64,000 bases of DNA, taken from the NCBI RefSeq assembly GCF_004803465.1, contig NZ_SRSF01000001.1, positions 372,501 to 436,500 on the forward strand, written 5' to 3'. The notes beneath the pieces were generated by a model, which was given only the letters and a program-made list of their open reading frames with translations, ran no database searches and was not told where the DNA came from. A program made the position numbers and the translations under genes. Below are positions 1 to 64,000 of this stretch, one piece after another (positions within the stretch are counted from its first letter, which is position 1; every line of letters begins with the position of its first letter). This DNA comes from Neolewinella litorea (GTDB lineage: Bacteria > Bacteroidota > Bacteroidia > Chitinophagales > Saprospiraceae).

Positions 1-1
1 C

Positions 2-91
2 TTCCATTTTGAGCAGGTGAGACTGATCAACGCGATGATGGATTGGACGGAAGGCCCTACCATACCCATTTCCCGCATTGCGGGCGTCTAG
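2..91 (+). CDS. C-terminal end of an unidentified protein (cut by left edge)
   Basis: A reading frame is open from the left edge and ends at TAG 89-91. It gives about 29 residues ending in ...PISRIAGV. Codon choice looks like the neighbouring genes, with many G/C third positions. The stop overlaps the stop of the convergent START-like gene by three bases. The family cannot be recognised from so short a piece, and the frame could be open by chance. Confidence 0.4.
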   Translation, partial: FHFEQVRLINAMMDWTEGPTIPISRIAGV

Positions 92-696
92 GGCCTGGTT
101 TCCAGCCGGTCGCGCAGGTTAGCCACGGTCTTGGCCGGCCCGTTGGTAAGGATCTCGCGGCGTAGCCACGATGGCAGGCCGGCTCCGGCGTTGGTGCGTA
201 CCGTACACTGCAATTCCACCTCGCCCCGTTCGAGCGGACTGATTACCCACTCACCGGAATAAACCTCCAGGCGGTCGCGACCCTCCGTCGGAGGAACCGC
301 TCCTGGTTCTGCCCTTATGGTGCGCGTCAGTACGGACCGCGGCCCCATGGTCTGCCGCACCCGCGCCACTACTTCCTTGTCGCGAAAGGGAAAGGGCAGG
401 TCGATGCCGGAAACGTACACAAAGTTGTTTGGGGTGCCGCCGGGAATGATATAGGCGTCGTCACAGCGATGTACCCATTCCGGGTAGTTTTCCGCATCAT
501 CCAGGATGGCTCGAACCCGCTGCATTCCGGCGGTGGCCCGCGTAACGACCCGGACCGACATTTCTTCGTTCGCTTCGTCGCGGACGTACACGCTCACCCC
601 GCCGGACTCCGTCTGCAGTTCAAAGCCGTCCGAGGTTTGGGCGCGGACGCAGGTGCAAAGCAGCAGCAGGGGAAAAGCAAGGAGCAGTGGATACAT
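88..696 (-). CDS. Exported START/SRPBCC-like lipid-binding protein
   Basis: The 202-residue product starts at the ATG whose complement is 694-696, because that gives a clean signal peptide (MYPLLLAFPLLLLCTCVRAQ). A longer frame upstream has no signal-like start. The mature part reads like a START-domain helix-grip protein: residues near VRAILDDAENYPEWVHRC, then LPFPFRDKEVVARVR, then a terminal helix with LPSWLRREILTNGP. This family binds lipids or other hydrophobic ligands. Export to the periplasm is inferred from the signal peptide. It stands alone, convergent with the partial frame at the left edge and divergent from the DUF1080 gene. The ligand cannot be told from the sequence. Confidence 0.75.
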   Translation of the reverse strand: MYPLLLAFPLLLLCTCVRAQTSDGFELQTESGGVSVYVRDEANEEMSVRVVTRATAGMQRVRAILDDAENYPEWVHRCDDAYIIPGGTPNNFVYVSGIDLPFPFRDKEVVARVRQTMGPRSVLTRTIRAEPGAVPPTEGRDRLEVYSGEWVISPLERGEVELQCTVRTNAGAGLPSWLRREILTNGPAKTVANLRDRLETRP

Positions 697-783
697 AAAC
701 GGAGCTTCAGTTGGCCGGTCGTAAAACGCCGGGAGAAAAAGTTGCAATCGGTTTATAACACCCGATGCGTATCAAATATTTTA

Positions 784-791
784 TATCTTGT
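784..791 (+). promoter_or_regulatory. -7-like element TATCTTGT upstream of the DUF1080 gene
   Basis: TATCTTGT lies about 60 nt before the ATG at 854. It is a variant of the Bacteroidota -7 consensus TAnnTTTG. The same TATCTTG core recurs before the VOC, NlpC/P60 and PA14 genes in this window. No clear -33 TTTG is visible, so the call rests on the -7 match and position alone. Confidence 0.35.
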
Positions 792-853
792 CGAGTAGAC
801 AACATTAACCAAGCGTGGATGGCCCGATGCCTTCCCGATTATAACATTTCGAC

Positions 854-2215
854 ATGCAAAAACGGCAGTACGCTGTATTCCTGTTTTCCTGTTTCCTTCT
901 ACCGTTGGCCGCGCAGGATGGCTTTGTATCCCTGACTAACGGCAAGGATCTGAGCAACTGGGAGTCCTACGGAGGGAAAGCACCCTATTCCATCGAAGGG
1001 AACACCATCACGGGCACCGCCGTGGTCAACACGCCCAACACCTTCTTGTGTACCGACCGCCCCTATGGTGATTTCGTGCTGGAGCTGGAGTTCAAAGATG
1101 AGGCGCCGCTGAATAGCGGGGTCATGGCGCGGGGGCAGTGGCGGCAGCAGGACGACCTGCGGCGTATATACGGTTACCAGGTTGAAATTGACCCCAGTGC
1201 CCGTGGGTACACCGGCGGCATATACGACGAGGCCCGGCGCGGTTGGATTTACCCCGTCCACTATAACGACCCGGCGCGCTCGGCCTACAAGCAGGGCGAA
1301 TGGAACAGTATGCGCGTGGAGGCCATCGGCAATAACCTGCGCACCTTCATCAACGGGCAGTCGGTGGCCAATCTGGTCGACGATACGGACGCCTCCGGTT
1401 TGATTTGTCTGCAAGTCCACTCCGTGGCCGACGAACTGGCCGGGAAGCAGGTACAGTGGCGCAACATCCGGGTGAAAGACAACGCTACGCCCGACGACCA
1501 CCTCGAAGCCGTGCTGGCTCCCCAGGAAAACATGCTCGTCAATACCTTGACGGAAGAAGAAAAACGGAAGGGCTGGCGCCTGCTCTTCGACGGCACGTCC
1601 ACCGACGGGTGGCGGGGTGCCAAACTCGACCAATTTCCCGCCAGCGGATGGGAAGTGGTAGACGGCGAATTGCGCGTACTGGCCGGTAACGGCGGCGAGA
1701 GCACCAATGGCGGCGACATCGTCACCGAAGATAACTTCAGCGACTTCGAACTCGTCTTCGAATTCAAGCCCACCGAAGGGGCCAACAGCGGCGTCAAATA
1801 CTTCGTGGATCCCGAACTGAACAAGGGTCGTGGTTCCGCCATCGGCCTCGAATACCAAATCCTGGACGATGAGCGTCATCCCGACGCCAAGGCCGGAGTG
1901 ATGGGCAACCGTACCATGGCCTCCCTTTACGACCTGATTCCGGCCAACCCCATCGACGTCAACCGCCGCAAGGACTACAACATCAACGACTGGAACCGCG
2001 GCCGCATCAAGGTGCAGGGCGGTAAGGTGGAGCACTGGCTCAACGGCTACAAAGTGGTGGAGTACGACCGCTTCAGCCAAATGTTTGACGCGCTGGTCAA
2101 CTACAGCAAATACAAGGACTGGGAAAACTTCGGACAGTGGCCGCAAGGACCCATCCTCCTCCAGGATCACGGCGACGCAGTTGCCTTCCGCACCATCAAA
2201 ATTCGTGAGCTTTAA
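854..2215 (+). CDS. Secreted two-domain DUF1080 (3-keto-disaccharide hydrolase) protein
   Basis: The 453-residue protein has a signal peptide (MQKRQYAVFLFSCFLLPLAAQ) and two tandem DUF1080 concanavalin-like domains. The first, about 25-210, contains FVSLTNGKDLSNWESYGG and GYQVEIDP. The second, about 238-453, contains LLFDGTSTDGW, SGVKYFVDP, GLEYQILDD and a final GPILLQDHGDAVAFRTIKI. Characterised relatives bind or hydrolyse 3-keto-glycosides. It sits 11 bp before a Tat-exported Gfo/Idh/MocA oxidoreductase, a pairing that fits oxidative sugar breakdown outside the cytoplasm. Substrate and catalytic activity are inferred; a purely binding role is possible. Confidence 0.85.
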   Translation: MQKRQYAVFLFSCFLLPLAAQDGFVSLTNGKDLSNWESYGGKAPYSIEGNTITGTAVVNTPNTFLCTDRPYGDFVLELEFKDEAPLNSGVMARGQWRQQDDLRRIYGYQVEIDPSARGYTGGIYDEARRGWIYPVHYNDPARSAYKQGEWNSMRVEAIGNNLRTFINGQSVANLVDDTDASGLICLQVHSVADELAGKQVQWRNIRVKDNATPDDHLEAVLAPQENMLVNTLTEEEKRKGWRLLFDGTSTDGWRGAKLDQFPASGWEVVDGELRVLAGNGGESTNGGDIVTEDNFSDFELVFEFKPTEGANSGVKYFVDPELNKGRGSAIGLEYQILDDERHPDAKAGVMGNRTMASLYDLIPANPIDVNRRKDYNINDWNRGRIKVQGGKVEHWLNGYKVVEYDRFSQMFDALVNYSKYKDWENFGQWPQGPILLQDHGDAVAFRTIKIREL

Positions 2216-2226
2216 ATCCAACGATC

Positions 2227-3540
2227 ATGGCAAACCGCCGCACCTTTCTTAAGACTTCCGCCCTCACCACCGCCGGCCTCAGTATGGGACTGCCGTTGCA
2301 CAGTCAGGTCATGGGGGCCAATGATACCGTCAACGTGGCGGTCTTCGGCACCAACAGCCGCGGCGCCTACCTGGCCCGCACCTTCGCCGGCGCCCAGAAC
2401 TGCAAAGTGATCGGCATCGGCGACGTGGATACCCGCGCCATCGAAAAAGGTCAGAAGGCCGTGATGGATGGCGGCGGCGACAAGCCCATGGGGCACCAGG
2501 ATTTCCGCACCTTTCTGGAAAATCCCGACGTCGACGCAGTAGTAATCGCCACGCCCGACCACTGGCATACCCCCATGGCGATCATGGCCCTGGATGCCGG
2601 CAAGCACGTCTACGTAGAAAAGCCCTGTAGCCACAATCCGGCGGAAGGTGAAATGCTCATCGCGAAACAGAAAAGCAGCGGCCTGAAGGTGCAAATGGGC
2701 AACCAGACGCGCAGCAGCATCTCCCTGAACCGCATTGTCGGGGAAATCCACGACGGCCTCATCGGCAACGCCTACGCCGCCAAGGCCTGGTACGCCAACA
2801 ACCGGGGCCCCATTGGCGAGCACGAGCCAGCCCCCGTACCGGAGTGGTTGAACTGGGAGCTCTGGCAGGGGCCCGCTCCGCGTCAGGATTTCGACGCCCT
2901 GCTGGTCCACTACAACTGGCACTGGTTCTGGAAGTACGGTACCGGTGAATTGCTCAACAACGGTACCCACGAAGTTGATATGTGCCGCTGGGCCCTCGAC
3001 GTCGACTTTCCCGAACGCGTGACCTCCAGCGGCGGAAGATTCGCCTATGACGACGCCTGGGAAGCCTACGATACCCAGCTGGCCTCCTTCAACTTCCCCG
3101 GCGACAAGCACATTCACTGGGACGGCCGCAGCTGCAACGCCTTGCCCCTTTGGGAGCGCGGCCGCGGTGCCATGATCTACGGTACCGAAGGCAGTGTGCT
3201 CATGGACCGCAGCGGATACATCGTGTACGACTCACAAGGAAAGGAGATCCGGCACGAGGAAGAAACCGGCAAATCCATAAGCATGGACACCACCGGCGGC
3301 GGCAACCTCGACGAACTCCACATCGCCAACTTCATTAACGGCGTGAACTCCGACGAACCGCTCAACTCCGAAGTGGCCGACGCCAACACCAGCGTAACGA
3401 TCTGCCACCTCGGAAATATGGCGCAGCGTACCCAGTCGGTGCTCATGACGGACACCGAAACCGGGAAGCCGCAACAGAATTCCGACGCCATGGCCCTGTG
3501 GTCGCGCGACTACGAAGATGGCTGGAAACCGAACGTATAG
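2227..3540 (+). CDS. Tat-exported Gfo/Idh/MocA family oxidoreductase
   Basis: The 437-residue protein begins MANRRTFLKTSALTTAG, a twin-arginine signal (RRTFLK). A Rossmann NAD(P) domain follows: VAVFGTNSRGAYLARTFAG, about 36-54, then DAVVIATPDHWHTPMA and HVYVEKPCSH, the family EKP motif. The C-terminal part is the Gfo/Idh/MocA alpha/beta domain, with GTHEVDMCRWALDVDFP and a GNLDELHIANFINGV segment. Such enzymes oxidise or epimerise sugars with a bound nicotinamide cofactor. It is the second gene of an operon with the DUF1080 protein (11-bp gap), so a keto-sugar substrate is likely. The exact sugar is unknown. Confidence 0.88.
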   Translation: MANRRTFLKTSALTTAGLSMGLPLHSQVMGANDTVNVAVFGTNSRGAYLARTFAGAQNCKVIGIGDVDTRAIEKGQKAVMDGGGDKPMGHQDFRTFLENPDVDAVVIATPDHWHTPMAIMALDAGKHVYVEKPCSHNPAEGEMLIAKQKSSGLKVQMGNQTRSSISLNRIVGEIHDGLIGNAYAAKAWYANNRGPIGEHEPAPVPEWLNWELWQGPAPRQDFDALLVHYNWHWFWKYGTGELLNNGTHEVDMCRWALDVDFPERVTSSGGRFAYDDAWEAYDTQLASFNFPGDKHIHWDGRSCNALPLWERGRGAMIYGTEGSVLMDRSGYIVYDSQGKEIRHEEETGKSISMDTTGGGNLDELHIANFINGVNSDEPLNSEVADANTSVTICHLGNMAQRTQSVLMTDTETGKPQQNSDAMALWSRDYEDGWKPNV

Positions 3541-3635
3541 ACGTTAACCGGCTGATTCATCCGGCCTTGGAGCATAGCAGGCACCGGCGGAGTATGGTGA
3601 GGTCCATTTGACTACCTACTCCGCCGCCGCCTCGC

Positions 3636-3643
3636 TACCTTTG
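3636..3643 (+). promoter_or_regulatory. -7 element TACCTTTG of ribF-GT2, predicted leaderless
   Basis: This is an exact match to TAnnTTTG, six bases before the ATG at 3650. In Bacteroidota the transcription start falls a few bases after this element, so the mRNA should begin at or next to the start codon. This also argues for 3650 rather than the upstream TTG at 3608 as the true start. Confidence 0.6.
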
Positions 3644-3649
3644 TCCGCG

Positions 3650-5686
3650 ATGCAGACTCATTTTCGACTGGCCGATCTCCCCCGGTTCCGGCGTGCCGTT
3701 ATCACCATCGGCAGTTTCGACGGTGTCCATCGCGGGCACCAGCAACTGCTCACGCGCATCAGCCGTATGGCGGAGCGGCGCGATGGAGAAAGCGTGGTCA
3801 TCACCTTTGACCCCCACCCACGTACCGTGCTCCGCCCGGACGACAACAGCCTGCGCCTGCTCACCACGACCCGGGAAAAGATTAACTTTTGTGCGGAGCA
3901 GGGAATCGACCACCTGGTGGTGATCCCCTTCGACCGGGGCTTCAGCCAGCAGTCGCCCACCGAATACATCGAAAACTTCCTGATTAAAAACTTCACCCCC
4001 GACCGCATCGTCATCGGCTACGACCATCGTTTTGGTAAGGACCGGGCCGGTGGGGTGGATTTGCTGCAATACTACGCCCCGACCTACGGGTATGAGGTGG
4101 TAGAGATAGCCGCCCAGGAAGTTGATGAAATTACCGTCAGTTCGACCAAAATCCGTCGGGCCCTGCAGGCCGGGCAAGTGCAGAAAGCGGCCAACTTGAT
4201 GGGTCGCGCCTACGAGCTAACCGGCACCGTGGTCCGGGGCCAACAGATCGGACGAACCCTCGACTATCCTACCGCGAACCTCCAGCCCGACCACCCCCTG
4301 AAACTGGTGCCCGCGCCCGGCATCTACGCCGTCCGCGCGGCCTTCGAAGGCTGTATTTACGACGGGATGCTTTACATCGGTGACCGACCGGTGATCGGCG
4401 ACGGACGCGGTACCACTATCGAGCTCCACCTTTTTGATTATTCTGGCGACCTATATGGGGAGACGCTTACCGTTTCCTTCATTCGTTACCTGCGCGGTGA
4501 GATGGCCCTGGGTGGCATGGATGCCCTCCGCGACCAGCTCGTGGTCGACGAAGCCGACGCGCGCCGCGCCCTGGAAGAAGAACGACTGGCCAGCGCGGTT
4601 CCGGATCACGATCTGCCCGATACCGCAATCGTCATCCTAAATTACAACGGCCGGGACTACCTGGAGCGTTACCTCAGCTCTGTAGCGGACAACCTGACAC
4701 CGACCAGCCGGCTCATCGTGGCCGACAACGCGAGTACCGACGATTCGGTCGCCTACTTGCGCAGTAACCACCCCGCAGTGGAGGTAATCGAATTGACCGA
4801 AAACCTCGGCTACGCGGCCGGCTACAATGTCGCCCTGCAAAAAGTGCGCGCCGAAGTCTACGTACTGTTGAACAGCGATGTACGGGTCACCCCCGGCTGG
4901 CTGGAGGCCGTGCTTCCTAAATTCGTGGATCCGACTGTCGGAGCCGTCCAACCCAAGGTGCTCGCCGAGCACGAGCCAGGCTGTTTTGAGTACGCGGGCG
5001 CGAGCGGCGGCTACCTCGACTTTTTGGGGTACCCTTTTTGCCGGGGGCGGGTCTTCGGGCACATGGAGCGTGATGAGGGGCAGTACGACTGTCCGGCCGA
5101 GATCTTCTGGGCCACCGGGGCGGCCTTTTTTGTCCGCGCCTCCGCCTTTCACGATCTCCAGGGCTTCGAGCCGGAATACTTCGCGCACGCCGAGGAGATC
5201 GATCTGTGCTGGCGCCTGAAGCGGGCGGGCTACCGCATCCTCGTCGAACCGGCCGCCACGGTTTACCACGTCGGTGGGGGCACCCTGGCCTATGACACCC
5301 CACGGAAAGCCTACCTGAACTTTCGCAACACTCTCGTGACCAGTTTCAAGAACGAGCACACCTTCCGCCTCATCTGGTGGTTGCCCGTCCGGCTGCTGCT
5401 CGACGGTGCCGCGGCCCTGCTCTTTCTTTTCCAGGGCAAGCTCGAGCACATCTATTCGATCCTGCGTGCCCACCTGGATTTTTACCGCAACCTCCCCCGT
5501 TGGATCAGGCGGCGCGTCCGCAGGAGCCAGGAGATAGAAGCGTGCCGGGTGGGTCCGGCGCGGACCGACGCGGGGCGGGTGGCCGACAGCATCGCCCTGC
5601 ATTACTTTCTGCTCGGGCACAAGCGATTTTCCCAGGTCGTCATCCCGCAGGTAGAAGTGGAGCCGAGGACGGCCCCGACAAATTAG
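3650..5686 (+). CDS. ribF: Fused RibF (riboflavin kinase/FAD synthetase) and GT2 glycosyltransferase
   Basis: This is one 678-residue frame with two proteins' worth of sequence. Residues 1 to about 312 are a complete RibF: the FAD synthetase nucleotidyltransferase motif GSFDGVHRGH near 25, VVIGYDHRFGKDRAGG, then the riboflavin kinase domain with GTVVRGQQIGRTLDYPTANL. From about 325 a family 2 glycosyltransferase follows (AIVILNYNGRDYL, VADNASTDDS, YVLLNSDVRVTPGWL, AHAEEIDLCWRLKRAGY), with a hydrophobic segment near LIWWLPVRLLLDGAAALLFLF. RibF makes FMN and FAD in the cytoplasm; the GT2 half resembles rhamnosyl-type surface-glycan transferases. No stop codon or ATG lies at the junction. The start at 3650 fits the adjacent -7 element. 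Fusion of these functions is unusual and could reflect a lost stop codon. Confidence 0.85.
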   Translation: MQTHFRLADLPRFRRAVITIGSFDGVHRGHQQLLTRISRMAERRDGESVVITFDPHPRTVLRPDDNSLRLLTTTREKINFCAEQGIDHLVVIPFDRGFSQQSPTEYIENFLIKNFTPDRIVIGYDHRFGKDRAGGVDLLQYYAPTYGYEVVEIAAQEVDEITVSSTKIRRALQAGQVQKAANLMGRAYELTGTVVRGQQIGRTLDYPTANLQPDHPLKLVPAPGIYAVRAAFEGCIYDGMLYIGDRPVIGDGRGTTIELHLFDYSGDLYGETLTVSFIRYLRGEMALGGMDALRDQLVVDEADARRALEEERLASAVPDHDLPDTAIVILNYNGRDYLERYLSSVADNLTPTSRLIVADNASTDDSVAYLRSNHPAVEVIELTENLGYAAGYNVALQKVRAEVYVLLNSDVRVTPGWLEAVLPKFVDPTVGAVQPKVLAEHEPGCFEYAGASGGYLDFLGYPFCRGRVFGHMERDEGQYDCPAEIFWATGAAFFVRASAFHDLQGFEPEYFAHAEEIDLCWRLKRAGYRILVEPAATVYHVGGGTLAYDTPRKAYLNFRNTLVTSFKNEHTFRLIWWLPVRLLLDGAAALLFLFQGKLEHIYSILRAHLDFYRNLPRWIRRRVRRSQEIEACRVGPARTDAGRVADSIALHYFLLGHKRFSQVVIPQVEVEPRTAPTN

Positions 5687-5766
5687 CCGTCGTAATTGGC
5701 CGGGAGTTTGACCCCGGGGCTTCGGCCACGCTTTTGCATATTTGCCCAGCACAAAAAGCGAACAAT

Positions 5767-6816
5767 ATGGCAATGTTAAACTTTGGCGGCACGGAAGAAA
5801 AGGTCGTCACAAGAGAAGAATTCCCCCTGGAGAAGGCCCGGGATGTCCTGAAGGATGAAACCATTGCCGTAATCGGCTACGGGGTACAGGGCCCTGGCCA
5901 GAGCCTCAACCTGCGCGACAACGGCTTCAACGTGATCGTAGGCCAGCGCAAGGGTGGATCTTCCTGGGACAAGGCCGTGAAGGACGGTTGGGTACCCGGT
6001 GAAACCCTGTTCGAAATTGAGGAGGCCGCCGACCGCGGTACCATCATTCAGTATTTACTGTCCGACGCCGCCCAGATCGAAGTTTGGCCACGCATCAAGC
6101 CGTACCTCACGCCGGGCAAGGCCTTATACTTCAGCCATGGCTTCGGCATTACCTACAACGACCGCACCAATATCATTGCCCCCGAGGGGGTCGACGTCAT
6201 CCTGGTGGCCCCCAAGGGTTCGGGCACGAGTCTGCGTCGTCTATTCCTGGAGGGGCGGGGACTGAACTCCAGCTTCGCCATCGATCAGGATGCCACCGGC
6301 CGTGCCTTCGACCGCGTTGTGGCCCTTGGGATCGGGGTGGGATCGGGCTACCTGTTTGAGACTGATTTCAAGCGCGAGGTGTACTCCGACCTCACCGGGG
6401 AGCGCGGCACCCTGATGGGTGCCATCCAGGGCATTTTCGAGGCGCAGTACGACGTGCTGCGGGCCAACGGCCACAGTCCTTCAGAAGCCTTCAACGAAAC
6501 GGTAGAAGAGCTTACGCAAAGCCTGATGCCACTGGTAGCCGAAAACGGCATGGATTGGATGTACGCCAACTGCTCTACCACCGCCCAGCGGGGAGCGCTC
6601 GACTGGAAGGACAAATTCCGCGACGCCGTCAAGCCCGTCTTCGAAGATCTCTACCAAAGCGTAGCCAGCGGGGAAGAAGCCCAGCGCAGCATCGACTCCA
6701 ACAGCCAAAAAGACTACCGCGTCAAACTGGAGGAAGAGCTCAAGGAACTCAGCGAAAGCGAGATGTGGCAAGCCGGCCGCACGGTGAGAAAGTTGCGCCC
6801 GGAGAACGCGGGGTAG
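5767..6816 (+). CDS. ilvC: Ketol-acid reductoisomerase
   Basis: The 349-residue protein starts at MAMLNFGGTEEK. A much longer frame runs upstream, but it overlaps the glycosyltransferase end and has no family similarity. The N-terminal NADPH domain shows IAVIGYGVQGPGQSLNLRD and VIVGQRKGGSSWDKA. The C-terminal knotted helical domain carries the metal-binding acidic stretch SDLTGERGTLMGAIQG and ends RTVRKLRPENAG. It catalyses the second step of valine and isoleucine synthesis, from acetolactate to dihydroxy-isovalerate, in the cytoplasm. It stands apart from other ilv genes, although ilvA lies about 10 kb away. A partial -7-like CATATTTG lies about 25 bp upstream. Confidence 0.95.
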   Translation: MAMLNFGGTEEKVVTREEFPLEKARDVLKDETIAVIGYGVQGPGQSLNLRDNGFNVIVGQRKGGSSWDKAVKDGWVPGETLFEIEEAADRGTIIQYLLSDAAQIEVWPRIKPYLTPGKALYFSHGFGITYNDRTNIIAPEGVDVILVAPKGSGTSLRRLFLEGRGLNSSFAIDQDATGRAFDRVVALGIGVGSGYLFETDFKREVYSDLTGERGTLMGAIQGIFEAQYDVLRANGHSPSEAFNETVEELTQSLMPLVAENGMDWMYANCSTTAQRGALDWKDKFRDAVKPVFEDLYQSVASGEEAQRSIDSNSQKDYRVKLEEELKELSESEMWQAGRTVRKLRPENAG

Positions 6817-6898
6817 TTAACCAATCTACACGGATGGCGTTGTAAGCGCATTGCACCCGCGGTCGCGCCAGCAACCGCAACAACTCAATGTATCCGCT

Positions 6899-8572
6899 AT
6901 GCACGCCACCCCCCAACGCCGCCAAAACCTGGAAAGGCTCGACAATGAACCTTTCGATCTGGTCGTGATCGGCGGTGGCATCACCGGGGCCGGCGTGGCA
7001 CTCGACGCCGCCAGTCGCGGATTGTCGGTAGCGCTGATCGAGCGGAACGACTTCGCTTCGGGCACCAGCTCCAAGTCAACTAAGCTGATCCACGGCGGAC
7101 TGCGCTACCTTAAAAATCTCGAGATCAGCCTGGTCCGGGAAGTAGGACAGGAAAGGGCGGTGGTGCACAAACTGGCCCCCCACCTGGTGCGCCCGGAAAA
7201 GATGCTTTTGCCCCTGATCGAGGGAGGTTCGCTGGGCAAGCTGTCGACCAGCATGGCCCTGTGGGTGTACGACTTCCTGGCCGACGTGGAGGGCGACGAC
7301 AAGCGTGTCATGCTCACCAAGGAGGAAACTTTGGAGATGGAGCCCCTACTTCGTGAGGACATTCTCAAGGGGGGAGGCTTTTACGCGGAATACCGCACGG
7401 ATGATGCCCGCCTGACCCTGGAGAACGTCAAGACGGCCGTCAAGCACGGTGCCGTTGCCGTCAACTACGTGGAGGCCACCGGCTTCGTGTACGACGAAGA
7501 GAAAAAGATCAGCGCCGTCCAATGCCGCGACCGCTTCGAGGGCCGTGACTTCGAGATCAGCTGTGACCACGTTATCAGCTCGGCCGGTCCGTGGGTGGAC
7601 GATCTGCGCAAGATCGACCACAGTATGAACAACAAACGCTTGTTCCTCTCCAAGGGCGTGCATATTGTAGTAGCCCGCGAACGGCTGCCTCTGGCCCATG
7701 CTTGCTACTTTGATGTAGCCGACGGACGGATGCTCTTTGCCATACCCCGCCTGCGCTGCACCTACATCGGCACTACGGACACGCCCTACAAGGGGGATCC
7801 GAATGCAGTGCCCGTCTACGTGGAAGACGTCGAATACCTGCTCAGGGCCACCAATGAAATCTTCCCCACGGTAAACCTCAAGATGGAAGACGTGGAGTCG
7901 AGTTGGGCGGGCGTGCGACCCCTCATTTTCGAGGAAGGAAAGGAAGCCGGAGAGATGTCGCGCAAGGATGAGATCTTCGAAAGCGAATCCGGGCTGCTCA
8001 GTATCGCGGGTGGCAAACTTACCGGTTACCGCAAGATGGCCGAACGCGTGGTGGACCGCCTGGGCAAGCAGCTGCATACTGAAGGGGAGGACCTGGGGCG
8101 CAACAGCACACGAAATATCGTCCTGACGGGCGGCCCTTTCCGCAACTTCGCCGAAGTGTTAAGCTATGAAAAGGAGATCGCGGAGCAGTTGGCCGCCGCC
8201 AGTCTCGCACCCGATCGGGCACCGTACCTCGTGGCAAACTACGGTCGACAGACCCCAGAGATCATCGATTTGGCCCGAAGCCGGCCGGAGGAGACCGACG
8301 TGGCCCGTTTGGCCGCCGCCGAGGCCAAGTGGTGCATCGAGCATGAATCGGCGCTTTATCCCATCGACTGGGTGGAGCGGCGCAGTGGCCGACTGTATTT
8401 CGATATGCCCAGCATCCTGCCCGTGCTGGATGACGTACTCGGCGTCTTCGCCAGGACCTACGGATATACGGAAAAAGACCGCGAGCAGGAGCGGCAAAGG
8501 GTGCTCGATGCGATCCAGTGGGTGAGTGAATTCGGGCACGAAAAAAAGGAGGGCGACGTACAGGTCGATTGA
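6899..8572 (+). CDS. glpD: FAD-dependent glycerol-3-phosphate dehydrogenase/oxidase
   Basis: The 557-residue protein is read from MHATPQRRQNLERLDN; an in-frame TTG lies 48 bases upstream but precedes no conserved sequence. The FAD dinucleotide fold is at FDLVVIGGGITGAGVALDAA, followed by the GlpD motif SSKSTKLIHGGLRYL. The C-terminal DAO cap reaches YPIDWVERRSGRLYFDM. It oxidises sn-glycerol 3-phosphate to dihydroxyacetone phosphate at the inner face of the membrane, feeding quinone or oxygen. No glpF or glpK is adjacent. Length and motifs match the family well. Confidence 0.92.
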   Translation: MHATPQRRQNLERLDNEPFDLVVIGGGITGAGVALDAASRGLSVALIERNDFASGTSSKSTKLIHGGLRYLKNLEISLVREVGQERAVVHKLAPHLVRPEKMLLPLIEGGSLGKLSTSMALWVYDFLADVEGDDKRVMLTKEETLEMEPLLREDILKGGGFYAEYRTDDARLTLENVKTAVKHGAVAVNYVEATGFVYDEEKKISAVQCRDRFEGRDFEISCDHVISSAGPWVDDLRKIDHSMNNKRLFLSKGVHIVVARERLPLAHACYFDVADGRMLFAIPRLRCTYIGTTDTPYKGDPNAVPVYVEDVEYLLRATNEIFPTVNLKMEDVESSWAGVRPLIFEEGKEAGEMSRKDEIFESESGLLSIAGGKLTGYRKMAERVVDRLGKQLHTEGEDLGRNSTRNIVLTGGPFRNFAEVLSYEKEIAEQLAAASLAPDRAPYLVANYGRQTPEIIDLARSRPEETDVARLAAAEAKWCIEHESALYPIDWVERRSGRLYFDMPSILPVLDDVLGVFARTYGYTEKDREQERQRVLDAIQWVSEFGHEKKEGDVQVD

Positions 8573-8618
8573 CCATAACTATTGCGCTCAGAAGCTGTTA
8601 GGCGGTAAACGAGTGCGC

Positions 8619-9083
8619 ATGACCTCCGACCAATCCATATTCGAAAGACGCGTAGATCCAGTACTGCAGGCCGGGGGTGTCCTCGCTATGGTATTCATCG
8701 TGGACCTTTTCGGACTGATCATCACTGGTGCCAACGCCGAGAACGTCAGCAGCCGGTTTCCCTGGTTGTGCGCAGCCAGTTTCATGCTGTTCTTCGCCCT
8801 GTTCAATGCCGTCCTGAGCGCCGCCGCGGCCAATCCCGCCAAGTACTGGGGACGCAGCATCTACAGCTTCATGGGCCTGGCCGTGGGGGCAGGTTTGCTG
8901 GCCTGGGCCTTTAGCGGTCTTACCATTTCGGAGGCCGGCTCCTATCGGTGGATTTATCTGGTCGTATCGGTCGGTTACCTGGTGTTTCTGGGGATGATCG
9001 CCCTGATCAAGAACGTCGTCAATTTCGCCCAGCGGGAGGAGTGGACGCGGCCCCGCCTAAAAAACCGGCAACGGGAGGATTGA
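8619..9083 (+). CDS. Small four-helix membrane protein, unknown function
   Basis: The 154-residue protein is read from MTSDQSIFERRVDPVLQAGG; the open frame extends 31 codons further but overlaps glpD. Four hydrophobic segments are visible at about 15-37, 44-66, 72-95 and 101-126, followed by a basic tail ending RPRLKNRQRED. No catalytic or binding motif is recognised. It sits between glpD and mutS2 in the same direction (46- and 52-bp gaps). It is probably an inner-membrane protein of a lineage-specific family. Confidence 0.75.
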   Translation: MTSDQSIFERRVDPVLQAGGVLAMVFIVDLFGLIITGANAENVSSRFPWLCAASFMLFFALFNAVLSAAAANPAKYWGRSIYSFMGLAVGAGLLAWAFSGLTISEAGSYRWIYLVVSVGYLVFLGMIALIKNVVNFAQREEWTRPRLKNRQRED

Positions 9084-9135
9084 ACCAACCATCCGAAGGG
9101 GCCGTCCGTTTACCTGCTACACTTGGTGTTATTTT

Positions 9136-11523
9136 ATGCAGCTACTCCCCCCGGATACCTTAGAAAAACTAGAATTCGACAAAGTGCTGGCCCTGCTCGA
9201 ACGGCAGTGCCAAGGGGAGTTGGGGCGCCACTCGGCCCGGCAGCTTACGCCTTCCACGAATGTTGAAGAGATCGCAAAGGGGCTTGACCAGGTTGCGGAA
9301 TTCAGACAGGGTACCGAAGAGCGGAATATGTTCAGCATCTCCGCCTACGACGACGTAGATGAGGAGCTGCGCGCCCTGCGGGTGGAAGGCTATGCCCTCG
9401 TCGAATCGGGCCTGGCCAAGCTGAACGTCCTGCTGCTGCAGGCCAAGCAACTGTTCACTTTCTTCGGTACGGCTTCCCGTCAGTCGAGCTACCCACAGTT
9501 GTACGCAGTCGTACGGGAAGTGGAGTATATGCCGGAGCTTTCCGCTTCGATCGAGGCGGTGATTGACGCCGAGGGCAACATCCGTTCCGACGCTTCGCCC
9601 GAGCTGAGCCGCATCCGACGGCTGGTGGGCAGCAAACAGCGGGAAGTAGAACGTGCCTTTCGTGGCGTTATCGAAAAGTACCGTAGGGCAGGCTACCTGA
9701 GCGACACGGTCGAAAGCTTCCGCAACGGACGTCGGGTACTATCCGTACCCAGTGAGTATAAACGCCAGATCCGCGGCATCATTCACGACGAATCGGCCAC
9801 CGGGAAAACCGCCTACATCGAGCCCGATGAGGTAATCAGCATCAACAACGATATTTTCGACCTGCAACAGGAGGAGCGCCGCGAGATCTTCCGCATCCTG
9901 CGTGAGGTATCCGCGACCTTGCGCCCCTACGTCGATCACATGGCCGCCTACCGCGACCTGATTGCGCACTTCGACCTGGTACAGGCCAAGGCCGATCTGG
10001 CCCGCCAGATGAAGGCCGCCCGACCCAAGGTGGACCCCCGCCCCTCGGTCGGCATCCGGGAAGGACGTCACCCCTTGCTGTACCTGAAGAACAAGAACTT
10101 CGGACGAAAGACCGTGCCATTTGACCTGAAGTTGCGGGGCAAGAACCGCCTGCTTATGCTCTCGGGGCCCAATGCGGGCGGGAAGTCGATCGCCATGAAA
10201 TCCGTAGGATTGCTACAGTTGATGGTGCAGAGCGGGATGCTGGTACCCGTTGATGCAGAGTCGGAAATGGGTGTTTTTGAGCGCATCTTCACCGACATCG
10301 GTGACCAGCAGAGTATCGAGGATGACCTGTCCACCTACAGCAGCCGGCTGAAGAATGCCCGGGATTTCCTCCGCGCGGCGGATGAGCGGACGCTTGTCCT
10401 GATCGATGAATTCGGCTCCGGTACGGATCCCGCGCTCGGCGGCGCCATCGCGGAAGGGATTCTGGAAGGACTCAACGCACGGCAGGTGGTGGGGGTGATC
10501 ACCACGCACTACAGTAACCTGAAGATGTACGCTTACAAAACCTCCGGTATCGTGAACGGGGGTATGAACTTCGACAAGGATACCCTGAGCCCCACCTACG
10601 AACTGAACGTCGGCCGCCCGGGCTCCAGCTACGCCTTTGAGATTGCGCAGAAATCTGGCCTCCCCTCCGACACCCTGGCCTACGCGCGCAAACGGGCCGG
10701 CAAGAATGAACGGGCGGTCGACCAGCTGCTCGTCGACCTCCAACGCGAAAAACAGGAACTGGAGCAGCAACTGGCCGGACTGGAGCAAAAGCAGAAAACG
10801 CTGGATGCCCTCACCCGGACCTATGAGGAACTCCATCGCGACATTGAGGTGCGCCGCAAACGCCTGAAATTGGAGGCCAAGGAGCAGTCGCTGGCCGAAA
10901 CCGCGAAGTACAATAAGGAGATGGAAAACCTGATCCGGACCCTGCGGGAAGAAAAGAAGATCGATGAGGCCAAGGAGAAGGCCCGTGAGCTCCGCGAGAA
11001 ACGCGAGAAGATCAGCGAGCAGGTCACGGACCTCCGGGAAACGATCTACTACCAGCGCAAAAGCGGCAAATCCGGCAAGCGCAGTTTCCAGGAAGGGGAC
11101 TACGTGAAGCTGAGGACGGGCGGGGCCGCGGGTACCATAGAGTCGATCGACAAGAAGCGGGCCATCGTGATCGTAGGAGACTTGCGCCTGACGGCCAACC
11201 TGCGCGATCTCGAGCACACCGACAATCCCTTGCCGATGCGCAAGGAACGGAGCGTTTCCAGCGATATCGCGGGGGTAGCCAGCTTCAGCAACAAACTCGA
11301 CGTGCGCGGTATGCGGTACGAGGAAGTGCTGCACACGACGCAGGCGTTCATCGACCAGGCGCTTATGGCGAACGCCAGTCAACTGCGCATCGTCCACGGA
11401 AAGGGCAGCGGAGCCCTGCGCCGCGCGGTTCGGCAGAAACTGAAAGAATACAACCAGGACTTTAGCCTGAGTACCCCGCCCCGTGAACAAGGTGGCGATG
11501 GGGTGACCATTGTAGATCTATAA
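9136..11523 (+). CDS. mutS2: Endonuclease MutS2
   Basis: The 795-residue protein has full-length MutS2 layout. The N-terminal core and clamp helices come first, then the MutS-type ATPase with Walker A GPNAGGKSIAMK near 344 and Walker B VLIDEFGSGTDPALGGA. A long charged coiled coil spans about 530-640. The C-terminal Smr nuclease domain starts at KLDVRGMRYEEV and includes RIVHGKGSGALR. MutS2 acts in recombination control and in rescue of collided ribosomes; it does not do mismatch repair. mrp follows five bases after the stop, so the two are co-transcribed. Confidence 0.95.
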   Translation: MQLLPPDTLEKLEFDKVLALLERQCQGELGRHSARQLTPSTNVEEIAKGLDQVAEFRQGTEERNMFSISAYDDVDEELRALRVEGYALVESGLAKLNVLLLQAKQLFTFFGTASRQSSYPQLYAVVREVEYMPELSASIEAVIDAEGNIRSDASPELSRIRRLVGSKQREVERAFRGVIEKYRRAGYLSDTVESFRNGRRVLSVPSEYKRQIRGIIHDESATGKTAYIEPDEVISINNDIFDLQQEERREIFRILREVSATLRPYVDHMAAYRDLIAHFDLVQAKADLARQMKAARPKVDPRPSVGIREGRHPLLYLKNKNFGRKTVPFDLKLRGKNRLLMLSGPNAGGKSIAMKSVGLLQLMVQSGMLVPVDAESEMGVFERIFTDIGDQQSIEDDLSTYSSRLKNARDFLRAADERTLVLIDEFGSGTDPALGGAIAEGILEGLNARQVVGVITTHYSNLKMYAYKTSGIVNGGMNFDKDTLSPTYELNVGRPGSSYAFEIAQKSGLPSDTLAYARKRAGKNERAVDQLLVDLQREKQELEQQLAGLEQKQKTLDALTRTYEELHRDIEVRRKRLKLEAKEQSLAETAKYNKEMENLIRTLREEKKIDEAKEKARELREKREKISEQVTDLRETIYYQRKSGKSGKRSFQEGDYVKLRTGGAAGTIESIDKKRAIVIVGDLRLTANLRDLEHTDNPLPMRKERSVSSDIAGVASFSNKLDVRGMRYEEVLHTTQAFIDQALMANASQLRIVHGKGSGALRRAVRQKLKEYNQDFSLSTPPREQGGDGVTIVDL

Positions 11524-11528
11524 CCTTT

Positions 11529-12644
11529 ATGGAACTTAGCAAAATTGCCGAGGCGCTCGCCTCGGTCACCGATCCGAAGACCGGACAGGATATCATTACC
11601 GCGAATATGGTATTGCATCTGAAAGTGGAGGCTCCCGTAGTGTCCTTCACGCTTCAGTTGCCAAAACTGGACGACAACTACAAGCAGCAACTCAACTTCG
11701 CCTGCCAGGAGGCCATTCTGTCGGTGTACCCGGAAGCCCAGGTGCACGTACATATGCAGAACCCCGCCGTCGGCGGTCAGGCGGGTCCCTCCACTGGTGG
11801 CCCGCAGCGCGAGAATCCGCTGCCCCACGTTAAGAACATCATCGCCGTGGCCAGCGGCAAGGGTGGGGTGGGCAAGAGTACCGTCGCGGTGAACCTGGCA
11901 CTCGGATTACAGGAGCTGGGCGCACGGGTCGGATTGCTCGATGCTGATGTATACGGTCCTTCCGCACCAACTATGTTAGGCCTGCAAGGGCAGCGGCCCC
12001 AGGTCGAGAAGGTTTATGGAAAGCCCAAGATCAAGCCCCTCTACGCGTACGGTCTGCCAGTCATGAGTACGGGCTTTGTAGTTGAGCCTGAGCAGGCCGT
12101 AGTGCTGCGGGGGCCCCGCCTGGCCGGAATCGTACGGCAATTCATCGAGGAGACGATTTGGCCACCGCTGGATTTCCTGATCGTCGATCTACCCCCCGGC
12201 ACGGGTGACGTACAACTTACTCTAGTACAAACAGTGAGCGTAACGGGGGCCGTGATGGTAACCACCCCGCAGGAGGTCGCCCTGGCCGATGCAATCAAAG
12301 CGATGAATATGTTTTTCCTGCCGGACGTGCAAGTGCCCGTGCTTGGTGTGGTAGAGAATATGTCCTACTTCACCCCGGCGGAATTACCCGACAACAAGTA
12401 CTACATTTTCGGGCAGGGTGGCGGAAAGACCCTCGCGAAGAAGAGCAACAGTATGCTGCTCGGACAGATCCCGCTGGTACAGTCCATCCGGGAGGGAGGA
12501 GACAGCGGAGAACCCGCCATTTTGAACAAAAACGAAGAGATCACCCGCCAGGCCTGGCTAGACACCGCCCGAAACGTAGCACGGCAAACGGCCCTCCGTA
12601 ATGAGATGATGGGACCGACGGAAAAAGTCACTATGAAGGAGTAA
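11529..12644 (+). CDS. mrp: Mrp/ApbC-family iron-sulfur cluster carrier ATPase
   Basis: The 371-residue protein has an N-terminal MIP18/DUF59 domain (about 1-80, SKIAEALASVTDPKTGQDI) and then a deviant Walker A SGKGGVGKST at 109-118. DADVYGPSAPTMLG and DLPPGTGDVQLT follow, as in Mrp/NBP35 ATPases. The region where classical Mrp proteins carry a bridging CxxC reads ENMSYFTPAELPDNKYYIFG and lacks both cysteines. The family carries and delivers Fe-S clusters in the cytoplasm. It is tightly linked to mutS2 (5-bp gap). Confidence 0.92.
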   Translation: MELSKIAEALASVTDPKTGQDIITANMVLHLKVEAPVVSFTLQLPKLDDNYKQQLNFACQEAILSVYPEAQVHVHMQNPAVGGQAGPSTGGPQRENPLPHVKNIIAVASGKGGVGKSTVAVNLALGLQELGARVGLLDADVYGPSAPTMLGLQGQRPQVEKVYGKPKIKPLYAYGLPVMSTGFVVEPEQAVVLRGPRLAGIVRQFIEETIWPPLDFLIVDLPPGTGDVQLTLVQTVSVTGAVMVTTPQEVALADAIKAMNMFFLPDVQVPVLGVVENMSYFTPAELPDNKYYIFGQGGGKTLAKKSNSMLLGQIPLVQSIREGGDSGEPAILNKNEEITRQAWLDTARNVARQTALRNEMMGPTEKVTMKE

Positions 12645-12654
12645 GAGGTTACCC

Positions 12655-13341
12655 TCACGCCGTCGCCAGCACGAAGGGCGACAGTACTTTGCGCAGGGCC
12701 TCGTTGAGGTTAATAATGGCGGGTCCGATTTGCCAGGCGGCGCGGTTACGCCTCTCCACGTAATTGCTGATTGCCCTGAGCTGTAGTCCGGGTATGCCCA
12801 GCGACCGGATCGCAAAGAAGAAGGCGGCTCCTTCCATGGTTTCTATCTGTACATCGGGGAATTGCTGACGGGTCCGTTCGATACTTTCTTGGTTCCCACT
12901 GGCCTTGGTGGCCGTTCCGGCAGCCACGCTGGGGAAGGGGAGCGGGGGTCCCGAGACCGGGACGTGCAGGACACCGTCGGGATCGAAAGGTGCGCCGAAT
13001 GGAAATCCCAGGGCGGGCGGGGGAAGTAATTTGCCATCGATATCCTCGGCCCCTTGATCCAGCAGCCGCTCACTGATTACCTGAACGACAGTGCCCAGTG
13101 GGAGCGATCGATCCAATGCACCCGCCAATCCGGCCTGAATGGTCAACTGAGGCAAGGGCGGCTGCAGCGACTGACCCAAGGCAAAAGCAGTGGTCATCGG
13201 GCCCATGCCGGTAAGGAGCAATTCAACCGTGCAGGCGGGAAAGGCGAGGATATTTCGCTTGCTCTCAATGGCTGTTTCCCGCAACCATTCAATGGTAGGC
13301 AGGATTTCCTCGGGCGTGGCGGCTATCAGGAGAATTTTCAA
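12655..13341 (-). CDS. mqnB: Futalosine hydrolase
   Basis: The 228-residue protein resembles MTA/SAH nucleosidase-fold futalosine hydrolases: KILLIAATPEEILPT at the start, LLTGMGPMTTAFALG, then TIQAGLAGALDRSLPLGTVV, and later TMEGAAFFFAIRSLGIPGLQ, which holds the purine-binding Met-Glu. It removes the base from futalosine in the futalosine route to menaquinone. The start is TTG. Its first two letters overlap the TGA stop of the upstream helicase gene as TTGA, so translation is probably coupled. Convergent with mrp. The family call is good; other nucleosidases of the fold are the alternative. Confidence 0.88.
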   Translation of the reverse strand: MKILLIAATPEEILPTIEWLRETAIESKRNILAFPACTVELLLTGMGPMTTAFALGQSLQPPLPQLTIQAGLAGALDRSLPLGTVVQVISERLLDQGAEDIDGKLLPPPALGFPFGAPFDPDGVLHVPVSGPPLPFPSVAAGTATKASGNQESIERTRQQFPDVQIETMEGAAFFFAIRSLGIPGLQLRAISNYVERRNRAAWQIGPAIINLNEALRKVLSPFVLATA

Positions 13342-16300
13342 AGTTTGACCTCATTTACGCACCCCTGCGCCGGAAAGTGCAGGTACGCGGCCAGGATTTG
13401 CGCACCGAGTACTTGCTTCGCCACTTCGGCTTGCAGGCGGAGTTCTGCCATTTTCAATCCGGCCTGTTGCTGATACTGTTTGGGCGGCAGGCAAACATCG
13501 TACATGAGGATGTATTCCGCATTGCCTAGGCCCAGCAGCCAATCGACGCATTTATCGTATCGGCGGTGGCTTACCCTTCCCCGCAGGGGGTACTGGCAAT
13601 GCAGTTCGGCCCCCGGCCAATTCGTGCGGTGAAAATCATGGAACGCCACGGAAAGGTCAAGCAAATGCTCTGCGTCGGCAGGCTGACCGGGCAGGAAGTC
13701 GGTGATCAATGACTCGGCGAGTTCCCGGCGGTACTCGGGATCAAGCCCTTCACCGCTGTCCCCGGCCATAAAGGCGCTGACGCAACGACCGAATAGCCGA
13801 TGGTCGACAGCGGGGTCTACATCCGGGGTGCCGGCATAATGTACTGCTTCACTGCAGGTCGAACTTCCGTAGCGGTCTAGCAAAAAGGTTTCATCCACGC
13901 CCAAGGGTGCATAAGGCTTGCGGCCCGGCCGTTCCCGGTCGATAAAGGGGATGCTGCGGTAGGTCATGGGGTAGGCCGGTTGCTGCCTGGGTTCTACCCA
14001 ATGCTGGTAGCGTTTATCGACATCCACGCCGTTCCAGGTGAAAGGAGTTTCAGTAGTGTCCGGGGCCAGCACGTCCGTCTCCTTTCCCCCCCGACCGTAG
14101 GCTCGGTTAACCCAGGAGGCTCCTCCCTTCCCGGTCGGAAGGATCAGGTAATCCCGGGCCCGGGTCATGCCCACGTAGAGGAGTCTGGCTTCTTCCGCCA
14201 GGGCCTGCTCCGTGGCCTGCAGTTGAAAATCACTCTCCGCCAGGGCGTCGACCCAGGGGATGCCGCCTGAGATTCGGTCATACGGGTTGACCCAGTACCG
14301 GAGCCACCGATTGGCGAGGGGCCGATCGAGGTCAACCGGTGCTGCCGGGTCATCGGGTACCACGGCGCGGCCCCATACGTCCGCGCGCAGTGATTGGTCC
14401 AAGTTGTAGCAGATCACCGTCGGCCATTCGAGGCCTTTGCTGCGGTGGTAGGTCAGGACATTGACCGCGTCGGGACGTTCACTTGCCCCCTGCTTGTCAT
14501 TTTTTTCGCGGATGAGTTGATCCAGGTACAGCAGGTAACCGCCCAGGGACGCGGCCGTGTGTTGCCGGTGACAGCTGTCTTCGTAGGCCACCGCAAGCCG
14601 GCGCAGTTCATCCAGGTTGCTTAGCCGTTGCTCACCGTCGCCCCAGGCCACGGCGATTCGACGCAGGTCAAGGCGTTCCAGCACGATATTCAGCATTTCG
14701 CTGGTGGAATGCTCCGAAGTGACCTTTCGCAGTTCGTCCAACCTGCCAATCAGTCCTTCGCACGATCCCCAGCTGCCATTTTCCTTTTCCCTGGCCATGA
14801 ATTCCAGGCGATGGTCAATGATATTCGGCAGGTCGTGCCGACAGCCGAGGAGCATGATTTCGGCTACCGAAAGGGTGTCGCCGGGATTGAGCATATACTT
14901 CAGGCAGGCCATCAACAGGGTAGCTTCGGCGGTGACCAACAATCCGGTGCGCGCGATGGCGGCCGGGATTCCCTGGTCGGCCAGCGACTCGGCCACGGCG
15001 GTGCAACCGAAGTTGGACCGGCACAGGATGGCGATATCACCGGCTCGCAAGCGCCGCTCGGTCTTTTCTCCTTTGGGTAGTACCAGCGGTGGATTTGCCA
15101 GTAATTCCCTGACTGCCTTCGCGAGGGTCGACTGCATGAATACGGCGCTGTGGCGGGTCTTTCCCTCGGGTTCGAAATGCCAGTGGACCAAGCCCGAGTG
15201 AGCCGCCATTTCCGGACTTTCCGGCGGGCTGAAACGACTCCCCTCCCGCAAGCGAACGGGATCAAGGCTCACCTCCTCGGCCGGAATATCGGGAAAAGCG
15301 GAGACGAAAAGGCTGTTGCAGGCGTATACCAGGTCTTCCCGGCTACGCCAGCTCTGTCGCTGGATATTGGCCGGATCGATGGGGCCGTTGGCCTGCATTA
15401 CGGCAGCCATGAGTCGGGGCTCGGCGCCACGAAATCCGTAAATGGATTGCTTCGGGTCACCCACCCAAATGCTCTGCCGGGCCAACTGGCTCAGTCGCAG
15501 AAATATGGCCAACTGGATGGGGGAGGTATCCTGGAACTCGTCGACCATCAGCAGATCGATTTCGTCGCGCAGGGTATCCTGCACCTTCGGATGGTCGAGC
15601 AGGTCGAGTACCAGCACTTCCATGTCGGTGTAATCGATGCGCCCGCGTTTCTTTTTGTACTGGTCGTACTCGGCGATCGCGTCCCTGGCGACATCGAACA
15701 GCAGATCCTGATAGGCCCGGATGTCGTGCTGGAAAGCGGTGGTGCCCGGGTGTCGCTGGGCCAGTTCCTCCAGGTCAGATACCAGGTCGCGGCTTTTGGC
15801 ACCGACTTCCTGGGTGAAGCGACCCAGCTTGGCGTATTCCAGCCAGGGGAGGTGGTCGCGTTCCTTGAGTTGGGACAGGAGGTTGCGCAGGTATAGTGCG
15901 GCGGATTCGGTCTTCTTCGTGCCGTCCGCCTCGTTGGCGAACAGGGCCTCGTAGGTCTCCTTCAAGACCCTTCCGATGCGCACGTTGTACTGCTGCAGGG
16001 TGAGGTCTTCTAGAACGGGGGGCAGGAACTGCTGCAAACTTTCCCAGCTGAGTCGCTTGCTGCGCTCGATGTCCTCGCGGGAGAAATTATTGCCGCGGAT
16101 GATCTCCACCAGACCAAGGACGTCCTTGCGCCAATTGTACTTTTCACCGTTGCGGCTCAGCCCTAGGGTGGTGCAGAGATGCTCGATCTTCCGGATCTGG
16201 TCGAGGCTGATCACGGCGGCCATGCTCAGGTTAAACAGCCGCTGATCGTCGCCGTCGGCAATGATGTCGACCTTGGGGCTTACTCCGGCCTCGTAAGCAA

Positions 16301-16568
16301 AGCGACGCAGCAATTTGACGCCCAGACCATGTACCGTACCGATCAGCGCATTGGTCAATTCGTTGGCTTCGCGGCTCATTCCCTGGCGCAGCAGGGCTAC
16401 CCGAACCCGTTCCTTGAGTTCAGCGGCCGCGCGCTTGGTGAAAGTGGTGGCGATGATGCCCGTGGGGCGGACCGTTCCCGAAGTGAGCAGGTCGGCCATT
16501 TCCCGTGTCAGACGGTAAGTTTTTCCGCTGCCGGCGCCGGCGGAGATGAGTTTCAGGTTGTTGAGCAA
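13338..16568 (-). CDS. UvrD/RecB/AddA-like helicase with degenerate C-terminal nuclease region
   Basis: The 1076-residue superfamily 1A helicase has Walker A SAGAGSGKTYRLTRE near 9-23, motif II LLMVDEFQDTSPIQLAIF, GDPKQSIYGFRGAEP, and motif VI LLYVGMTRARDYLILP. Layout and length match AddA/RecB-type recombination helicases. The C-terminal region keeps the shape of the PD-(D/E)xK domain (ELHCQYPLRGRVSHRRYDK, YDKCVDWLLGLGNAEYILMY), but no intact D-x-K pair is evident, so the nuclease may be inactive. The start is TTG (complement of 16566-16568); no in-frame ATG is available upstream. It lies 47 bp downstream of ilvA and overlaps mqnB. An AddB/RecC partner is not in the window. Confidence 0.88.
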   Translation of the reverse strand: MLNNLKLISAGAGSGKTYRLTREMADLLTSGTVRPTGIIATTFTKRAAAELKERVRVALLRQGMSREANELTNALIGTVHGLGVKLLRRFAYEAGVSPKVDIIADGDDQRLFNLSMAAVISLDQIRKIEHLCTTLGLSRNGEKYNWRKDVLGLVEIIRGNNFSREDIERSKRLSWESLQQFLPPVLEDLTLQQYNVRIGRVLKETYEALFANEADGTKKTESAALYLRNLLSQLKERDHLPWLEYAKLGRFTQEVGAKSRDLVSDLEELAQRHPGTTAFQHDIRAYQDLLFDVARDAIAEYDQYKKKRGRIDYTDMEVLVLDLLDHPKVQDTLRDEIDLLMVDEFQDTSPIQLAIFLRLSQLARQSIWVGDPKQSIYGFRGAEPRLMAAVMQANGPIDPANIQRQSWRSREDLVYACNSLFVSAFPDIPAEEVSLDPVRLREGSRFSPPESPEMAAHSGLVHWHFEPEGKTRHSAVFMQSTLAKAVRELLANPPLVLPKGEKTERRLRAGDIAILCRSNFGCTAVAESLADQGIPAAIARTGLLVTAEATLLMACLKYMLNPGDTLSVAEIMLLGCRHDLPNIIDHRLEFMAREKENGSWGSCEGLIGRLDELRKVTSEHSTSEMLNIVLERLDLRRIAVAWGDGEQRLSNLDELRRLAVAYEDSCHRQHTAASLGGYLLYLDQLIREKNDKQGASERPDAVNVLTYHRSKGLEWPTVICYNLDQSLRADVWGRAVVPDDPAAPVDLDRPLANRWLRYWVNPYDRISGGIPWVDALAESDFQLQATEQALAEEARLLYVGMTRARDYLILPTGKGGASWVNRAYGRGGKETDVLAPDTTETPFTWNGVDVDKRYQHWVEPRQQPAYPMTYRSIPFIDRERPGRKPYAPLGVDETFLLDRYGSSTCSEAVHYAGTPDVDPAVDHRLFGRCVSAFMAGDSGEGLDPEYRRELAESLITDFLPGQPADAEHLLDLSVAFHDFHRTNWPGAELHCQYPLRGRVSHRRYDKCVDWLLGLGNAEYILMYDVCLPPKQYQQQAGLKMAELRLQAEVAKQVLGAQILAAYLHFPAQGCVNEVKL

Positions 16569-16615
16569 GGGGTCGGTTCTGGTGGTGCGGTTAAAGTAAA
16601 CGAAATGTTTTTAAT

Positions 16616-17872
16616 CTAAATCAACATCTCAAACAAAATCGGCTGGTCGTTAAGGTGCTCATACCGCAACTTGCGGGAATCCATTCTGGCGATGAGTGAC
16701 TTGAAGCCATCGCGGCTCCCGAGTTGAATGCCCACCAGCGCCGGCCCCATGGCGCGGTTGTGCTTCTTGGTGTATTCAAAGTGGGTGATGTCGTCGTCGG
16801 CGCCCAGTACATCGAGGAATTCGCGCAGGGCACCCGACCGCTGGGGGAATTCGACGATAAAATAATGCTTGAGACCCGCGTACATGAGTGCCCTTTCTTG
16901 AATTTCGGGGGTGCGGGTGATGTCATTGTTCCCTCCGCTCACCACGCATACGATGTGCTTGCCACTGATGTCGCCAAGCTGATCCAGTACCGCGATGGAC
17001 AGGGCACCGGCGGGTTCCACTACCAGTCCGTCCTCATTGTACAGGTCGAGCATCACGCCGCAGACCTTCCCTTCGTCGACCAACTCGATCCGCGAAATGG
17101 TCTCGCGCACGATGGGGAAGTTGTGCTTACCCACCCGCCGGACGGCGGCACCGTCCACGAAGCTGTCAATGGTGTCGAGGGTTACCACCTCCCCGGCCCG
17201 GATGCTCTTGTACATGGCGGGTGCTCCCGAGGGCTCCGCGCCTACGAGTTCCGTGCCCGGACTGAGCTGGCGAAATACACTGCCGATCCCCGCGCTGAGC
17301 CCGCCGCCCCCGATGGCCATGACCACCATGTCGATGGGTTTGGTCGCGGCGTCCAGGATCTCCAGCCCTACGGTACCCTGCCCGGCAATGGTTTTTGGGT
17401 CGTCGAAGGGATGCACGTAAGTTAGTCCGCGTGTCTCGGAGACGCGCAGTGACTCACTGTAAGCGTCGTCGTAGGTATCACCGATCAGCACTACTTCTAC
17501 GAACTCGCCCCCAAACAGCCGGACCTTGCGCACTTTCTGCGAAGGGGTGACCACGGGCATGTAAATGATCCCTTTAACCTGCATCGCATTGCAGGCGTAG
17601 GCCAGGCCCTGGGCGTGATTACCGGCACTGGCGCACACCACACCGCGCTCGCGCTCCTCCTGGCTCAGGGAAGCCATCTTGTTGTAGCTGCCGCGGATCT
17701 TGTAGCTTCTTACTTCCTGCAGGTCTTCCCGCTTGAGGTAGATTTCGGCATTGTACATGGCACTTAACCGTGTACTACGCATCAGTGGCGTTTCCAGCGC
17801 TATGCCCCGCAACCGGTGGCGCGCCATGATCACTTCCTCCACGGAAATTAGCTTTACCTCGCTATCAGTCAT
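16616..17872 (-). CDS. ilvA: Threonine ammonia-lyase (threonine dehydratase)
   Basis: The 418-residue PLP enzyme of fold type II shows ETPLMRSTRLS, the PLP-lysine motif VRSYKIRGSYNK near 55, SAGNHAQGLAYAC, and the phosphate-binding glycine loop AIGGGGLSAGIG. The C-terminal 80 residues form an ACT-like regulatory segment (HYFIVEFPQRSGALREFLDV), as in the isoleucine-inhibited biosynthetic form. It deaminates threonine to 2-oxobutanoate for isoleucine synthesis. The start MTDSEVKLIS is chosen because a TACCTTTA element lies four bases upstream of it; the longer frame would begin 11 codons earlier, inside the promoter. Confidence 0.95.
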   Translation of the reverse strand: MTDSEVKLISVEEVIMARHRLRGIALETPLMRSTRLSAMYNAEIYLKREDLQEVRSYKIRGSYNKMASLSQEERERGVVCASAGNHAQGLAYACNAMQVKGIIYMPVVTPSQKVRKVRLFGGEFVEVVLIGDTYDDAYSESLRVSETRGLTYVHPFDDPKTIAGQGTVGLEILDAATKPIDMVVMAIGGGGLSAGIGSVFRQLSPGTELVGAEPSGAPAMYKSIRAGEVVTLDTIDSFVDGAAVRRVGKHNFPIVRETISRIELVDEGKVCGVMLDLYNEDGLVVEPAGALSIAVLDQLGDISGKHIVCVVSGGNNDITRTPEIQERALMYAGLKHYFIVEFPQRSGALREFLDVLGADDDITHFEYTKKHNRAMGPALVGIQLGSRDGFKSLIARMDSRKLRYEHLNDQPILFEMLI

Positions 17873-17876
17873 AGGG

Positions 17877-17884
17877 TAAAGGTA
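17877..17884 (-). promoter_or_regulatory. ilvA: -7 element TACCTTTA of ilvA, predicted leaderless
   Basis: Read on the minus strand, TACCTTTA is followed by CCCT and then the ATG at 17872. The four-base gap puts the expected transcription start at the start codon. The divergent rimM gene, about 190 bp away, has the same arrangement. Confidence 0.55.
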
Positions 17885-18050
17885 ATGGTCCGGTTCCGTC
17901 CGCACGGCCCTATCGAACCACCAGTTTGCGGGAGACGAGCCAGGAGGCGGTTGCCTAACCGATTGTTGAGGCTACAGATTTCCCCCCCCGCGTTGCCGGC
18001 GCCGGCGCAGGCGGCCACCACAATTCCCGGCACCTGCGACAGCGCCTCCT

Positions 18051-18058
18051 TACCTTTG
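18051..18058 (+). promoter_or_regulatory. rimM: -7 element TACCTTTG of rimM, predicted leaderless
   Basis: An exact TAnnTTTG match stands five bases before the ATG at 18064. No Shine-Dalgarno-like sequence fits in the gap. No convincing -33 TTTG is seen at the usual spacing. Confidence 0.55.
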
Positions 18059-18063
18059 ACGGC

Positions 18064-18564
18064 ATGGAACTGGTACAGATTGGAACGACCGGGCGGCCCC
18101 ACGGGGTCCGCGGCGAATTGAGCTTGTTCGTTGAGGAAGTTTTCGAAGACGACCTGCTGCTGGCGCGGGCGGTATTGATTGGCGATCAACCGGTGCCCTA
18201 CTTTGTCGAGCGGTTCCGGCAGGGCGGAAAAATGACCGTAAAATTCGAGCGCTTCGATACGCGCGAGCAGGTGAGTTTACTGGCCAATAAACCCCTCTGG
18301 CTGCCGGCCAACGAAGTAAGCGCCGCGCCGCCGGAGGAGGAGACGCCCTGGGACGGCGTCATGGGTTACACGATCGAGGCAGAGGGATACCCGGAATTGG
18401 GCCCCATCGAAGACATCCTGGACCTGCCGGAGCACTATCTGGCTGAAATTACCTATAACGAAAAGACCGTCTACATTCCCCTCCACGACGATTTGGTGCG
18501 TGAGGTAAGGAATGAAGACGGTCGATTGATCATGGAGCTGCCCGCGGGGCTGCTGGATCTGTAA
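18064..18564 (+). CDS. rimM: Ribosome maturation factor RimM
   Basis: The 166-residue protein starts MELVQIGTTGRPHGVRGELS, the RimM N-terminal beta-barrel signature with the G-x-HG-x-RGE motif. The C-terminal PRC-barrel contains MGYTIEAEGYPELGPIEDIL and IPLHDDLVREV. RimM binds S19 and helps assemble the 30S head. In many bacteria it neighbours rpsP and trmD, but here it stands alone, divergent from ilvA. It is convergent with the T9SS protein, with only two bases between stops. Confidence 0.93.
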   Translation: MELVQIGTTGRPHGVRGELSLFVEEVFEDDLLLARAVLIGDQPVPYFVERFRQGGKMTVKFERFDTREQVSLLANKPLWLPANEVSAAPPEEETPWDGVMGYTIEAEGYPELGPIEDILDLPEHYLAEITYNEKTVYIPLHDDLVREVRNEDGRLIMELPAGLLDL

Positions 18565-18566
18565 GC

Positions 18567-19571
18567 TTACTGTACCATCAATTTGCCGGATTGACGCCCG
18601 GACGGGCCATCTACGTGGTAAAGGTACAGTCCGGCCGGGAGGTCGCTTACCTGCCATTCGACGCGGGCGGTAGTGCCGTTGCGTTGTACGCGGCTTTCGC
18701 GCACTTGTCGCCCGGTAAGGTCGGTGAGGGTAGCGGTATAGGAGCCCTGGTCCGTCGTGTTGAAGGTCAATACGGCTTGCCGACTGGTAGGATTGGGACT
18801 GATGGAGGTCGCGTAATCGGTCAGGCGCGCGCGGGTGGAGGTGTTTATGTCGGTGTCGATTACTGCGGTGACGATCATCTCGATGTTCAGTCCGCCCCAG
18901 TTATCAAAGAGGGTACCGAAGGCAAGTCCACCGGTTTGGGTGGGGAAAAACTCGAATACATTGCGGCCGTCGCCACAGTCCTGGCGGGTGTGGTAGATGC
19001 CTACGTATCCTTCTTCGGCGGTATCGTAAGTGCCCCCGAAGTCGATGCCGACCAGGAAAGAGTCGTTCTCGACAATAACCGGTTCGGGGAAGGTGAAGTA
19101 GGTGAATTCCAGCCGGGTCGTAGGGAGCAAGATATCGCTGACGCGCAGGGAGTCACTCTCGCCGAGGAAGGCACCGAAGGAACTGTCCGCCTGCAGATCG
19201 TCAAACACGAAAGCCCGCAGGAAGGTATTGGCGATCGTGCTGTCAAATCCGGCAAATGCCACGCCCACGGCGGTGATGGCGTAAGGCTCATCCGAATTGT
19301 ATTCCAGGCGCTGCAGTTTGGCAATGTCGCCGTAGCCATTCGAGCCGGTCACAAAGCCATCGACATCCGTGATACCGAAGGCCGCTACACGACGGGCGCA
19401 GGTGTCTAGCAGGATGTCCGGAATAATGGTATCGACCACGGCCTTGGCGGGGGAGCGCAGTGGCTGGTCGAGCTTCAGGACCGGACCCAGAGTCGGATCG
19501 GCGGTTTTTTGGCCGCTGAGCACCACGGGAAGCAGGCAGATCAAAAAGAAAGGGAGTAGCCTTTTCATCAT
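18567..19571 (-). CDS. T9SS-exported protein with C-terminal sorting domain
   Basis: The 334-residue protein has a signal peptide (MMKRLLPFFLICLLPVVLSGQ) and a beta-rich body. The last 75 residues form a type A T9SS sorting domain: ATSISPNPTSRQAVLTF, TDLTGRQVRESRVQ, LPAGLYLYHV, ending SGKLMVQ. Such proteins cross the outer membrane through the type IX system, and the domain is then removed. The middle (VAAFGITDVDGFVTGSNGYG, TRLEFTYFTFPEPVIVENDSF) matches no family I can name; it may be an adhesin or binding module. Either of two adjacent ATGs could be the start. Confidence 0.82.
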   Translation of the reverse strand: MMKRLLPFFLICLLPVVLSGQKTADPTLGPVLKLDQPLRSPAKAVVDTIIPDILLDTCARRVAAFGITDVDGFVTGSNGYGDIAKLQRLEYNSDEPYAITAVGVAFAGFDSTIANTFLRAFVFDDLQADSSFGAFLGESDSLRVSDILLPTTRLEFTYFTFPEPVIVENDSFLVGIDFGGTYDTAEEGYVGIYHTRQDCGDGRNVFEFFPTQTGGLAFGTLFDNWGGLNIEMIVTAVIDTDINTSTRARLTDYATSISPNPTSRQAVLTFNTTDQGSYTATLTDLTGRQVRESRVQRNGTTARVEWQVSDLPAGLYLYHVDGPSGRQSGKLMVQ

Positions 19572-19655
19572 AAAATGGGTTGTTGGATGGTAGTTGTAAT
19601 AAAGGTCGGACCGGGGTCACTACCGGAATAGCTGCAATTGCCTTTTGTGCAAACT

Positions 19656-20261
19656 TTAAGACTTCGGCAGCTGCAAATGGCGATACGCCGACATTTGGCG
19701 TGCGATGTACTTTCCGATGATGTCGAACTCCAGGTTCACCCGGTCGCCGGCGCGGAGGTCTTTAAAGTTCGTGTGCGCATAGGTGTACGGTATGATGGCC
19801 ACCCGGAAAGTGTCGGCGGTGGGCTCCACTACGGTCAAACTCACCCCATTGACGCAAATGCTGCCCTTGTCGACCAGCAGGTCGTCGGTAGCGTAGCGGA
19901 AGGTGTAGTACCAGCTGCCACCGGAATCCTCTACCGCGAGGCACTCGCCGACGGTGTCGACATGGCCCTGTACGATGTGTCCGTCCAGGCGCGCACCGGC
20001 CTGCATGGCCCGTTCCAGGTTCACCGTCGCGCCCACCTGCCATTCTCCGAGGCGGGTACGGTCGAGGGTCTCCTGCACGGCCGTAACGGTGTGCCGGTCG
20101 CCATCCAATGCAACTACGGTGAGACAGACGCCGTCGTGGGCGAGGCTCTGGTCGATCTTGAGTTCCGGGCCGAGGGGGCTGGCGACGGTGAAGTGTACGT
20201 TCTGACGGTCGCGTTCTACGGCAACGATGGTGCCGGGGGTTTCGATGATGCCTGTAAACAT
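19656..20261 (-). CDS. ribE: Riboflavin synthase alpha chain
   Basis: The 201-residue protein starts at MFTGIIETPGTIVAVERD; the open frame continues 65 codons upstream only because it shadows the GH31 gene. Two lumazine-binding repeats are visible. The first has QSLAHDGVCLTVVAL and the second has DKGSICVNGVSLTVVEP and FRVAIIPYTYAHTNFKDL. It joins two 6,7-dimethyl-8-ribityllumazine molecules to give riboflavin. It is the last of three closely spaced minus-strand genes (19 bp after GH31). No FMN riboswitch is seen. Confidence 0.93.
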   Translation of the reverse strand: MFTGIIETPGTIVAVERDRQNVHFTVASPLGPELKIDQSLAHDGVCLTVVALDGDRHTVTAVQETLDRTRLGEWQVGATVNLERAMQAGARLDGHIVQGHVDTVGECLAVEDSGGSWYYTFRYATDDLLVDKGSICVNGVSLTVVEPTADTFRVAIIPYTYAHTNFKDLRAGDRVNLEFDIIGKYIARQMSAYRHLQLPKS

Positions 20262-20280
20262 GGGTAGAATGGGGTTGCCG

Positions 20281-22809
20281 CTAGGAGATGGTAATTTTTC
20301 GGAAGTCGAAGGGGACCACCAGGTTGGCCGTCTGCCGGTGGACCTGTACGGCGCCGGGCTGGCGCTCGCCGTCGACCTCCACCTGCGAGGGAACGGAATC
20401 AAACCCGACCAGCCGGATTCTGGCCCGCTGTATCCGGCTGGTGTAGGCACCTTCACCGGACTGTTCGAGGGTAATGGTTTTCCCCTCGCGGCGCAACACG
20501 TAACTCCGCCTCAGGTATTGGTCGTTCTGGTAACCGTAACCCTCACCGGCATCCCAGTAGAAGCTGCCCGAACCGGAGTCGTCGAGGTAGGCGGTGAGGT
20601 GAAGGGAATCCAATTGGGTGGCCTCGCCGGTATGCTGCACGGCGTTGATTGTGGGGATCACCGCTCCGGCGCGGACGAAGATCGGCAGGCGGTCGGGACG
20701 GATGCGTACGCGCAGCGTCCGGCCGCCGGTGAATGTCTTGCCGGTCCAGAAACTGTACCACCGGCCACGGGGCAGATAGACGGTAAGCGATTTCAGGTTG
20801 GGTTCCGTGACCGGGCACACCAGCAGGTCTTCACCGGCCATGAACTGGTCGCCGTACTTGCGGCATTGCGGGTCCTGCTGGTCGTAAAAGAACAGATTGC
20901 GCAAGACCGGAATACCCGTGGCAATGTGGCGGTCAAATGCCGTATAGAGGTAAGGAAGCAATCGGTACCGCAGCTCAATGGCGCGGCGGTTGTGGTCCGT
21001 ATGCTGTCCCCCGTGCACCCACGGCTCCTGGTCCTGGCGGTTGGTGGCTTCGGCCTCCTGTACCTGGGCAGCTTCGGCTTCGGCCGCCCCGTCGGTGTTG
21101 TTGCCCATGCTGTGGACGCGCATCAGGGGGTGGAATACGGCCAGTTGCAGCCAGCGGGTCAGGAGTTCCGGAGTAGGGTCGTCGACGAAGCCTCCGATAT
21201 CGGTACCTACAAAACTGTATCCGCTGATCGCCAGGCGCAGGCACTGCCGGTTGGCCAGGGCGAGGTGCTCCCAACTGGCGATGTTGTCACCGGTCCAGAG
21301 CGAAGCATAGCGCTGCCCTCCGCTGAAGTTGGCGCGCGCAAGCAGGAAGGGCCGTTTTTCGGGCTGCAGTTTACGCAAGCCCTCGTGGGTGGCCCGGGCC
21401 ATTTGCATGCCGTAGATGTTGTGGGCCTTCCTGTGGTCGCCCGTCAGGCCGTCGTAGTCGTGGCGCACGTCAGGGGGGAAGGTCAGGGCGTTGACCTTAA
21501 ACATTGCCGGCTCGTTCATGTCGTTCCAGAATCCGCTGACGCCGTGCTCGACGTAAAGCTCCTGGTAGAGCTGACCCCACCAGTCGCGGACCCGCGGATT
21601 GGTATAGTCCGGCCACACGCACTCCGGCGGCCACACCGGGCCCACCATTTGCTCACCCGTACTGCGCCGGCAGAACACATCCTTACTGGCACCGTCGACG
21701 TAGACCGGATAGTCTTCGTCCACGCGGATGCCCGGGTCGATCATCACCACGGTGTGAAATCCGTCGGCTTTGAGTTCGGATATCATGCCCTTCGGATCGG
21801 GGAAATGCTCCTTGTCCCACGTGAAGCAACGGTATTCGTCCATGTAGTCGATGTCCAGATACAGGGCATCGCAGGGGATTTTTTTCTTGCGGAAGGTATC
21901 GGCGACCTCTTTAACGCGTGCTTCCGGGAAGTAACTCCACCGGCACTGATGGTAGCCCAGCGCCCAGAGTGGGGGTAGTTCGGGCAGTCCGGTCAGTCGG
22001 GCATAGCGACTAGCCACCTGGTCCAGTTGCGGTCCGTTGATGAAGTAGTAGTCGAACTGCCCGCCGTCGGACCACAGGGTGGTTATCCCGTCACCGCTGC
22101 TGTTGAAGTCAAAATGGGTACGGTAGGTATTGTCGAGAAAGATTCCGTAAGCGTGGTCCTCCCGCAATCCATAGTAAAAGGGTACGGTCCGGTAGAGCGC
22201 ATCACGTTCCCGGCCGTAGGCGAAGGAATCGCTGTTCCAGTTTTCAAAGCAGCGGCCCCGCAGGTCAGTGTCCCAGGCCTTGTCGCCCAGGCCGTAAAAG
22301 CTTTCTTCCGCGGCGGTCTTTACCTGCAGGCGCATCTGGTCCAGACCCTTCATCAGGGTGGTCCGGGCGTAAAAGGGCGTAGCGTAGCGGTGGATTTCCT
22401 TCCCCGATGCCCGATCGCTTATGGAAACCGCGGCGTCGACCATATCGACCCGTACGGACACGGAGGCGGTATCAATAAAGTAGCCTTCCGCTTCCTGGTG
22501 GCAGGTCACGTGGGCCGATTGGGGCTGGGCCTCCGGGTCGCGTGCGTAGCTGAAGTCGGCCACGTCGCGACCGTAGGTATAAAAGAAACGGATCAGGTTA
22601 TCACCCCAGACTTCAATTTGTAGCCTTACGTCGCCGTCGGTCAGGAAGCGGAAGCGGTAGTTGCTCTGTCGCACCACTTCCTTTACGCGGCCGACGTGGT
22701 GAATGTGGTACACGTCGTCGTATCGCAGCGTACTCAGGGTATTTTCCGCGTGTACGACACCAGGCTCGGTTTCGTAGGGGAGCCGGGCTGTTTTCTTGAT
22801 CTTCGCCAT
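20281..22809 (-). CDS. GH31 alpha-glucosidase family protein
   Basis: The 842-residue cytoplasmic-looking glycoside hydrolase has no signal peptide. Order: N-terminal beta-sandwich (VVRQSNYRFRFLTDGDVRLQ), then the TIM barrel with ALGYHQCRWSYFP and DIDYMDEYRCFTWD, then C-terminal sheets. The nucleophile motif is GFWNDMNEPAMF (Asp430), and the likely acid/base is Asp537 in FVGTDIGGFVDD. Family members cleave terminal alpha-linked glucose or related sugars. The start MAKIKKTARLPYETEPG is preferred over an ATG nine codons earlier that would overlap the upstream gene. It lies in a minus-strand run with DUF547 and ribE. Confidence 0.9.
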   Translation of the reverse strand: MAKIKKTARLPYETEPGVVHAENTLSTLRYDDVYHIHHVGRVKEVVRQSNYRFRFLTDGDVRLQIEVWGDNLIRFFYTYGRDVADFSYARDPEAQPQSAHVTCHQEAEGYFIDTASVSVRVDMVDAAVSISDRASGKEIHRYATPFYARTTLMKGLDQMRLQVKTAAEESFYGLGDKAWDTDLRGRCFENWNSDSFAYGRERDALYRTVPFYYGLREDHAYGIFLDNTYRTHFDFNSSGDGITTLWSDGGQFDYYFINGPQLDQVASRYARLTGLPELPPLWALGYHQCRWSYFPEARVKEVADTFRKKKIPCDALYLDIDYMDEYRCFTWDKEHFPDPKGMISELKADGFHTVVMIDPGIRVDEDYPVYVDGASKDVFCRRSTGEQMVGPVWPPECVWPDYTNPRVRDWWGQLYQELYVEHGVSGFWNDMNEPAMFKVNALTFPPDVRHDYDGLTGDHRKAHNIYGMQMARATHEGLRKLQPEKRPFLLARANFSGGQRYASLWTGDNIASWEHLALANRQCLRLAISGYSFVGTDIGGFVDDPTPELLTRWLQLAVFHPLMRVHSMGNNTDGAAEAEAAQVQEAEATNRQDQEPWVHGGQHTDHNRRAIELRYRLLPYLYTAFDRHIATGIPVLRNLFFYDQQDPQCRKYGDQFMAGEDLLVCPVTEPNLKSLTVYLPRGRWYSFWTGKTFTGGRTLRVRIRPDRLPIFVRAGAVIPTINAVQHTGEATQLDSLHLTAYLDDSGSGSFYWDAGEGYGYQNDQYLRRSYVLRREGKTITLEQSGEGAYTSRIQRARIRLVGFDSVPSQVEVDGERQPGAVQVHRQTANLVVPFDFRKITIS

Positions 22810-22828
22810 GGGTGCAAGGTACCCCTGC

Positions 22829-23773
22829 TTAGTCATTCAGGTCCCAGTCGTACTCCAGAAAGTGCAGTTCCTTCTCGGCGGGGATCTCCGTAGTGAGGTA
22901 GCGGTTCAGGAAGGCTTTGGGGTTTCCGAAATCCTGGGCGTACCAGTCGAAGAGGGGTGAGACCCGCACGACAGCTTCCTGCGTGACGTTAAATTTCTCG
23001 TTGTTTACGAAACTCCGGGTTTGTTGCTCCAGCATCCGGTCGAGGTTCTGCGGGGTATAGGCCTGGTTAGCGAGCGGCGGACAGCTGATGGCCGCGCACA
23101 CCAGGGCGAAGTGGATCCGCGGTTCGCGGAAGGTGGGCCGGATGATCTCGTGCTCGATCTGGTTCAGGCTGTATGCTTTTCCCTCCAGGGTGATGAATTT
23201 TCGGTCCCACGGCTCATCAATGTCCCGAATGCTCTTCACCGGCCAGTTGTCGAGGATCAGTTGAATGGTAAAGGCGTTATAGGCATTGATCCAGTAAGCC
23301 AGGCGCTCTTCGCGCGTCCAGGCGGCATCCGGCGCGTCCCTTGCCAGCAGATCCAGATAGGCGTCGAGCGACTGGCGGTTCTGGCGCAATCCGGCATAAT
23401 CTACCCGACCGGCAGGAGAGACGTAGCGTTGCAACAATTGATTCCACTGGGCGTGACTCGGGTCCAGGCTGCTTGTCGCCACTGGCTTGGGTTTGGGGGG
23501 CGCGGTCGCGGGTGCCGTATTCGTGGGCGGGGGCGGCGGTACCGGTTTGGCTTTTGGTTTTGACGGCGCAGCTGCCAGGGGTGGGGGCGGCGGGGCCTTT
23601 TCCGGCACGGCATCCGTATTTGCTGCCAGCGTGGTCGCGATCTGGTCGCGGGCCACTGTATCAGGTACTTCGGCTTGTACCGTCAGACTTTCCGATGTTT
23701 CGGTATCGGGTGGGCCGTCCGCACAGGCCGGGAGGCAGAAGCCGGAAATGAAAAACGCGAAAATTCTTAGCAT
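22829..23773 (-). CDS. DUF547 lipoprotein with proline-rich linker
   Basis: The 314-residue product is read from MLRIFAFFISGFCLPACADG, a lipoprotein-type signal with Cys after LPA. An ATG seven codons earlier is possible. A proline/lysine-rich linker covers roughly residues 60-105 (KAPPPPPLAAAP, KPVPPPPPTNT). The rest is DUF547: YWINAYNAFTIQLILDNWP, then RIHFALVCAAISCPPL with its conserved cysteines, and a terminal SPLFDWYAQDFG. The function of DUF547 is not established. It is first in the run DUF547-GH31-ribE (19-bp gaps). The signal and linker suggest a membrane-anchored periplasmic protein. Confidence 0.82.
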   Translation of the reverse strand: MLRIFAFFISGFCLPACADGPPDTETSESLTVQAEVPDTVARDQIATTLAANTDAVPEKAPPPPPLAAAPSKPKAKPVPPPPPTNTAPATAPPKPKPVATSSLDPSHAQWNQLLQRYVSPAGRVDYAGLRQNRQSLDAYLDLLARDAPDAAWTREERLAYWINAYNAFTIQLILDNWPVKSIRDIDEPWDRKFITLEGKAYSLNQIEHEIIRPTFREPRIHFALVCAAISCPPLANQAYTPQNLDRMLEQQTRSFVNNEKFNVTQEAVVRVSPLFDWYAQDFGNPKAFLNRYLTTEIPAEKELHFLEYDWDLND

Positions 23774-23839
23774 AGAGTGGGAACTGTCTGGCATGCAAAC
23801 AGTGGGGTAGGGTAGAAGGGTTCACCCGCCAGCTGGGCC

Positions 23840-24040
23840 AATAAAAAAGGCCCGCGCATATGCGCGGGCCTAAAAAAGCTTTCTAACTACCATAATAACA
23901 AAAAGTCACGGCGCATAATGCCGTTAAAAAACTTTCCTAAGTATTATTAAGACCTAATAAGGCCGAATAATATAGTCTTTGACCTTTCCCATCGGATACC
24001 GGTCGTGGCACAAGCCGTTGTTTTACATTATCCACTCCTA
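23840..24040 (-). ncRNA. Candidate small RNA, unit 1 of a tandem family
   Basis: The unit ends in a perfect 22-base palindromic hairpin (23849-23870) followed on the minus strand by TTTTTTATT, a Rho-independent terminator. Seven bases before the hairpin is the box ATGGTAGTTAGAAAG (23893-23879), nearly the same as in unit 2. The box also reads as a short frame, MVVRKLF stop. A weak -7-like TAGGAGTG (24040-24033) and a palindrome GACCCCAT-CTAA-ATGGGGTC (24064-24083) lie upstream. No protein gene runs into this terminator from the right, so it should end a short independent transcript. This is the most divergent of the three units and lacks the TGTCTCTCA box. The 5' end is uncertain. Confidence 0.5.
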
Positions 24041-24063
24041 GAACGAAGGTGGTGGGCCGGCAT

Positions 24064-24083
24064 GACCCCATCTAAATGGGGTC
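24064..24083. promoter_or_regulatory. Palindrome upstream of small-RNA unit 1
   Basis: GACCCCAT-CTAA-ATGGGGTC has an 8-bp stem and a 4-base spacer. Similar ACCCCAY-N4-RTGGGGT palindromes lie 21-22 bases upstream of the -7 elements of units 2 and 3. This one lies 23 bases upstream of the weaker unit 1 element. The position overlaps where a -33 box would be, so it may be an operator or activator site. It could also act as a hairpin just after the unit 2 terminator. Confidence 0.45.
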
Positions 24084-24088
24084 TGGGC

Positions 24089-24287
24089 AGAAAATAATGC
24101 CCCCGTCCAAAGACGGGGGCACCATATACACTTTCTGACTACCGTAAAACTAAAAAGGATAGTGGTGTCGCCAATTGACGACCACCACTGGATTGCGGAA
24201 TTACCCATAGGTAATAGCCGCGAAAATGTTATTTGAAATATAGGCTTAACTGAGAGACACATTGAACAGGGAAATATCCCTAATAAT
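24089..24287 (-). ncRNA. Candidate small RNA, unit 2 of a tandem family
   Basis: The -7 element TATCTTTG (24301-24294) predicts a start near 24287. The body has an early hairpin AGGGA-TATT-TCCCT, then TGTCTCTCA (24259-24251), 34 bases after the -7 element. A second hairpin has CAATTG at its tip (24161-24189). Next comes the box ACGGTAGTCAGAAAG (24145-24131). The terminator is GCCCCCGTC-CAAA-GACGGGGGC (24099-24120, as written on the plus strand) followed by ATTATTTTCT. The length is about 200 nt. A 74-codon frame crosses the terminator hairpin and is unlikely to be a gene. Unit 3 shares the layout and spacing, which argues for homologous RNAs. The target is unknown. Confidence 0.55.
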
Positions 24288-24293
24288 CTGGAT

Positions 24294-24301
24294 CAAAGAT
24301 A
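24294..24301 (-). promoter_or_regulatory. -7 element TATCTTTG of small-RNA unit 2
   Basis: An exact TAnnTTTG match on the minus strand with no protein start codon nearby in a convincing frame. A CCCCAC-AAAC-GTGGGG palindrome (24324-24339) stands 22 bases upstream of it. The plus-strand gene to the right starts almost 600 bp away, so this element serves the intergenic minus-strand transcript. Confidence 0.55.
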
Positions 24302-24323
24302 TTGGGGCAGAAACGACCCGCCC

Positions 24324-24339
24324 CCCCACAAACGTGGGG
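24324..24339. promoter_or_regulatory. Palindrome upstream of small-RNA unit 2
   Basis: CCCCAC-AAAC-GTGGGG has a 6-bp stem and a 4-base spacer. It occupies the same place relative to the -7 element as the palindromes of units 1 and 3. The arms differ by one base from those (CCCCAC instead of CCCCAT), and both arms changed together, so pairing is kept. Confidence 0.45.
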
Positions 24340-24560
24340 TTAATCGCAATTTTCCCAAATTATATCCAATTATTTTTCCGTAACCCGCCGGCTGGCCTCT
24401 GTGCGGATATAACTGGTCGAAAGCATCGGCCGAGATTGGGTTGGCCCACCTTTTGGGTCACCTACACCTCTCACTCGCCGCGTCTGACGACGACGGTGAA
24501 CACCACCAGGGGCGGCCAATTGGCGGTGTTTAGCATCCGATAACTAATGCGATTGGGGCA
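24340..24560. other. Spacer between small-RNA units 2 and 3
   Basis: There is no convincing gene here. A hairpin with arms AACACC (24499-24504) and GGTGTT (24525-24530) encloses the palindrome GCCAATTGGC (24515-24524). This echoes the CAATTG-tipped hairpin inside unit 2 at 24161-24189, so the stretch may contain a decayed fourth unit. A short plus-strand frame over the region does not resemble a protein. Confidence 0.3.
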
Positions 24561-24751
24561 TAAAAAAGGTCCGCACGTTGCACCGTACGGACCTAAGTCT
24601 TAAATCGTCTACTGGTAACTGTCCAGTGGGCCGTAGGCCCGGAAATACTTCTAGGAAAAAGGTGCAGGAGGTTAAAAGGACTCCCTACTCCCGTGAGTAA
24701 ATAGGTTTATAAATGAGAGACAAAATGGGGAAGAAACAGATCCTTCCGTTG
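24561..24751 (-). ncRNA. Candidate small RNA, unit 3 of a tandem family
   Basis: The -7 element TAAATTTG (24765-24758) predicts a start near 24751. A GGAAG...CTTCC hairpin comes first, then TGTCTCTCA (24722-24714), 35 bases after the -7 element, as in unit 2. The terminator is a 9-bp stem with one mismatch (24568-24593) followed by TTTTTTA on the minus strand. The predicted length is about 190 nt. The sequence after TGTCTCTCA also resembles unit 2 (TTAT-AACCTATTT against TTAAGCCTATATTT). No protein frame is shared between the two. This is the clearest partner for unit 2. Confidence 0.55.
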
Positions 24752-24757
24752 TTAGGA

Positions 24758-24765
24758 CAAATTTA
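24758..24765 (-). promoter_or_regulatory. -7 element TAAATTTG of small-RNA unit 3
   Basis: An exact TAnnTTTG match on the minus strand. A run of nine G on the plus strand (24774-24782) and the palindrome at 24787-24804 lie directly upstream, where a -33 box would be expected. No TTTG -33 is seen. Confidence 0.5.
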
Positions 24766-24786
24766 GAATGCCTGGGGGGGGGTGGC

Positions 24787-24804
24787 ACCCCATGATGATG
24801 GGGT
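24787..24804. promoter_or_regulatory. Palindrome upstream of small-RNA unit 3
   Basis: ACCCCAT-GATG-ATGGGGT has a 7-bp stem and a 4-base spacer, and stands 21 bases from the -7 element of unit 3. It has the same arms as the unit 1 palindrome. It also lies about 90 bp upstream of the plus-strand macrodomain gene, so it could serve both directions. Confidence 0.45.
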
Positions 24805-24892
24805 CATAATGACATTTGTTAAAGTTTTTTGGTTTTCGGGCCCGGGCCGCACCTAACTGCTCACCCTGGGTTCGCTCTGAAAATGCTGGTCT

Positions 24893-25405
24893 ATGCGCAT
24901 TTCCCTGCACCGAGGCGACATCACCACCCTCAAGGTCGATGCGATTGTTAACGCGGCCAATAGCTCTTTATTGGGGGGCGGGGGAGTGGATGGGGCAATC
25001 CACCGCGCGGGTGGCCCGGAAATACTTAAGGCCTGTCAGGAGATACGAGCCCGGCAGGGGGGATGTCCTACCGGTGAGGCGGTGGTGACCACGGCCGGAC
25101 AATTACCCGCCAAATACGTTATTCATACGGTTGGTCCCGTGTGGGCGGGCGGCACCGCCGACGAAGCCGAATTGTTAGCCTCCTGCTACCGAAACAGCCT
25201 CCAACGGGCCGAAGAGATCGGATGCCGCACCGTAGCATTTCCCAACATCAGCACCGGAGTTTACGGGTATCCCCGCCGGGCGGCGGCGGAGGTGGCGCTG
25301 GCGGCGGTTCGAAAATTTCCGGCCCGGACCGTGGAAGAAGTCATATTCGTCTGCTTCGACGGGGAAAACTACAGTCTTTACGACCGGTTGCTCAAGGTGT
25401 CCTGA
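24893..25405 (+). CDS. Macrodomain protein (ADP-ribose / O-acetyl-ADP-ribose hydrolase type)
   Basis: The 170-residue protein is a single macrodomain: [20 protein letters not shown], the catalytic-loop region [26 protein letters not shown]-type [20 protein letters not shown], and [19 protein letters not shown]. This is the MacroD/YmdB-like class, which removes acetyl or ADP-ribose groups from small molecules or proteins in the cytoplasm. The start is the ATG before RISLHRGD, as usual for the class. It lies next to the small-RNA array and is convergent with the thioredoxin-like gene. Confidence 0.92.
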
Positions 25406-25424
25406 GGCATCCGGACGCGCACGC

Positions 25425-25931
25425 CTATTTGCTCAGCGAGTCAACGTAATCCTGGTAGGTCTGCCGCTTGAAGTGGTCGCCGCCCACGTAGGTGAGCTCC
25501 CGTAGCAGCGCTGCGGGCTCCTTAAATCCCGGACTGATGGTGATGCGCTTTTGCTCGTCGTCCAGATAAACGATGCTGGGATAGCTCATGCGCCCGTCCA
25601 GGAGGGCAACGGCGAGGGTGTGGACACCGCGCCGGCTCAGCGTGGCATCGTAGGTGAACTCGTGGCCATCGAAGGTAATTGGATCGCGTTGCTCGGCGTC
25701 GAGCTTGACGGGGTAGAAATGCTCGTTCACGTAGGCGACCACCTCGGGATCAACGAAAGCGGTCTTATCCATCCGCTTGCACCACCCGCACCAGTCGGTG
25801 TACACGTCCACCATCATCTTACGGGGTTCCTTTTGGCTGCGGGCTACGGCTTCTTCCCACGATAGCCACTCGATCTGGGCTGTGGCCGGGACCGATAACA
25901 GCAGGAGAAAAAGGGGAAGAAGAAGTTTCAT
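25425..25931 (-). CDS. Exported thioredoxin-like protein (CGWC)
   Basis: The 168-residue protein has a signal peptide (MKLLLPLFLLLLSVPATAQ) and a thioredoxin fold with the redox motif DWCGWCKRMDKTAF near residues 47-60. YPSIVYLDDEQKR follows, containing the cis-proline. It resembles the DUF255/thioredoxin_7 class of periplasmic disulfide reductases that act on secreted proteins. It lies 55 bp downstream of the PorP/SprF gene on the same strand, so co-transcription is possible. The partner protein is unknown. Confidence 0.87.
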   Translation of the reverse strand: MKLLLPLFLLLLSVPATAQIEWLSWEEAVARSQKEPRKMMVDVYTDWCGWCKRMDKTAFVDPEVVAYVNEHFYPVKLDAEQRDPITFDGHEFTYDATLSRRGVHTLAVALLDGRMSYPSIVYLDDEQKRITISPGFKEPAALLRELTYVGGDHFKRQTYQDYVDSLSK

Positions 25932-25986
25932 GATCTGATCTTTGGTAGGTAGTAGCGGTGGAGCGCATCCTTATAGTATACCCTTA

Positions 25987-27054
25987 CTAGAATTTCGGAC
26001 AAGGAACCGCGGCATCGTCATCGGAAAGACCGGTAAAGGTGGCACTCAATTCAAACGCGGAGCGGTTCCGGTCGGTTGCGGTGAAGTCCCGCACGCTGGC
26101 GTCGTAGCTGAAGCCAAAGAGAAAGTCGGCTACCTCAAGGCCCATAAATCCGATTAGGGTTTCCGGGGCGAAACCATCCACACTGCGCGCCCCGCGCAGG
26201 TGGGCCCCGACGTGGAAGGCGGTACCGTCGCTGTCGTTGACGAGGAGGCGCAGGTTCGTACCCAGCAGGACCATGGCGTGAGGGCCCTGCGTCACGGCGT
26301 AGGCCCGGGGCGACAGTTGGGTGGTGAGGGAAAGGGGGATACGGAAGTTGACGTAGGCTCCATAGCGGGAGTACAGGGTATTGGTCACTTCAATATCTTC
26401 TCCCGCGGTGGCCAGGGCGTAGAAACTTTGTTCGGGCTGGCTCAGGTGATGAAGGCTCACGCCGGCGAACACGGCCGTGCGGCTCTGCGGGGTAAGGCTA
26501 TAGTTGATGCCGATCTGATAGTCTCCGAAGGACACACTGTTCTCCGGTAAAACCTCCCCCCCGGCGCCGATCAGGTATCCGTCCAGGCCGTTGAATTCGT
26601 CCTCGAAGGTCAGGTCTCCGTAGCCGATGGTGCGCTGTACTACGCCGGCCTGGAATCCCGCACTTAAGGTTTCGGTACCGCGGGCGTCAAGCCGTTTGTG
26701 GTAGGCGCCTCCGACCATTACCTGATTGACCGAAAATCCGGCATCGGCCATCCGGTCGTTGTGGAACAGCACGCCGGCACCGAAACCGTCGCTGGTGCGG
26801 CGCTTGGGGTGAAAGTCGTAGTGGAAGTCGGCTGCGAAACTGGAGGTGCTGAACGGCGTCGCCATCGCCTGGCCCCACTGGCTGCGGTGATTCACCGCTA
26901 CCCGGTAGCGCCCCGGAAACAGTCCGGCCAGGGCAGGGCTGAGCGTCAGGGGCGAAGCGAAGGTTTGAGAAAATAGGGCATCCTGAGCGGCCGCCCCCGC
27001 CGGCGCAAGCAGGCAACTCAGACAAATCAATACCGGAGCAAGGCTGAATCTCAT
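25987..27054 (-). CDS. PorP/SprF family type IX secretion-associated membrane protein
   Basis: The 355-residue protein has a signal peptide (MRFSLAPVLICLSCLLAPAGAAAQ) and the typical PorP/SprF opening ALFSQTFASPLTLSPALAG, then VAVNHRSQWGQAM. Alternating beta strands run through to PETLIGFMGLEVADFLFGFSYD. PorP/SprF proteins are outer-membrane barrels that attach T9SS substrates or gliding components at the surface. Such genes often accompany a large adhesin, but none is adjacent here. It is divergent from the NlpC/P60 gene, and its start sits four bases after a -7 element. Confidence 0.88.
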   Translation of the reverse strand: MRFSLAPVLICLSCLLAPAGAAAQDALFSQTFASPLTLSPALAGLFPGRYRVAVNHRSQWGQAMATPFSTSSFAADFHYDFHPKRRTSDGFGAGVLFHNDRMADAGFSVNQVMVGGAYHKRLDARGTETLSAGFQAGVVQRTIGYGDLTFEDEFNGLDGYLIGAGGEVLPENSVSFGDYQIGINYSLTPQSRTAVFAGVSLHHLSQPEQSFYALATAGEDIEVTNTLYSRYGAYVNFRIPLSLTTQLSPRAYAVTQGPHAMVLLGTNLRLLVNDSDGTAFHVGAHLRGARSVDGFAPETLIGFMGLEVADFLFGFSYDASVRDFTATDRNRSAFELSATFTGLSDDDAAVPCPKF

Positions 27055-27058
27055 CTGC

Positions 27059-27066
27059 CAAAGGTA
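27059..27066 (-). promoter_or_regulatory. -7 element TACCTTTG of the porP/sprF gene, predicted leaderless
   Basis: Read on the minus strand, the element is followed by GCAG and then the ATG at 27054. The exact consensus and four-base gap match the pattern at ilvA and the acyl-CoA dehydrogenase gene. Confidence 0.55.
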
Positions 27067-27099
27067 AGCAGCCGGGGTGTCTTGACGGGTCGTTTGACC

Positions 27100-27107
27100 T
27101 ATCTTGG
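27100..27107 (+). promoter_or_regulatory. -7-like element TATCTTGG of the NlpC/P60 gene, predicted leaderless
   Basis: One base differs from TAnnTTTG. It stands six bases before the ATG at 27114. The divergent porP element lies only 34 bp away, so the two promoters share a short control region. Confidence 0.45.
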
Positions 27108-27113
27108 CGGCCG

Positions 27114-27977
27114 ATGCAGATCACCTACGCTACCGGCAAATACACCGCGGCCACGCTTCACAAACGACCCAGCGCCGGAGCGCCCTGGGTCAGCCAGTTA
27201 TTGCTCGGCGAGGTGGTGCAGGTCCTGGAACCCGGGGAGCGATACAGTCGAGTGGTTACCCCGGAAGAAGAACTGGAAGGCTACGTCCTCACCGATCAAC
27301 TGGTGACCGTGGACGAGGCTACCTACCGGCGACAACTGGATTGCCCGGCATTTGCCCTGGAACTGTTCTGTCCGGTGTTCAGCGACAATTTCGGCATGCC
27401 GGTGACCTTCGGTGCGCGGCTGCCCGCTTACGACGGCATTCAATTGTTGCACGCCGGGCAGCGGTTCCGCTACAGCGGGCAGGCACTTTTGAGCGAAAAC
27501 CTGACTGCGGATGCGGACATGATGCTCCGCCTCGCGCGGAAGTGGCTTTTCACCCCGGAACTACGGGGCGGACGTACCCCCACGGGAATAGGATCTTCGG
27601 AGTTGGTCCAACTCGTGGCTCGGCTGGTCGGGCTGCGGCTACCCCGGGCGGCCGCCGACATGAGCAGCATGGGTCGGCCGGTCGACTTCGTGGTACAGTG
27701 TCAACCCGCGGATCTGGCCTTTTTTGATGACGGCCGCGGCCGCATCGAGCACGTAGGCCTCATCTTGCCCGACAGTCAGGTGCTCCACGTGAGTGGTCGC
27801 GTGAGGGTCGACCCGCTCGATCATTTCGGCATTTTCGATCGCGAGGGGCGGCGCTACAGTCACCGCCTGCGAATCGTGCGCCGCTTCCTCCCCGACGCCC
27901 GGCCCACCGTACCGGTGAAGCTGGACGAGAAGCCGGCGGATCTCCCGTATGAAAGCCAGCAGATACTGATTTTTTAG
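27114..27977 (+). CDS. SH3-NlpC/P60-like protein lacking the catalytic cysteine
   Basis: The 287-residue protein has two N-terminal bacterial SH3-like segments (about 1-130, with ATLHKRPSAGAPWVSQLLLG and GYVLTDQL) and then an NlpC/P60 fold. Normal relatives read G-x-D-C-S-G at the active site. Here the aligned stretch is GIGSSELVQ, with Ser161 where Cys is expected and Gly160 in place of Asp. The two histidines of the fold are kept (His213 in IEHVGL, His225 in LHVSGR). The DNA (gga tct tcg gag) is unambiguous. The family cuts peptidoglycan stem peptides; this copy is probably inactive or binding-only. No signal peptide is visible. Confidence 0.82.
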   Translation: MQITYATGKYTAATLHKRPSAGAPWVSQLLLGEVVQVLEPGERYSRVVTPEEELEGYVLTDQLVTVDEATYRRQLDCPAFALELFCPVFSDNFGMPVTFGARLPAYDGIQLLHAGQRFRYSGQALLSENLTADADMMLRLARKWLFTPELRGGRTPTGIGSSELVQLVARLVGLRLPRAAADMSSMGRPVDFVVQCQPADLAFFDDGRGRIEHVGLILPDSQVLHVSGRVRVDPLDHFGIFDREGRRYSHRLRIVRRFLPDARPTVPVKLDEKPADLPYESQQILIF

Positions 27978-28074
27978 TACCTTCCTCGCACCTGCGTCCG
28001 CGCCTGCTGTACTAATTGATGGAGGGTGGCGGCCCCGTTTATGTATCTGTATTCTGTTAAACACTACCCAGCAC

Positions 28075-30273
28075 ATGTCAAGACTTGTCATCATATCTAA
28101 CCGTCTTCCCATCACGGTAAACCGTACCGACGGAGAGTTGCACTATCACCCCAGCGCGGGAGGTCTGGCTACCGGCCTAAACTCCCTGGATGACAGCTAC
28201 AACAAGATATGGATCGGGTGGCCCGGCGAAGACATCACCAACGAATGGGAGCGTGAAGCCATCCGCAGCGACCTGATGAAGCGCAGTCTCGTACCCGTTT
28301 TCCTCACCGAACGCGAGATTGACCTGTACTACGAGGGTTTCAGCAACAAGACGATCTGGCCCCACTTTCACTACTTCACCGAGTACACCGTGTACAACGA
28401 TGAAATGTGGAGCGCCTACCAGGAAGTGAATTTCAAATTCTTCCAGGCGGTGGAGGATGTACTGCGGGAAGACGATATGGTCTGGGTGCACGATTACCAG
28501 CTGATGCTGCTGCCGGCCATGATCCGGGAAAAATTCCCCAAGATCAGCATGGGTTTCTTCCTGCACATTCCCTTTCCCAGCTACGAGGTGTTTCGCATCC
28601 TGCCGTGGCGCAAGGAGATCCTGGACGGCATCCTGGGCAGTGACCAGGTGGGCTTCCACACCTTCGGCTACATGCGGCACTTTCTATCGGCGGCCTACCG
28701 GATCACCGGTTACGAGCACGAGTTCGGCCGCCTGACGATCGGCGAGCGGCAGGTCAACGTGGACGTGTTCCCCATGGGGATCGAATACGACAAGTACGCC
28801 AACCCCAACGTGGATGCGCAGAACGACCAGAGCAGCGGTGAAATCCGCAAGCTGCACGCCAGCCGCAAGATCATCCTTAGCGTAGATCGCCTCGACTATA
28901 CCAAAGGCATCCCGCACCGCATCCGCGCATTCGGGCAGTTCATCCGCAAAAACCCCGAATACATCGGCAAGGTCAACCTGATCATGATCGTGGTGCCCAG
29001 CCGCGCGAACGTTGACCAGTACCAAAGCCTGAAAACGGAGGTGGACATCCTGGTCAGCCAAATCAATAGTGAGTACGGCACCTTCGACTGGATGCCGATC
29101 CATTACTACTACCGTTCCCTCAATTTCGCTGCCCTCACCACCCTTTACAAGGAGGCGGATATCGCCCTCATCACCCCCCTGCGCGACGGGATGAACCTCG
29201 TGGCCAAAGAATACATCGCGGCCAAAGACGATACCAAGCGCGGCGTGCTGATCCTCAGTGAAATGGCCGGGGCGGTGTACGAACTCAACGATGGTGCCAT
29301 CACGGTAAATCCCCAAAGTGCTAATGAGATCGAGGCCGCCCTCATCGAAGCGCTGGAGATGGACGTGGACGAACAGCGCCGGCGCATGGAGGAAATGCAG
29401 GAAAAACTTAAGCAGTACGACGTCAAGCACTGGGCGGCTACTTTCATTCGCGAGCAACAAAAATTAAAAGAGAAGAATAAGATGCACCACACCACCCACC
29501 TCAGCGCCGAAGCCCTCGACGTCGTCGCCGAAAGCTACGAGCAGGCCGCCCACCGCCTGCTGTTCATCGACTACGATGGCACCCTGATGTCATTTGATCC
29601 CGATCCCCAGGCCGTCAAGCCGGATCAGGAAGTACTCGACGTGCTGGTGAAACTGGCTTCCGACCCCAAGAATACCGTGGTCATCAATAGCGGCCGCGAC
29701 AAGACCACCCTGGAAAAGTGGCTCGGCCACCTCAATGTGGAAATGGCCGCCGAGCACGGTGTGTGGATGAAGGAAAAGCAGAACTGGCAATTGAATTCCA
29801 ACGTCGTGGACGGCTGGAAACCCAAGGTGCGGGAACTCCTGGAAAACCTGGTGTCGCGCACGCCGGGCTCCTTCATCGAAGAGAAAGACTACAGTCTGGC
29901 CTGGCACTACCGCAATATCGACCGTGACCTGGGCAACAAGCGCGTGCGGGAATTCCGCGACATGCTCACCTACCTCATCCAGAACCAGGACCTGCAGGTG
30001 CTGGAAGGCAACAAGGTGGTCGAGATCAAGAATTCCGGCGTCAATAAGGGCAAAGCCACCCAGCACTGGGTCAACAAGCAGAAGTGGGACTTCGTACTCG
30101 GCATTGGCGACGACAGCACGGATGAGGATATCTTCCGCGCGCTGCCCGACTGGGGCGTCAGCATCAAGGTAGGACCGGGCCGTACCGCCGCCCGCTACAG
30201 TTTGACTGGGGTCAGCGAAGTACGGCGCTTCTTCACCCAACTGGGAGAGATCGCAGAGAAAGCAAAAGCTTGA
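28075..30273 (+). CDS. otsA/otsB: Bifunctional trehalose-6-phosphate synthase/phosphatase (OtsA-OtsB fusion)
   Basis: The 732-residue protein has a GT20 synthase half (about 1-465): RLVIISNRLPITV, VWVHDYQLMLLPAMIRE, VDRLDYTKGIPHR, TPLRDGMNLVAKEY. A short linker leads to a HAD phosphatase half from about 490, with the nucleophile motif LLFIDYDGTLMSFDP and VLGIGDDSTDEDIF. It makes trehalose 6-phosphate from UDP-glucose and glucose 6-phosphate, then removes the phosphate. The fused form is common in Bacteroidota. The stop overlaps the TTG start of the next gene as TTGA, so translation is coupled. Confidence 0.95.
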   Translation: MSRLVIISNRLPITVNRTDGELHYHPSAGGLATGLNSLDDSYNKIWIGWPGEDITNEWEREAIRSDLMKRSLVPVFLTEREIDLYYEGFSNKTIWPHFHYFTEYTVYNDEMWSAYQEVNFKFFQAVEDVLREDDMVWVHDYQLMLLPAMIREKFPKISMGFFLHIPFPSYEVFRILPWRKEILDGILGSDQVGFHTFGYMRHFLSAAYRITGYEHEFGRLTIGERQVNVDVFPMGIEYDKYANPNVDAQNDQSSGEIRKLHASRKIILSVDRLDYTKGIPHRIRAFGQFIRKNPEYIGKVNLIMIVVPSRANVDQYQSLKTEVDILVSQINSEYGTFDWMPIHYYYRSLNFAALTTLYKEADIALITPLRDGMNLVAKEYIAAKDDTKRGVLILSEMAGAVYELNDGAITVNPQSANEIEAALIEALEMDVDEQRRRMEEMQEKLKQYDVKHWAATFIREQQKLKEKNKMHHTTHLSAEALDVVAESYEQAAHRLLFIDYDGTLMSFDPDPQAVKPDQEVLDVLVKLASDPKNTVVINSGRDKTTLEKWLGHLNVEMAAEHGVWMKEKQNWQLNSNVVDGWKPKVRELLENLVSRTPGSFIEEKDYSLAWHYRNIDRDLGNKRVREFRDMLTYLIQNQDLQVLEGNKVVEIKNSGVNKGKATQHWVNKQKWDFVLGIGDDSTDEDIFRALPDWGVSIKVGPGRTAARYSLTGVSEVRRFFTQLGEIAEKAKA

Positions 30274-31040
30274 GCGGCCTCGGAATCGTCACGGGCGCAA
30301 GTTCGGGCATCGGACGGGCCCTGGCGCGCGAGCACGCCCGCCGGGAGCGCGACCTTATTCTCGTCGCCCGCCGGGAACCGGAACTGAACGCCCTCGCCGC
30401 GGAACTGCGCACCCGCTACGGAGTTACCGTGGATGTGCTGGCGCGCGACCTGACCGATGCCGGTTCGCGAGAGGAACTCTCGGATTACGTCAATAAGCAA
30501 GGACTGACGGTAGATTACCTGTTCAACAACGCGGGATTCGGCGGTACCGGCGATTTCGCCGGGCAGGACTGGGGCCGGTTGTCGGATATGATCCAGCTGA
30601 ACGTGGTGGCCGTCACCGAATTCATGCACCTTTTCCTGCCGGGCATGATCGAGCGGGGATACGGCAGGATACTGAACACCTCCAGCACGGCTGCCTTCAT
30701 GCCGGGGCCGGGCCAGGCGGTCTACTTCGCCACCAAGGCCTTCGTCAACTCGGTGAGCAAGGCAGTTGCCGCGGAGGTATCCGGTAGCGGCGTGACCGTC
30801 ACGGCCCTCTGTCCCGGGGCGGTGGATACGGGCTTCGCGGAAACGGCGGACATGGCGGACAGCCTGCTCTTTAAAACGGCCGGTACTCCGGAGTCGACCG
30901 CACGGCAGGGCTATACGGCCATGGAAGCGGGGCGGCTGGAAGTGATCACCGAAGTCGGAATGGGCATGATGATCAAGGGCGTGTTACCCTTCACCCCCGA
31001 GCGCCTTTCGATGGCCATCATCAAAAAATTGCAGTCTTAG
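30270..31040 (+). CDS. Short-chain dehydrogenase/reductase (SDR)
   Basis: The 256-residue classical SDR has the nucleotide motif TGASSGIGRALAREHA at the N terminus, NNAGFGGTG near 85, and catalytic Ser-Tyr-Lys as NTSSTAAFMPGPGQAVYFATK (Tyr and Lys four apart). It ends with LCPGAVDTGF and a C-terminal tail. NADP-dependent oxidation or reduction is expected; the substrate is unknown. The TTG start lies inside the otsA-otsB stop (TTGA). Another start would lose the first strand of the Rossmann fold, so TTG is favoured. Confidence 0.87.
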   Translation: MSGLGIVTGASSGIGRALAREHARRERDLILVARREPELNALAAELRTRYGVTVDVLARDLTDAGSREELSDYVNKQGLTVDYLFNNAGFGGTGDFAGQDWGRLSDMIQLNVVAVTEFMHLFLPGMIERGYGRILNTSSTAAFMPGPGQAVYFATKAFVNSVSKAVAAEVSGSGVTVTALCPGAVDTGFAETADMADSLLFKTAGTPESTARQGYTAMEAGRLEVITEVGMGMMIKGVLPFTPERLSMAIIKKLQS

Positions 31041-31052
31041 CGCCGGACGACG

Positions 31053-32450
31053 CTAGTAGCCCAGTATCTGGAGCATGCTTTCGGCCGATTGCTTGCCGGC
31101 CAGTACGCGGTCGGTGAGGTTACCCTCTTCGTCGATGTCGATAATGATGTGCTGCGGACTCGGGATCATGCAGTGCTTGATGCCGCCGTAGCCGCTGATG
31201 CTATCTTGGTACGCGCCAGTGTGGAAAAAGCCCAGGTAAAGGGGTTCCTCATCGGTTTCCCGATCCACGGGCAGGTAGACCTGGCTTTCGTGGATCTCGG
31301 AGTTGTAGTAGTCGGAGTTATCGCAGCTCAACCCACCTATGTTAACACGGCGGTAATCGCGGTCCCACTTGTTAATGGGCAAAAGGATGAAGCGCTCACC
31401 GATGCCCCAGGCATCCGGCAGCGTGGTCATGAGCGAATTGTCGATCATGTACCACATCTCGCTGTCGTTCTGCTGCTTGCGCGCCAGCACGCTGAAGATG
31501 GTGGCACCGCTTTCCCCTACGGTATACTTGCCGAATTCGGTAAAGATGTCTGGCTCCGGTACGCCGTCTTCCTCACAGGCGTCGAGGATGTTTTTAACGA
31601 TCTCCCGCACCATGTACTTGTAGTCGAACTCGAAGCCCAGACTGTTGCGGATCGGCATTCCACCGCCGATGTTGAGCGCGTGGAGTTTGTCGCTTTCCTG
31701 CTTCAGTTGCCCGTACAGGCGCACGGCCTTCTTCAGTTCGCCCCAGTAGTAGAGCGTATCCTTTATGCCGGTGTCGACGAAGAAGTGAAGCATGTGCAGC
31801 TCCAGTTTCTTGCTGTCTTTGATGCGCTCGCGGAAGAGGGGAAGCACGTCGCCATAGCGCAGTCCGAGCCGGCTGGTATAGAATTCGAAATTTGGCTCCT
31901 CTTCGGTGGCCATGCGGATGCCGATCTTGGCTACTCCCTCCACGTGGGTTTCGTAGTAGTCCAGCTCGTGGCTGTTGTCGACGACCGCGATTACATTTTC
32001 AAAACCGTCGTTCATCAGCCCTACGATTCCCGCCAGGTAGTTTTCCGGCTTGAAACCGTTGCAGACGATCTGGATCTTCTTGTCCAGTTTCTTGCGGGCG
32101 TACAGCCGCCGGATCAGGTCAACGTCATAGGCGGAGCTGATCTCCAGTTGAACGTCGTGGTCGAGGGCTTCCTCCACCACGTGGGCGAAGTGGCTGCTTT
32201 TCGTACAGTAGCAATACTGGTACTGTCCGGCGTATCCCTGGGCGCGCATGGCGCGGCGGAACAGATTGCGGGCTTCCTTGATCTTGCGGCCGATACTGGG
32301 CAGGTACGTCAGCTTGAGCGGCGTACCGTACTTCCTGATCAGATGAATAAGGGGGATGCGGTTGAAGGTCAGATACCCGTTGTCCATGTCAAATCCTTCC
32401 TGGGGGAAGTAGAAGGTCTGGTCAATCAGGTCGAAGTACTTATTTGCCAC
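31053..32450 (-). CDS. speA: Arginine decarboxylase-type PLP enzyme (fold type III)
   Basis: The 465-residue protein is read from a GTG (VANKYFDLIDQTFYFPQEGF). Upstream codons continue the frame, but they run into the promoter and lack conservation. Motifs: KYGTPLKLTYLPSIG with YCTKSSHFAHVVEEAL (PLP-lysine region), KIQIVCNGFKPENYL, LHALNIGGGMPIRNSLGFEF, and EFGKYTVGESGATIF. The layout matches the shorter Bacteroidota SpeA form, which makes agmatine for polyamine synthesis. It is divergent from the acyl-CoA dehydrogenase gene with a shared 75-bp control region. Confidence 0.87.
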   Translation of the reverse strand: MANKYFDLIDQTFYFPQEGFDMDNGYLTFNRIPLIHLIRKYGTPLKLTYLPSIGRKIKEARNLFRRAMRAQGYAGQYQYCYCTKSSHFAHVVEEALDHDVQLEISSAYDVDLIRRLYARKKLDKKIQIVCNGFKPENYLAGIVGLMNDGFENVIAVVDNSHELDYYETHVEGVAKIGIRMATEEEPNFEFYTSRLGLRYGDVLPLFRERIKDSKKLELHMLHFFVDTGIKDTLYYWGELKKAVRLYGQLKQESDKLHALNIGGGMPIRNSLGFEFDYKYMVREIVKNILDACEEDGVPEPDIFTEFGKYTVGESGATIFSVLARKQQNDSEMWYMIDNSLMTTLPDAWGIGERFILLPINKWDRDYRRVNIGGLSCDNSDYYNSEIHESQVYLPVDRETDEEPLYLGFFHTGAYQDSISGYGGIKHCMIPSPQHIIIDIDEEGNLTDRVLAGKQSAESMLQILGY

Positions 32451-32470
32451 TCGCAGGTCATTTGGGGGGG

Positions 32471-32478
32471 CAAAGATA
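32471..32478 (-). promoter_or_regulatory. speA: -7 element TATCTTTG for speA
   Basis: An exact TAnnTTTG match on the minus strand, 20 bases before the GTG at 32450. A run of seven C follows it. It supports the GTG start over the longer frame that begins at 32513, which would precede the promoter. Confidence 0.55.
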
Positions 32479-32512
32479 CACAGGTGGCGCGGACGCAGGT
32501 GCAATGAATTCA

Positions 32513-32520
32513 TATCTTTA
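32513..32520 (+). promoter_or_regulatory. -7 element TATCTTTA of the acyl-CoA dehydrogenase gene, predicted leaderless
   Basis: TATCTTTA is followed by CCGT and then the ATG at 32525. It lies 34 bp from the opposite-facing speA element, so RNA polymerase bound at one may hinder the other. Confidence 0.55.
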
Positions 32521-32524
32521 CCGT

Positions 32525-34303
32525 ATGCAGTACATTTCCCTCCGCAACCTCCGCTTTATCCTCCACGAAGTACTCGATCTGGAAGAGGTGCGCGGTAACG
32601 AGCGGTTCGGGGATTTCGACCGCGAGGCCATTGATTTCAGCCTCGACGCGGCCGGGCAGTTGGCTGACCAGTACCTGCACCCGGTCTATACGAAAATGGA
32701 CCGCGAGAAAGCCTATTTCGCCGACGGTGAGGTACATGTCCTCCCCGAAGTAGGGGAGGGGCTGCGCGCGCTCGGGTCCAGTGGATGGCTCAGCGCAGCA
32801 TGGGAACCCGAGTACGACGGGCAGTTGATGCCCCTTACGGTTTTGAATGCGGGAACCCTCATCTTCCAGGCCGCGAATGGCAACCTGGCAGCCTATGGTC
32901 TGCTGACCAAGGGAGCCGCGAACCTGATTCTGGAGTTTGGCTCCGATGAGCTTAAAAACACCTACCTGAGTAAAATGGCCGCCGGAGATTGGCAGGGGAC
33001 CATGGCCCTTACCGAACCCCAGGCGGGCAGCTCCCTGAGCGATATTACCTCCTATTACGAGGAACAGGAGGACGGCAGCTATCACATCTACGGACAAAAA
33101 ATCTACATCAGCGGCGGCGACCATACCGAGGCGGAAAACGTGGTTCACCTCATGCTTGCCCGCAAGAAGGACGGACCGAAGGGCGTGAAGGGCGTCAGCC
33201 TGTTCGTGGTCCCCAAATACCTCCCTGGCCCCGGTGGCCTGACCGAAAACCACGTAACGACGGCCGGCATCTACGGCAAGATGGGGCAGAAGGGCTACGT
33301 CGCGGCCCACCTCATGTTTGGCGAACAGGGCATCACCCGGGGCTTCCTGGTGGGCGAGGAGTTAAGAGGTCTGAATCACATGTTCCTGATGATGAACGAG
33401 GCACGGATCGGGACAGGCATCATGGCTACGGGCGCGGCTTCGGCGGCCTACTACGCCAGCCTGCAATACGCCCGCGAACGCCCGCAGGGCCGACATCCGG
33501 GCAATAAAGACGTGAACGCGCCCCAGGTACCCATTATTGAGCACGCCGACGTACGTCGGATGTTGCTCTTCCAGAAGGCAGTAGTGGAGGGTAGCATTGC
33601 CCTGTTGCTGCAGTGCAGCCTCTACCAGGACCAGTACACCGCCCGCGGGGACGATCGCAGTCGTCTGTTACTGGAACTGCTCACGCCCATCGCCAAGAGC
33701 TTCCCCAGCGAATACGGCAACGAATCCGTAAGCCTCGCCATGCAGGTCATGGGCGGTGCCGGCTATACCGATGATCACCCCGTAGAGCAGCTGTTCCGCG
33801 ATATCCGGGTCAATGCCATCTACGAAGGCACCACCACGATCCACGGCCTTGACCTGCTGGGGCGCAAGGTCATGCTTGAGCAGGGCAAAGCCGTAACCTA
33901 CCTGGCTGAGGAAGCGCAATCCGAGATCGGCGCCGCCACCGGAAGTACCGCCAGTCTGGGAAGTGCCCTGGGCAAAGGCCTGGCCGAATTGCAGCAGGTA
34001 CTGACGCAACTCCTTCAGCTGGCCAAGCGGGAAGACCCCCGCGTTTTCCTGGCCGATGCGACCATCTTCCTGGAATATTTCGGCCTCCACGTGATCGGGT
34101 GGATGTGGCTCAAGCAAGCGAACGCGGCGGAGCGCGCTTTGGACGCCGTCGAGGCAGATGGCGACCGGGACTTCTACCGCTCTAAACTGCAAACGGCCCG
34201 CTTCTTTTTCCAGTACGTGTTTCCTCGTACCGCGGGCCTGAAAAAAACCCTGCTTTCGGCCGACCGCGTTACCCTGGACACGGACCCCGAACTGCTGATG
34301 TGA
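32525..34303 (+). CDS. Acyl-CoA dehydrogenase
   Basis: The 592-residue protein belongs to the long acyl-CoA dehydrogenase type with a C-terminal extension. The start MQYISLRNLRFILHEVLDLE is chosen by the adjacent -7 element; upstream ATGs lie in the promoter. Motifs: MALTEPQAGSSLSDI (FAD/substrate loop), the middle domain near YHIYGQKIYISGGDH, then the C-terminal domain with MQVMGGAGYTDDHPVEQLFRDIRV and IYEGTTTIHGLDLLGR, which holds the catalytic Glu. It oxidises acyl-CoA to enoyl-CoA using FAD in fatty-acid or amino-acid breakdown. Chain-length preference cannot be read from the sequence. Confidence 0.92.
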   Translation: MQYISLRNLRFILHEVLDLEEVRGNERFGDFDREAIDFSLDAAGQLADQYLHPVYTKMDREKAYFADGEVHVLPEVGEGLRALGSSGWLSAAWEPEYDGQLMPLTVLNAGTLIFQAANGNLAAYGLLTKGAANLILEFGSDELKNTYLSKMAAGDWQGTMALTEPQAGSSLSDITSYYEEQEDGSYHIYGQKIYISGGDHTEAENVVHLMLARKKDGPKGVKGVSLFVVPKYLPGPGGLTENHVTTAGIYGKMGQKGYVAAHLMFGEQGITRGFLVGEELRGLNHMFLMMNEARIGTGIMATGAASAAYYASLQYARERPQGRHPGNKDVNAPQVPIIEHADVRRMLLFQKAVVEGSIALLLQCSLYQDQYTARGDDRSRLLLELLTPIAKSFPSEYGNESVSLAMQVMGGAGYTDDHPVEQLFRDIRVNAIYEGTTTIHGLDLLGRKVMLEQGKAVTYLAEEAQSEIGAATGSTASLGSALGKGLAELQQVLTQLLQLAKREDPRVFLADATIFLEYFGLHVIGWMWLKQANAAERALDAVEADGDRDFYRSKLQTARFFFQYVFPRTAGLKKTLLSADRVTLDTDPELLM

Positions 34304-34373
34304 TATCGCGCTCTTACCCAGCTGACTTCCATATCGCTGTGGTTGCGACTGCGGGGGTCATTGGACATTTTGA

Positions 34374-34570
34374 TTAGCGCTTCGACATCGGTAATCGGAA
34401 TACGGTCTGCGGGTTATTCATGAGAACGAAATAAAACTCGCCGGAGGATTCATCTATGGTGGCCAATTCCATGGTTCCCCTGATTTCCTTTAAGGTGCGA
34501 AAGTGTTTTCCGCCCCCATTGGCGTAGGCGTCAATCGCAAATGGACCGTCTAAACTTAGGGCAGCTTACC
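34374..34570 (-). pseudogene. Possible remnant of a protein gene
   Basis: An open stretch of about 64 codons reads GPFAIDAYANGGGKHFRTLK..., then ELATIDESSGEFYFVLMNNP and VFRLPMSKR, and ends at TAA (complement of 34374-34376). A TAA closes it upstream and no good start is present before an internal ATG. The amino-acid mix looks like real protein, unlike nearby frames. I do not recognise the family. It may be the tail of a decayed gene or a short functional gene with an unusual start. Confidence 0.3.
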
Positions 34571-34654
34571 GAAGCCTGTTCGATTTGGGGGAGGGGGTGC
34601 ACCCTTATTACCGACTTGGTCGAGGCGGTGGTCCTGAAAGTAGCTGAGGGCGCG

Positions 34655-34662
34655 TATCTTGC
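34655..34662 (+). promoter_or_regulatory. -7-like element TATCTTGC before the VOC gene
   Basis: TATCTTGC lies 18 bases upstream of the ATG at 34681. The identical octamer precedes the PA14 lipoprotein gene at 58307, which suggests the variant is functional in this genome. Confidence 0.4.
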
Positions 34663-34680
34663 CACACTAAACGAAGTCGC

Positions 34681-35175
34681 ATGCGATACCTCACACTCCT
34701 GGTCTGCTGTTCGGCCATTTTTTCGTGTACCCCCCAACTGGCTCCCTTTGGTGAGGGCAACGGACCCTTCCGGGCCAGTTTCGACCATTACGCCATCAAC
34801 GTGGACGACCTCCAGGAGAGCGCCGATTTTTACCAGACGGTCTTCCAGCTGGATACCATCTTCAACGGTACCGGGAAAGACCGCCGCGTATGGTTCTCCC
34901 TGGGCAATGGCATGGCCTTGCACATCATTGAAACGGACGTAGCCGACGTGAAGACGACCAAGGGAGTACACCTGTGTATGGCCGTTGCGGATTTTGATGG
35001 ATTCGTACAGCACCTTCGCGACAAGAATATCCCGTTCGAAACCTGGCTTGGAGAGGCGATGAAAAGCAATACCCGCCCCGATGGCGTAAATCAGGTGTAT
35101 ATCCAGGATCCCGATGGGTACTGGGTGGAGGTGAACGACAACCGGACCCTGTGGGAAAAGAACCGTAGCAAGTAA
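34681..35175 (+). CDS. VOC (glyoxalase-fold) lipoprotein
   Basis: The 164-residue protein starts with a lipoprotein signal (MRYLTLLVCCSAIFSC). One VOC domain follows: FDHYAINVDDLQESADFYQ, ALHIIET, VHLCMAVADFDGFV and VYIQDPDGYWVEVND. Histidine and glutamate residues sit at the usual metal-ligand places (FDHY, HIIE, VHLC, WVEV). The fold serves glyoxalases, dioxygenases and resistance proteins; the substrate is unknown. A membrane-anchored periplasmic VOC protein is less usual than a cytoplasmic one. Its stop overlaps the ATG of the OsmC gene by one base (TAATG). Confidence 0.82.
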   Translation: MRYLTLLVCCSAIFSCTPQLAPFGEGNGPFRASFDHYAINVDDLQESADFYQTVFQLDTIFNGTGKDRRVWFSLGNGMALHIIETDVADVKTTKGVHLCMAVADFDGFVQHLRDKNIPFETWLGEAMKSNTRPDGVNQVYIQDPDGYWVEVNDNRTLWEKNRSK

Positions 35176-35612
35176 TGAAAGTAGAACTGAACCGACTCGA
35201 CGATGCCTTCCTTTTTCAAACCACCAACGATGAGGGGCTGACGGTCACTACCGATGGGAGCCCCGACATAGGGGGGCAGGGCAAGGGCATGCGCCCCATG
35301 CAACTGGTACTGGCTGCCGTGGCCAGTTGCTCCAGCATCGACATCGTCTTGCTGCTCAAAAAGCAAAGGCAGGATTTGCAGGACATAAAGGTATCCGTAG
35401 AGGCGGACCGTAAGGAGTCCGAGCCCCGGACCTTCACGGATATTCACGTTCATTATCACCTGTTTGGTGAACTCGACAGGCGAAAGGTGGAACGGGCCTG
35501 CCGACTCAGTATGGAAAAGATGTGCAGCGTTTCCCTGATGCTGAAGGCCGGTGGCGTAAATATCACGTGGGCCTACTCTATCCAGCCGGGGGCAAGTCGG
35601 CTCATGGAGTAA
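35175..35612 (+). CDS. OsmC/Ohr family peroxiredoxin-like protein
   Basis: The 145-residue protein has the OsmC fold: GGQGKGMRPMQLVLAAVASC with the first active cysteine at Cys52, and RACRLSMEKMCSVSLML with the second at Cys117. This pair reduces organic hydroperoxides in the family. The cytoplasmic location is inferred from the lack of a signal. It shares a start/stop overlap with the VOC gene, so the two are translated from one mRNA and may handle reactive electrophiles together (inference). Confidence 0.88.
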   Translation: MKVELNRLDDAFLFQTTNDEGLTVTTDGSPDIGGQGKGMRPMQLVLAAVASCSSIDIVLLLKKQRQDLQDIKVSVEADRKESEPRTFTDIHVHYHLFGELDRRKVERACRLSMEKMCSVSLMLKAGGVNITWAYSIQPGASRLME

Positions 35613-35632
35613 TGAAGGCCTGATTTCCGTAT

Positions 35633-35640
35633 TAAATTTG
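35633..35640 (+). promoter_or_regulatory. -7 element TAAATTTG upstream of the large T9SS surface-protein gene
   Basis: An exact TAnnTTTG match starts 20 bases after the OsmC stop and lies about 190 bases before the ATG at 35828. A second, weaker TTAATTTG follows at 35653-35660. If used, the leader would be about 180 nt, long for this window. No recognisable riboswitch is seen in it. Confidence 0.35.
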
Positions 35641-35827
35641 GTCGGCGATATATTAATTTGCCTGGTTCGGGCATTTATTTCGTGCAATCATCGGAATCGG
35701 GCCGCTACTGCCCACCATTCCGGCAATACTATTGACGGTTGGCAGGATGGCGGTGGAACCGGTTCCGCTTACATCACCCCTATTTAATTTTCCCGCTTTT
35801 GCGGCCGATTAAAACTGTCGATTTCTC

Positions 35828-37882
35828 ATGAATTTGCTTTCCGGAACTCCGACTTGTCGGGTCCTGCTCCGTGCATCGCTCATCATCCTCTTTTTTCCCT
35901 TCTCTCTTTATTCACAGACCTTCACGGGTAACGTCACCCTCACCACCCAGGCGGAGCTTGACGGGTTCACCAGTGGAGGCAGTCCGTATACCCAAGTCGA
36001 GGGTAACCTCACACTTGACGCCACCGGAACTATCACCGACCTGACCAATCTTGCTTCCCTCACTTCCATTACGGGTACCCTGACCATCACCAACTGGGGA
36101 GCCGACGATACGGCACCCGACTCCAACCCCCTCGGCGCCTTTTCCGCCCTTACTACAGTTGGGAACCTGCAAGTCGGCACGTCCGCCGTAGCCGGTGGAT
36201 TGGGGCTAACCAACATTGGCTCCGATGGCCTGGCGCAGGTCGCCGGTCACCTCGTAGTAGAGAACTGCCCGGCGCTTGCCACGGCACGTTTTCCCTCGCT
36301 CACCCAGACCGGCGGCGATCTCAACCTGTCGGAGCTGCCGCAGTTGGACTACTTCAGCGGTCCGGTGCTCGGCACCGTCGGCGGACAACTCCGACTCAAT
36401 GAACTGGATGACCTGATCAACCTCGACAGCCTGCCTAGCCTGTCCTCGATCGGCACGCGCCTCATCATTCGCGGCAACGATAACCTTACGACCCTCGATG
36501 GCCTTTCGGCCGGCGTCAGCGGGGGAGCCACTTTTATTCTGGAAGAGTTGTCGATCGAGTTTAATCCGTACTTATCAACAATTGAAGCGCTTGACGCTGA
36601 AGTCACTGATCGGTTCACACTCGGTTACAATAACAACCTGTTTCTATTAAGCGATCGGATAGCATTCGGCAATACTATGTCTTCAATAAAAATATATAAC
36701 AATCTGGCAATAGAAGACTTGTCGGTAATATTTGATGGTTTGTCAACCGTCAATATATCCGACTTCGAAGTCTACAATAATGCTTCGCTTATTCAAATAG
36801 GAGACCAAGACTTCAATGTCACAAATAGTATCCTGTTTTCGGGTAATTACTCGGTTCCTAGTCTGCCGAATTTTTCGTCCACAACAGCTATTACAGGGGA
36901 CCTGACCATTACAAATAACCTTCAACTCACGGAAACCAACTCATTGAGAAACCTCACCACAGTAGGTGGCGGCGTCACTCTGAAGGACAACGATTCGTTT
37001 ACCACCACCTCGGCCATGATAAATACCCAGCCCGCCAGTGCGCTCACCGGCTTCGGTAGTCTGGAAAGGGCGGCGTTTCTGGTATTTGAGGGGAACGACG
37101 GAATGGAGAACCTGGATGATTTTACCTCGCTTACCGTCCTCGACAATTCTCTCCGAATCGCCAATAATGGATCCCTCGGCGACTGTTGTCAGCTGCCCTG
37201 CCAGGTCGTGGTGAACGGTACAAGCTTTGACACTTACAATGATGCGGTAACGGTCATCAACAATACGGGCATTTGCGCCGACAAGCCGGCCATCCGCAAC
37301 AACTGCGCGGGTATGGGCTGCGCGTCGGCTGCTCCCGTCCGCTGGCTCAGCTTTACCGTCCGGCCAGGCAAAACGGGAATGGATCTGGTATGGACCACCA
37401 CCGCGGAATGGGACCACGACCGCTTCATCGTGGAACGCTCGGCCGATGGCGTCGCTTTCCGTTCAATCGCGGAAGTCCGGCACGGGCAAGTCACGCCAGA
37501 GGGCACCACGTATCGTTTCCGCGACGAGCAATTCATCCCCGGCTATAATTACTACCGTATCCGGCAGGTAGACACCGACGGCTCCTTCAGCTACTCAGAG
37601 GTGGTAGAGTTGATGTCGGAGTCTTCGGACGGCACTCCACATATCTATCCTAATCCGGTCAGATCGGGTCAACCACTTATCGTTACGGTTCCAGCCGGCT
37701 GGTCTGGCGCTACCGTGATGCTGGAGATGAGATCAGCATCAGGACAACCGGTGGTTATCCGGCGGCTCATCCGGCCGGGGTCGAAAATTGAGATGGAAAC
37801 GGATGGTCTGGTCCCGGGACTTTACCTGGTGCGGATATCCGATCGCGGGCACTGGGTATCGAAAAGAGTAGTGGTGCGCTGA
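35828..37882 (+). CDS. Large T9SS surface protein with repeat domain and AT-rich core
   Basis: The 684-residue protein has a signal peptide (about 1-34, ending LYSQ). A long repeat domain follows with the pattern of receptor-L/leucine-rich solenoids, such as LTLDATGTITDLTNLASL, LSSIGTRLIIRGNDNLTTL and LTITNNLQLTETNSL. Then comes a fibronectin-like stretch (RWLSFTVRPGKTGMDLVW, FIVERSADGVAFR) and a T9SS sorting domain (IYPNPVRSGQPLIV, LVPGLYLVRISD). It is likely displayed on the cell surface for adhesion or binding. Bases about 36540-36960 are much richer in A/T and use ATA, TTA and AAT codons rare elsewhere, which suggests a recombined segment. Confidence 0.82.
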   Translation: MNLLSGTPTCRVLLRASLIILFFPFSLYSQTFTGNVTLTTQAELDGFTSGGSPYTQVEGNLTLDATGTITDLTNLASLTSITGTLTITNWGADDTAPDSNPLGAFSALTTVGNLQVGTSAVAGGLGLTNIGSDGLAQVAGHLVVENCPALATARFPSLTQTGGDLNLSELPQLDYFSGPVLGTVGGQLRLNELDDLINLDSLPSLSSIGTRLIIRGNDNLTTLDGLSAGVSGGATFILEELSIEFNPYLSTIEALDAEVTDRFTLGYNNNLFLLSDRIAFGNTMSSIKIYNNLAIEDLSVIFDGLSTVNISDFEVYNNASLIQIGDQDFNVTNSILFSGNYSVPSLPNFSSTTAITGDLTITNNLQLTETNSLRNLTTVGGGVTLKDNDSFTTTSAMINTQPASALTGFGSLERAAFLVFEGNDGMENLDDFTSLTVLDNSLRIANNGSLGDCCQLPCQVVVNGTSFDTYNDAVTVINNTGICADKPAIRNNCAGMGCASAAPVRWLSFTVRPGKTGMDLVWTTTAEWDHDRFIVERSADGVAFRSIAEVRHGQVTPEGTTYRFRDEQFIPGYNYYRIRQVDTDGSFSYSEVVELMSESSDGTPHIYPNPVRSGQPLIVTVPAGWSGATVMLEMRSASGQPVVIRRLIRPGSKIEMETDGLVPGLYLVRISDRGHWVSKRVVVR

Positions 37883-37937
37883 ACAAGTTAGCCGGCGTCC
37901 GTGGCTGTAATGGCACCTGCGCGCCGCCGCACTGTTG

Positions 37938-38780
37938 CTAGCCGCGGTTCTGGTTGTTTAGCGCCTTTTCTACCGATACGCCGAGGCGGTCGATCAGTTT
38001 GCCCTGCTGGGCGATGGTGGCCTTGAGCTCGGTCATTTCCTGGTGGACGTACCGTTGGATGTTCTGGGGGGAGGGCAGGAAGGGCGTAATGCGCGCGCGC
38101 ACGTACCAGATCTCGCGCAAGTCGGCCAGGGGAATGCGGTAGGTTTCGTAGAAACTGTTGTCGGAGATGACCTCCAGTTCTTTAGTAGTGCCGAGATAGT
38201 TGCGGACCCTTTTCACTACCACATCGCTGCGGGTGACGATCACGTAGGCGTAATTGTCTTTGATGCCGCTTTCCCAGAGGGTAGGTTCCAGGAAGGCGCA
38301 CACCACCTTGTCGCCTTCGAAGAGGGTAGGCTCCATGCTGTTGCCGGGTACGTCGAAACTGCGGTGGGTGCCCACTTTGTATTTGTAGTCGGGCAGACTG
38401 TAGGTGGGGAGGCTCTCGACGAAGGATGGGTCGCCCAACTCTCCGGCGTAGACCGACTGGGCCGGCAGGGGAACGTGGACGATCAGTTCGTCCTCGTCAG
38501 GCGTGGTGATCGTGGTCAGGACGCGGAAGTTCTGGTTGCTTTCCTCGGTCATGAACATCGGCCCGTCGCCGGTAAAGAGGTAGACGGGATTCAGCTTGTA
38601 CTTCGTGATGGCCTGACGCAGCAATTCGATGGTCACATCTCGCCGACCCTTCAGAATTTCGCTCAGGGATTGGGGCAGGTAGTCCAGCGACAGCGCAAAA
38701 GCCCGGCTGGATCGGATGCGTTTCTCGGCTTTGAGCTTATCGTGACACTTGATAAAGCGCTGAGAAACAACATTTTTCAT
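37938..38780 (-). CDS. HTH and S24 (LexA/CI-like) transcriptional regulator
   Basis: The 280-residue protein has an N-terminal helix-turn-helix region (SRAFALSLDYLPQSLSEILKG). The C-terminal S24 peptidase domain shows the Ser-Lys dyad: Ser148 in VPGNSMEPTLFEGDKV and Lys190 in SDVVVKRVRNY. A C-terminal tail of about 40 residues follows. This class represses genes and may self-cleave with RecA, but an Ala-Gly cleavage site is not clear here. No phage genes surround it, so it is a chromosomal regulator with unknown targets. A -7 element TATCTTTG lies upstream. Confidence 0.87.
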   Translation of the reverse strand: MKNVVSQRFIKCHDKLKAEKRIRSSRAFALSLDYLPQSLSEILKGRRDVTIELLRQAITKYKLNPVYLFTGDGPMFMTEESNQNFRVLTTITTPDEDELIVHVPLPAQSVYAGELGDPSFVESLPTYSLPDYKYKVGTHRSFDVPGNSMEPTLFEGDKVVCAFLEPTLWESGIKDNYAYVIVTRSDVVVKRVRNYLGTTKELEVISDNSFYETYRIPLADLREIWYVRARITPFLPSPQNIQRYVHQEMTELKATIAQQGKLIDRLGVSVEKALNNQNRG

Positions 38781-38805
38781 AGGGCGGTCGGTTGAGGGCG
38801 GGGGT

Positions 38806-38813
38806 CAAAGATA
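38806..38813 (-). promoter_or_regulatory. -7 element TATCTTTG of the S24 regulator
   Basis: An exact TAnnTTTG match on the minus strand, 25 bases before the ATG at 38780. The leader would be about 18 nt, so this gene is not leaderless, unlike several others here. Confidence 0.5.
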
Positions 38814-38874
38814 GTTCACACCGGCATAGCTACAGCAGTGACGGAAAGATTTAATGACACCTTTTTGCTAACAG

Positions 38875-39969
38875 CTATTCCTTCAGCACGGCATCGTCCT
38901 CGTGCCGTTTTCCCTTGGATATGGTTTCCTTGGCTTCTTCCATATCGTCGCCTTCGGGGGTCTCTCCCTGGTTTTCGTCCTGTTGGGGTTCGTAGCTCAG
39001 TTTTATCAAGACGGGGAAGTGATCGGAACCAACATAAGGCAGGCGCTCCAGGTCAAGCACGGCCAGGTCGCTGCTGTGGAAGACGTGGTCCAGCGGCCAG
39101 CGCAGCAGGCGGTGCTCGGCGTGGAAGGTGGAGAAGAGTCCGCGCCCGCGCCGGGGGTCCAGCAGGCCGCTCAGGCGCTGGAACAGGCGGGAGGAGTGCG
39201 ACCAGGCAACATCATTCATATCGCCTGCTACGATGACGGTCCGGTTGGGTTTTTCCTTTATTTCCAGGCCGACCAGGGCCAGTTCCGCGTCGCGCCCCGT
39301 ACTGGCGTAGGCTTCCGTGGGGCTGGGCGGCATCGGGTGCAGGAAATACAGGTCGATGCGCTGCCCGTTCTCAAGCACGACGGCCGTCTCAATACTGGGT
39401 ATATCGTCCTTGATCCGGTACATCACCTTGGGGTCGATCAGCTCGAGCTTGCTCCACAGGTGCATGCCGTAGAGATTTTCGATGGGCACGAGGACGCGGT
39501 GGGGGTATTGGTCCTGCAGGCCTTCCATCAGTTTTTCCTCCCACCACTTGTTGGTCTCCACCGTCAGCAGGATGTCCGGGTTCACCTCTTTGACCAAATT
39601 GATTACCAGGTCGGTGCGTTTGTTGGTCTGCAGCACGTTGCTCATCATCAGGCTCAGGTGGCCTTCGGGTCGGTCAACGATCTCGGCATCCTTGGCGTCC
39701 TTGCCGTGCAGCGTCGTGTAGGGATAGATACGGTACGCCTGATACAGAGCGGACAGCACCAGGATGACGCTGACCGTAATGTTGAGGGCCGTGTTTTGCG
39801 GGTTCGACAGGATCCAGCAAATGGCCGCCAGGAACAGAAGGAAGGCCAGTTGCTGCCGGGGATAATCGAAGCCACGGATCCACCAGTCGTCGTACTTCAG
39901 AAAGGGCATGAGGGTGCCCAGCACGCCAATGGTCCCAAGTACGTATGCTAAGATTCTGAGTGCTATCAC
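38875..39969 (-). CDS. Membrane-anchored endonuclease/exonuclease/phosphatase family protein
   Basis: The 364-residue protein begins at a GTG. Three hydrophobic helices fill about 1-85 (ILAYVLGTIGVLGTLMPFL, QLAFLLFLAAICWIL, ITVSVILVLSALYQAY). An EEP domain follows: SLMMSNVLQTNKRTDLVINL, DILLTVETNKWW, VIVAGDMNDVAWSHSSRLFQ, and the terminal GSDHFPVLIKLSYE. The fold includes nucleases, sphingomyelinases and inositol phosphatases; the substrate is unknown. The catalytic part probably faces the periplasm. The charged tail (DENQGETPEGDDMEEAKE) is low complexity. Confidence 0.85.
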   Translation of the reverse strand: MIALRILAYVLGTIGVLGTLMPFLKYDDWWIRGFDYPRQQLAFLLFLAAICWILSNPQNTALNITVSVILVLSALYQAYRIYPYTTLHGKDAKDAEIVDRPEGHLSLMMSNVLQTNKRTDLVINLVKEVNPDILLTVETNKWWEEKLMEGLQDQYPHRVLVPIENLYGMHLWSKLELIDPKVMYRIKDDIPSIETAVVLENGQRIDLYFLHPMPPSPTEAYASTGRDAELALVGLEIKEKPNRTVIVAGDMNDVAWSHSSRLFQRLSGLLDPRRGRGLFSTFHAEHRLLRWPLDHVFHSSDLAVLDLERLPYVGSDHFPVLIKLSYEPQQDENQGETPEGDDMEEAKETISKGKRHEDDAVLKE

Positions 39970-40020
39970 TTAAAAGGCGAGATTTGGTTTAGAAGCAAGC
40001 TAAACCTCACTATGTTCACG

Positions 40021-40050
40021 TTTGTCGCCTACATATCAGACTTACCTTTG
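40021..40050 (+). promoter_or_regulatory. Full -33/-7 promoter of the exported PEP-synthase-like gene
   Basis: TTTG (40021-40024), an 18-base spacer, then TACCTTTG (40043-40050). This is the best complete Bacteroidota promoter in the window. The ATG at 40107 is 56 bases further, giving a leader of about 50 nt. A hairpin GGTTTAG...CTAAACC lies just upstream at 39984-40004. Confidence 0.6.
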
Positions 40051-40106
40051 AACGCGGTCCGGACACCCGGTGTATTAGCTAAAGCCCGCCTTATAAATCC
40101 CCTCTC

Positions 40107-43070
40107 ATGTTTCCTTTCCACCGGTCGTTCCACCGGGTTCTTCCCCTGCTGCTATTCTCGCTGACGGCTTTCTTATCGCCCCTGGCCGCCCAGCCGTCCT
40201 CAGCCGAGGAAGTAGCCGCCCTGATTGATTCCTACCGAAAGGACCGGCGTGGACCCTACCGCGGCATCTTCTGGTTCTGCTCCGATGGCAGCCAGCGCGC
40301 GGCGCGCGACCCCTGTCCGAACGACGACAAGGCCCACCAGCACGCCGATTACCGTCCGGAAGTGAAGCGACTCATGCGGGAAGACCATCTTTTTCTGGGC
40401 CAGGTCCTGGCCGACACCGATAAAGCAGCCTTCTGGGACGCGGAGCACGACCACAGCCGGCTCAAGCAGTACCAGCTCAACAACTACCTCGTGGCCGTCG
40501 ACAACGGCTGGATTCTCGAGCAGGCACGCTATTACCGCGGCGCTTTCCAGATCGAGGACGAGGAGGAGTGGGGCCGGGCCTTTTTCCGCTGGCTGCTGGC
40601 CAAGGACGAGGTGCTGCAAAAAGATTTCTACCTCATCGTTCAGGCGGCCCGCGACATTCCCCACCGTGGCGATACGGACCTCAACCAGCGCATTCGGGCG
40701 GTGAGCAAGGAGATTGCCGATAAGTACGAGGCTTTCATGGACCTGAGGATCAAGATCCACGGCCGTCCGGAGGGCGGGGACGCGGGTGCCGTGGAACGCT
40801 TCATCGAGCAACATGAGTCGGCACTGCAACAGCGCAACCTGCTCACCAAGGCCCGCCAACTTGTGGCCGACATCCGCTCGGCCTACGCGGGTAGCGATTT
40901 GGCCAATATTCGCGACTTGGTCAAGGAATTGCCCGCCGACGACTCCCTGCGTACCCGACTGACTACATTCGTGGAACGGCAGCAGCGGGTGGAAGACGGC
41001 GGCAACGACATTAGCCGCATTACCGCGGCGGCGGACCTCACGCTGGAGATTCGGCGCAGTCTGATCGGTACCCCCCGCAAGGCGCTGGATCGGCTGCGGC
41101 TTATTGACATCCTGAACGAGCTGAGCGACCTGATTTTCCGCTCCGCCGCCAACTGGGAGCCGGCCACGGCCCGCGACCAGATGGAGAAGATCTGCTACCT
41201 GGGGGTGGCAGCCACGGGGACCGGATTCATCGAACTGTGGGAGTACGAGGTGGCCCTGGGCAACATTGCCGACCCCGGCTACCAGTACATCTGGCCCGAA
41301 ATGCTCACGGCCTATCTCGACAACGCCCGCCGCTTCGTGGAATGGGGAACGGCGACCAACCGAGTGACCTATGGCGACGTGGTCGAACGCTATGCTGAAT
41401 TTGAACCCAAAGCCCTGGGTTTCCTCGACGACCAGATCCGCTCGTCGGTCCTCCTGCCGCTCGGTCAGGCCGTAGGTGAACTTGGCGACTGGCTGGCCCG
41501 CAACAGCGACAGCGGTAACCGATTGATGGACATCGAGTCGCAGGCGCAAGCGCGTGGCCTCAATCCTGGTTACGCCCGCGGCATCCTCCACCTGATCGAG
41601 GGAGCCCCCGACGGCGTGGAGGTTAACAACCGCGACATCTTCGCCTTCAGCCGGCCCCCGGCCGACCTTAAGCCCGTGGGGGGTATCCTTACCGTAAGCG
41701 AAGGCAATATGGTCAGCCACGTACAGTTGCTGGCCCGCAACCTCGGTATCCCCAATGCCGTGCTTACCGACCGCCAATTTGAGCAACTCAAGCCCTACGA
41801 TGGTCAGGAAGTCTTCTACGCCGTTTCCAGCGCCGGATCGGTGGTGATGAAGCCCGTCGACGAAATGAGCGAGACGGAACGCGACCTGTTTGCCGTCAAG
41901 GAGCGCAGCCAGCAAAAAATAACGGTACCCGTGGACCGCATCGACCTGTCTACCCGCGACGTACTCAAATTAAGCGAAGTAGACAGTGAGGACAGCGGCG
42001 TGCGCTCCGGACCGAAAGCCGCCAACCTCGGTCAATTGAAGCAACTGTTCCCGGATAACGTGGTGAACGGATTGGTAATCCCCTTCGGCATCTTCCGCGA
42101 GCACCTCGATCAACAGATGCCTGGCCAGCCCGACGAGGTGAGCTACTGGGAGTTCCTAAACAATCGATTTGCTCGGGCGGCCCAGATGGAAAAGGACGGT
42201 GCCGCTCCGGAAGAGATCGAACGTTACACCCTGGAACAACTCGCCACCTTGCGCGAGGCAATCAACCAGATTAAGATCCAGGGCAAACTGATCGCGCAGC
42301 TGCGCGAGGGCTTTCAGGAGCAGTTTGGCGGTGCGTTTGGCAGCGTACCCGTATTCCTGCGCTCCGACACCAATATGGAAGACCTGGAAGAGTTTACCGG
42401 TGCCGGACTTAATAAAACCGTGTTCAACGTGGTCGACCAAACGGCCATCCTGAACGGCATCAAGGAAGTATGGGCCAGCCCCTACACGGAACGGAGTTAC
42501 CGCTGGCGGCAACGCTACCTGCTCAACCCCGAAAACGTATTCCCGAGCATCCTGATCATCCCCAGCGTGGACGTGGACAACTCCGGCGTCATGATCACCA
42601 AGGGGGTGACCACCGGCAACGACGATGATATTACCGTAGCGTTCAGCCGCGGCGCCGGAGGTGCCGTAGATGGGCAGGCGGCCGAAGCCTATCTGCTGGA
42701 GCATACCGGCCGATTCATCCTGCAAGCACCGGCTCGCGAGCGCATGCACCGCCGACTGCCCGTAACGGGTGGCAGTGTGATGGTCGCTTCGGCCTTCGAC
42801 GAACGCATTCTCAACCGGAAGAACTTGGAGGAACTGTACGTGCTGGGGCAGCGGGTGGAGGAAATCATGCCGAAGGCCCCAGGCGTTCGTACCGAGGGCC
42901 CCTTCGACGTGGAACTGGGCTTCAAGGATGATAAGATCTGGCTCTTCCAGATCCGTCCGTTCGTGGAAAACGACAACGCCCAGCGTTCGGAGTACCTGCA
43001 GAGCATCTCGCCACCCAAGCGCGAGGGCGTGTACATCGACCTGTCGTCGAAATTACGGGAGGAGGACTAA
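40107..43070 (+). CDS. Exported PEP-synthase/PPDK-like protein (permuted domain order)
   Basis: The 987-residue protein has a signal peptide (about 1-31, ending SPLAAQP) and a helical N-terminal half of unknown type. Then comes the phosphohistidine swivel domain of PEP-utilising enzymes (about 520-580, VSEGNMVSHVQLLARNLGIP, with the active His). The PPDK/PEP-synthase ATP-binding domain follows (about 635-975): KAANLGQLKQLFP, VFLRSDTNMEDLEEFTGAGL, LLNPENVFPSILI and LGFKDDKIWLFQIRPF. In normal PEP synthase the ATP domain precedes the swivel; here the order is reversed, as in some glucan-dikinase relatives. An ATP-dependent phosphotransferase with a secretion signal is odd. The substrate is unknown. 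Confidence 0.8.
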   Translation: MFPFHRSFHRVLPLLLFSLTAFLSPLAAQPSSAEEVAALIDSYRKDRRGPYRGIFWFCSDGSQRAARDPCPNDDKAHQHADYRPEVKRLMREDHLFLGQVLADTDKAAFWDAEHDHSRLKQYQLNNYLVAVDNGWILEQARYYRGAFQIEDEEEWGRAFFRWLLAKDEVLQKDFYLIVQAARDIPHRGDTDLNQRIRAVSKEIADKYEAFMDLRIKIHGRPEGGDAGAVERFIEQHESALQQRNLLTKARQLVADIRSAYAGSDLANIRDLVKELPADDSLRTRLTTFVERQQRVEDGGNDISRITAAADLTLEIRRSLIGTPRKALDRLRLIDILNELSDLIFRSAANWEPATARDQMEKICYLGVAATGTGFIELWEYEVALGNIADPGYQYIWPEMLTAYLDNARRFVEWGTATNRVTYGDVVERYAEFEPKALGFLDDQIRSSVLLPLGQAVGELGDWLARNSDSGNRLMDIESQAQARGLNPGYARGILHLIEGAPDGVEVNNRDIFAFSRPPADLKPVGGILTVSEGNMVSHVQLLARNLGIPNAVLTDRQFEQLKPYDGQEVFYAVSSAGSVVMKPVDEMSETERDLFAVKERSQQKITVPVDRIDLSTRDVLKLSEVDSEDSGVRSGPKAANLGQLKQLFPDNVVNGLVIPFGIFREHLDQQMPGQPDEVSYWEFLNNRFARAAQMEKDGAAPEEIERYTLEQLATLREAINQIKIQGKLIAQLREGFQEQFGGAFGSVPVFLRSDTNMEDLEEFTGAGLNKTVFNVVDQTAILNGIKEVWASPYTERSYRWRQRYLLNPENVFPSILIIPSVDVDNSGVMITKGVTTGNDDDITVAFSRGAGGAVDGQAAEAYLLEHTGRFILQAPARERMHRRLPVTGGSVMVASAFDERILNRKNLEELYVLGQRVEEIMPKAPGVRTEGPFDVELGFKDDKIWLFQIRPFVENDNAQRSEYLQSISPPKREGVYIDLSSKLREED

Positions 43071-43088
43071 AGAAAGACCGGAGCCGGT

Positions 43089-43730
43089 TCAAGCATCCTT
43101 GAACAGTCCGTGCAGCTTTCCGTCGACCATATTGATCACCTTGCCGAGGTCTTCTTTCTTGTTTACGAAATCGACTTCATCGACGTTGATGATAAGGATA
43201 TTGCCTTCCCGGTATTCCCGGATCCAGTCTTCGTACCGGCGGTTCAATTGCTTAAGGTAGTCCAGGCTCATGGTGCCCTCGTAGTCGCGGCCCCGGTTCT
43301 CGATGTGGGCTACCAGTGTGCCAATGCCGGCGCGCAGGTAGATCAGCAGATCGGGTGGCTTGATGCGACTCGTCATCGTGTGGAATAACTGCGTATAGCT
43401 GTCAAAGTCCCGCTCCGTCATCAGACCCATACCGTGCAGGTTGGGTGCGAAGATGTGGGCGTCTTCGTAGATGGTTCGGTCCTGAATGACCGGGTGATCG
43501 CCGGTCTGGATATCGATGATCTGCTTGTACCGGTTGTGCAAAAAGTAAACCTGCAGGTTAAAGCTCCAGCGCTTCATATCGTTGTAGAAGTCGCTCAGGT
43601 AGGGGTTGTTGTCCGCACTCTCGTAGTGGACTTCCCAACCAAAGTGCTGGCCGAGTTGACGGCAAAGGGTGGTCTTGCCGGCACCGATATTTCCGGCAAT
43701 GGCTATGTGCTTGAAGGGCGATTTTTCCAT
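43089..43730 (-). CDS. Deoxynucleoside kinase
   Basis: The 213-residue P-loop kinase has GNIGAGKTTLCRQLG at residues 13-27. The base-recognition region is YFLHNRYKQI, the DRT/DRS-type motif is IQDRTIYEDAHIFAPN, and the LID-type arginine cluster is in YLRAGIGTLVAHIENRGRDYE. It phosphorylates deoxynucleosides for salvage in the cytoplasm; whether it prefers purines or pyrimidines is uncertain. Its ATG follows seven bases after a -7 TACCTTTG element. It is convergent with the PEP-synthase-like gene (18-bp gap). Confidence 0.92.
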   Translation of the reverse strand: MEKSPFKHIAIAGNIGAGKTTLCRQLGQHFGWEVHYESADNNPYLSDFYNDMKRWSFNLQVYFLHNRYKQIIDIQTGDHPVIQDRTIYEDAHIFAPNLHGMGLMTERDFDSYTQLFHTMTSRIKPPDLLIYLRAGIGTLVAHIENRGRDYEGTMSLDYLKQLNRRYEDWIREYREGNILIINVDEVDFVNKKEDLGKVINMVDGKLHGLFKDA

Positions 43731-43737
43731 AGACCCG

Positions 43738-43745
43738 CAAAGGTA
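43738..43745 (-). promoter_or_regulatory. -7 element TACCTTTG of the deoxynucleoside kinase gene, predicted leaderless
   Basis: An exact match on the minus strand, followed by CGGGTCT and the ATG at 43730. The seven-base gap is the widest among the leaderless candidates in this window. Confidence 0.55.
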
Positions 43746-43770
43746 GAAAAGCCGCCGGCTAAAAGGGGCA

Positions 43771-44442
43771 TTACCAGCTCCAACCGAAGCGGGCTTCGAT
43801 CTGTACGACGGCTCCGCTTACGTCCTTGGCCGTCACGACGTCGGAATCCACGCCGCTGGCAAAGCGGTACCCGCCTTCGATGCCGAGCCGGAACCACTGA
43901 AAGAGGTTAAGTTCGGCACCGCCCATCACCTGGCCGACCAGCATGCGGTCGCGGCCCTCGTTCTGAACGTCGATCCGCCCCGGGCCCACGATGGCGGTGA
44001 AGCGCGGATGGATCACGTTATCGGCGCCGGGCATGAGGCCGATGATGAATCCTCCGTGGCGGAATTCGTATTCTGGCCGACTGCCGATCAGGGGCGCTTC
44101 ATCCGTGGTAAAGGGTTCACGGGCTTTCCAGCCGCCGTAGCCGAGAAAAACGTTCTCTCCGAATTCAAGCCCGCCGAATCCGCCCCGCACCAGCGACCAG
44201 TCGTCGCCTGTCGCGGAATAGTTGTAGGTGGGACCGCCCCAGGCCCCGCTCAGATCCAGGTCGCCCAGCAAGGTTTTTTCCCGCCGGGTGGAGTAGTCGG
44301 CGGAGGAGGAAGTGGAAGGGCTGTAGCTCGTCCGGTAGGCAGGGACCCTGGTAGAGGGCACCGGGCCCTCGTGGTAAGCGAGTTCCTGGGCCGAGGCACC
44401 GGCGGCAAAAAGGCAAAGGATGAGTAAATACAAGGTCTTCAT
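43771..44442 (-). CDS. Predicted outer-membrane beta-barrel protein, unknown function
   Basis: The 223-residue protein has a signal peptide (MKTLYLLILCLFAAGASAQ). After a polar, serine-rich segment (TSYSPSTSSSADYSTRREK), alternating strands are seen: SGAWGGPTYNYSATGDDW, GFGGLEFGENVFLGYGGW, FRHGGFIIGLMPG, ending QIEARFGWSW, an aromatic C terminus typical of outer-membrane barrels. No specific family is recognised. It follows the deoxynucleoside kinase region on the same strand. The signal and aromatic last residue support the location; the function is open. Confidence 0.72.
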   Translation of the reverse strand: MKTLYLLILCLFAAGASAQELAYHEGPVPSTRVPAYRTSYSPSTSSSADYSTRREKTLLGDLDLSGAWGGPTYNYSATGDDWSLVRGGFGGLEFGENVFLGYGGWKAREPFTTDEAPLIGSRPEYEFRHGGFIIGLMPGADNVIHPRFTAIVGPGRIDVQNEGRDRMLVGQVMGGAELNLFQWFRLGIEGGYRFASGVDSDVVTAKDVSGAVVQIEARFGWSW

Positions 44443-44627
44443 GGGTATTGCGATTGTGGGTTAATGCGGCACCCGCGCGCCCGCCCTAAACGGAAACACA
44501 GGTTGGACGAAAGGCGTTTGCCGATCCCCAAAGGTTGCAGCAGGAGGTCTTAAAAACTGTGAGCATTCTATTAAGGTGGTCCTAAAATCGATTGACGGTA
44601 CCTTACATTGCCGCAAAAGCAAGCAAA

Positions 44628-45971
44628 ATGGGAAAAGGAAGCATTCTGATCAAGGGAGGTACCGTCGTGAACCGTGGCCAACGCCGCGTGGCTGATCTGC
44701 TGATCGAAGACGGGTTCATCACCCGCGTGGAGGGGTCCATTGATACGGCGGCCGACCGGGAAATCAACGCGGAAGGATGTCTGGTTCTGCCGGGCATCAT
44801 CGACGACCAGGTCCACTTCCGCGAACCCGGCCTTACGCATAAGGCTACCATCGGATCGGAGGCCCGCGCAGCCGTAGCCGGCGGGACAACCTCCTTCATG
44901 GAAATGCCGAACACCAAGCCATCGACACTGACGCAGATGCTGCTCGAGGAGAAGTACCGCATCGGGGCCAATACCAGCGTGGCGAACTACAGTTTTTACA
45001 TGGGGGCTTCCAACGACAATCTGGATGAAGCCCTGCGCACCGATCCCGCCTCCGTCTGCGGACTAAAGATCTTCATGGGGAGCAGTACCGGCAATATGCT
45101 GGTGGACAACGAGCGGACCCTGGATACCCTTTTTTCCCAGATTCCCCTGCTGATCGCTACGCACTGCGAAGACGAGGAAACCATTCGCCGCAATGCCGCC
45201 GCGGCCCGCGAGCGCTACGGTGAGGACATCCCGGTGCAGGAACACCCGAACATTCGGTCGGCCGCCGGCTGTCTGAAAAGCAGCAGTCTGGCTATTGAGT
45301 TGGCGCAGCGTCACAACACCCGGCTGCACATCCTGCACATCAGTACGGCCGACGAGGTGGGGCTTTTCCGGAACGACATTCCCTTGGAGCAGAAGCGCAT
45401 TACGGCGGAGGTTTGCGTACACCACTTGACCTTCAATGCTGCGGACTACGATCGGCTAGGCAACCGCATCAAATGTAACCCGGCCATCAAGGCGGAACAC
45501 CACCGCGCCGCCCTGCTGCCGGCCCTGCTCGACGATCACTTTGACGTAGTGGCAACCGACCACGCGCCCCATACTGCGGAGGAAAAAGCGCAGGACGACT
45601 ACTTCAAGGCGCCGGGCGGGCTGCCGCTGGTGCAGCACAGCCTGGACATGATGATGCGCCTGGAACAGCAGGGGCACATCAGCGTGGAAAAGATCGTAGA
45701 GAAAATGTGCCATGCGCCCGCCATATGCTTTCAGATCGACCGGCGCGGGTACCTAGATGAGGGTATGTGGGCCGACGTGGTGATCTACGACCCGAAGACG
45801 ACCTGGACGGTGGCTCCAGATAACATACTATACCACGTGGGCTGGTCTCCATTGGAGGGCATGACCTTCCGGGGGCGGGTACGCGAAACCATCGTGAGCG
45901 GACGTCTGGCTTTCGCCGATGGCAAGGTGCGTGACGAAGTGAGGGGGGAGCGGTTGGCCTTCCGCCGATAA
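44628..45971 (+). CDS. pyrC: Dihydroorotase
   Basis: The 447-residue amidohydrolase is read from MGKGSILIKGGTVVNRGQRR; the frame extends 12 codons upstream without conservation. Metal-site motifs: GIIDDQVHFREPGLTHKATI, GLKIFMGSSTGNML, ATHCEDEETIRR, LHILHISTADEVGL, and VVATDHAPHTAEEKA. It cyclises carbamoyl aspartate to dihydroorotate in pyrimidine synthesis. The length and motifs fit the class I-type enzyme common in Bacteroidota. Related hydantoinases are the alternative, but the DHAPHT motif favours dihydroorotase. It stands alone. Confidence 0.92.
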   Translation: MGKGSILIKGGTVVNRGQRRVADLLIEDGFITRVEGSIDTAADREINAEGCLVLPGIIDDQVHFREPGLTHKATIGSEARAAVAGGTTSFMEMPNTKPSTLTQMLLEEKYRIGANTSVANYSFYMGASNDNLDEALRTDPASVCGLKIFMGSSTGNMLVDNERTLDTLFSQIPLLIATHCEDEETIRRNAAAARERYGEDIPVQEHPNIRSAAGCLKSSSLAIELAQRHNTRLHILHISTADEVGLFRNDIPLEQKRITAEVCVHHLTFNAADYDRLGNRIKCNPAIKAEHHRAALLPALLDDHFDVVATDHAPHTAEEKAQDDYFKAPGGLPLVQHSLDMMMRLEQQGHISVEKIVEKMCHAPAICFQIDRRGYLDEGMWADVVIYDPKTTWTVAPDNILYHVGWSPLEGMTFRGRVRETIVSGRLAFADGKVRDEVRGERLAFRR

Positions 45972-45975
45972 AGAA

Positions 45976-46001
45976 CCCCGGTCATCCAGGGGATGCCGGG
46001 G
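45976..46001. terminator. Terminator-like hairpin between pyrC and the subtilase gene
   Basis: Arms CCCCGG (45976-45981) and CCGGGG (45996-46001) with an inner ATCC/GGAT pairing form a strong stem. It starts four bases after the dihydroorotase stop. On the minus strand it is followed by TTCTTTAT, so it may stop subtilase transcripts better than pyrC transcripts. Confidence 0.4.
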
Positions 46002-46163
46002 CTCGTTCCAACTTACTGATACCAAATAAAAAAATCGGTGACGGGGCGATGCCCGGCTGTTCCTTGGTCTCAACAGCACAATGCCTGTGTGGTTGGCTGC
46101 GGGATTCTCAAAAATAACTAACGCGACCGGCCGGTACAAGCAACTTACCAAAAAAGCCGCGGT

Positions 46164-47567
46164 TTAGGGCTGCTGCCGGCGGTCTAGCAAGTACCGGTAG
46201 GCGGCGGCAAAATCCGGTTTTCCGTAGCCCAGCGTACTGTCGGGAGCCTCGGCCTGGGAGGCCGTGCTGCGGATGGCAACCAGGATTTCCTGGTTGGTTG
46301 CGTCGGGTACCGCTTGCAGCAGACAGGCCACCAGACCGGTGACCAGTGGAGCACTCAGGCTGGTGCCGTTGGCTCCGGTGAGTCCCTTGCCATTGGCGGC
46401 TACGGCGGCGACCATCACCCCTGGACCACTGACGTCCGGCTTGATTCTTCCATCGGCGGTGGGGCCGAAACTGCTAAAATAGGCGCGTTCGTCGCTGGCA
46501 TCGAGGGCACCGATGCTGAAGGCCTTTTCCGCGTCGGCGGGAATCCCGATGTGTTTCCATTCTCCCGCGCCGCTGTTACCGGCGCTCGTCACTACGATTA
46601 TTCCACGGTCGAAGGCGCGGCCTATGGCTACCGAAGCGGGTGACGTCAGTCCGTTGAGGTCCGCATAGGTGTAATCCATACTGGCGTCCGTGAAGGTGGT
46701 ATATCCCAGGCTGCTGTTCACCACGTCGACGCCGGCACTGTCGGCCATTTCCAGGGCGATGGCGTAGTTGATTTCTTCCAGCCGATGCTCTCCCCGGCTG
46801 TTTTCTGTTTTGAACAGGAGGTAGCGCGCCTCGGGTGCCGTACCGATAAAGAAGAAGGGGTGGTGGGCCGCCATGGTGCTCAGTACCGTTGCGCCGTGCG
46901 TTGACCCGTCGAGCGCGGTGCTGTCCTGCTCCACGAGGTCGTAATTCCCGGGCACTGCTTCCACCTGGTCGTAACCCAGGAAGTCCTTGTACTGCACGCT
47001 GGGAAAGCCGCCGTCAAAGACCGCCACCAGCACGCCGCGGCCGCGGAAACCGAGTCGGTGGAGACTGTCGCCGTTCATCCGGGCCAGGTCGGGGTAGCCG
47101 TACCCGTAGAAGGTTTCGTTAACCGGCACGCTGCCCACCACTGGGGCGGGTTGATCGAAACGGGCGGGGCGGGGTAGGGCGGTTGTCCGATCGTACTGTT
47201 TGGGAGCGGCGTAGAAGATGGTGTCGACGAAAGGCAGGCGCTGGATGCGGTCGATTTGCCGCGCGTCGGCCACGACCACGACTCCGTTCATCCACCGGCT
47301 GCGGAGCCAGATCACCGCGCCCTGGCCAACCACCTTGGCTTCGTAGTCCGGGTTGATGGGCAGATCCAATTCGGTAACGGCGGTGCCAAGCTTTTCCCGC
47401 CGCGCCAGTGCCCGCGCACTCAGAAATTCGGTAGGCTCATCCAGTCGATAGGGCGAATCAGCCTTGTCGGAAAACCCGACAAAATACATGCCCGGCTCGG
47501 AGGTGTCCTGGGCGTAGGAAGCGGTAGCTGCCATTACGCACAACAGCAGGAAAAATAGACGAGGCAT
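46164..47567 (-). CDS. Secreted S8 subtilisin-like serine protease
   Basis: The 467-residue protein has a signal peptide (MPRLFFLLLCVMAATASYAQ) and a propeptide-like segment (about 20-150). The catalytic triad is Asp185 in LVAVFDGGFP, His224 in GSTHGATVLSTMAAH, and Ser403 in ANGTSLSAPLVTGLVACLL, with the oxyanion Asn in VVTSAGNSGAGEW. It should degrade proteins outside the cytoplasm. There is no T9SS sorting domain; the C terminus YRYLLDRRQQP follows the domain directly. It is five bases upstream of shikimate kinase on the reverse side, that is, downstream of aroK in the same transcript. Confidence 0.9.
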   Translation of the reverse strand: MPRLFFLLLCVMAATASYAQDTSEPGMYFVGFSDKADSPYRLDEPTEFLSARALARREKLGTAVTELDLPINPDYEAKVVGQGAVIWLRSRWMNGVVVVADARQIDRIQRLPFVDTIFYAAPKQYDRTTALPRPARFDQPAPVVGSVPVNETFYGYGYPDLARMNGDSLHRLGFRGRGVLVAVFDGGFPSVQYKDFLGYDQVEAVPGNYDLVEQDSTALDGSTHGATVLSTMAAHHPFFFIGTAPEARYLLFKTENSRGEHRLEEINYAIALEMADSAGVDVVNSSLGYTTFTDASMDYTYADLNGLTSPASVAIGRAFDRGIIVVTSAGNSGAGEWKHIGIPADAEKAFSIGALDASDERAYFSSFGPTADGRIKPDVSGPGVMVAAVAANGKGLTGANGTSLSAPLVTGLVACLLQAVPDATNQEILVAIRSTASQAEAPDSTLGYGKPDFAAAYRYLLDRRQQP

Positions 47568-47572
47568 AGGGT

Positions 47573-48088
47573 TTAATTGGAAGGGTAAGCGGTGATCCGT
47601 TTTTCCAGCAAACGCGGAATGTCCTGCTTTGGGTTATGCTGTACGACGTGTATGTGCGCCTGTTCGTAGATCTTCCGGCGTTGTGTCATTTTGCGGTCGA
47701 TCAGTTCGGCCAGGTCGTCCGTCCCGTGCAGCAGGGGGCGCTTGGCCCGTTCGTTGGTCAAACGCCGAATCAGAATGGCCGGATCGGGATCCAGGAAAAC
47801 GGTCCGGCCGTGGGTATTCATCCACTTCATATTGTCGTGGCAACAGGGCGTTCCGCCTCCGGTGGCGAGGACAAACATGGGCAGGGCCAGAAATTCACGG
47901 AGCATGCTCGTTTCCAGGTCGCGGAAACTTGCTTCACCAATCTGGGCGAAAAGTTCGGCGATGGACATACCGGCGCGCTGCTCAATGTACTGGTCCAGGT
48001 CGATGAAGGGTAGCCCGAGTCGCCGGGAGAGGCGGGAGCCGACGTAGCTTTTACCCGAGCCCATGAAGCCGGTGAGGAAGATGCGCAT
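47573..48088 (-). CDS. aroK: Shikimate kinase
   Basis: The 171-residue P-loop kinase starts MRIFLTGFMGSGKSYVGSRL, with Walker A at 7-14. The shikimate-binding motifs FIDLDQYIEQRAGMSIAELF and ASFRDLETSMLREF follow, then FVLATGGGTPCC (the GGG motif) and the adenine-side arginine region RLTNERAKRPLLHG. It phosphorylates shikimate in aromatic amino-acid synthesis. It is followed directly by the subtilase gene (5-bp gap). A -7-like TATATTTA lies 26 bases upstream of the start. Confidence 0.93.
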   Translation of the reverse strand: MRIFLTGFMGSGKSYVGSRLSRRLGLPFIDLDQYIEQRAGMSIAELFAQIGEASFRDLETSMLREFLALPMFVLATGGGTPCCHDNMKWMNTHGRTVFLDPDPAILIRRLTNERAKRPLLHGTDDLAELIDRKMTQRRKIYEQAHIHVVQHNPKQDIPRLLEKRITAYPSN

Positions 48089-48114
48089 TGACGGTGGTGA
48101 ATGATCTGATCTGG

Positions 48115-48122
48115 TAAATATA
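48115..48122 (-). promoter_or_regulatory. aroK: -7-like element TATATTTA of aroK
   Basis: TATATTTA on the minus strand differs from TAnnTTTG only in the last base, the same change seen at ilvA and the acyl-CoA dehydrogenase gene. It lies 26 bases before the ATG at 48088. Confidence 0.4.
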
Positions 48123-48181
48123 GCTTCGCCCGTGCGTCATTCCATTCGGCGGGCCGTTTTAGCCGGTTGGCTACGGCAATG

Positions 48182-48189
48182 TATCTTTG
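48182..48189 (+). promoter_or_regulatory. -7 element TATCTTTG of the DUF1573-yajC-ybbR operon
   Basis: An exact consensus, 18 bases before the ATG at 48208. A TTTT at 48157-48160 lies 21 bases upstream, a poor -33. The element supports the start at 48208 over the frame opening at 48187. Confidence 0.5.
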
Positions 48190-48207
48190 CCGGCTAACCG
48201 GGACGCT

Positions 48208-48684
48208 ATGCTTCGATTCAGCTTTTACATACTCTTGCTTGCCGGCATCTGGTCCTGCGCCGACGCTCCGGAGCCCGATCCGGTGATGGAAGTGAAACCC
48301 ACCGGAAACGCCAGTTTGATCCGTAATCCGGTAGCCGATGCCTCCGCGGCACCGGCCGACACCAGTGCGGTGGCCAGAATGACGTTCGAAGAGAATGAAT
48401 TCCAGTTCGGGGAGGTAAAAGAAGGCGCGATTGTGCGTCACACCTTCCGCTTCACCAACACGGGGCGTACGCCGCTGCTCATCACCGACGCCCGGTCGAC
48501 CTGCGGCTGTACCGTGCCGAGTTATCCCGAACAGCCCATCGCGCCAGGTGCTTCCGGCACCGTAGAGGTCGTATTTAATACGGCACACAAATACGGACGG
48601 CAGCGGAAGCCCGTTACCCTTACCGCCAACACTTATCCGTCAATGACCACGATCTACGTGGACGGGACGGTCATCAACGAATAA
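48208..48684 (+). CDS. DUF1573 lipoprotein
   Basis: The 158-residue protein starts with a lipoprotein signal (MLRFSFYILLLAGIWSC). After a low-complexity linker comes a DUF1573 immunoglobulin-like domain: MTFEENEFQFGEVKEGAIV, HTFRFTNTGRTPLLITDA, STCGCTVPSYPEQPIAPG and VVFNTAHKYGRQRKPVTLTA. The conserved CGC motif is present. The function of the family is not established; location outside the cytoplasm is likely. It heads a compact unit with yajC and the YbbR-like gene, an order often seen in Bacteroidota. Confidence 0.88.
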   Translation: MLRFSFYILLLAGIWSCADAPEPDPVMEVKPTGNASLIRNPVADASAAPADTSAVARMTFEENEFQFGEVKEGAIVRHTFRFTNTGRTPLLITDARSTCGCTVPSYPEQPIAPGASGTVEVVFNTAHKYGRQRKPVTLTANTYPSMTTIYVDGTVINE

Positions 48685-48697
48685 AGGATTTACGATT

Positions 48698-49009
48698 ATG
48701 ACACTTTTACTTCAAGCGGGCGGAGACCTGTTTACCAACGGATTTTTTATGATCGCCATGCTGGTGGTCCTGGTATTTACCATGATTATCCCGCAGCGCC
48801 GCCGTAGCAAACAGCAGAAGAACTTCATGTCCGAACTCAAAAAAGGACAACGGGTAGTGACCGCAAGCGGAATACTTGGCATCATCGACAAGGTGGAAGA
48901 CCAGATCGTCACCCTGAACGTAGGCAATAAGACCTACCTTCAAGTCACCAAAAACGCGATCTCGAAGGAACTTACCGATGCCATCTACCCTGCAAAGACT
49001 GAAGGATAG
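48698..49009 (+). CDS. yajC: YajC, preprotein translocase accessory subunit
   Basis: The 103-residue protein has one N-terminal membrane helix (GFFMIAMLVVLVFTMIIPQ) followed by the YajC cytoplasmic domain: RRSKQQKNFMSELKKGQRVV, TASGILGIIDKVEDQIVTL. YajC binds SecDF and helps protein export across the inner membrane. It lies 13 bp after the DUF1573 gene, and its end overlaps the start of the YbbR-like gene by 32 bases in another frame. Confidence 0.92.
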   Translation: MTLLLQAGGDLFTNGFFMIAMLVVLVFTMIIPQRRRSKQQKNFMSELKKGQRVVTASGILGIIDKVEDQIVTLNVGNKTYLQVTKNAISKELTDAIYPAKTEG

Positions 49010-49955
49010 TATCCCGCTGCGGAACATGGCCACCACGGACCGGCAGATGCTGCTGATCTGTATCGGGCTGGCGTTCGTTTTCTGGCTGATCCTCAACCTT
49101 TCGCAGGACTACGAAATCAACAAGACGGTGATGCTACAGTATTCGGTCAGTAACGACCGTGCGTTGGCCGGCACGCCGCCACGTAGTGTACCTGTGCAGA
49201 TCCGCGGACGCGGCTGGAACCTGATCTGGGAGAGCATGCGCGGCAGCGAGATGAGCGTGCAGCTGGACGTCGGTGCCGATGAGGACTACCTGCTAAGCCG
49301 GAACGTACTCGAGCAGGAAATCCGCCGGCAACTGACCAGCGGCGATCTGGAGATCGACAACATCGGTTACGACCCCCAACGGATCCTGACTACTCCCCGT
49401 GACGGAAAACGGGTGCCCATCATCTCCAACGTAAAAGCCAGTTTCGGACCAGGATATGCAGCCGTGAACGGGGTAACCTTGCAGCCCGACAGCGTAACGG
49501 TGAGCGGCGCCATTGATGAACTGGAAGAAATCACTTCCTGGCCCACTGAGCCACTAATCCTCGAAGGCCTGGAGGAAAGCATTCGAACCAGCGTAGCCCT
49601 GAAACCTCCCCCGGAAGGCCTGAAGTTGAATTACGATGAAATACGCCTGGCGGTTGACGTAGAGGCCTTTATCGAGCAACAGTTCCGAATACCAGTGACG
49701 CTTTATAATGCTCCCCCCTCGGATTCATCCCGGGTGTTTCCGCCCTACGTCACGGTCACCGCCACGGTGCCTCAACGCGCCTTTGGCACCATTCGGGAGA
49801 CCGACTTCCGAGTGGAAGCCGACCTGAGCCGCATGAAGACGAACGACCCCTATAATACCGTTCCGTTGACCCTGACCCGCGTGCCGGAGAACATCAGTCG
49901 CGTGGACTTCACGCCCCGGGCGGTAGAGTACTATATCTACAACCGCCCGCAGTAG
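48978..49955 (+). CDS. YbbR-like domain protein (CdaR type), membrane anchored
   Basis: The 325-residue protein has an N-terminal membrane helix (QMLLICIGLAFVFWLILNL) and YbbR-like repeats outside: YSVSNDRALAGTPPRSVPVQ, PRDGKRVPIISNVKASFGPG, YAAVNGVTLQPDSVTVSGAI and FRIPVTLYNAPPSDSSRVFP. YbbR/CdaR proteins in Firmicutes regulate diadenylate cyclase; the role here is unproven. The ATG at 48978 overlaps yajC by 32 bases. An in-frame ATG at 49026 would avoid the overlap but shortens the charged N terminus. Confidence 0.85.
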   Translation: MPSTLQRLKDSIPLRNMATTDRQMLLICIGLAFVFWLILNLSQDYEINKTVMLQYSVSNDRALAGTPPRSVPVQIRGRGWNLIWESMRGSEMSVQLDVGADEDYLLSRNVLEQEIRRQLTSGDLEIDNIGYDPQRILTTPRDGKRVPIISNVKASFGPGYAAVNGVTLQPDSVTVSGAIDELEEITSWPTEPLILEGLEESIRTSVALKPPPEGLKLNYDEIRLAVDVEAFIEQQFRIPVTLYNAPPSDSSRVFPPYVTVTATVPQRAFGTIRETDFRVEADLSRMKTNDPYNTVPLTLTRVPENISRVDFTPRAVEYYIYNRPQ

Positions 49956-50040
49956 CGAAGGGTAGTGCCTTAAAGATTTACCGCAGGGATAATCGCGTAG
50001 CCGATCGAGCCAGTCTAGACTGGCCATGGCACGACGTTCA

Positions 50041-51681
50041 CTACCGCGCCCGCATGACCGAGATGGGCATCTGCTCGTCGTAGTTTCCGGTAAGCGTAGG
50101 CGTCTGGACGTTGCCGGTGTAGCCCCGAACTTCACGGTGCACATAGTTGAACAGTTCCTGGATGGATACCATGCCGTCCTGGTTGACGTCGGCTTCTCCT
50201 TTCATGCCGCGAATGAGGTAGTGACTGAATACGCCGGAACGGAGTCCGCCGTCCTCGAGACTGATTTCTTCTCCGCGGCTGGACATCATCAGGGCGGTGG
50301 AAGCCTTGGCATTCGTCAGGGCCGAGTAGTAACCCGTCAAAGCGGCCTGGTTACTGCCAACCCCGCGGGCCACCAGACTGCCGCTGTGGCAGGCATCGGC
50401 GATCACCAGTTTATGGCGTGAGCGACTGTTTTGCAGAATCTCGTGTACGTCCTCGTGCGCCAGGGCCTGGGCTTGACCGTCGTAGTCGACCGGCAGAAAG
50501 GAACCTGGCAGACCATGGCCGCTGAAATAAAAAAGAATGACGTCGTTTTCATCGGCCTGGCGGTAAGTGTCGCGCATAGCAGCCAAGATATTATCGTGGG
50601 TGGCGTCCTCATCAATGAGCACCTTCACCTGATCGTCGGACAAGGCCCCGCCTTCAATGCTTTTCAGGAAGGCGTAGAACTGGTACGCATCGTCATCGGT
50701 GTACCGCAGGGTCTTCATGTGCTGGTAGTAGGCGCAGCCGACCACTACGGCCCAGACCTTTACTTCCGGATCGAATTCGCTGGAGGCTACGGCCGCTGCG
50801 GGTTGACCCGTGGCCGAATACATGCGGCGGTACAGCTGACCGTCGCGCCAGATGCCACCTTCAATTTCCCCGCCGGCATATTGCATTACGCCCAGGCCGT
50901 TGGGACGGTGGTTGTGGAACTGCCCGTGGTAGCTGTTTCCGTTGGGGAAGATGACGGTGCCCTTGCCGTTGGGGGTGCCGTTGCGCGTCTCGCCGAAGAA
51001 GGTAGTGCCGTCGGCGTAGGTGTAGCGGGAGTCGCCGTCGGGACATCCCTCGTTACAATTGACTAGTTGTGCTGTATTGCCGATGAAGCCCAGGGTGGCC
51101 CAGTCGACTTTCGGCACACCGTTTTCCCATTCCCCGTTGTATTCCGTGCCGTCGGCGTAGATCATGCGTCCGTTGCCGTTGCGTTGGTTCTGCTTCCATT
51201 CACCCCGGTACACGTCACCGTTGGCGAATTCCATGGTGCCGTAGCCTTCCATGACATTGTTGACCATATTCCCCACGTAATAGTCCCGGTTGGCAAAGGC
51301 GAAAGCGGCTTCGCCCTGCAGGCGATCGTCCACCCAGGTGCCGATGATCTCTCCGCCCGCAGCGTAGACCACCTTCCCGCGACCGTGGCGGCGGCCGTCG
51401 CGCCACATTCCATCGTACAGGTTCCCGTTCGCGTCCTGCAGGGTGCCGTACCCGCTTTGTAGTTGGTTGCGGAAGTTGCCGCTGAAGACCGACCCGTCGG
51501 GGTAGGTGAGGGTGCCCTGTCCCTCGAATTTTCCTTTTTTAAAGTTACCGGTATAGAGTGCTCCGTCGGCGAACCGCAGAATACCTTCTCCCTCATAACA
51601 ATTGCCGCGTTGGCAGCGCCCCTGGGCGCTAAGTACCGCGGTGCAGAAAAGCAGCAGCGGTAGAATGAAAGATTTTAACAT
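50041..51681 (-). CDS. Secreted MORN-repeat metacaspase (C14) with an EF-hand-like loop
   Basis: The 546-residue protein has a signal peptide (MLKSFILPLLLFCTAVLSAQ). About nine MORN-type repeats fill 25-290 (YTGNFKKGKFEGQGTLTYPD, YRGEWKQNQRNGNGRMIY, YHGQFHNHRPNGLGVMQY). A caspase-fold domain follows from about 310 (KVWAVVVGCAYYQHM), with the His-Cys dyad His389 in YFSGHGLPG and Cys431 in IADACHSGSL. Near 498-509 the loop DVNQDGMVSIQE matches a canonical EF-hand pattern inside the caspase domain. Metacaspases cut after Arg or Lys and many need calcium. It carries no T9SS sorting domain. The substrate is unknown. Confidence 0.88.
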   Translation of the reverse strand: MLKSFILPLLLFCTAVLSAQGRCQRGNCYEGEGILRFADGALYTGNFKKGKFEGQGTLTYPDGSVFSGNFRNQLQSGYGTLQDANGNLYDGMWRDGRRHGRGKVVYAAGGEIIGTWVDDRLQGEAAFAFANRDYYVGNMVNNVMEGYGTMEFANGDVYRGEWKQNQRNGNGRMIYADGTEYNGEWENGVPKVDWATLGFIGNTAQLVNCNEGCPDGDSRYTYADGTTFFGETRNGTPNGKGTVIFPNGNSYHGQFHNHRPNGLGVMQYAGGEIEGGIWRDGQLYRRMYSATGQPAAAVASSEFDPEVKVWAVVVGCAYYQHMKTLRYTDDDAYQFYAFLKSIEGGALSDDQVKVLIDEDATHDNILAAMRDTYRQADENDVILFYFSGHGLPGSFLPVDYDGQAQALAHEDVHEILQNSRSRHKLVIADACHSGSLVARGVGSNQAALTGYYSALTNAKASTALMMSSRGEEISLEDGGLRSGVFSHYLIRGMKGEADVNQDGMVSIQELFNYVHREVRGYTGNVQTPTLTGNYDEQMPISVMRAR

Positions 51682-52063
51682 GTTTGACGTGTAAGAATGT
51701 GTACGGTATCAGTTTCAATCCCAGGTACCCTTCCCCCTAACGGGAAGCGTCCACCACTACCGGGCGGCAAGTCTAGCCTCGACTGCCTGGCCAGTGGTAA
51801 CTACTAAAGCAAAAACGTTAGGTTCGTTCTGAGAGAGACGCTGATCGCCGAATTACTAAGGGTGAGTTGCCTAAATAGCTTAATGTTCACTCTTAAAATT
51901 GCGCCTATAAACCGTAATAACAAGGCCCTTTGACGGAACGGTAGCCCTTGCGGCGGGAACGGTACAAGATCAACGGATCACGGGGCAAAATTTATATAAT
52001 ACGGCTGCGGAAACTCAGGCCCGTTCCGCTTTTCCTATTTTGGGCACTCACTTAAGCTAAGCC
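51682..52063. other. Divergent intergenic region between the metacaspase and M14 genes
   Basis: This 382-bp stretch has no convincing gene. The M14 side carries a -7-like TATTTTGG (52036-52043), 20 bases before the ATG at 52064. The nonamer GGAACGGTA occurs twice, 21 bases apart, at 51935 and 51957. An AT-rich patch (ATTTATATAATA) lies near 51990. No clear -7 element was found for the metacaspase gene on the minus strand. Confidence 0.45.
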
Positions 52064-54694
52064 ATGCGATTTTACTCAGTTATAATTTCCCTGATTTGGT
52101 CAATCAGTCTCTCGGCCCAGACCGATATCTACGAGCGCCTGACCTTCCCCGAGAATCTGTCGAACTCCGAGATTCTCAGTCCGCGGCAGTTCCTCGGTTA
52201 CCGGCTGGGTGAGCGATTCACCGAATACGCCCGGTCGGTAGCCTACTTCGAATACCTGGCGGAGCAGAGTCCCCGCATCAAGCTGGACCGTTACGGCAGC
52301 ACCTACGAAGGACGTCCGCTGATTCTCCTGACCGTCAGCGACAGTAGCAACATGAACCGCCTCGAAGAGATCCGGCGGAACCAACTGCAGTTGGTGGAAG
52401 CGTCGCGGGGGGCGGGTACGCAGGTGCAAGATCTTCTGGCAGACCATCCGGTGATCAACAGCTACAGCTACAACATCCACGGTAATGAGGCCAGCAGCAC
52501 CGAGGCCGCCATGCAGTTTGCCTACGAGCTGGCGACCACCGAGGACACTGAAACCCTTGCCGCACTGGAGAAAACGGTCAATTTGCTCTTCGTCTGCATC
52601 AACCCCGACGGTCGCGACCGTTACGTATACTGGTATAATGGCATGGCCCGGGCCACGGGCGGGGAGGAACCGCGCGACCTGGAACACTACGCACCCTTCC
52701 CCAACGGTCGGACCAACCACTACTGGTTTGACCTGAACCGCGACTGGGTATGGGGAGTACACCCCGAAAGCCGTGGGCATACACGAGCCTACCAGCGCTG
52801 GATGCCCAACGTGCACACCGATTACCACGAGCAGGGGTACGACGCCAACTACTTCACCACTCCCGGCACCACCCCCCGCAACCTCCTGCTGCCCGACGCC
52901 TACGAAAGCTGGGCGGATACCTTCGGGCGGGCCAACATCGCGCGATTCGACGAGCAGGGCATCAGTTACTTTACCCGAGATCGATTCGATTTTTACTACC
53001 CCAGCTACGGCAGCAGCTACCCCTCCGTGATGGGGGCGGTCGGCATGCTGGTCGAGCAGGGTGGTATCGGGGCCGGCCGCGCCGTCGAGACCGAGGATGG
53101 CTACGTATTGACACTGCGCCAGCGCGTCTGGGACCACTACACCACCAGCCTGGCCCAGGTCAAGACCGCGGCCGAGAACCGGGAAGCCCTGCTGCAATTT
53201 AGCCTGGACGCCTGGAACCCGCTCACCAGCAAAGAAGAGACAACCGCCTACCTTATTGAGGACGACGGCAGCGATTACTTCAATGACTTCCTGGAAATGA
53301 TGCTCATGAACGGCGTGGAAGTAGAACGGACGCTTGAGCCGCTGGACGCGAAAAGTACGGGCTACCGGGGCAAGCGCGAGAACCTGGATCGTACCCACCC
53401 GGAGGGTAGCCTCATCATCTCCACCGAGCAACCCCGCCACCTGTTCATCAATAGCATCCTGAGCAACCAACTGGAAATTGAGGACAGCGTCATGTACGAT
53501 ATGAGTACCTGGTCCGCTCCGCTGGCCTACAACCTGGAGGCTTATCAGCTTGCCGGACCAGTACGGGTTGACACCGAGTTTGTTACCCTGATCGAGCGGG
53601 AGGGTAGGGTGAGCGGTCCGTCGGAAGCACCCATCTACGCCTATGTGATCGACTGGAGCCAACGCAACGCACCGCAAGCCCTGGCCGAGCTCTGGAAGGC
53701 GGGAATCCGCGTCCGGACGGCACTGGAGCCTTTTACGGCAGACTCGGGCGCAGAATTTTCGGCCGGAAGTCTTGTCGTACTGCGCGGCAGAAACCTGGAG
53801 AAGGAAAGTGAGCTGTCGGATCTGATGCAGCAACTGGCCGATGACCACGGACTGCAGATCGAGCGGTTCACCACTGGCAGGATGCGGTTGGGCAACGACC
53901 TGGCCAGCACCCGCAACTATCCGGTTAAACAGCCGGAAGTTGCCATGCTGGTTGATGAGCCCTTCGATACCTACACCAGCGGGCAGATCTATTTTCTCTT
54001 CGATTGGGAAACCCGGCTGCCCGTTACCCGCATCCGCACTTCGATACTCCGGCAAACCGCGGTACCAAAGTTCGGCTCCCGCTACGGCTACGCCGACCTG
54101 AACGACTACGACGTCCTGATCCTACCAGATGCGGATAACCTCGAGGAAGTATTCGGAAAAGAGGAACGTGCTACCCTCCGGGACTGGATCAGCGCCGGGG
54201 GGACCCTCATCACCGTCGGCAGCACCGCAGAATTCTTTACCGCCCAACGCGACTTCACCGACCAGCGGCTGATCGAGCCAGGAAAAGATACCTCTGAGAC
54301 CGCGGCCCAACTGACCTTCGCCGAGCGGACCGACTACTATGGCAAGAAGAACATCCCGGGTTCGGCCCTCAACGCTACGCTTGACATCACCCACCCACTG
54401 GCCTACGGGTTGAAGCCGGAGGTATACACCCTCAAATTCGGTAGTACTGCGCTGGCCCCTGCCGCCGGTCTGCAATCGGTAGGGCGCTACGTTGCCGACT
54501 CTACGCAGCTGCTCGCGGCGGGCTACGCCCCCGGAGAAAGCCTCAACCTCTTGGCTGGAAACACCTGGGCCGGCGTGCGGACTATAGGGCGCGGTAAGCT
54601 CGTGTACCTGCTCGACAACCCCCACTACCGGATGTTCTGGCGCGGACCCAGTCGCCTCATGCAAAATGCGGTGATGATCGTGCCTGGCATGTAA
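52064..54694 (+). CDS. M14 family zinc carboxypeptidase, secreted
   Basis: The 876-residue protein has a signal peptide (about 1-18, ending LSAQ). The M14 catalytic domain has zinc ligands His139 and Glu142 in NIHGNEASSTEAAM and His251 in PNVHTDYHEQGYD, with substrate-side motifs FDLNRDWVWG and GIGAGRAVETEDGYV. The C-terminal half (about 380-876) is a long accessory region with a glutamine-amidotransferase-like fold (DYDVLILPDADNLEEVFG, LRDWISAGGTLITVGSTAEF). Such large M14 proteins are frequent in Bacteroidota and process peptides outside the cytoplasm. There is no sorting domain at the end. Confidence 0.9.
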   Translation: MRFYSVIISLIWSISLSAQTDIYERLTFPENLSNSEILSPRQFLGYRLGERFTEYARSVAYFEYLAEQSPRIKLDRYGSTYEGRPLILLTVSDSSNMNRLEEIRRNQLQLVEASRGAGTQVQDLLADHPVINSYSYNIHGNEASSTEAAMQFAYELATTEDTETLAALEKTVNLLFVCINPDGRDRYVYWYNGMARATGGEEPRDLEHYAPFPNGRTNHYWFDLNRDWVWGVHPESRGHTRAYQRWMPNVHTDYHEQGYDANYFTTPGTTPRNLLLPDAYESWADTFGRANIARFDEQGISYFTRDRFDFYYPSYGSSYPSVMGAVGMLVEQGGIGAGRAVETEDGYVLTLRQRVWDHYTTSLAQVKTAAENREALLQFSLDAWNPLTSKEETTAYLIEDDGSDYFNDFLEMMLMNGVEVERTLEPLDAKSTGYRGKRENLDRTHPEGSLIISTEQPRHLFINSILSNQLEIEDSVMYDMSTWSAPLAYNLEAYQLAGPVRVDTEFVTLIEREGRVSGPSEAPIYAYVIDWSQRNAPQALAELWKAGIRVRTALEPFTADSGAEFSAGSLVVLRGRNLEKESELSDLMQQLADDHGLQIERFTTGRMRLGNDLASTRNYPVKQPEVAMLVDEPFDTYTSGQIYFLFDWETRLPVTRIRTSILRQTAVPKFGSRYGYADLNDYDVLILPDADNLEEVFGKEERATLRDWISAGGTLITVGSTAEFFTAQRDFTDQRLIEPGKDTSETAAQLTFAERTDYYGKKNIPGSALNATLDITHPLAYGLKPEVYTLKFGSTALAPAAGLQSVGRYVADSTQLLAAGYAPGESLNLLAGNTWAGVRTIGRGKLVYLLDNPHYRMFWRGPSRLMQNAVMIVPGM

Positions 54695-54715
54695 TCACGA
54701 GTCTATTCGACCTTG

Positions 54716-54964
54716 GTTGGTGGAGGCACCTTCGCTTTGAGCTGTCGCGTGAGCCTCCACCCCGCCGGGTGGAGAACATTGCCCGTTGAGTACGTCGGAT
54801 GTATTTCCCACGCGGCGCGTGGGTGGTCCGGCCTGTAGCCCCACCGGAACCTCCACCCGCCGGGTGGAGCAGACTGCCTCCTGAGGACGTCGGATGTGTA
54901 TACCACGCGACGCGTGGGTGGTCCGGCCCGGGGCTCAGCGGAAGCCTCCACCCACCGGGTGGAG
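54716..54964. repeat. Tandem palindromic repeat, about 96-bp period
   Basis: Three palindromes CTCCACCC-N3/4-GGGTGGAG start at 54755, 54851 and 54946 (spacing 96 and 95). Between them, ACGTCGGATGT occurs at 54792 and 54887, each followed by a second palindrome CCACGCG-N-CGCGTGG (54808-54822 and 54903-54917) and GGTGGTCCGGCC. A partial arm, GGTGGAGGC, precedes the array. The array sits between the convergent M14 and DUF2490 genes, where REP/BIME-like elements are usual. The arms keep pairing while spacer bases vary. It may act as a bidirectional terminator or a mobile repeat. Confidence 0.75.
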
Positions 54965-55023
54965 CAACCACACATGATAGCCACACAAGCGGCACAGCAA
55001 ACCCTGGCCCCAAGCCAGCCCTA

Positions 55024-55731
55024 CTACCAAAGCAAACTACGTCCGAAAGGCGAGCGGTAGCGCCAGTCGCGGTGCCGTTCGTCGGGTAAAACGTAAACAA
55101 TGTAAAGTCCGACAGTAGGCTCAGTGTCCGGTGCCGGCTGGTTGATGTCCCGCTCGAGCCGGAAAAAAGCATCGATACTAATTCGCGTAGACAATCGTTG
55201 CTCGACACCGAAGGTGTAGCGATGTCGCGTCCACTCATCCCGCGTATCAAACCTATACCGGGCTTCATATTCGGCGATCAAATAGGTTGTTTCCAGCATC
55301 TGGTAAACCAGGCTCACTCGAGGGCGTAAGGCAACTTCCGGATTCACGGGGCCGCTGCCCAGCGAGCGGTCGTATTGGGAGCGTAACCGGGCTTCGAGGA
55401 CCAGTGGGCTTTCGCCAAGCGGATAGGCATAGTTGAGGTCGGCAAACAACCTGACGGTAGTGGGATCGACGTCGTATTTAGGGGTAACCCGAATGCCTGG
55501 AGTTACGTCCAGTCGATCGGTGAGGAGCCGGTTTATAGCCCCGAGAAGCAACACGCGATTGTCGCGCCCGGTGTTGACTACCTGCCGGTGCTCCACCTCA
55601 AACTGATAGCCCCACTGCGGCGTGACCTCGTGCTCAAATGAGGGCCCGGTAAAAAAATTGAGCTGCGCCTCCAGCGGGGCGAGGGGGACCAACAAAAAGA
55701 GCACTATCCACACGCGTTCGATCGGAAACAT
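55024..55731 (-). CDS. DUF2490 family outer-membrane protein
   Basis: The 235-residue protein has a signal peptide (MFPIERVWIVLFLLVPLAPLEAQ). Many amphipathic strands follow, as in DUF2490 barrels: WGYQFEVEHRQVVNTGRDN, LFADLNYAYPLGESPLVLEA, LRSQYDRSLGSG, TTYLIAEYEARYRFDTR and RHRYTFGVEQRLSTRISIDA, ending YRSPFGRSLLW. The function of the family is unknown. It is convergent with the M14 gene across the palindromic repeat and divergent from the MBL lipoprotein. Confidence 0.82.
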   Translation of the reverse strand: MFPIERVWIVLFLLVPLAPLEAQLNFFTGPSFEHEVTPQWGYQFEVEHRQVVNTGRDNRVLLLGAINRLLTDRLDVTPGIRVTPKYDVDPTTVRLFADLNYAYPLGESPLVLEARLRSQYDRSLGSGPVNPEVALRPRVSLVYQMLETTYLIAEYEARYRFDTRDEWTRHRYTFGVEQRLSTRISIDAFFRLERDINQPAPDTEPTVGLYIVYVLPDERHRDWRYRSPFGRSLLW

Positions 55732-55823
55732 AGCTGCAATAGTAAAGCATCAAGGGGAAAGCAAATGCCGACAAACCTGCGGTCACGATTTCCGTTGTAC
55801 CGGCACATATCAAGCCCCCAACC

Positions 55824-56624
55824 ATGAGATACTGCCTGTTTGTTCTGCTCTGCACCTGCGTCCTCGCCGCCTGCAGCAACAATATTGACGCCACGTCAGA
55901 AAATACAACGCCCACCACCGAGACCACGGATGCTGATGAGATGCCGACGGAAGAAGTAGTCGTACACCCCGTCTACCACGGTTCGCTGGTGCTGACTCAG
56001 GGCGACCGCACGATCTACGTCGACCCCTACGGCGGCGCGAGCCTCTACAGCGCCTTCGCGGCCCCGGACCTCGTACTGATCACCCACACGCACCCCGATC
56101 ACCTCGACACGGCTACGCTCAGCGGACTCGACTTGAGCAATGCCACCCTGGTAGCTCCGGCCGCCGTTATGGAAGCCGACCCCAACACGACCTTCGCCGA
56201 ACGGCACACGCTGGCCAATGGGGAAAGCTGGGACTGGAACGGGATCAACATCGAAGCCATTCCGGCCTACAATCCCCCGCCAAAGGAAAATTTTCATCCC
56301 GAAGGTAAATTCAACGGCTACGTGCTGGACTTCGACGACGACAACGAGCGAATCTACATCAGCGGCGATACGGAAGGCGTGCCGGCTATGCGCGGCCTGC
56401 AGGATATTGATATTGCCTTCGTAGCCATGAACCTGCCGTATACCATGGACATCAACCAGGCCGCCGAATCGGTACTGGCATTCGCCCCGGACGTGGTCTA
56501 TCCTTACCACTACCGAAACCAGGACCAAACCAAGAGCGACGTGCAGGCCTTTCGCGAAAAGATCACCCAGTCGAACCCCAACATTACCGTACGGCTGGAA
56601 GATTGGTACCCCATCGCCCAGTAA
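55824..56624 (+). CDS. MBL-fold metal-dependent hydrolase lipoprotein
   Basis: The 266-residue protein has a lipoprotein signal (MRYCLFVLLCTCVLAAC). After a threonine/glutamate-rich linker comes a UlaG-like metallo-beta-lactamase domain: VYHGSLVLTQGDRTIYVDPY, the metal motif ITHTHPDHLD (His88, His90, Asp92, His93), IYISGDTEGVPAMRGL and VVYPYHYRNQ. The zinc ligands are complete, so it is probably an active hydrolase in the periplasm. The substrate is unknown. It ends one base before the convergent gene's stop. Confidence 0.85.
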   Translation: MRYCLFVLLCTCVLAACSNNIDATSENTTPTTETTDADEMPTEEVVVHPVYHGSLVLTQGDRTIYVDPYGGASLYSAFAAPDLVLITHTHPDHLDTATLSGLDLSNATLVAPAAVMEADPNTTFAERHTLANGESWDWNGINIEAIPAYNPPPKENFHPEGKFNGYVLDFDDDNERIYISGDTEGVPAMRGLQDIDIAFVAMNLPYTMDINQAAESVLAFAPDVVYPYHYRNQDQTKSDVQAFREKITQSNPNITVRLEDWYPIAQ

Positions 56625-57278
56625 TTACGGACAAGCGTAAGTATTGCTGCGCTGCACCGCCCGCACCGCATCGGGGCCGAGGGTATTATCGACTCCCTCC
56701 CCGGTATCCCGATCGGGGATATTCTCCGGTGGAGGCCCCGGCGTGCGCGCGTCAATGACATAATCCTTGAACCGCCGGTCTACCAAGTCGCCATTGCTGT
56801 AATAGCGCATTTCTTCGTGCACCTCGTCGATGGTCGCCGGCTCACCTGGCGTCTCGGTCTGCCCGTCAGCAGGACTGGCAAAGTGCCAAGCCCCGGAAGC
56901 CAGTTTCGCCACGTACATATCGTCGCCGTCGTAGTAATAGCTTTCGGATACGGAAGCGTGATCTCCCAGGGTAGCTTCGTGCGCCGCCCTGACGAGATCG
57001 CCCCCCGCGTAGCAGAAAATGAAGCGGCCGGCTGCGGCATCATCCGGACAGTCGTAGACCACCGTGTCGCAGCGCAACTGCCCGTTTCTTTCCATTTCCA
57101 GGGTGCGATCGTAGCGTTTACGGCTCCAGTCCAGGCCCGCGACGGAGTTGGTCGTGCGAACATCGGCCGGCGTCTCACCCGGAGTCTGTACAGCTGCGGG
57201 AGGGGGATCGTCAGCGCATGCGGTAAGGCCGAGTAGGGCCACTAAAATAAGCAGGAATTTAGATTTCCTAAATTGCAT
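56625..57278 (-). CDS. Lipoprotein of unknown function
   Basis: The 217-residue protein is read from MQFRKSKFLLILVALLGLTAC, a clear lipoprotein signal; the open frame continues upstream only as a shadow of the TIM-barrel gene. The body is acidic and has the segments SVAGLDWSRKRYDRTLEMER, CDTVVYDCPDDAAAGRF, HASVSESYYYDGDDMYVAKL and EEMRYYSNGDLVDRRFKD, repeating a Y-Y-x-x-G-D pattern. I do not recognise the family. It follows the TIM-barrel gene by four bases, so the two are probably one operon. Confidence 0.72.
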   Translation of the reverse strand: MQFRKSKFLLILVALLGLTACADDPPPAAVQTPGETPADVRTTNSVAGLDWSRKRYDRTLEMERNGQLRCDTVVYDCPDDAAAGRFIFCYAGGDLVRAAHEATLGDHASVSESYYYDGDDMYVAKLASGAWHFASPADGQTETPGEPATIDEVHEEMRYYSNGDLVDRRFKDYVIDARTPGPPPENIPDRDTGEGVDNTLGPDAVRAVQRSNTYACP

Positions 57279-57282
57279 GGGA

Positions 57283-58209
57283 TCAGACGGGTACGTCCAC
57301 CTTACGGTAGGCTTCCACGACGGCCAGTTCACCGGCTTCCCCTTCCATGCTGTTGCCGTGCTCCATGCCGTAGACGCCACGAAAGCCTTTGTTGTGGATA
57401 TGCGCCAGAACCTTTTCGTAGTTAATTTCCCCGGTGGTGGGTTCCTTGCGACCGGGGTTGTCACCGATCTGGAAGTATCCAATTTCATCCCACGCGGCAT
57501 CGATGTTGGGGATCAGGTTCCCTTCCTGGATCTGCTGGTGGTAGATGTCGTAGAGGATCTTGCAGGAGGGGCTGCCGACGGCCTGGCAGATCGCGTAGCC
57601 CTGAGCGGCCTTGGTCAGGAAAAGTCCGGGATGGTCGCGGTAATTTAGCGGCTCCAGCACCATGACCAGCCCGTGCGGTTCCAGGATGGCTGCTCCCTGC
57701 TTCAGGGTTTCCACCACATTGGCCATCTGGTAGAAGGGTTCCAGTCTCATCTGCACGAAGCCGGGCACCACCGTCATCCATTTGGCGTTGCAGCGCTTGG
57801 CCACTTCGACGGATTTCCGGATATCTTCCAAAAAGGCATCCCGATGTTCGCCCGCGCCGTTAGTCAGGGTTGGTTCGCGCCAGTTGATCTGGTTGGCTAC
57901 GAACACCCCCATTTGCATGCCTTTGGCGGCCAGCAGCTCACCGATTTTCGACTGCATGGCGGGTTCTCGGCCGCCCATCCCGTTGTCTTCCCAGGCGTGG
58001 AAGCCCATATCGGCGGCCCAGCGCACCTGGTCCAGATAATCTTCTCCCGCCAGGTTGCGGAACATCCCCGCATGGGGGGCGAAGGCCAGGTTAAAGGGTG
58101 TTCCGGCGGGCGCGGCCGCGGGTGCCGGGGTACGTGGCCGGGCCGCGGCGGCCAGTGGTGAAAGCCCAAGGGCGGCGGTGGTAAGCTTGATGGCGTGGCG
58201 GCGGTGCAT
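57283..58209 (-). CDS. Tat-exported TIM-barrel sugar isomerase-like protein
   Basis: The 308-residue protein starts MHRRHAIKLTTAALG, a twin-arginine-like signal. A TIM barrel of the xylose isomerase/hydroxypyruvate isomerase type follows: NLAFAPHAGMFRNLAGEDYL, WMTVVPGF, LVMVLEPLNYRDHPGLFL, KILYDIYHQQIQEGN, GYFQIGDNPGRKEPTTGEIN and GVYGMEHGNSMEGEAGEL. The glutamate, aspartate and histidine ligands (VLEPLN, ILYDIYHQQ, QIGDNPGR) are in place. Relatives isomerise small sugars or hydroxypyruvate. The export signal suggests a substrate outside the cytoplasm, in line with nearby sugar genes. Confidence 0.87.
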   Translation of the reverse strand: MHRRHAIKLTTAALGLSPLAAAARPRTPAPAAAPAGTPFNLAFAPHAGMFRNLAGEDYLDQVRWAADMGFHAWEDNGMGGREPAMQSKIGELLAAKGMQMGVFVANQINWREPTLTNGAGEHRDAFLEDIRKSVEVAKRCNAKWMTVVPGFVQMRLEPFYQMANVVETLKQGAAILEPHGLVMVLEPLNYRDHPGLFLTKAAQGYAICQAVGSPSCKILYDIYHQQIQEGNLIPNIDAAWDEIGYFQIGDNPGRKEPTTGEINYEKVLAHIHNKGFRGVYGMEHGNSMEGEAGELAVVEAYRKVDVPV

Positions 58210-58306
58210 GAAAGATGTCTTCGGTTCGGGTTAAACATACAATGTCGGACCGACAATGGGAAACAAAGCCGCCTCGCGCAATCGATTTACTTTCGGTCGA
58301 TCTAAT

Positions 58307-58314
58307 TATCTTGC
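58307..58314 (+). promoter_or_regulatory. -7-like element TATCTTGC of the PA14 gene, predicted leaderless
   Basis: TATCTTGC is followed by GTC and the ATG at 58318. The three-base gap is the shortest of the leaderless candidates. The same octamer precedes the VOC gene. Confidence 0.45.
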
Positions 58315-58317
58315 GTC

Positions 58318-60036
58318 ATGCTTAAGTACATCCTTTTTGTTGCGGTACTCGGCCTGGCGGCCTGTACCTCCGACCCCCTCGAGGTGGAAACCATTGACAC
58401 TACTGAAAGCGCTCCCTCCGACGGGCTCGACGAACTGGAATTGGCGAGAGATCCCGCCGGGTGGACCATGGAAGACGGCGTGTTGACTGCTACCGCCCCT
58501 GCGGAGTTGGAACTGTTACCCGAGCATAAGGCGCTTACCCTGGCCTTCAGTTTCCGGCTGGACGAGGCGGGTGAAGCCGATCTGCTGCTCGGCGGCCAAC
58601 ATGCCCTTCACCTGCCCTCCCTGGACCTTGACCTGGACAGCACGGTAAGCAAGCGCAGCGAGGTGAAAATCACCCCCGGGGTATGGCAAAACCTGGAAGT
58701 GGCCTACCTGCCCGCCGAAGGGGAGGACCCGGCTTTGCTGGTGGCGACCTACCTCAACGGAAATCTTATTTACTATCAGCAGCCCCTGCCGGCGGGCAAT
58801 GCTGAGTCCGGAAGTCTTTCGCTCAAGCTTACCGCCGGCACCCTGTCGCTGACCAACCTGCGTACATCCGCCAGCGCCGGGCGCGCTTCCGCACTGGCCA
58901 GTAATGGAGAAGTGGAACTGAACTTGCCGCTCATCCGGTACGCCTACTATGATATCGAGGGCAACCCCGAGGACATTACCGATTACGAGAGCCGCAGCCC
59001 GGCCAAGGAAGGTTACATCTCACGCTTCGATTTGGACGGGATCCGGGAGAAGGGTAGTGGATATGCTTTGCGCTTTACCTCGGACCTTGAAATCCCTAAG
59101 GCTGGGGAGTACACCTTTCGGATCAATTCCCCCTCCTCCACCCGCCTGTACATCGACGACGAGTTGGTGGTCGACATGTGTGGCCGCGGTGGTGGAAATG
59201 AGGGGGAAGGCACCGTTTCGCTCGGCGAGGGAAGTCACCGCGTGCGTCTCGACCACTACCAGTTCGGGGGTTGGAACCACCTGAAGATTAAATACGCCTA
59301 CGAGGACCAGGAACCGGCCAGCTTCAACGATATGCCGGAAGACCGCGCCGTAGCCACGCCCCGGAGTGGTGATGCGGTCGAAATCGCCGCCGACGACCGT
59401 CCGTACCTGCTGCGCAGTTTCCTGAATTTTCCTCCCGCCAGGGTTTACGACTTTACCGATAAACGGACCCACGTGGTGAACGTAGGGGAAGCAGACGGCC
59501 CGCATTACAGCTACGACCTGCGCAACGGCAGCCTGTTGCAGGCATGGCGCGGGAAATTTCTCGACGTCAGCGAGATGTGGGTGGAACGCGGAGAGCCGCA
59601 GGTCGCCCGCGCCCTCGGTCCGGTGGTGGCCTTTGACGGACGACCGCAATGGAGTACCGAGGTCGAGCAGTGGCCCGAGCGGGGAGAGGACTTCCGCCAC
59701 CTCCGCTACGAACTTGATGCGGAGGGGCGTCCGACCTTCTACTTCAGCACGCCAGCAGGGGGAGAATTATCGGACGAAATCGTACCGACCGACCGGGGCC
59801 TGCAGCGTACGCTTACCAACCGCAGTTCCAGCGAGACCCTGCTGACCAGCCTGGCCGCCGGCACCTCCATTCGGGAGACCGGCAAGGGCACCTTTGAACT
59901 CGTCGATCCGGGACTGAACGTCCAGGTGACCGAGCTGGCTGCCGGCGGACTACGGCTGCTCCGTGGGCAGGGCAACCAGCGCCTCGTCGCAGAAATTCCC
60001 CCCGGCGAACACATTACCTATTCCCTGGATTGGTAA
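58318..60036 (+). CDS. PA14-domain lipoprotein, sugar-binding type
   Basis: The 572-residue protein has a lipoprotein signal (MLKYILFVAVLGLAAC). The N-terminal part (about 40-190) looks like a concanavalin/DUF1080-type beta-sandwich (FSFRLDEAGEADLLLGGQH, TPGVWQNLEVAYLP). A PA14 domain sits at about 235-325: EYTFRINSPSSTRLYIDDEL, GEGSHRVRLDHYQFGGW. The C-terminal part is of unknown type (ALRPVVAFDGR-like ALGPVVAFDGRPQWSTEVEQ). PA14 domains bind glycans. It is 46 bp upstream of the propeller-cupredoxin gene in the same direction, and both are probably exported to act on the same sugar or redox substrate. Confidence 0.82.
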   Translation: MLKYILFVAVLGLAACTSDPLEVETIDTTESAPSDGLDELELARDPAGWTMEDGVLTATAPAELELLPEHKALTLAFSFRLDEAGEADLLLGGQHALHLPSLDLDLDSTVSKRSEVKITPGVWQNLEVAYLPAEGEDPALLVATYLNGNLIYYQQPLPAGNAESGSLSLKLTAGTLSLTNLRTSASAGRASALASNGEVELNLPLIRYAYYDIEGNPEDITDYESRSPAKEGYISRFDLDGIREKGSGYALRFTSDLEIPKAGEYTFRINSPSSTRLYIDDELVVDMCGRGGGNEGEGTVSLGEGSHRVRLDHYQFGGWNHLKIKYAYEDQEPASFNDMPEDRAVATPRSGDAVEIAADDRPYLLRSFLNFPPARVYDFTDKRTHVVNVGEADGPHYSYDLRNGSLLQAWRGKFLDVSEMWVERGEPQVARALGPVVAFDGRPQWSTEVEQWPERGEDFRHLRYELDAEGRPTFYFSTPAGGELSDEIVPTDRGLQRTLTNRSSSETLLTSLAAGTSIRETGKGTFELVDPGLNVQVTELAAGGLRLLRGQGNQRLVAEIPPGEHITYSLDW

Positions 60037-60082
60037 CCCCTTTATCCGCACCGCCCCGATTACCGTAATAATTTATTTCACT

Positions 60083-62005
60083 ATGCGCCTCGTCTGTGTC
60101 CTTCTGCTCCTCTCATTCACCTGTCTACTTACCGCTCAGGATGAAGCCGACTTCTATACCCTGGAAAAAGTGACTATACCCGAGGACATTAAGCTCGAGG
60201 TCGGGGGCATGGATTTCCTTCCCGACGGTACCCTGGCCGTGACCACGCGTCGCGGGGAGGTCTGGATGATTGCCGATCCAACGGGTGAACCATCCTATTC
60301 CCTCTTCGCGCGCGGATTGCACGAGCCCCTGGGCCTGAGCGCCCACGACGGTGCGATCTACGTGGCCCAGCGGGGGGAAGTAACGAAGCTAACGGATCGC
60401 GACGGTGACGGCACCGCAGACGTTTACGAGACGGTCTACGATATGCCCCTCACGGGCAACTACCACGAGTACCACTACGGGCCGCTCTTTCAGCCCGACG
60501 GGACCTTCCTTACCACCCGGAACGTGGGCTGGGAAGGCAGGGGAGTGAGCAAGTCACCATTCCGGGGTTGGATGATGCAGTATGATCCCGACAGCAAAGT
60601 CCTTACCCCCTACGCGGCGGGTATGCGGAGTCCGGCCGGCTTCGGCACCAACCTGGAGGGGGATGTTTTTGTGGCCGAAAACCAGGGCGACTGGATAGGG
60701 TCCGGGCGAATCACCCATCTGAAGAAAGGGGACTTTGCCGGCCACCCCGCCAGTTTGCGGTGGGCCACGGAAAAGGGATCGGAAGTGAACCTCAAAGAGA
60801 ACGACCTGAACGACGACTTCAAGACCATGTACCAGGCCCGCAAGGACCTGGGCAACGTCAAACTGCCCGCGGTGTGGTTCCCCCACGGCATCCTGGGCAT
60901 TTCCACGGCGGGTATACTGGCCGACCGCACGGAGGGGGCCTTCGGCCCATTTGCCGGTCAGCTGCTGGTAAGCGACCAGGGGCAGAGCAAGATCATGCGC
61001 GTGGCTTTGGAAAAGGTCGATGGCGAGTACCAGGGCGTGGTGTTTCCTTTCCGCGAGGGATTCAGTTCCGGTTTGCTGCGGCTGAACTTCGGTCCGGACA
61101 ACGCCCTCTACGCCGGCCAGACCGCCCGCGGCTGGGCCGCTACCGGGGGTGAGGAATTTGCCCTCGAACGATTGAAGTGGACCGGTAAGGTTCCCTTCGA
61201 AATGTACGCGGTGCGGGCTACGGAGGATGGTTTTGCGATTGAGTTCACCAAGCCCCTCACCCCGGGCAGCGTGCGTCCTTCGAGTTTCAATATTCAGAAT
61301 TTCACCTATTTGTACCACCACAATTACGGCAGCCCGGTAGTCGATATCCAGGAGAACGCCGTAACCAGCGCCGAACTCCAGCCCGACGGTAAAACGGTCC
61401 GGGTACGGGTGGAAGGGTTCCGGCCCGGCTACATTTACGAGATAAAACTGGCCGGACTGCGCAGCGCGGCGGGCGACAATCTGCTGCATGACTTCGGCTA
61501 CTACACGCTCAATGCCATACCGGGTGGTGGCGCCGTGGCCGCATCTACCGACCAAAACCTGGCGGCGGAAGAGGGCTCCGCCAAGCGCACCACCGAAATG
61601 CCCGCCGACTGGAACGGCACTTTTGATGAGGAGATCGTGCTGGAATCGGCGCTAGGCATGAAATTCAAGCAGCAGTACCTGACCGCGGCCCCCGGAGCAA
61701 AAATCAAATTCACCTTCCGCAACCCGGACGATATGGAGCACAATTTCGTCCTGACCAGCGGTAAGATGGGCGACCGGGTAGGATTGGCGGCCCTGGACCT
61801 CGGACTTAAGGGCCCCGCTATGGACTACATTCCGGACATGCCTGAGGTCCTGGTGCACACCGAACTGGTGGCCCCCGAAACGGAAGACACGATCTACTTC
61901 ACCGCTCCCACCAAGCCCGGCACCTACGAATACGTCTGTACCGTGCCGGGGCACTACAAGGTGATGCGGGGCGTACTCGTCGTGAAAGGATCACCGTCGA
62001 AATAG
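60083..62005 (+). CDS. Exported sorbosone-dehydrogenase-like beta-propeller with C-terminal cupredoxin
   Basis: The 640-residue protein has a signal peptide (MRLVCVLLLLSFTCLLTAQ). A six-bladed propeller of the PQQ/glucose-sorbosone dehydrogenase type follows (about 25-370): LEVGGMDFLPDGTLAVTTRR, GLHEPLGLSAHDGAIYVAQR, AGMRSPAGFGTNLEGDVFVA and WFPHGILGISTAGIL. The last 120 residues are an azurin-like domain with type 1 copper ligands His553, Cys619, His624 and Met628 (MEHNFVL; CTVPGHYKVM). Such proteins oxidise sugars and pass electrons to copper, acting in the periplasm. The start at 60083 gives the signal peptide; a longer frame overlaps the PA14 gene. No haem motif is seen. Confidence 0.88.
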   Translation: MRLVCVLLLLSFTCLLTAQDEADFYTLEKVTIPEDIKLEVGGMDFLPDGTLAVTTRRGEVWMIADPTGEPSYSLFARGLHEPLGLSAHDGAIYVAQRGEVTKLTDRDGDGTADVYETVYDMPLTGNYHEYHYGPLFQPDGTFLTTRNVGWEGRGVSKSPFRGWMMQYDPDSKVLTPYAAGMRSPAGFGTNLEGDVFVAENQGDWIGSGRITHLKKGDFAGHPASLRWATEKGSEVNLKENDLNDDFKTMYQARKDLGNVKLPAVWFPHGILGISTAGILADRTEGAFGPFAGQLLVSDQGQSKIMRVALEKVDGEYQGVVFPFREGFSSGLLRLNFGPDNALYAGQTARGWAATGGEEFALERLKWTGKVPFEMYAVRATEDGFAIEFTKPLTPGSVRPSSFNIQNFTYLYHHNYGSPVVDIQENAVTSAELQPDGKTVRVRVEGFRPGYIYEIKLAGLRSAAGDNLLHDFGYYTLNAIPGGGAVAASTDQNLAAEEGSAKRTTEMPADWNGTFDEEIVLESALGMKFKQQYLTAAPGAKIKFTFRNPDDMEHNFVLTSGKMGDRVGLAALDLGLKGPAMDYIPDMPEVLVHTELVAPETEDTIYFTAPTKPGTYEYVCTVPGHYKVMRGVLVVKGSPSK

Positions 62006-62014
62006 TTCCTCCAC

Positions 62015-63148
62015 CTAATTCCTGCCCACCAGGACGCTGACGGCATTGCCACCAAAGCCGGTAGCATTGACCAGGAATCGATTCGGGCCGGGGAGGGATG
62101 CGATGTTTTCGGCGAGATGGGGCAGCGGAAGGTATTCCTGCCCCTCCAACAGTGCCAAACCCGCTACAAGCGCCAGGGGCCCGCTCGCACCGAAGGTGTG
62201 TCCGGTAGCCCACTTGAACGAGGTTACGGGTGGCGTCGAATCAGGGAACACCTGGTTGATGGCTTCCCGTTCGGCGGCGTCGCCCCGGGCGGTACCGGGG
62301 GCGTGGGCGATCACAAAATCCGGCATCGCGTCTTGTCCACCGACGGCCTGACGCATAGCTTGCTGCAGGGCGAGCCCTTCCCGACTGATGCCGGTGGAAC
62401 TGCCGGCGCGTTCCCGCGCAGCACCTAGTCCAGTTATCGCGTACCGGTGTCGGGGGACCAATCTTTCCAGCGCCAGAAAAGCCGCGCCCTCACCGACCAC
62501 CATCCCGGAAGGCGGACTGTCGAAGGGCCGGCAGGCAGCTTGGGTAGTCCGACCGGGGACAGGAGCATATACCCTCAGAGCCTCCATCTGGCGAAGCGTG
62601 AAGGGCGTAAGTGGAGCTTCGGTGCCGCCCACCAGCACCCGGTCCGCGAGCCCGGCGCCCAACAGTCCGATACCATGCAGGAGGGCGTGGAAGCCACTCG
62701 AGCAGGTTACGCTTACCCCACTACTGAGGCTTCCGGTACCGAAATACTCCGCCACCGCGAAGGCAATGCTGCCCAGGGTGGTTTGTGGGGAGGTGCGGAC
62801 GGGGGGCTTACCGTCGGCCGCGAAATTTGCGTAGGAGGCTTCCCAGGTTTCGGTCGGTCCGCGCGAGCACCCCACAATGACGGCAAAATCCTTACCCTGC
62901 CACCCGGCTTCCCGTACCGCCTGATCCGCGGCGTGTAATCCCAGTAAACTGCTCCGGTCCAGATAATGGGCTTCACCAAAGGATTCAATCTCCGGGTGTG
63001 GAGGCAGGATAGGAACGGCGTAGACAGGCAGACCGGTGGTCTCGTCTATTTGCCAGGAGGGGATCCCCGAACGCAATGTCAGGGCCTGTGCACCGGCATC
63101 AGTCCCGGCCGCCGAGATTGTCCCGGTTCCTGCAATGGCGTACCTCAT
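62015..63148 (-). CDS. Beta-ketoacyl synthase (KAS I/II-like)
   Basis: The 377-residue thiolase-fold enzyme has the catalytic triad Cys149 (VTCSSGFHALL), His282 (AHAPGTARGDAAE) and His317 (WATGHTFGASGPLAL), as in FabF-type condensing enzymes. It is slightly shorter than typical FabF. It extends acyl chains on acyl carrier protein. Its ATG overlaps the stop of the upstream BioF/KBL-type gene as ATGA, so the two are co-translated. This link suggests a dedicated route, for example biotin precursor or aminoacyl-lipid synthesis, not bulk fatty-acid synthesis (inference). Confidence 0.88.
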   Translation of the reverse strand: MRYAIAGTGTISAAGTDAGAQALTLRSGIPSWQIDETTGLPVYAVPILPPHPEIESFGEAHYLDRSSLLGLHAADQAVREAGWQGKDFAVIVGCSRGPTETWEASYANFAADGKPPVRTSPQTTLGSIAFAVAEYFGTGSLSSGVSVTCSSGFHALLHGIGLLGAGLADRVLVGGTEAPLTPFTLRQMEALRVYAPVPGRTTQAACRPFDSPPSGMVVGEGAAFLALERLVPRHRYAITGLGAARERAGSSTGISREGLALQQAMRQAVGGQDAMPDFVIAHAPGTARGDAAEREAINQVFPDSTPPVTSFKWATGHTFGASGPLALVAGLALLEGQEYLPLPHLAENIASLPGPNRFLVNATGFGGNAVSVLVGRN

Positions 63149-64000
63149 ACGGAATGCATTTCCATTCCCCCCCGGAGGGCAGTGGTCAGTTGATCGATCT
63201 CCGCTTCCGTATTGTACGCGTGGAGGCAGATGCGCAGTCGCTCCGTACCCCGGGGCACGGATGGGGAGCGGATTCCCTTGACCAAAAGGCCACGTTCGAG
63301 CAATTGCTTTTCTAAAGCCATCACCCGGTCGTTGCCGGGCAGATGCATGATCTGAATGGGGCCGTCCATCACCGGAATGGATGATCCGAGTTCGGAACCA
63401 ATGCGCGTGCAGTAATGATCGATGACGTGCTGGAGCTGCTGGCGCAGGGTACTTTGCTCCAAATCCAGCAGACGGTACACTTCCGCAAGTCCGGCCAGTT
63501 GAGCGGGGCGCGGCGCGGTGGTAAAAATGAAGGGCCGACTGAAATTGATGAGGTAATCCCGCAGCGACCGGCTACCCACCACGGCCGCGCCGTGAAAGCC
63601 CGGTGCCTTGCCGTAAGTGACTACGCTCGCAAATATCCGGTCCTGGAGTTGCTGATCGGCAACACACCCGGCACCTTTGGGGCCGTCGATCCCGATGGCG
63701 TGGGCTTCGTCCACGATGAGGTGGGCCCCAGCCTGATCGCACGCTTGGGCCAGTTCGGTAAGCGGGGCCTGGTCGCCGTCCATGCTGAATCGGCTTTCGG
63801 TGACGAAGAAGCTTTGTCCTTCCCCGTCGCGCGCCGCGTCGAGTAACCGCCGGGCCTGGCTTACGGAATTGTGCCGGCACCGGCGCGCCGCCGCCCCGCT
63901 GAGACGGATGCCGTCACGCAGACTGGCGTGGATAAGCTCGTCGTAGACGATGGTGTCGGTGCGACGGGCGATGCAGCTGAGCAACCCGAGATTGGCGGTG
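63145..64000 (-). CDS. BioF/KBL-type alpha-oxoamine synthase (5' end beyond right edge)
   Basis: The frame is open from the right edge to TGA (complement of 63145-63147) and gives about 285 residues. It begins inside the enzyme at TANLGLLSCIARRTDTIVYD, which is the start of the PLP fold in BioF. Then come ELIHASLRDGIRLSGA, VTESRFSMDGDQAPL, LIVDEAHAIGIDGPKGAG, and the PLP-lysine motif VTYGKAPGFHGAAV. Family members condense an amino acid with an acyl-CoA: BioF (alanine, biotin), KBL (glycine) or SPT-like (serine). The overlap with a ketoacyl synthase favours BioF, but the N terminus is missing. Confidence 0.85.
   Translation of the reverse strand, partial: TANLGLLSCIARRTDTIVYDELIHASLRDGIRLSGAAARRCRHNSVSQARRLLDAARDGEGQSFFVTESRFSMDGDQAPLTELAQACDQAGAHLIVDEAHAIGIDGPKGAGCVADQQLQDRIFASVVTYGKAPGFHGAAVVGSRSLRDYLINFSRPFIFTTAPRPAQLAGLAEVYRLLDLEQSTLRQQLQHVIDHYCTRIGSELGSSIPVMDGPIQIMHLPGNDRVMALEKQLLERGLLVKGIRSPSVPRGTERLRICLHAYNTEAEIDQLTTALRGGMEMHSV

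Follow-up and report, generated by a model that had tools for sequence, protein, structure and literature searches.

Most of what is known about small-RNA circuits comes from proteobacteria. The response regulator of the Gac system belongs to the NarL/FixJ-type class, and its sensor, GacS, is a hybrid carrying receiver and phosphotransfer domains. Qrr and LhrC are small RNAs present in multiple copies, and SroC is said to be a sponge small RNA that acts on GcvB. In the GacS/GacA - RsmX/Y/Z system of Pseudomonas, several small-RNA genes are each preceded by a palindrome (PMC2375449), and in sigma-A promoters of Flavobacterium psychrophilum a TAnnTTTG box stands at -12 to -5 (PMC9723704).

The window considered in this study, a 64,000-nucleotide stretch of the genome of Neolewinella litorea, contains on its minus strand (23843-24804) three tandem units, each consisting of a palindrome, an apparently non-coding body of about 190-200 nt and a terminator-like end. 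As in Gac/Rsm, a palindrome that precedes several small-RNA genes goes together with a response regulator, and this belongs to the class of the Gac one, but the palindrome itself is a different one. Unlike GacS, the three sensors that were scanned (L144, L148 and L149, all from other genomes) consist of propeller repeats (Reg_prop), Y_Y_Y, HisKA_3 and HATPase_c, with no match to a receiver or phosphotransfer domain. The genome (98.78% complete) gave no match to CsrA in a search that finds it in 3 of 14 control genomes, nor to Hfq in one that finds it in 5 of the 14, and both results speak against membership in Gac/Rsm, even though the control logic is similar. Several unpaired GGA motifs are a mark of the Gac/Rsm system; in the RNAs here GGA, counted regardless of structure, occurs 0-6 times per RNA.

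As with sponge small RNAs such as SroC, pairing with the seed of another small RNA is predicted here, but here a tandem gene dedicated to the purpose and under the control of a sensor would serve as the sponge, in a genome where Hfq finds no match. The array resembles Qrr or LhrC in that several similar small RNAs would stand under one signal system, and differs from them in phylum and in class of regulator (sequences were compared through Rfam only). Rfp18 and other small RNAs of F. psychrophilum come from the same phylum, in which sigma-A promoters carry a TAnnTTTG box; they are set apart by their description, which in its available part connects them with neither a palindrome nor a two-component system (PMC9723704). 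Searches of an open-access library brought up no description of small RNAs from Saprospiraceae, nor of this system.

The explanation that I favor as a whole, at a probability of roughly 55%, starts from a sensor whose propeller and Y_Y_Y parts would presumably be extracellular and whose HisKA_3 kinase would signal to a NarL/GerE-type response regulator. The regulator would bind the palindrome, centered at about -42.5 to -44.5, and activate sigma-A transcription of the array, units 1 and 2 above all, and of a solitary relative, RNA S. Unit 1, joined in some genomes by unit 2, would expose a box able to pair with the seed of T, a conserved small RNA of wider distribution; unit 1 would thereby titrate T and free its mRNA targets, while unit 3 and S would act on other partners. 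The genes, their conservation, the promoter, its association with the regulator and the complementarity can be read in the DNA. More tentatively, at a little under even chances, the whole may constitute a complete regulatory module new to the Bacteroidota, in which a propeller-sensor two-component system has as its main output small RNAs that duplicate, one of them sponging an older, near-invariant small RNA, without Hfq or CsrA. Sequence alone is enough to name the sensor, the promoter code, the RNAs and a candidate partner RNA, and this makes signal, regulator and RNA-RNA pairing directly testable in cultured marine bacteria, the named Neolewinella strains.

Three tandem units and their conservation

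The array is flanked by a DUF547 gene on one side and a macro-domain gene on the other. Its features are given in Table 1. The initial annotation had proposed three palindromes of consensus ACCCCAY-N4-RTGGGGT, each with a -7 element and a terminator. The palindromes are all there (unit 2 differs by one end base), as are the -7 elements of units 1 and 2, while the weak one ascribed to unit 3 has no TAnnTTTG, either here or in eight syntenic genomes. The terminators of units 1 and 3 reappear in a list of terminator-like sites (6 in the scan, as against a shuffled mean of 2.0), from which that of unit 2 is missing. A scan for the sigma-70 consensus was uninformative (3 found, 1.5 expected). Internal sequence had also been said to link units 2 and 3, and indeed the 3' block GGTAGTYAGAAAG is present in both. 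A 5' block, GTCTCTCA, is common to units 1 and 2.

Table 1. Features of the array, in coordinates of the window.
Feature	Position	Strand	Remarks
Unit 1 palindrome ACCCCATCATCATGGGGT	24787-24804	-	proposed response-regulator site, core centered at -42.5
Unit 1 -7 box TAAATTTG	24758-24765	-	22 nt from palindrome core
Unit 1 small RNA, about 192 nt	24562-24753	-	start inferred
Unit 1 5' box GTCTCTCATTTATAAACCTA	24702-24721	-	complementary to RNA T seed
Unit 1 3' module common to RNA S, with terminator carrying GUGCAA hexaloop	24561-24641	-	R1 match, E 1e-4
Unit 1 terminator hairpin	24567-24594	-	terminator scan; covarying stem
Unit 2 palindrome ACCCCACGTTTGTGGGGG	24323-24340	-	one end base deviates
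Unit 2 -7 box TATCTTTG	24294-24301	-	22 nt from palindrome core
Unit 2 small RNA, about 199 nt	24091-24289	-	start inferred; R1 match only E 0.2
Unit 2 5' box GTCTCTCA	24251-24258	-	single 8-nt block complementary to RNA T
Unit 2 terminator-like hairpin, weak T tail ATTATTTT	24099-24120	-	absent from terminator scan list
Unit 3 palindrome ACCCCATTTAGATGGGGT	24065-24082	-	pattern match
Unit 3 small RNA	23843-24031	-	start assumed from palindrome spacing; without TAnnTTTG box
Unit 3 3' module common to RNA S	23842-23922	-	R1 match, E 1.4e-6
Unit 3 terminator hairpin	23848-23871	-	terminator scan

Ten genomes among the 60 searched (own genome counted) yielded homologous DNA, all within one genus of 21 genomes, called Neolewinella here after its named relatives. 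Nine of the ten have all three palindromes and the tenth (G014) has one, so the array as such is found in 9/21 genomes of the genus. The TAnnTTTG box lies 21-24 nt from the palindrome core of unit 1 in all nine and 22-24 nt from that of unit 2 in eight. Unit 3 has the box in none of the nine; a constant CGTT takes its place (window 24036-24043; L030-L037), and its palindrome is kept in all nine, up to one mismatch. Unit 3 may use another sigma factor or some other start.

The last 95 nt or so of unit 3 (window 23842-23940, minus strand) are strongly conserved. This 3' region contains a predicted 11-bp helix, AGUUUUUUAAC/GUUAGAAAGCU, which is invariant in the alignment and so gives no covariation signal either way.

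Instead of small RNAs, the units could conceivably be leaders, genes for short peptides or repeats due to chance. Such a reading could draw on the two weak elements (the -7 region of unit 3 and the tail of unit 2) and on short peptide pieces common to homologous units in some frames, SLIYKPI-like in 5/9 copies of unit 1 and CYYGS ends in 4/9 of unit 3, which arise because the nucleotides are constant. Conserved coding frames, named beforehand as evidence that would count against small RNAs, were sought in 27 homologous units: the longest open reading frames vary in start and length and none is constant in both, and the coding explanation was rejected on these grounds. Together with the covarying helices (see below) and the invariant blocks, this leaves leaders, peptides or chance repeats very improbable. 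The initial annotation, which had seen in the locus a tandem group of paralogous small RNAs, is supported in this by the layout in nine genomes, by the covarying helices and by the model built from S, as far as DNA alone can tell, and the units are in all likelihood real small-RNA genes. The regulator, the genus-wide relative S and the complementary RNA T go beyond that annotation.

The family had been called unrecognized, and Rfam (including 6S, Flavo-1 and Bacteroidales-1) gives no match at the gathering cut-off, either in the window or in 18 related loci. Permissive searching produced only sub-gathering matches over terminator hairpins, such as ncS54 (34.4 bits, where the gathering cut-off is 43), and these were set aside.

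RNA S and the common 3' module

The palindrome core CCCCAYNNNNRTGGGG occurs four times in the 4.4-Mb genome (reversed control, once), three times in the array and once at the head of a solitary structured RNA of about 210 nt, S, in which five hairpins with constant stretches between them can be made out by reading. A model of the 3' half of S (R1), built from 16 sequences and without array units, finds S in 21/21 genomes of the genus, five of whose copies (those of G006, G007, G010, G011 and G012) lie outside the model. Palindrome and -7 box precede S in the sequences of G006, G007, G010 and G012. The copy in G011 is L106.

Within the array, R1 matches unit 3 best and unit 1 next (Table 1), against a background in which a plus-strand terminator is matched at E 0.032; the match to unit 2 is not significant, and this unit is tied to its relatives in the array by synteny and common blocks only. 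A model of the 5' half of S (R2) has no match to the array units, its best in the window standing at E 0.68. The part in common is thus the 3' module. RNAs of other genera are reached by R1 and R2 only at E 0.13 or worse, and R2, giving no significant match, was rejected as a link from S either to the array or to those RNAs. Past the palindrome, 12/30 family loci have a AAGCGTGTTTA-like motif, as S does, and 5/30 have CTAAACTCCAG; such short motifs are what suggests a link between S and RNAs of other genera.

The helices of the 3' half covary. In the MAFFT alignment of S the score is 0.315 (shuffled 0.154, equaled in 0/500 shuffles; one other measure of covariation was reached by 8/500), and in a structure-fitted alignment that includes the array units it is 0.449 (shuffled 0.186, 0/500). 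The score of the 5' half also exceeds all 500 shuffles, with two of the five measures reached by 40/500 and 208/500. Among the array units, helices covary in unit 1 and little in unit 3 (3/28 pairs). As far as can be told from sequence, the array units are diverged paralogs of the genus-wide RNA S.

A GUGCAA loop closed by at least three pairs recurs in these RNAs, in hairpin P1 of 15/17 copies of S, in the terminator of 9/17 copies of S and in the terminator of 9/9 copies of unit 1, and the stems beneath the constant loop vary in step. This is the pattern one might look for if the RNAs titrated an RNA-binding protein through repeated hexaloops, as Rsm RNAs do. The hexaloop is found, though, in 0/9 copies of unit 2 and 0/9 copies of unit 3, the genome has no CsrA match, and no protein is known to receive such a loop, all of which makes protein titration improbable.

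The palindrome promoter and the response regulator

Across the 21 genomes of the genus the core by itself occurs 87 times as compared to 32 for the control, so that lone sites elsewhere can be due to chance. The full promoter, CCCCAY-N4-RTGGGG followed at 22-24 nt by TAnnTTTG (spacers of 20 and 21 nt were also allowed, with 24 the upper limit), gave 59 sites in 43 of 298 genomes of the family and none with the pattern reversed. The spacer is 22 nt in 8 sites, 23 in 46 and 24 in 5, and 20 or 21 nt in none. A stricter pattern run over the phylum found 1 genome of 296, own genome alone, a count to be taken as a lower bound since the pattern misses the CAC form (it finds nothing in G017, which has sites of the full pattern). 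The palindrome is centered at -42.5 in units 1 and 2 and at -44.5 in S, with its 24-nt spacer, and LuxR-like activators sit at about such positions. These figures depend on the -7 box being placed at -12 to -5, as given for F. psychrophilum (PMC9723704).

Thirty promoter loci of the family were read by eye: a short terminated RNA follows in about 21 of them and a gene in the others, which suggests a mixed regulon of RNAs and mRNAs. The same promoter stands before protein genes in L043, L044, L045, L053, L055, L056, L059 and L102, and several of the protein genes under it have, by eye, signal-peptide-like starts. In other genera (L150, L057 and L149, the last of these being the same place as L054) the palindrome promoter stands twice in tandem and goes with another conserved RNA, AGGCTTTAACGTAACACAC. 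A third type of RNA, GTTACGTAAGGGGGAATC, follows the promoter in L046, L060 and L063, upstream of what by eye is seemingly the same gene in all three.

One of the genes headed by the promoter encodes a NarL-type response regulator, with the palindrome directly before it. The regulator of own genome has the domains Response_reg and GerE, and its nearest solved chains are VraR and NarL. In a first test a regulator at E<=1e-47 was present in 19/19 carriers of the promoter and in 5/20 other genomes. An alignment of 14 regulators was then run against the same 298 family genomes. At E<=1e-85, a cut-off chosen after the list was seen, the regulator is found in 41/43 carriers and, without the strict promoter, in 31/255 non-carriers (Fisher 3e-28, a value that overstates the association because the genomes are related); at 1e-55 the figures are 42/43 and 84/255. 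The carrier G302 has the palindrome promoter without a regulator match at 1e-55, and the carrier G230 reaches 3e-73 only.

Palindrome and regulator lie on the same strand less than 5 kb apart in at least 13 of the 43 genomes, from positions compared by hand (G033, G065, G072, G080, G087, G100, G130, G152, G154, G162, G194, G224 and G312). In 10 of the 14 regulator loci that were read, the regulator has a long gene resembling a sensor no more than 2 kb away (L144-L150 and L152-L154); apart from the three that were scanned, the sensors were recognized by length and likeness only. In L145-L148 the genes for regulator and sensor are followed by the palindrome, in L149-L150 those for sensor and regulator by two palindromes. 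The palindrome is absent from 8 of the 14 loci read, including all three of the array's genus. In a collection of named strains, 9 of 80 regulator loci have palindrome and -7 box (reversed control, 0) and 71 lack the palindrome within the stretch covered, but at least six of the nine are identical to DNA among the loci already analyzed and a seventh, L190, shares its coordinates with G087, which deprives the comparison of independence. Among named strains, the nearest relatives of own regulator belong to Neolewinella and Lewinella. Own genome has, at the cut-offs used, one match to the regulator (on contig C12) and one to the sensor (on C5, 54% identity over its length). Regulator, sensor, S (on C37) and T are all on contigs other than that of the array; regulator and sensor are unlinked, and regulator and T, both on C12, are about 430 kb apart.

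The 31 genomes of 255 with the regulator and no strict promoter are what one would expect if the palindrome were bound by another regulator, with the response regulator a mere fellow traveler. Against this stand the same-strand neighbors within 5 kb, seen in 13 or more of the 43 carriers, and the palindrome directly before a regulator gene, and I judge a different regulator to be quite unlikely. It is the response regulator that very probably binds the palindrome, and with only slightly less assurance it can be proposed to act there as an activator, so that the two-component system probably drives the RNAs of the array.

RNA T and the direction of its proposed pairing with unit 1

RNA T came to light as four weak R1 matches, in genomes that yielded no array, which proved to be a different terminated RNA. 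Hairpin and terminator, rather than complementarity, led to T in these four; the 15 other genomes come from a search pattern derived from the box. The T 22-mer TAGGTTTATTTTTCATGAGAGA has a single occurrence in each of 19 genomes out of the 21 of the genus (in own genome at G000:C12:16053-16074, minus strand), the two without it being G010, which is 55% complete, and G011. Aligned, the T sequences hardly differ over some 46 nt, 22 of which were required by the search, whereas their terminator stem varies. A permissive Rfam scan of four T loci returned sub-gathering matches only. Four T RNAs were folded: the 22-mer is predicted to be unpaired in own genome and G001, and the seed to be partly paired in two genomes without the array.

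In unit 1 the conserved 5' box, paired at its first few bases in the predicted fold of the unit, is complementary to the T seed over 17-20 Watson-Crick pairs in two blocks in 9/9 genomes, and shuffled sequences never reached this (0/40 in each of the nine). Unconstrained RNAduplex energies of the full-length RNAs, a cruder measure, did not set unit 1 apart: 5 to 95 of 100 shuffled versions of it did as well or better in the nine genomes. Unit 2 has a good match to T in 5/9 (G001, G004, G007, G009 and G012), one block in three and none in G020; its 8-nt block in own genome is no better than shuffles. No consistent excess of complementarity to T was found for unit 3 in nine genomes (best G004, reached by 2/40 shuffles) or for S in seven (best G020, 4/40). 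Unit 1 is likely to pair with T in vivo, and unit 2 may more weakly be proposed as a sponge for T.

Complementarity is symmetric, and the same two-component control would serve equally if unit 1 were the regulator and T its decoy or target, with the RNAs of the array acting directly on mRNAs. This reversed direction is the main rival, a real if rather unlikely possibility. A site in G007 adds to it: complementary to the T seed (L281, 1501-1525), it lies over the in-frame ATG of an open frame (1414-2130, plus strand), so a box of this kind can sit as in an mRNA. Speaking for the sponge is the unequal distribution of the two partners, for with T in 19/21 genomes and the array in 9/21, the T seed is conserved without the array, and it is on this basis that the array is taken to be the sponge. 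I lean accordingly, though with less conviction than for the pairing itself, to T rather than unit 1 as the RNA that would be titrated. If this is true, the uneven spread would show how gene duplication gives rise to a sponge.

The site in G007 is possibly an mRNA target of T, if that ATG is the start. In G019, where no array was found, a separate TCTCTCATTTAAACCTA precedes another copy of GTCTCTCA, with a terminator-like hairpin after it (L272), and this stretch is perhaps an independent sponge. The gene upstream of T in L274 (1751-2770, minus strand) encodes a protein with sub-threshold helix-turn-helix matches only, and in L245-L248 the 3' end of what by eye is a similar-looking gene precedes T.
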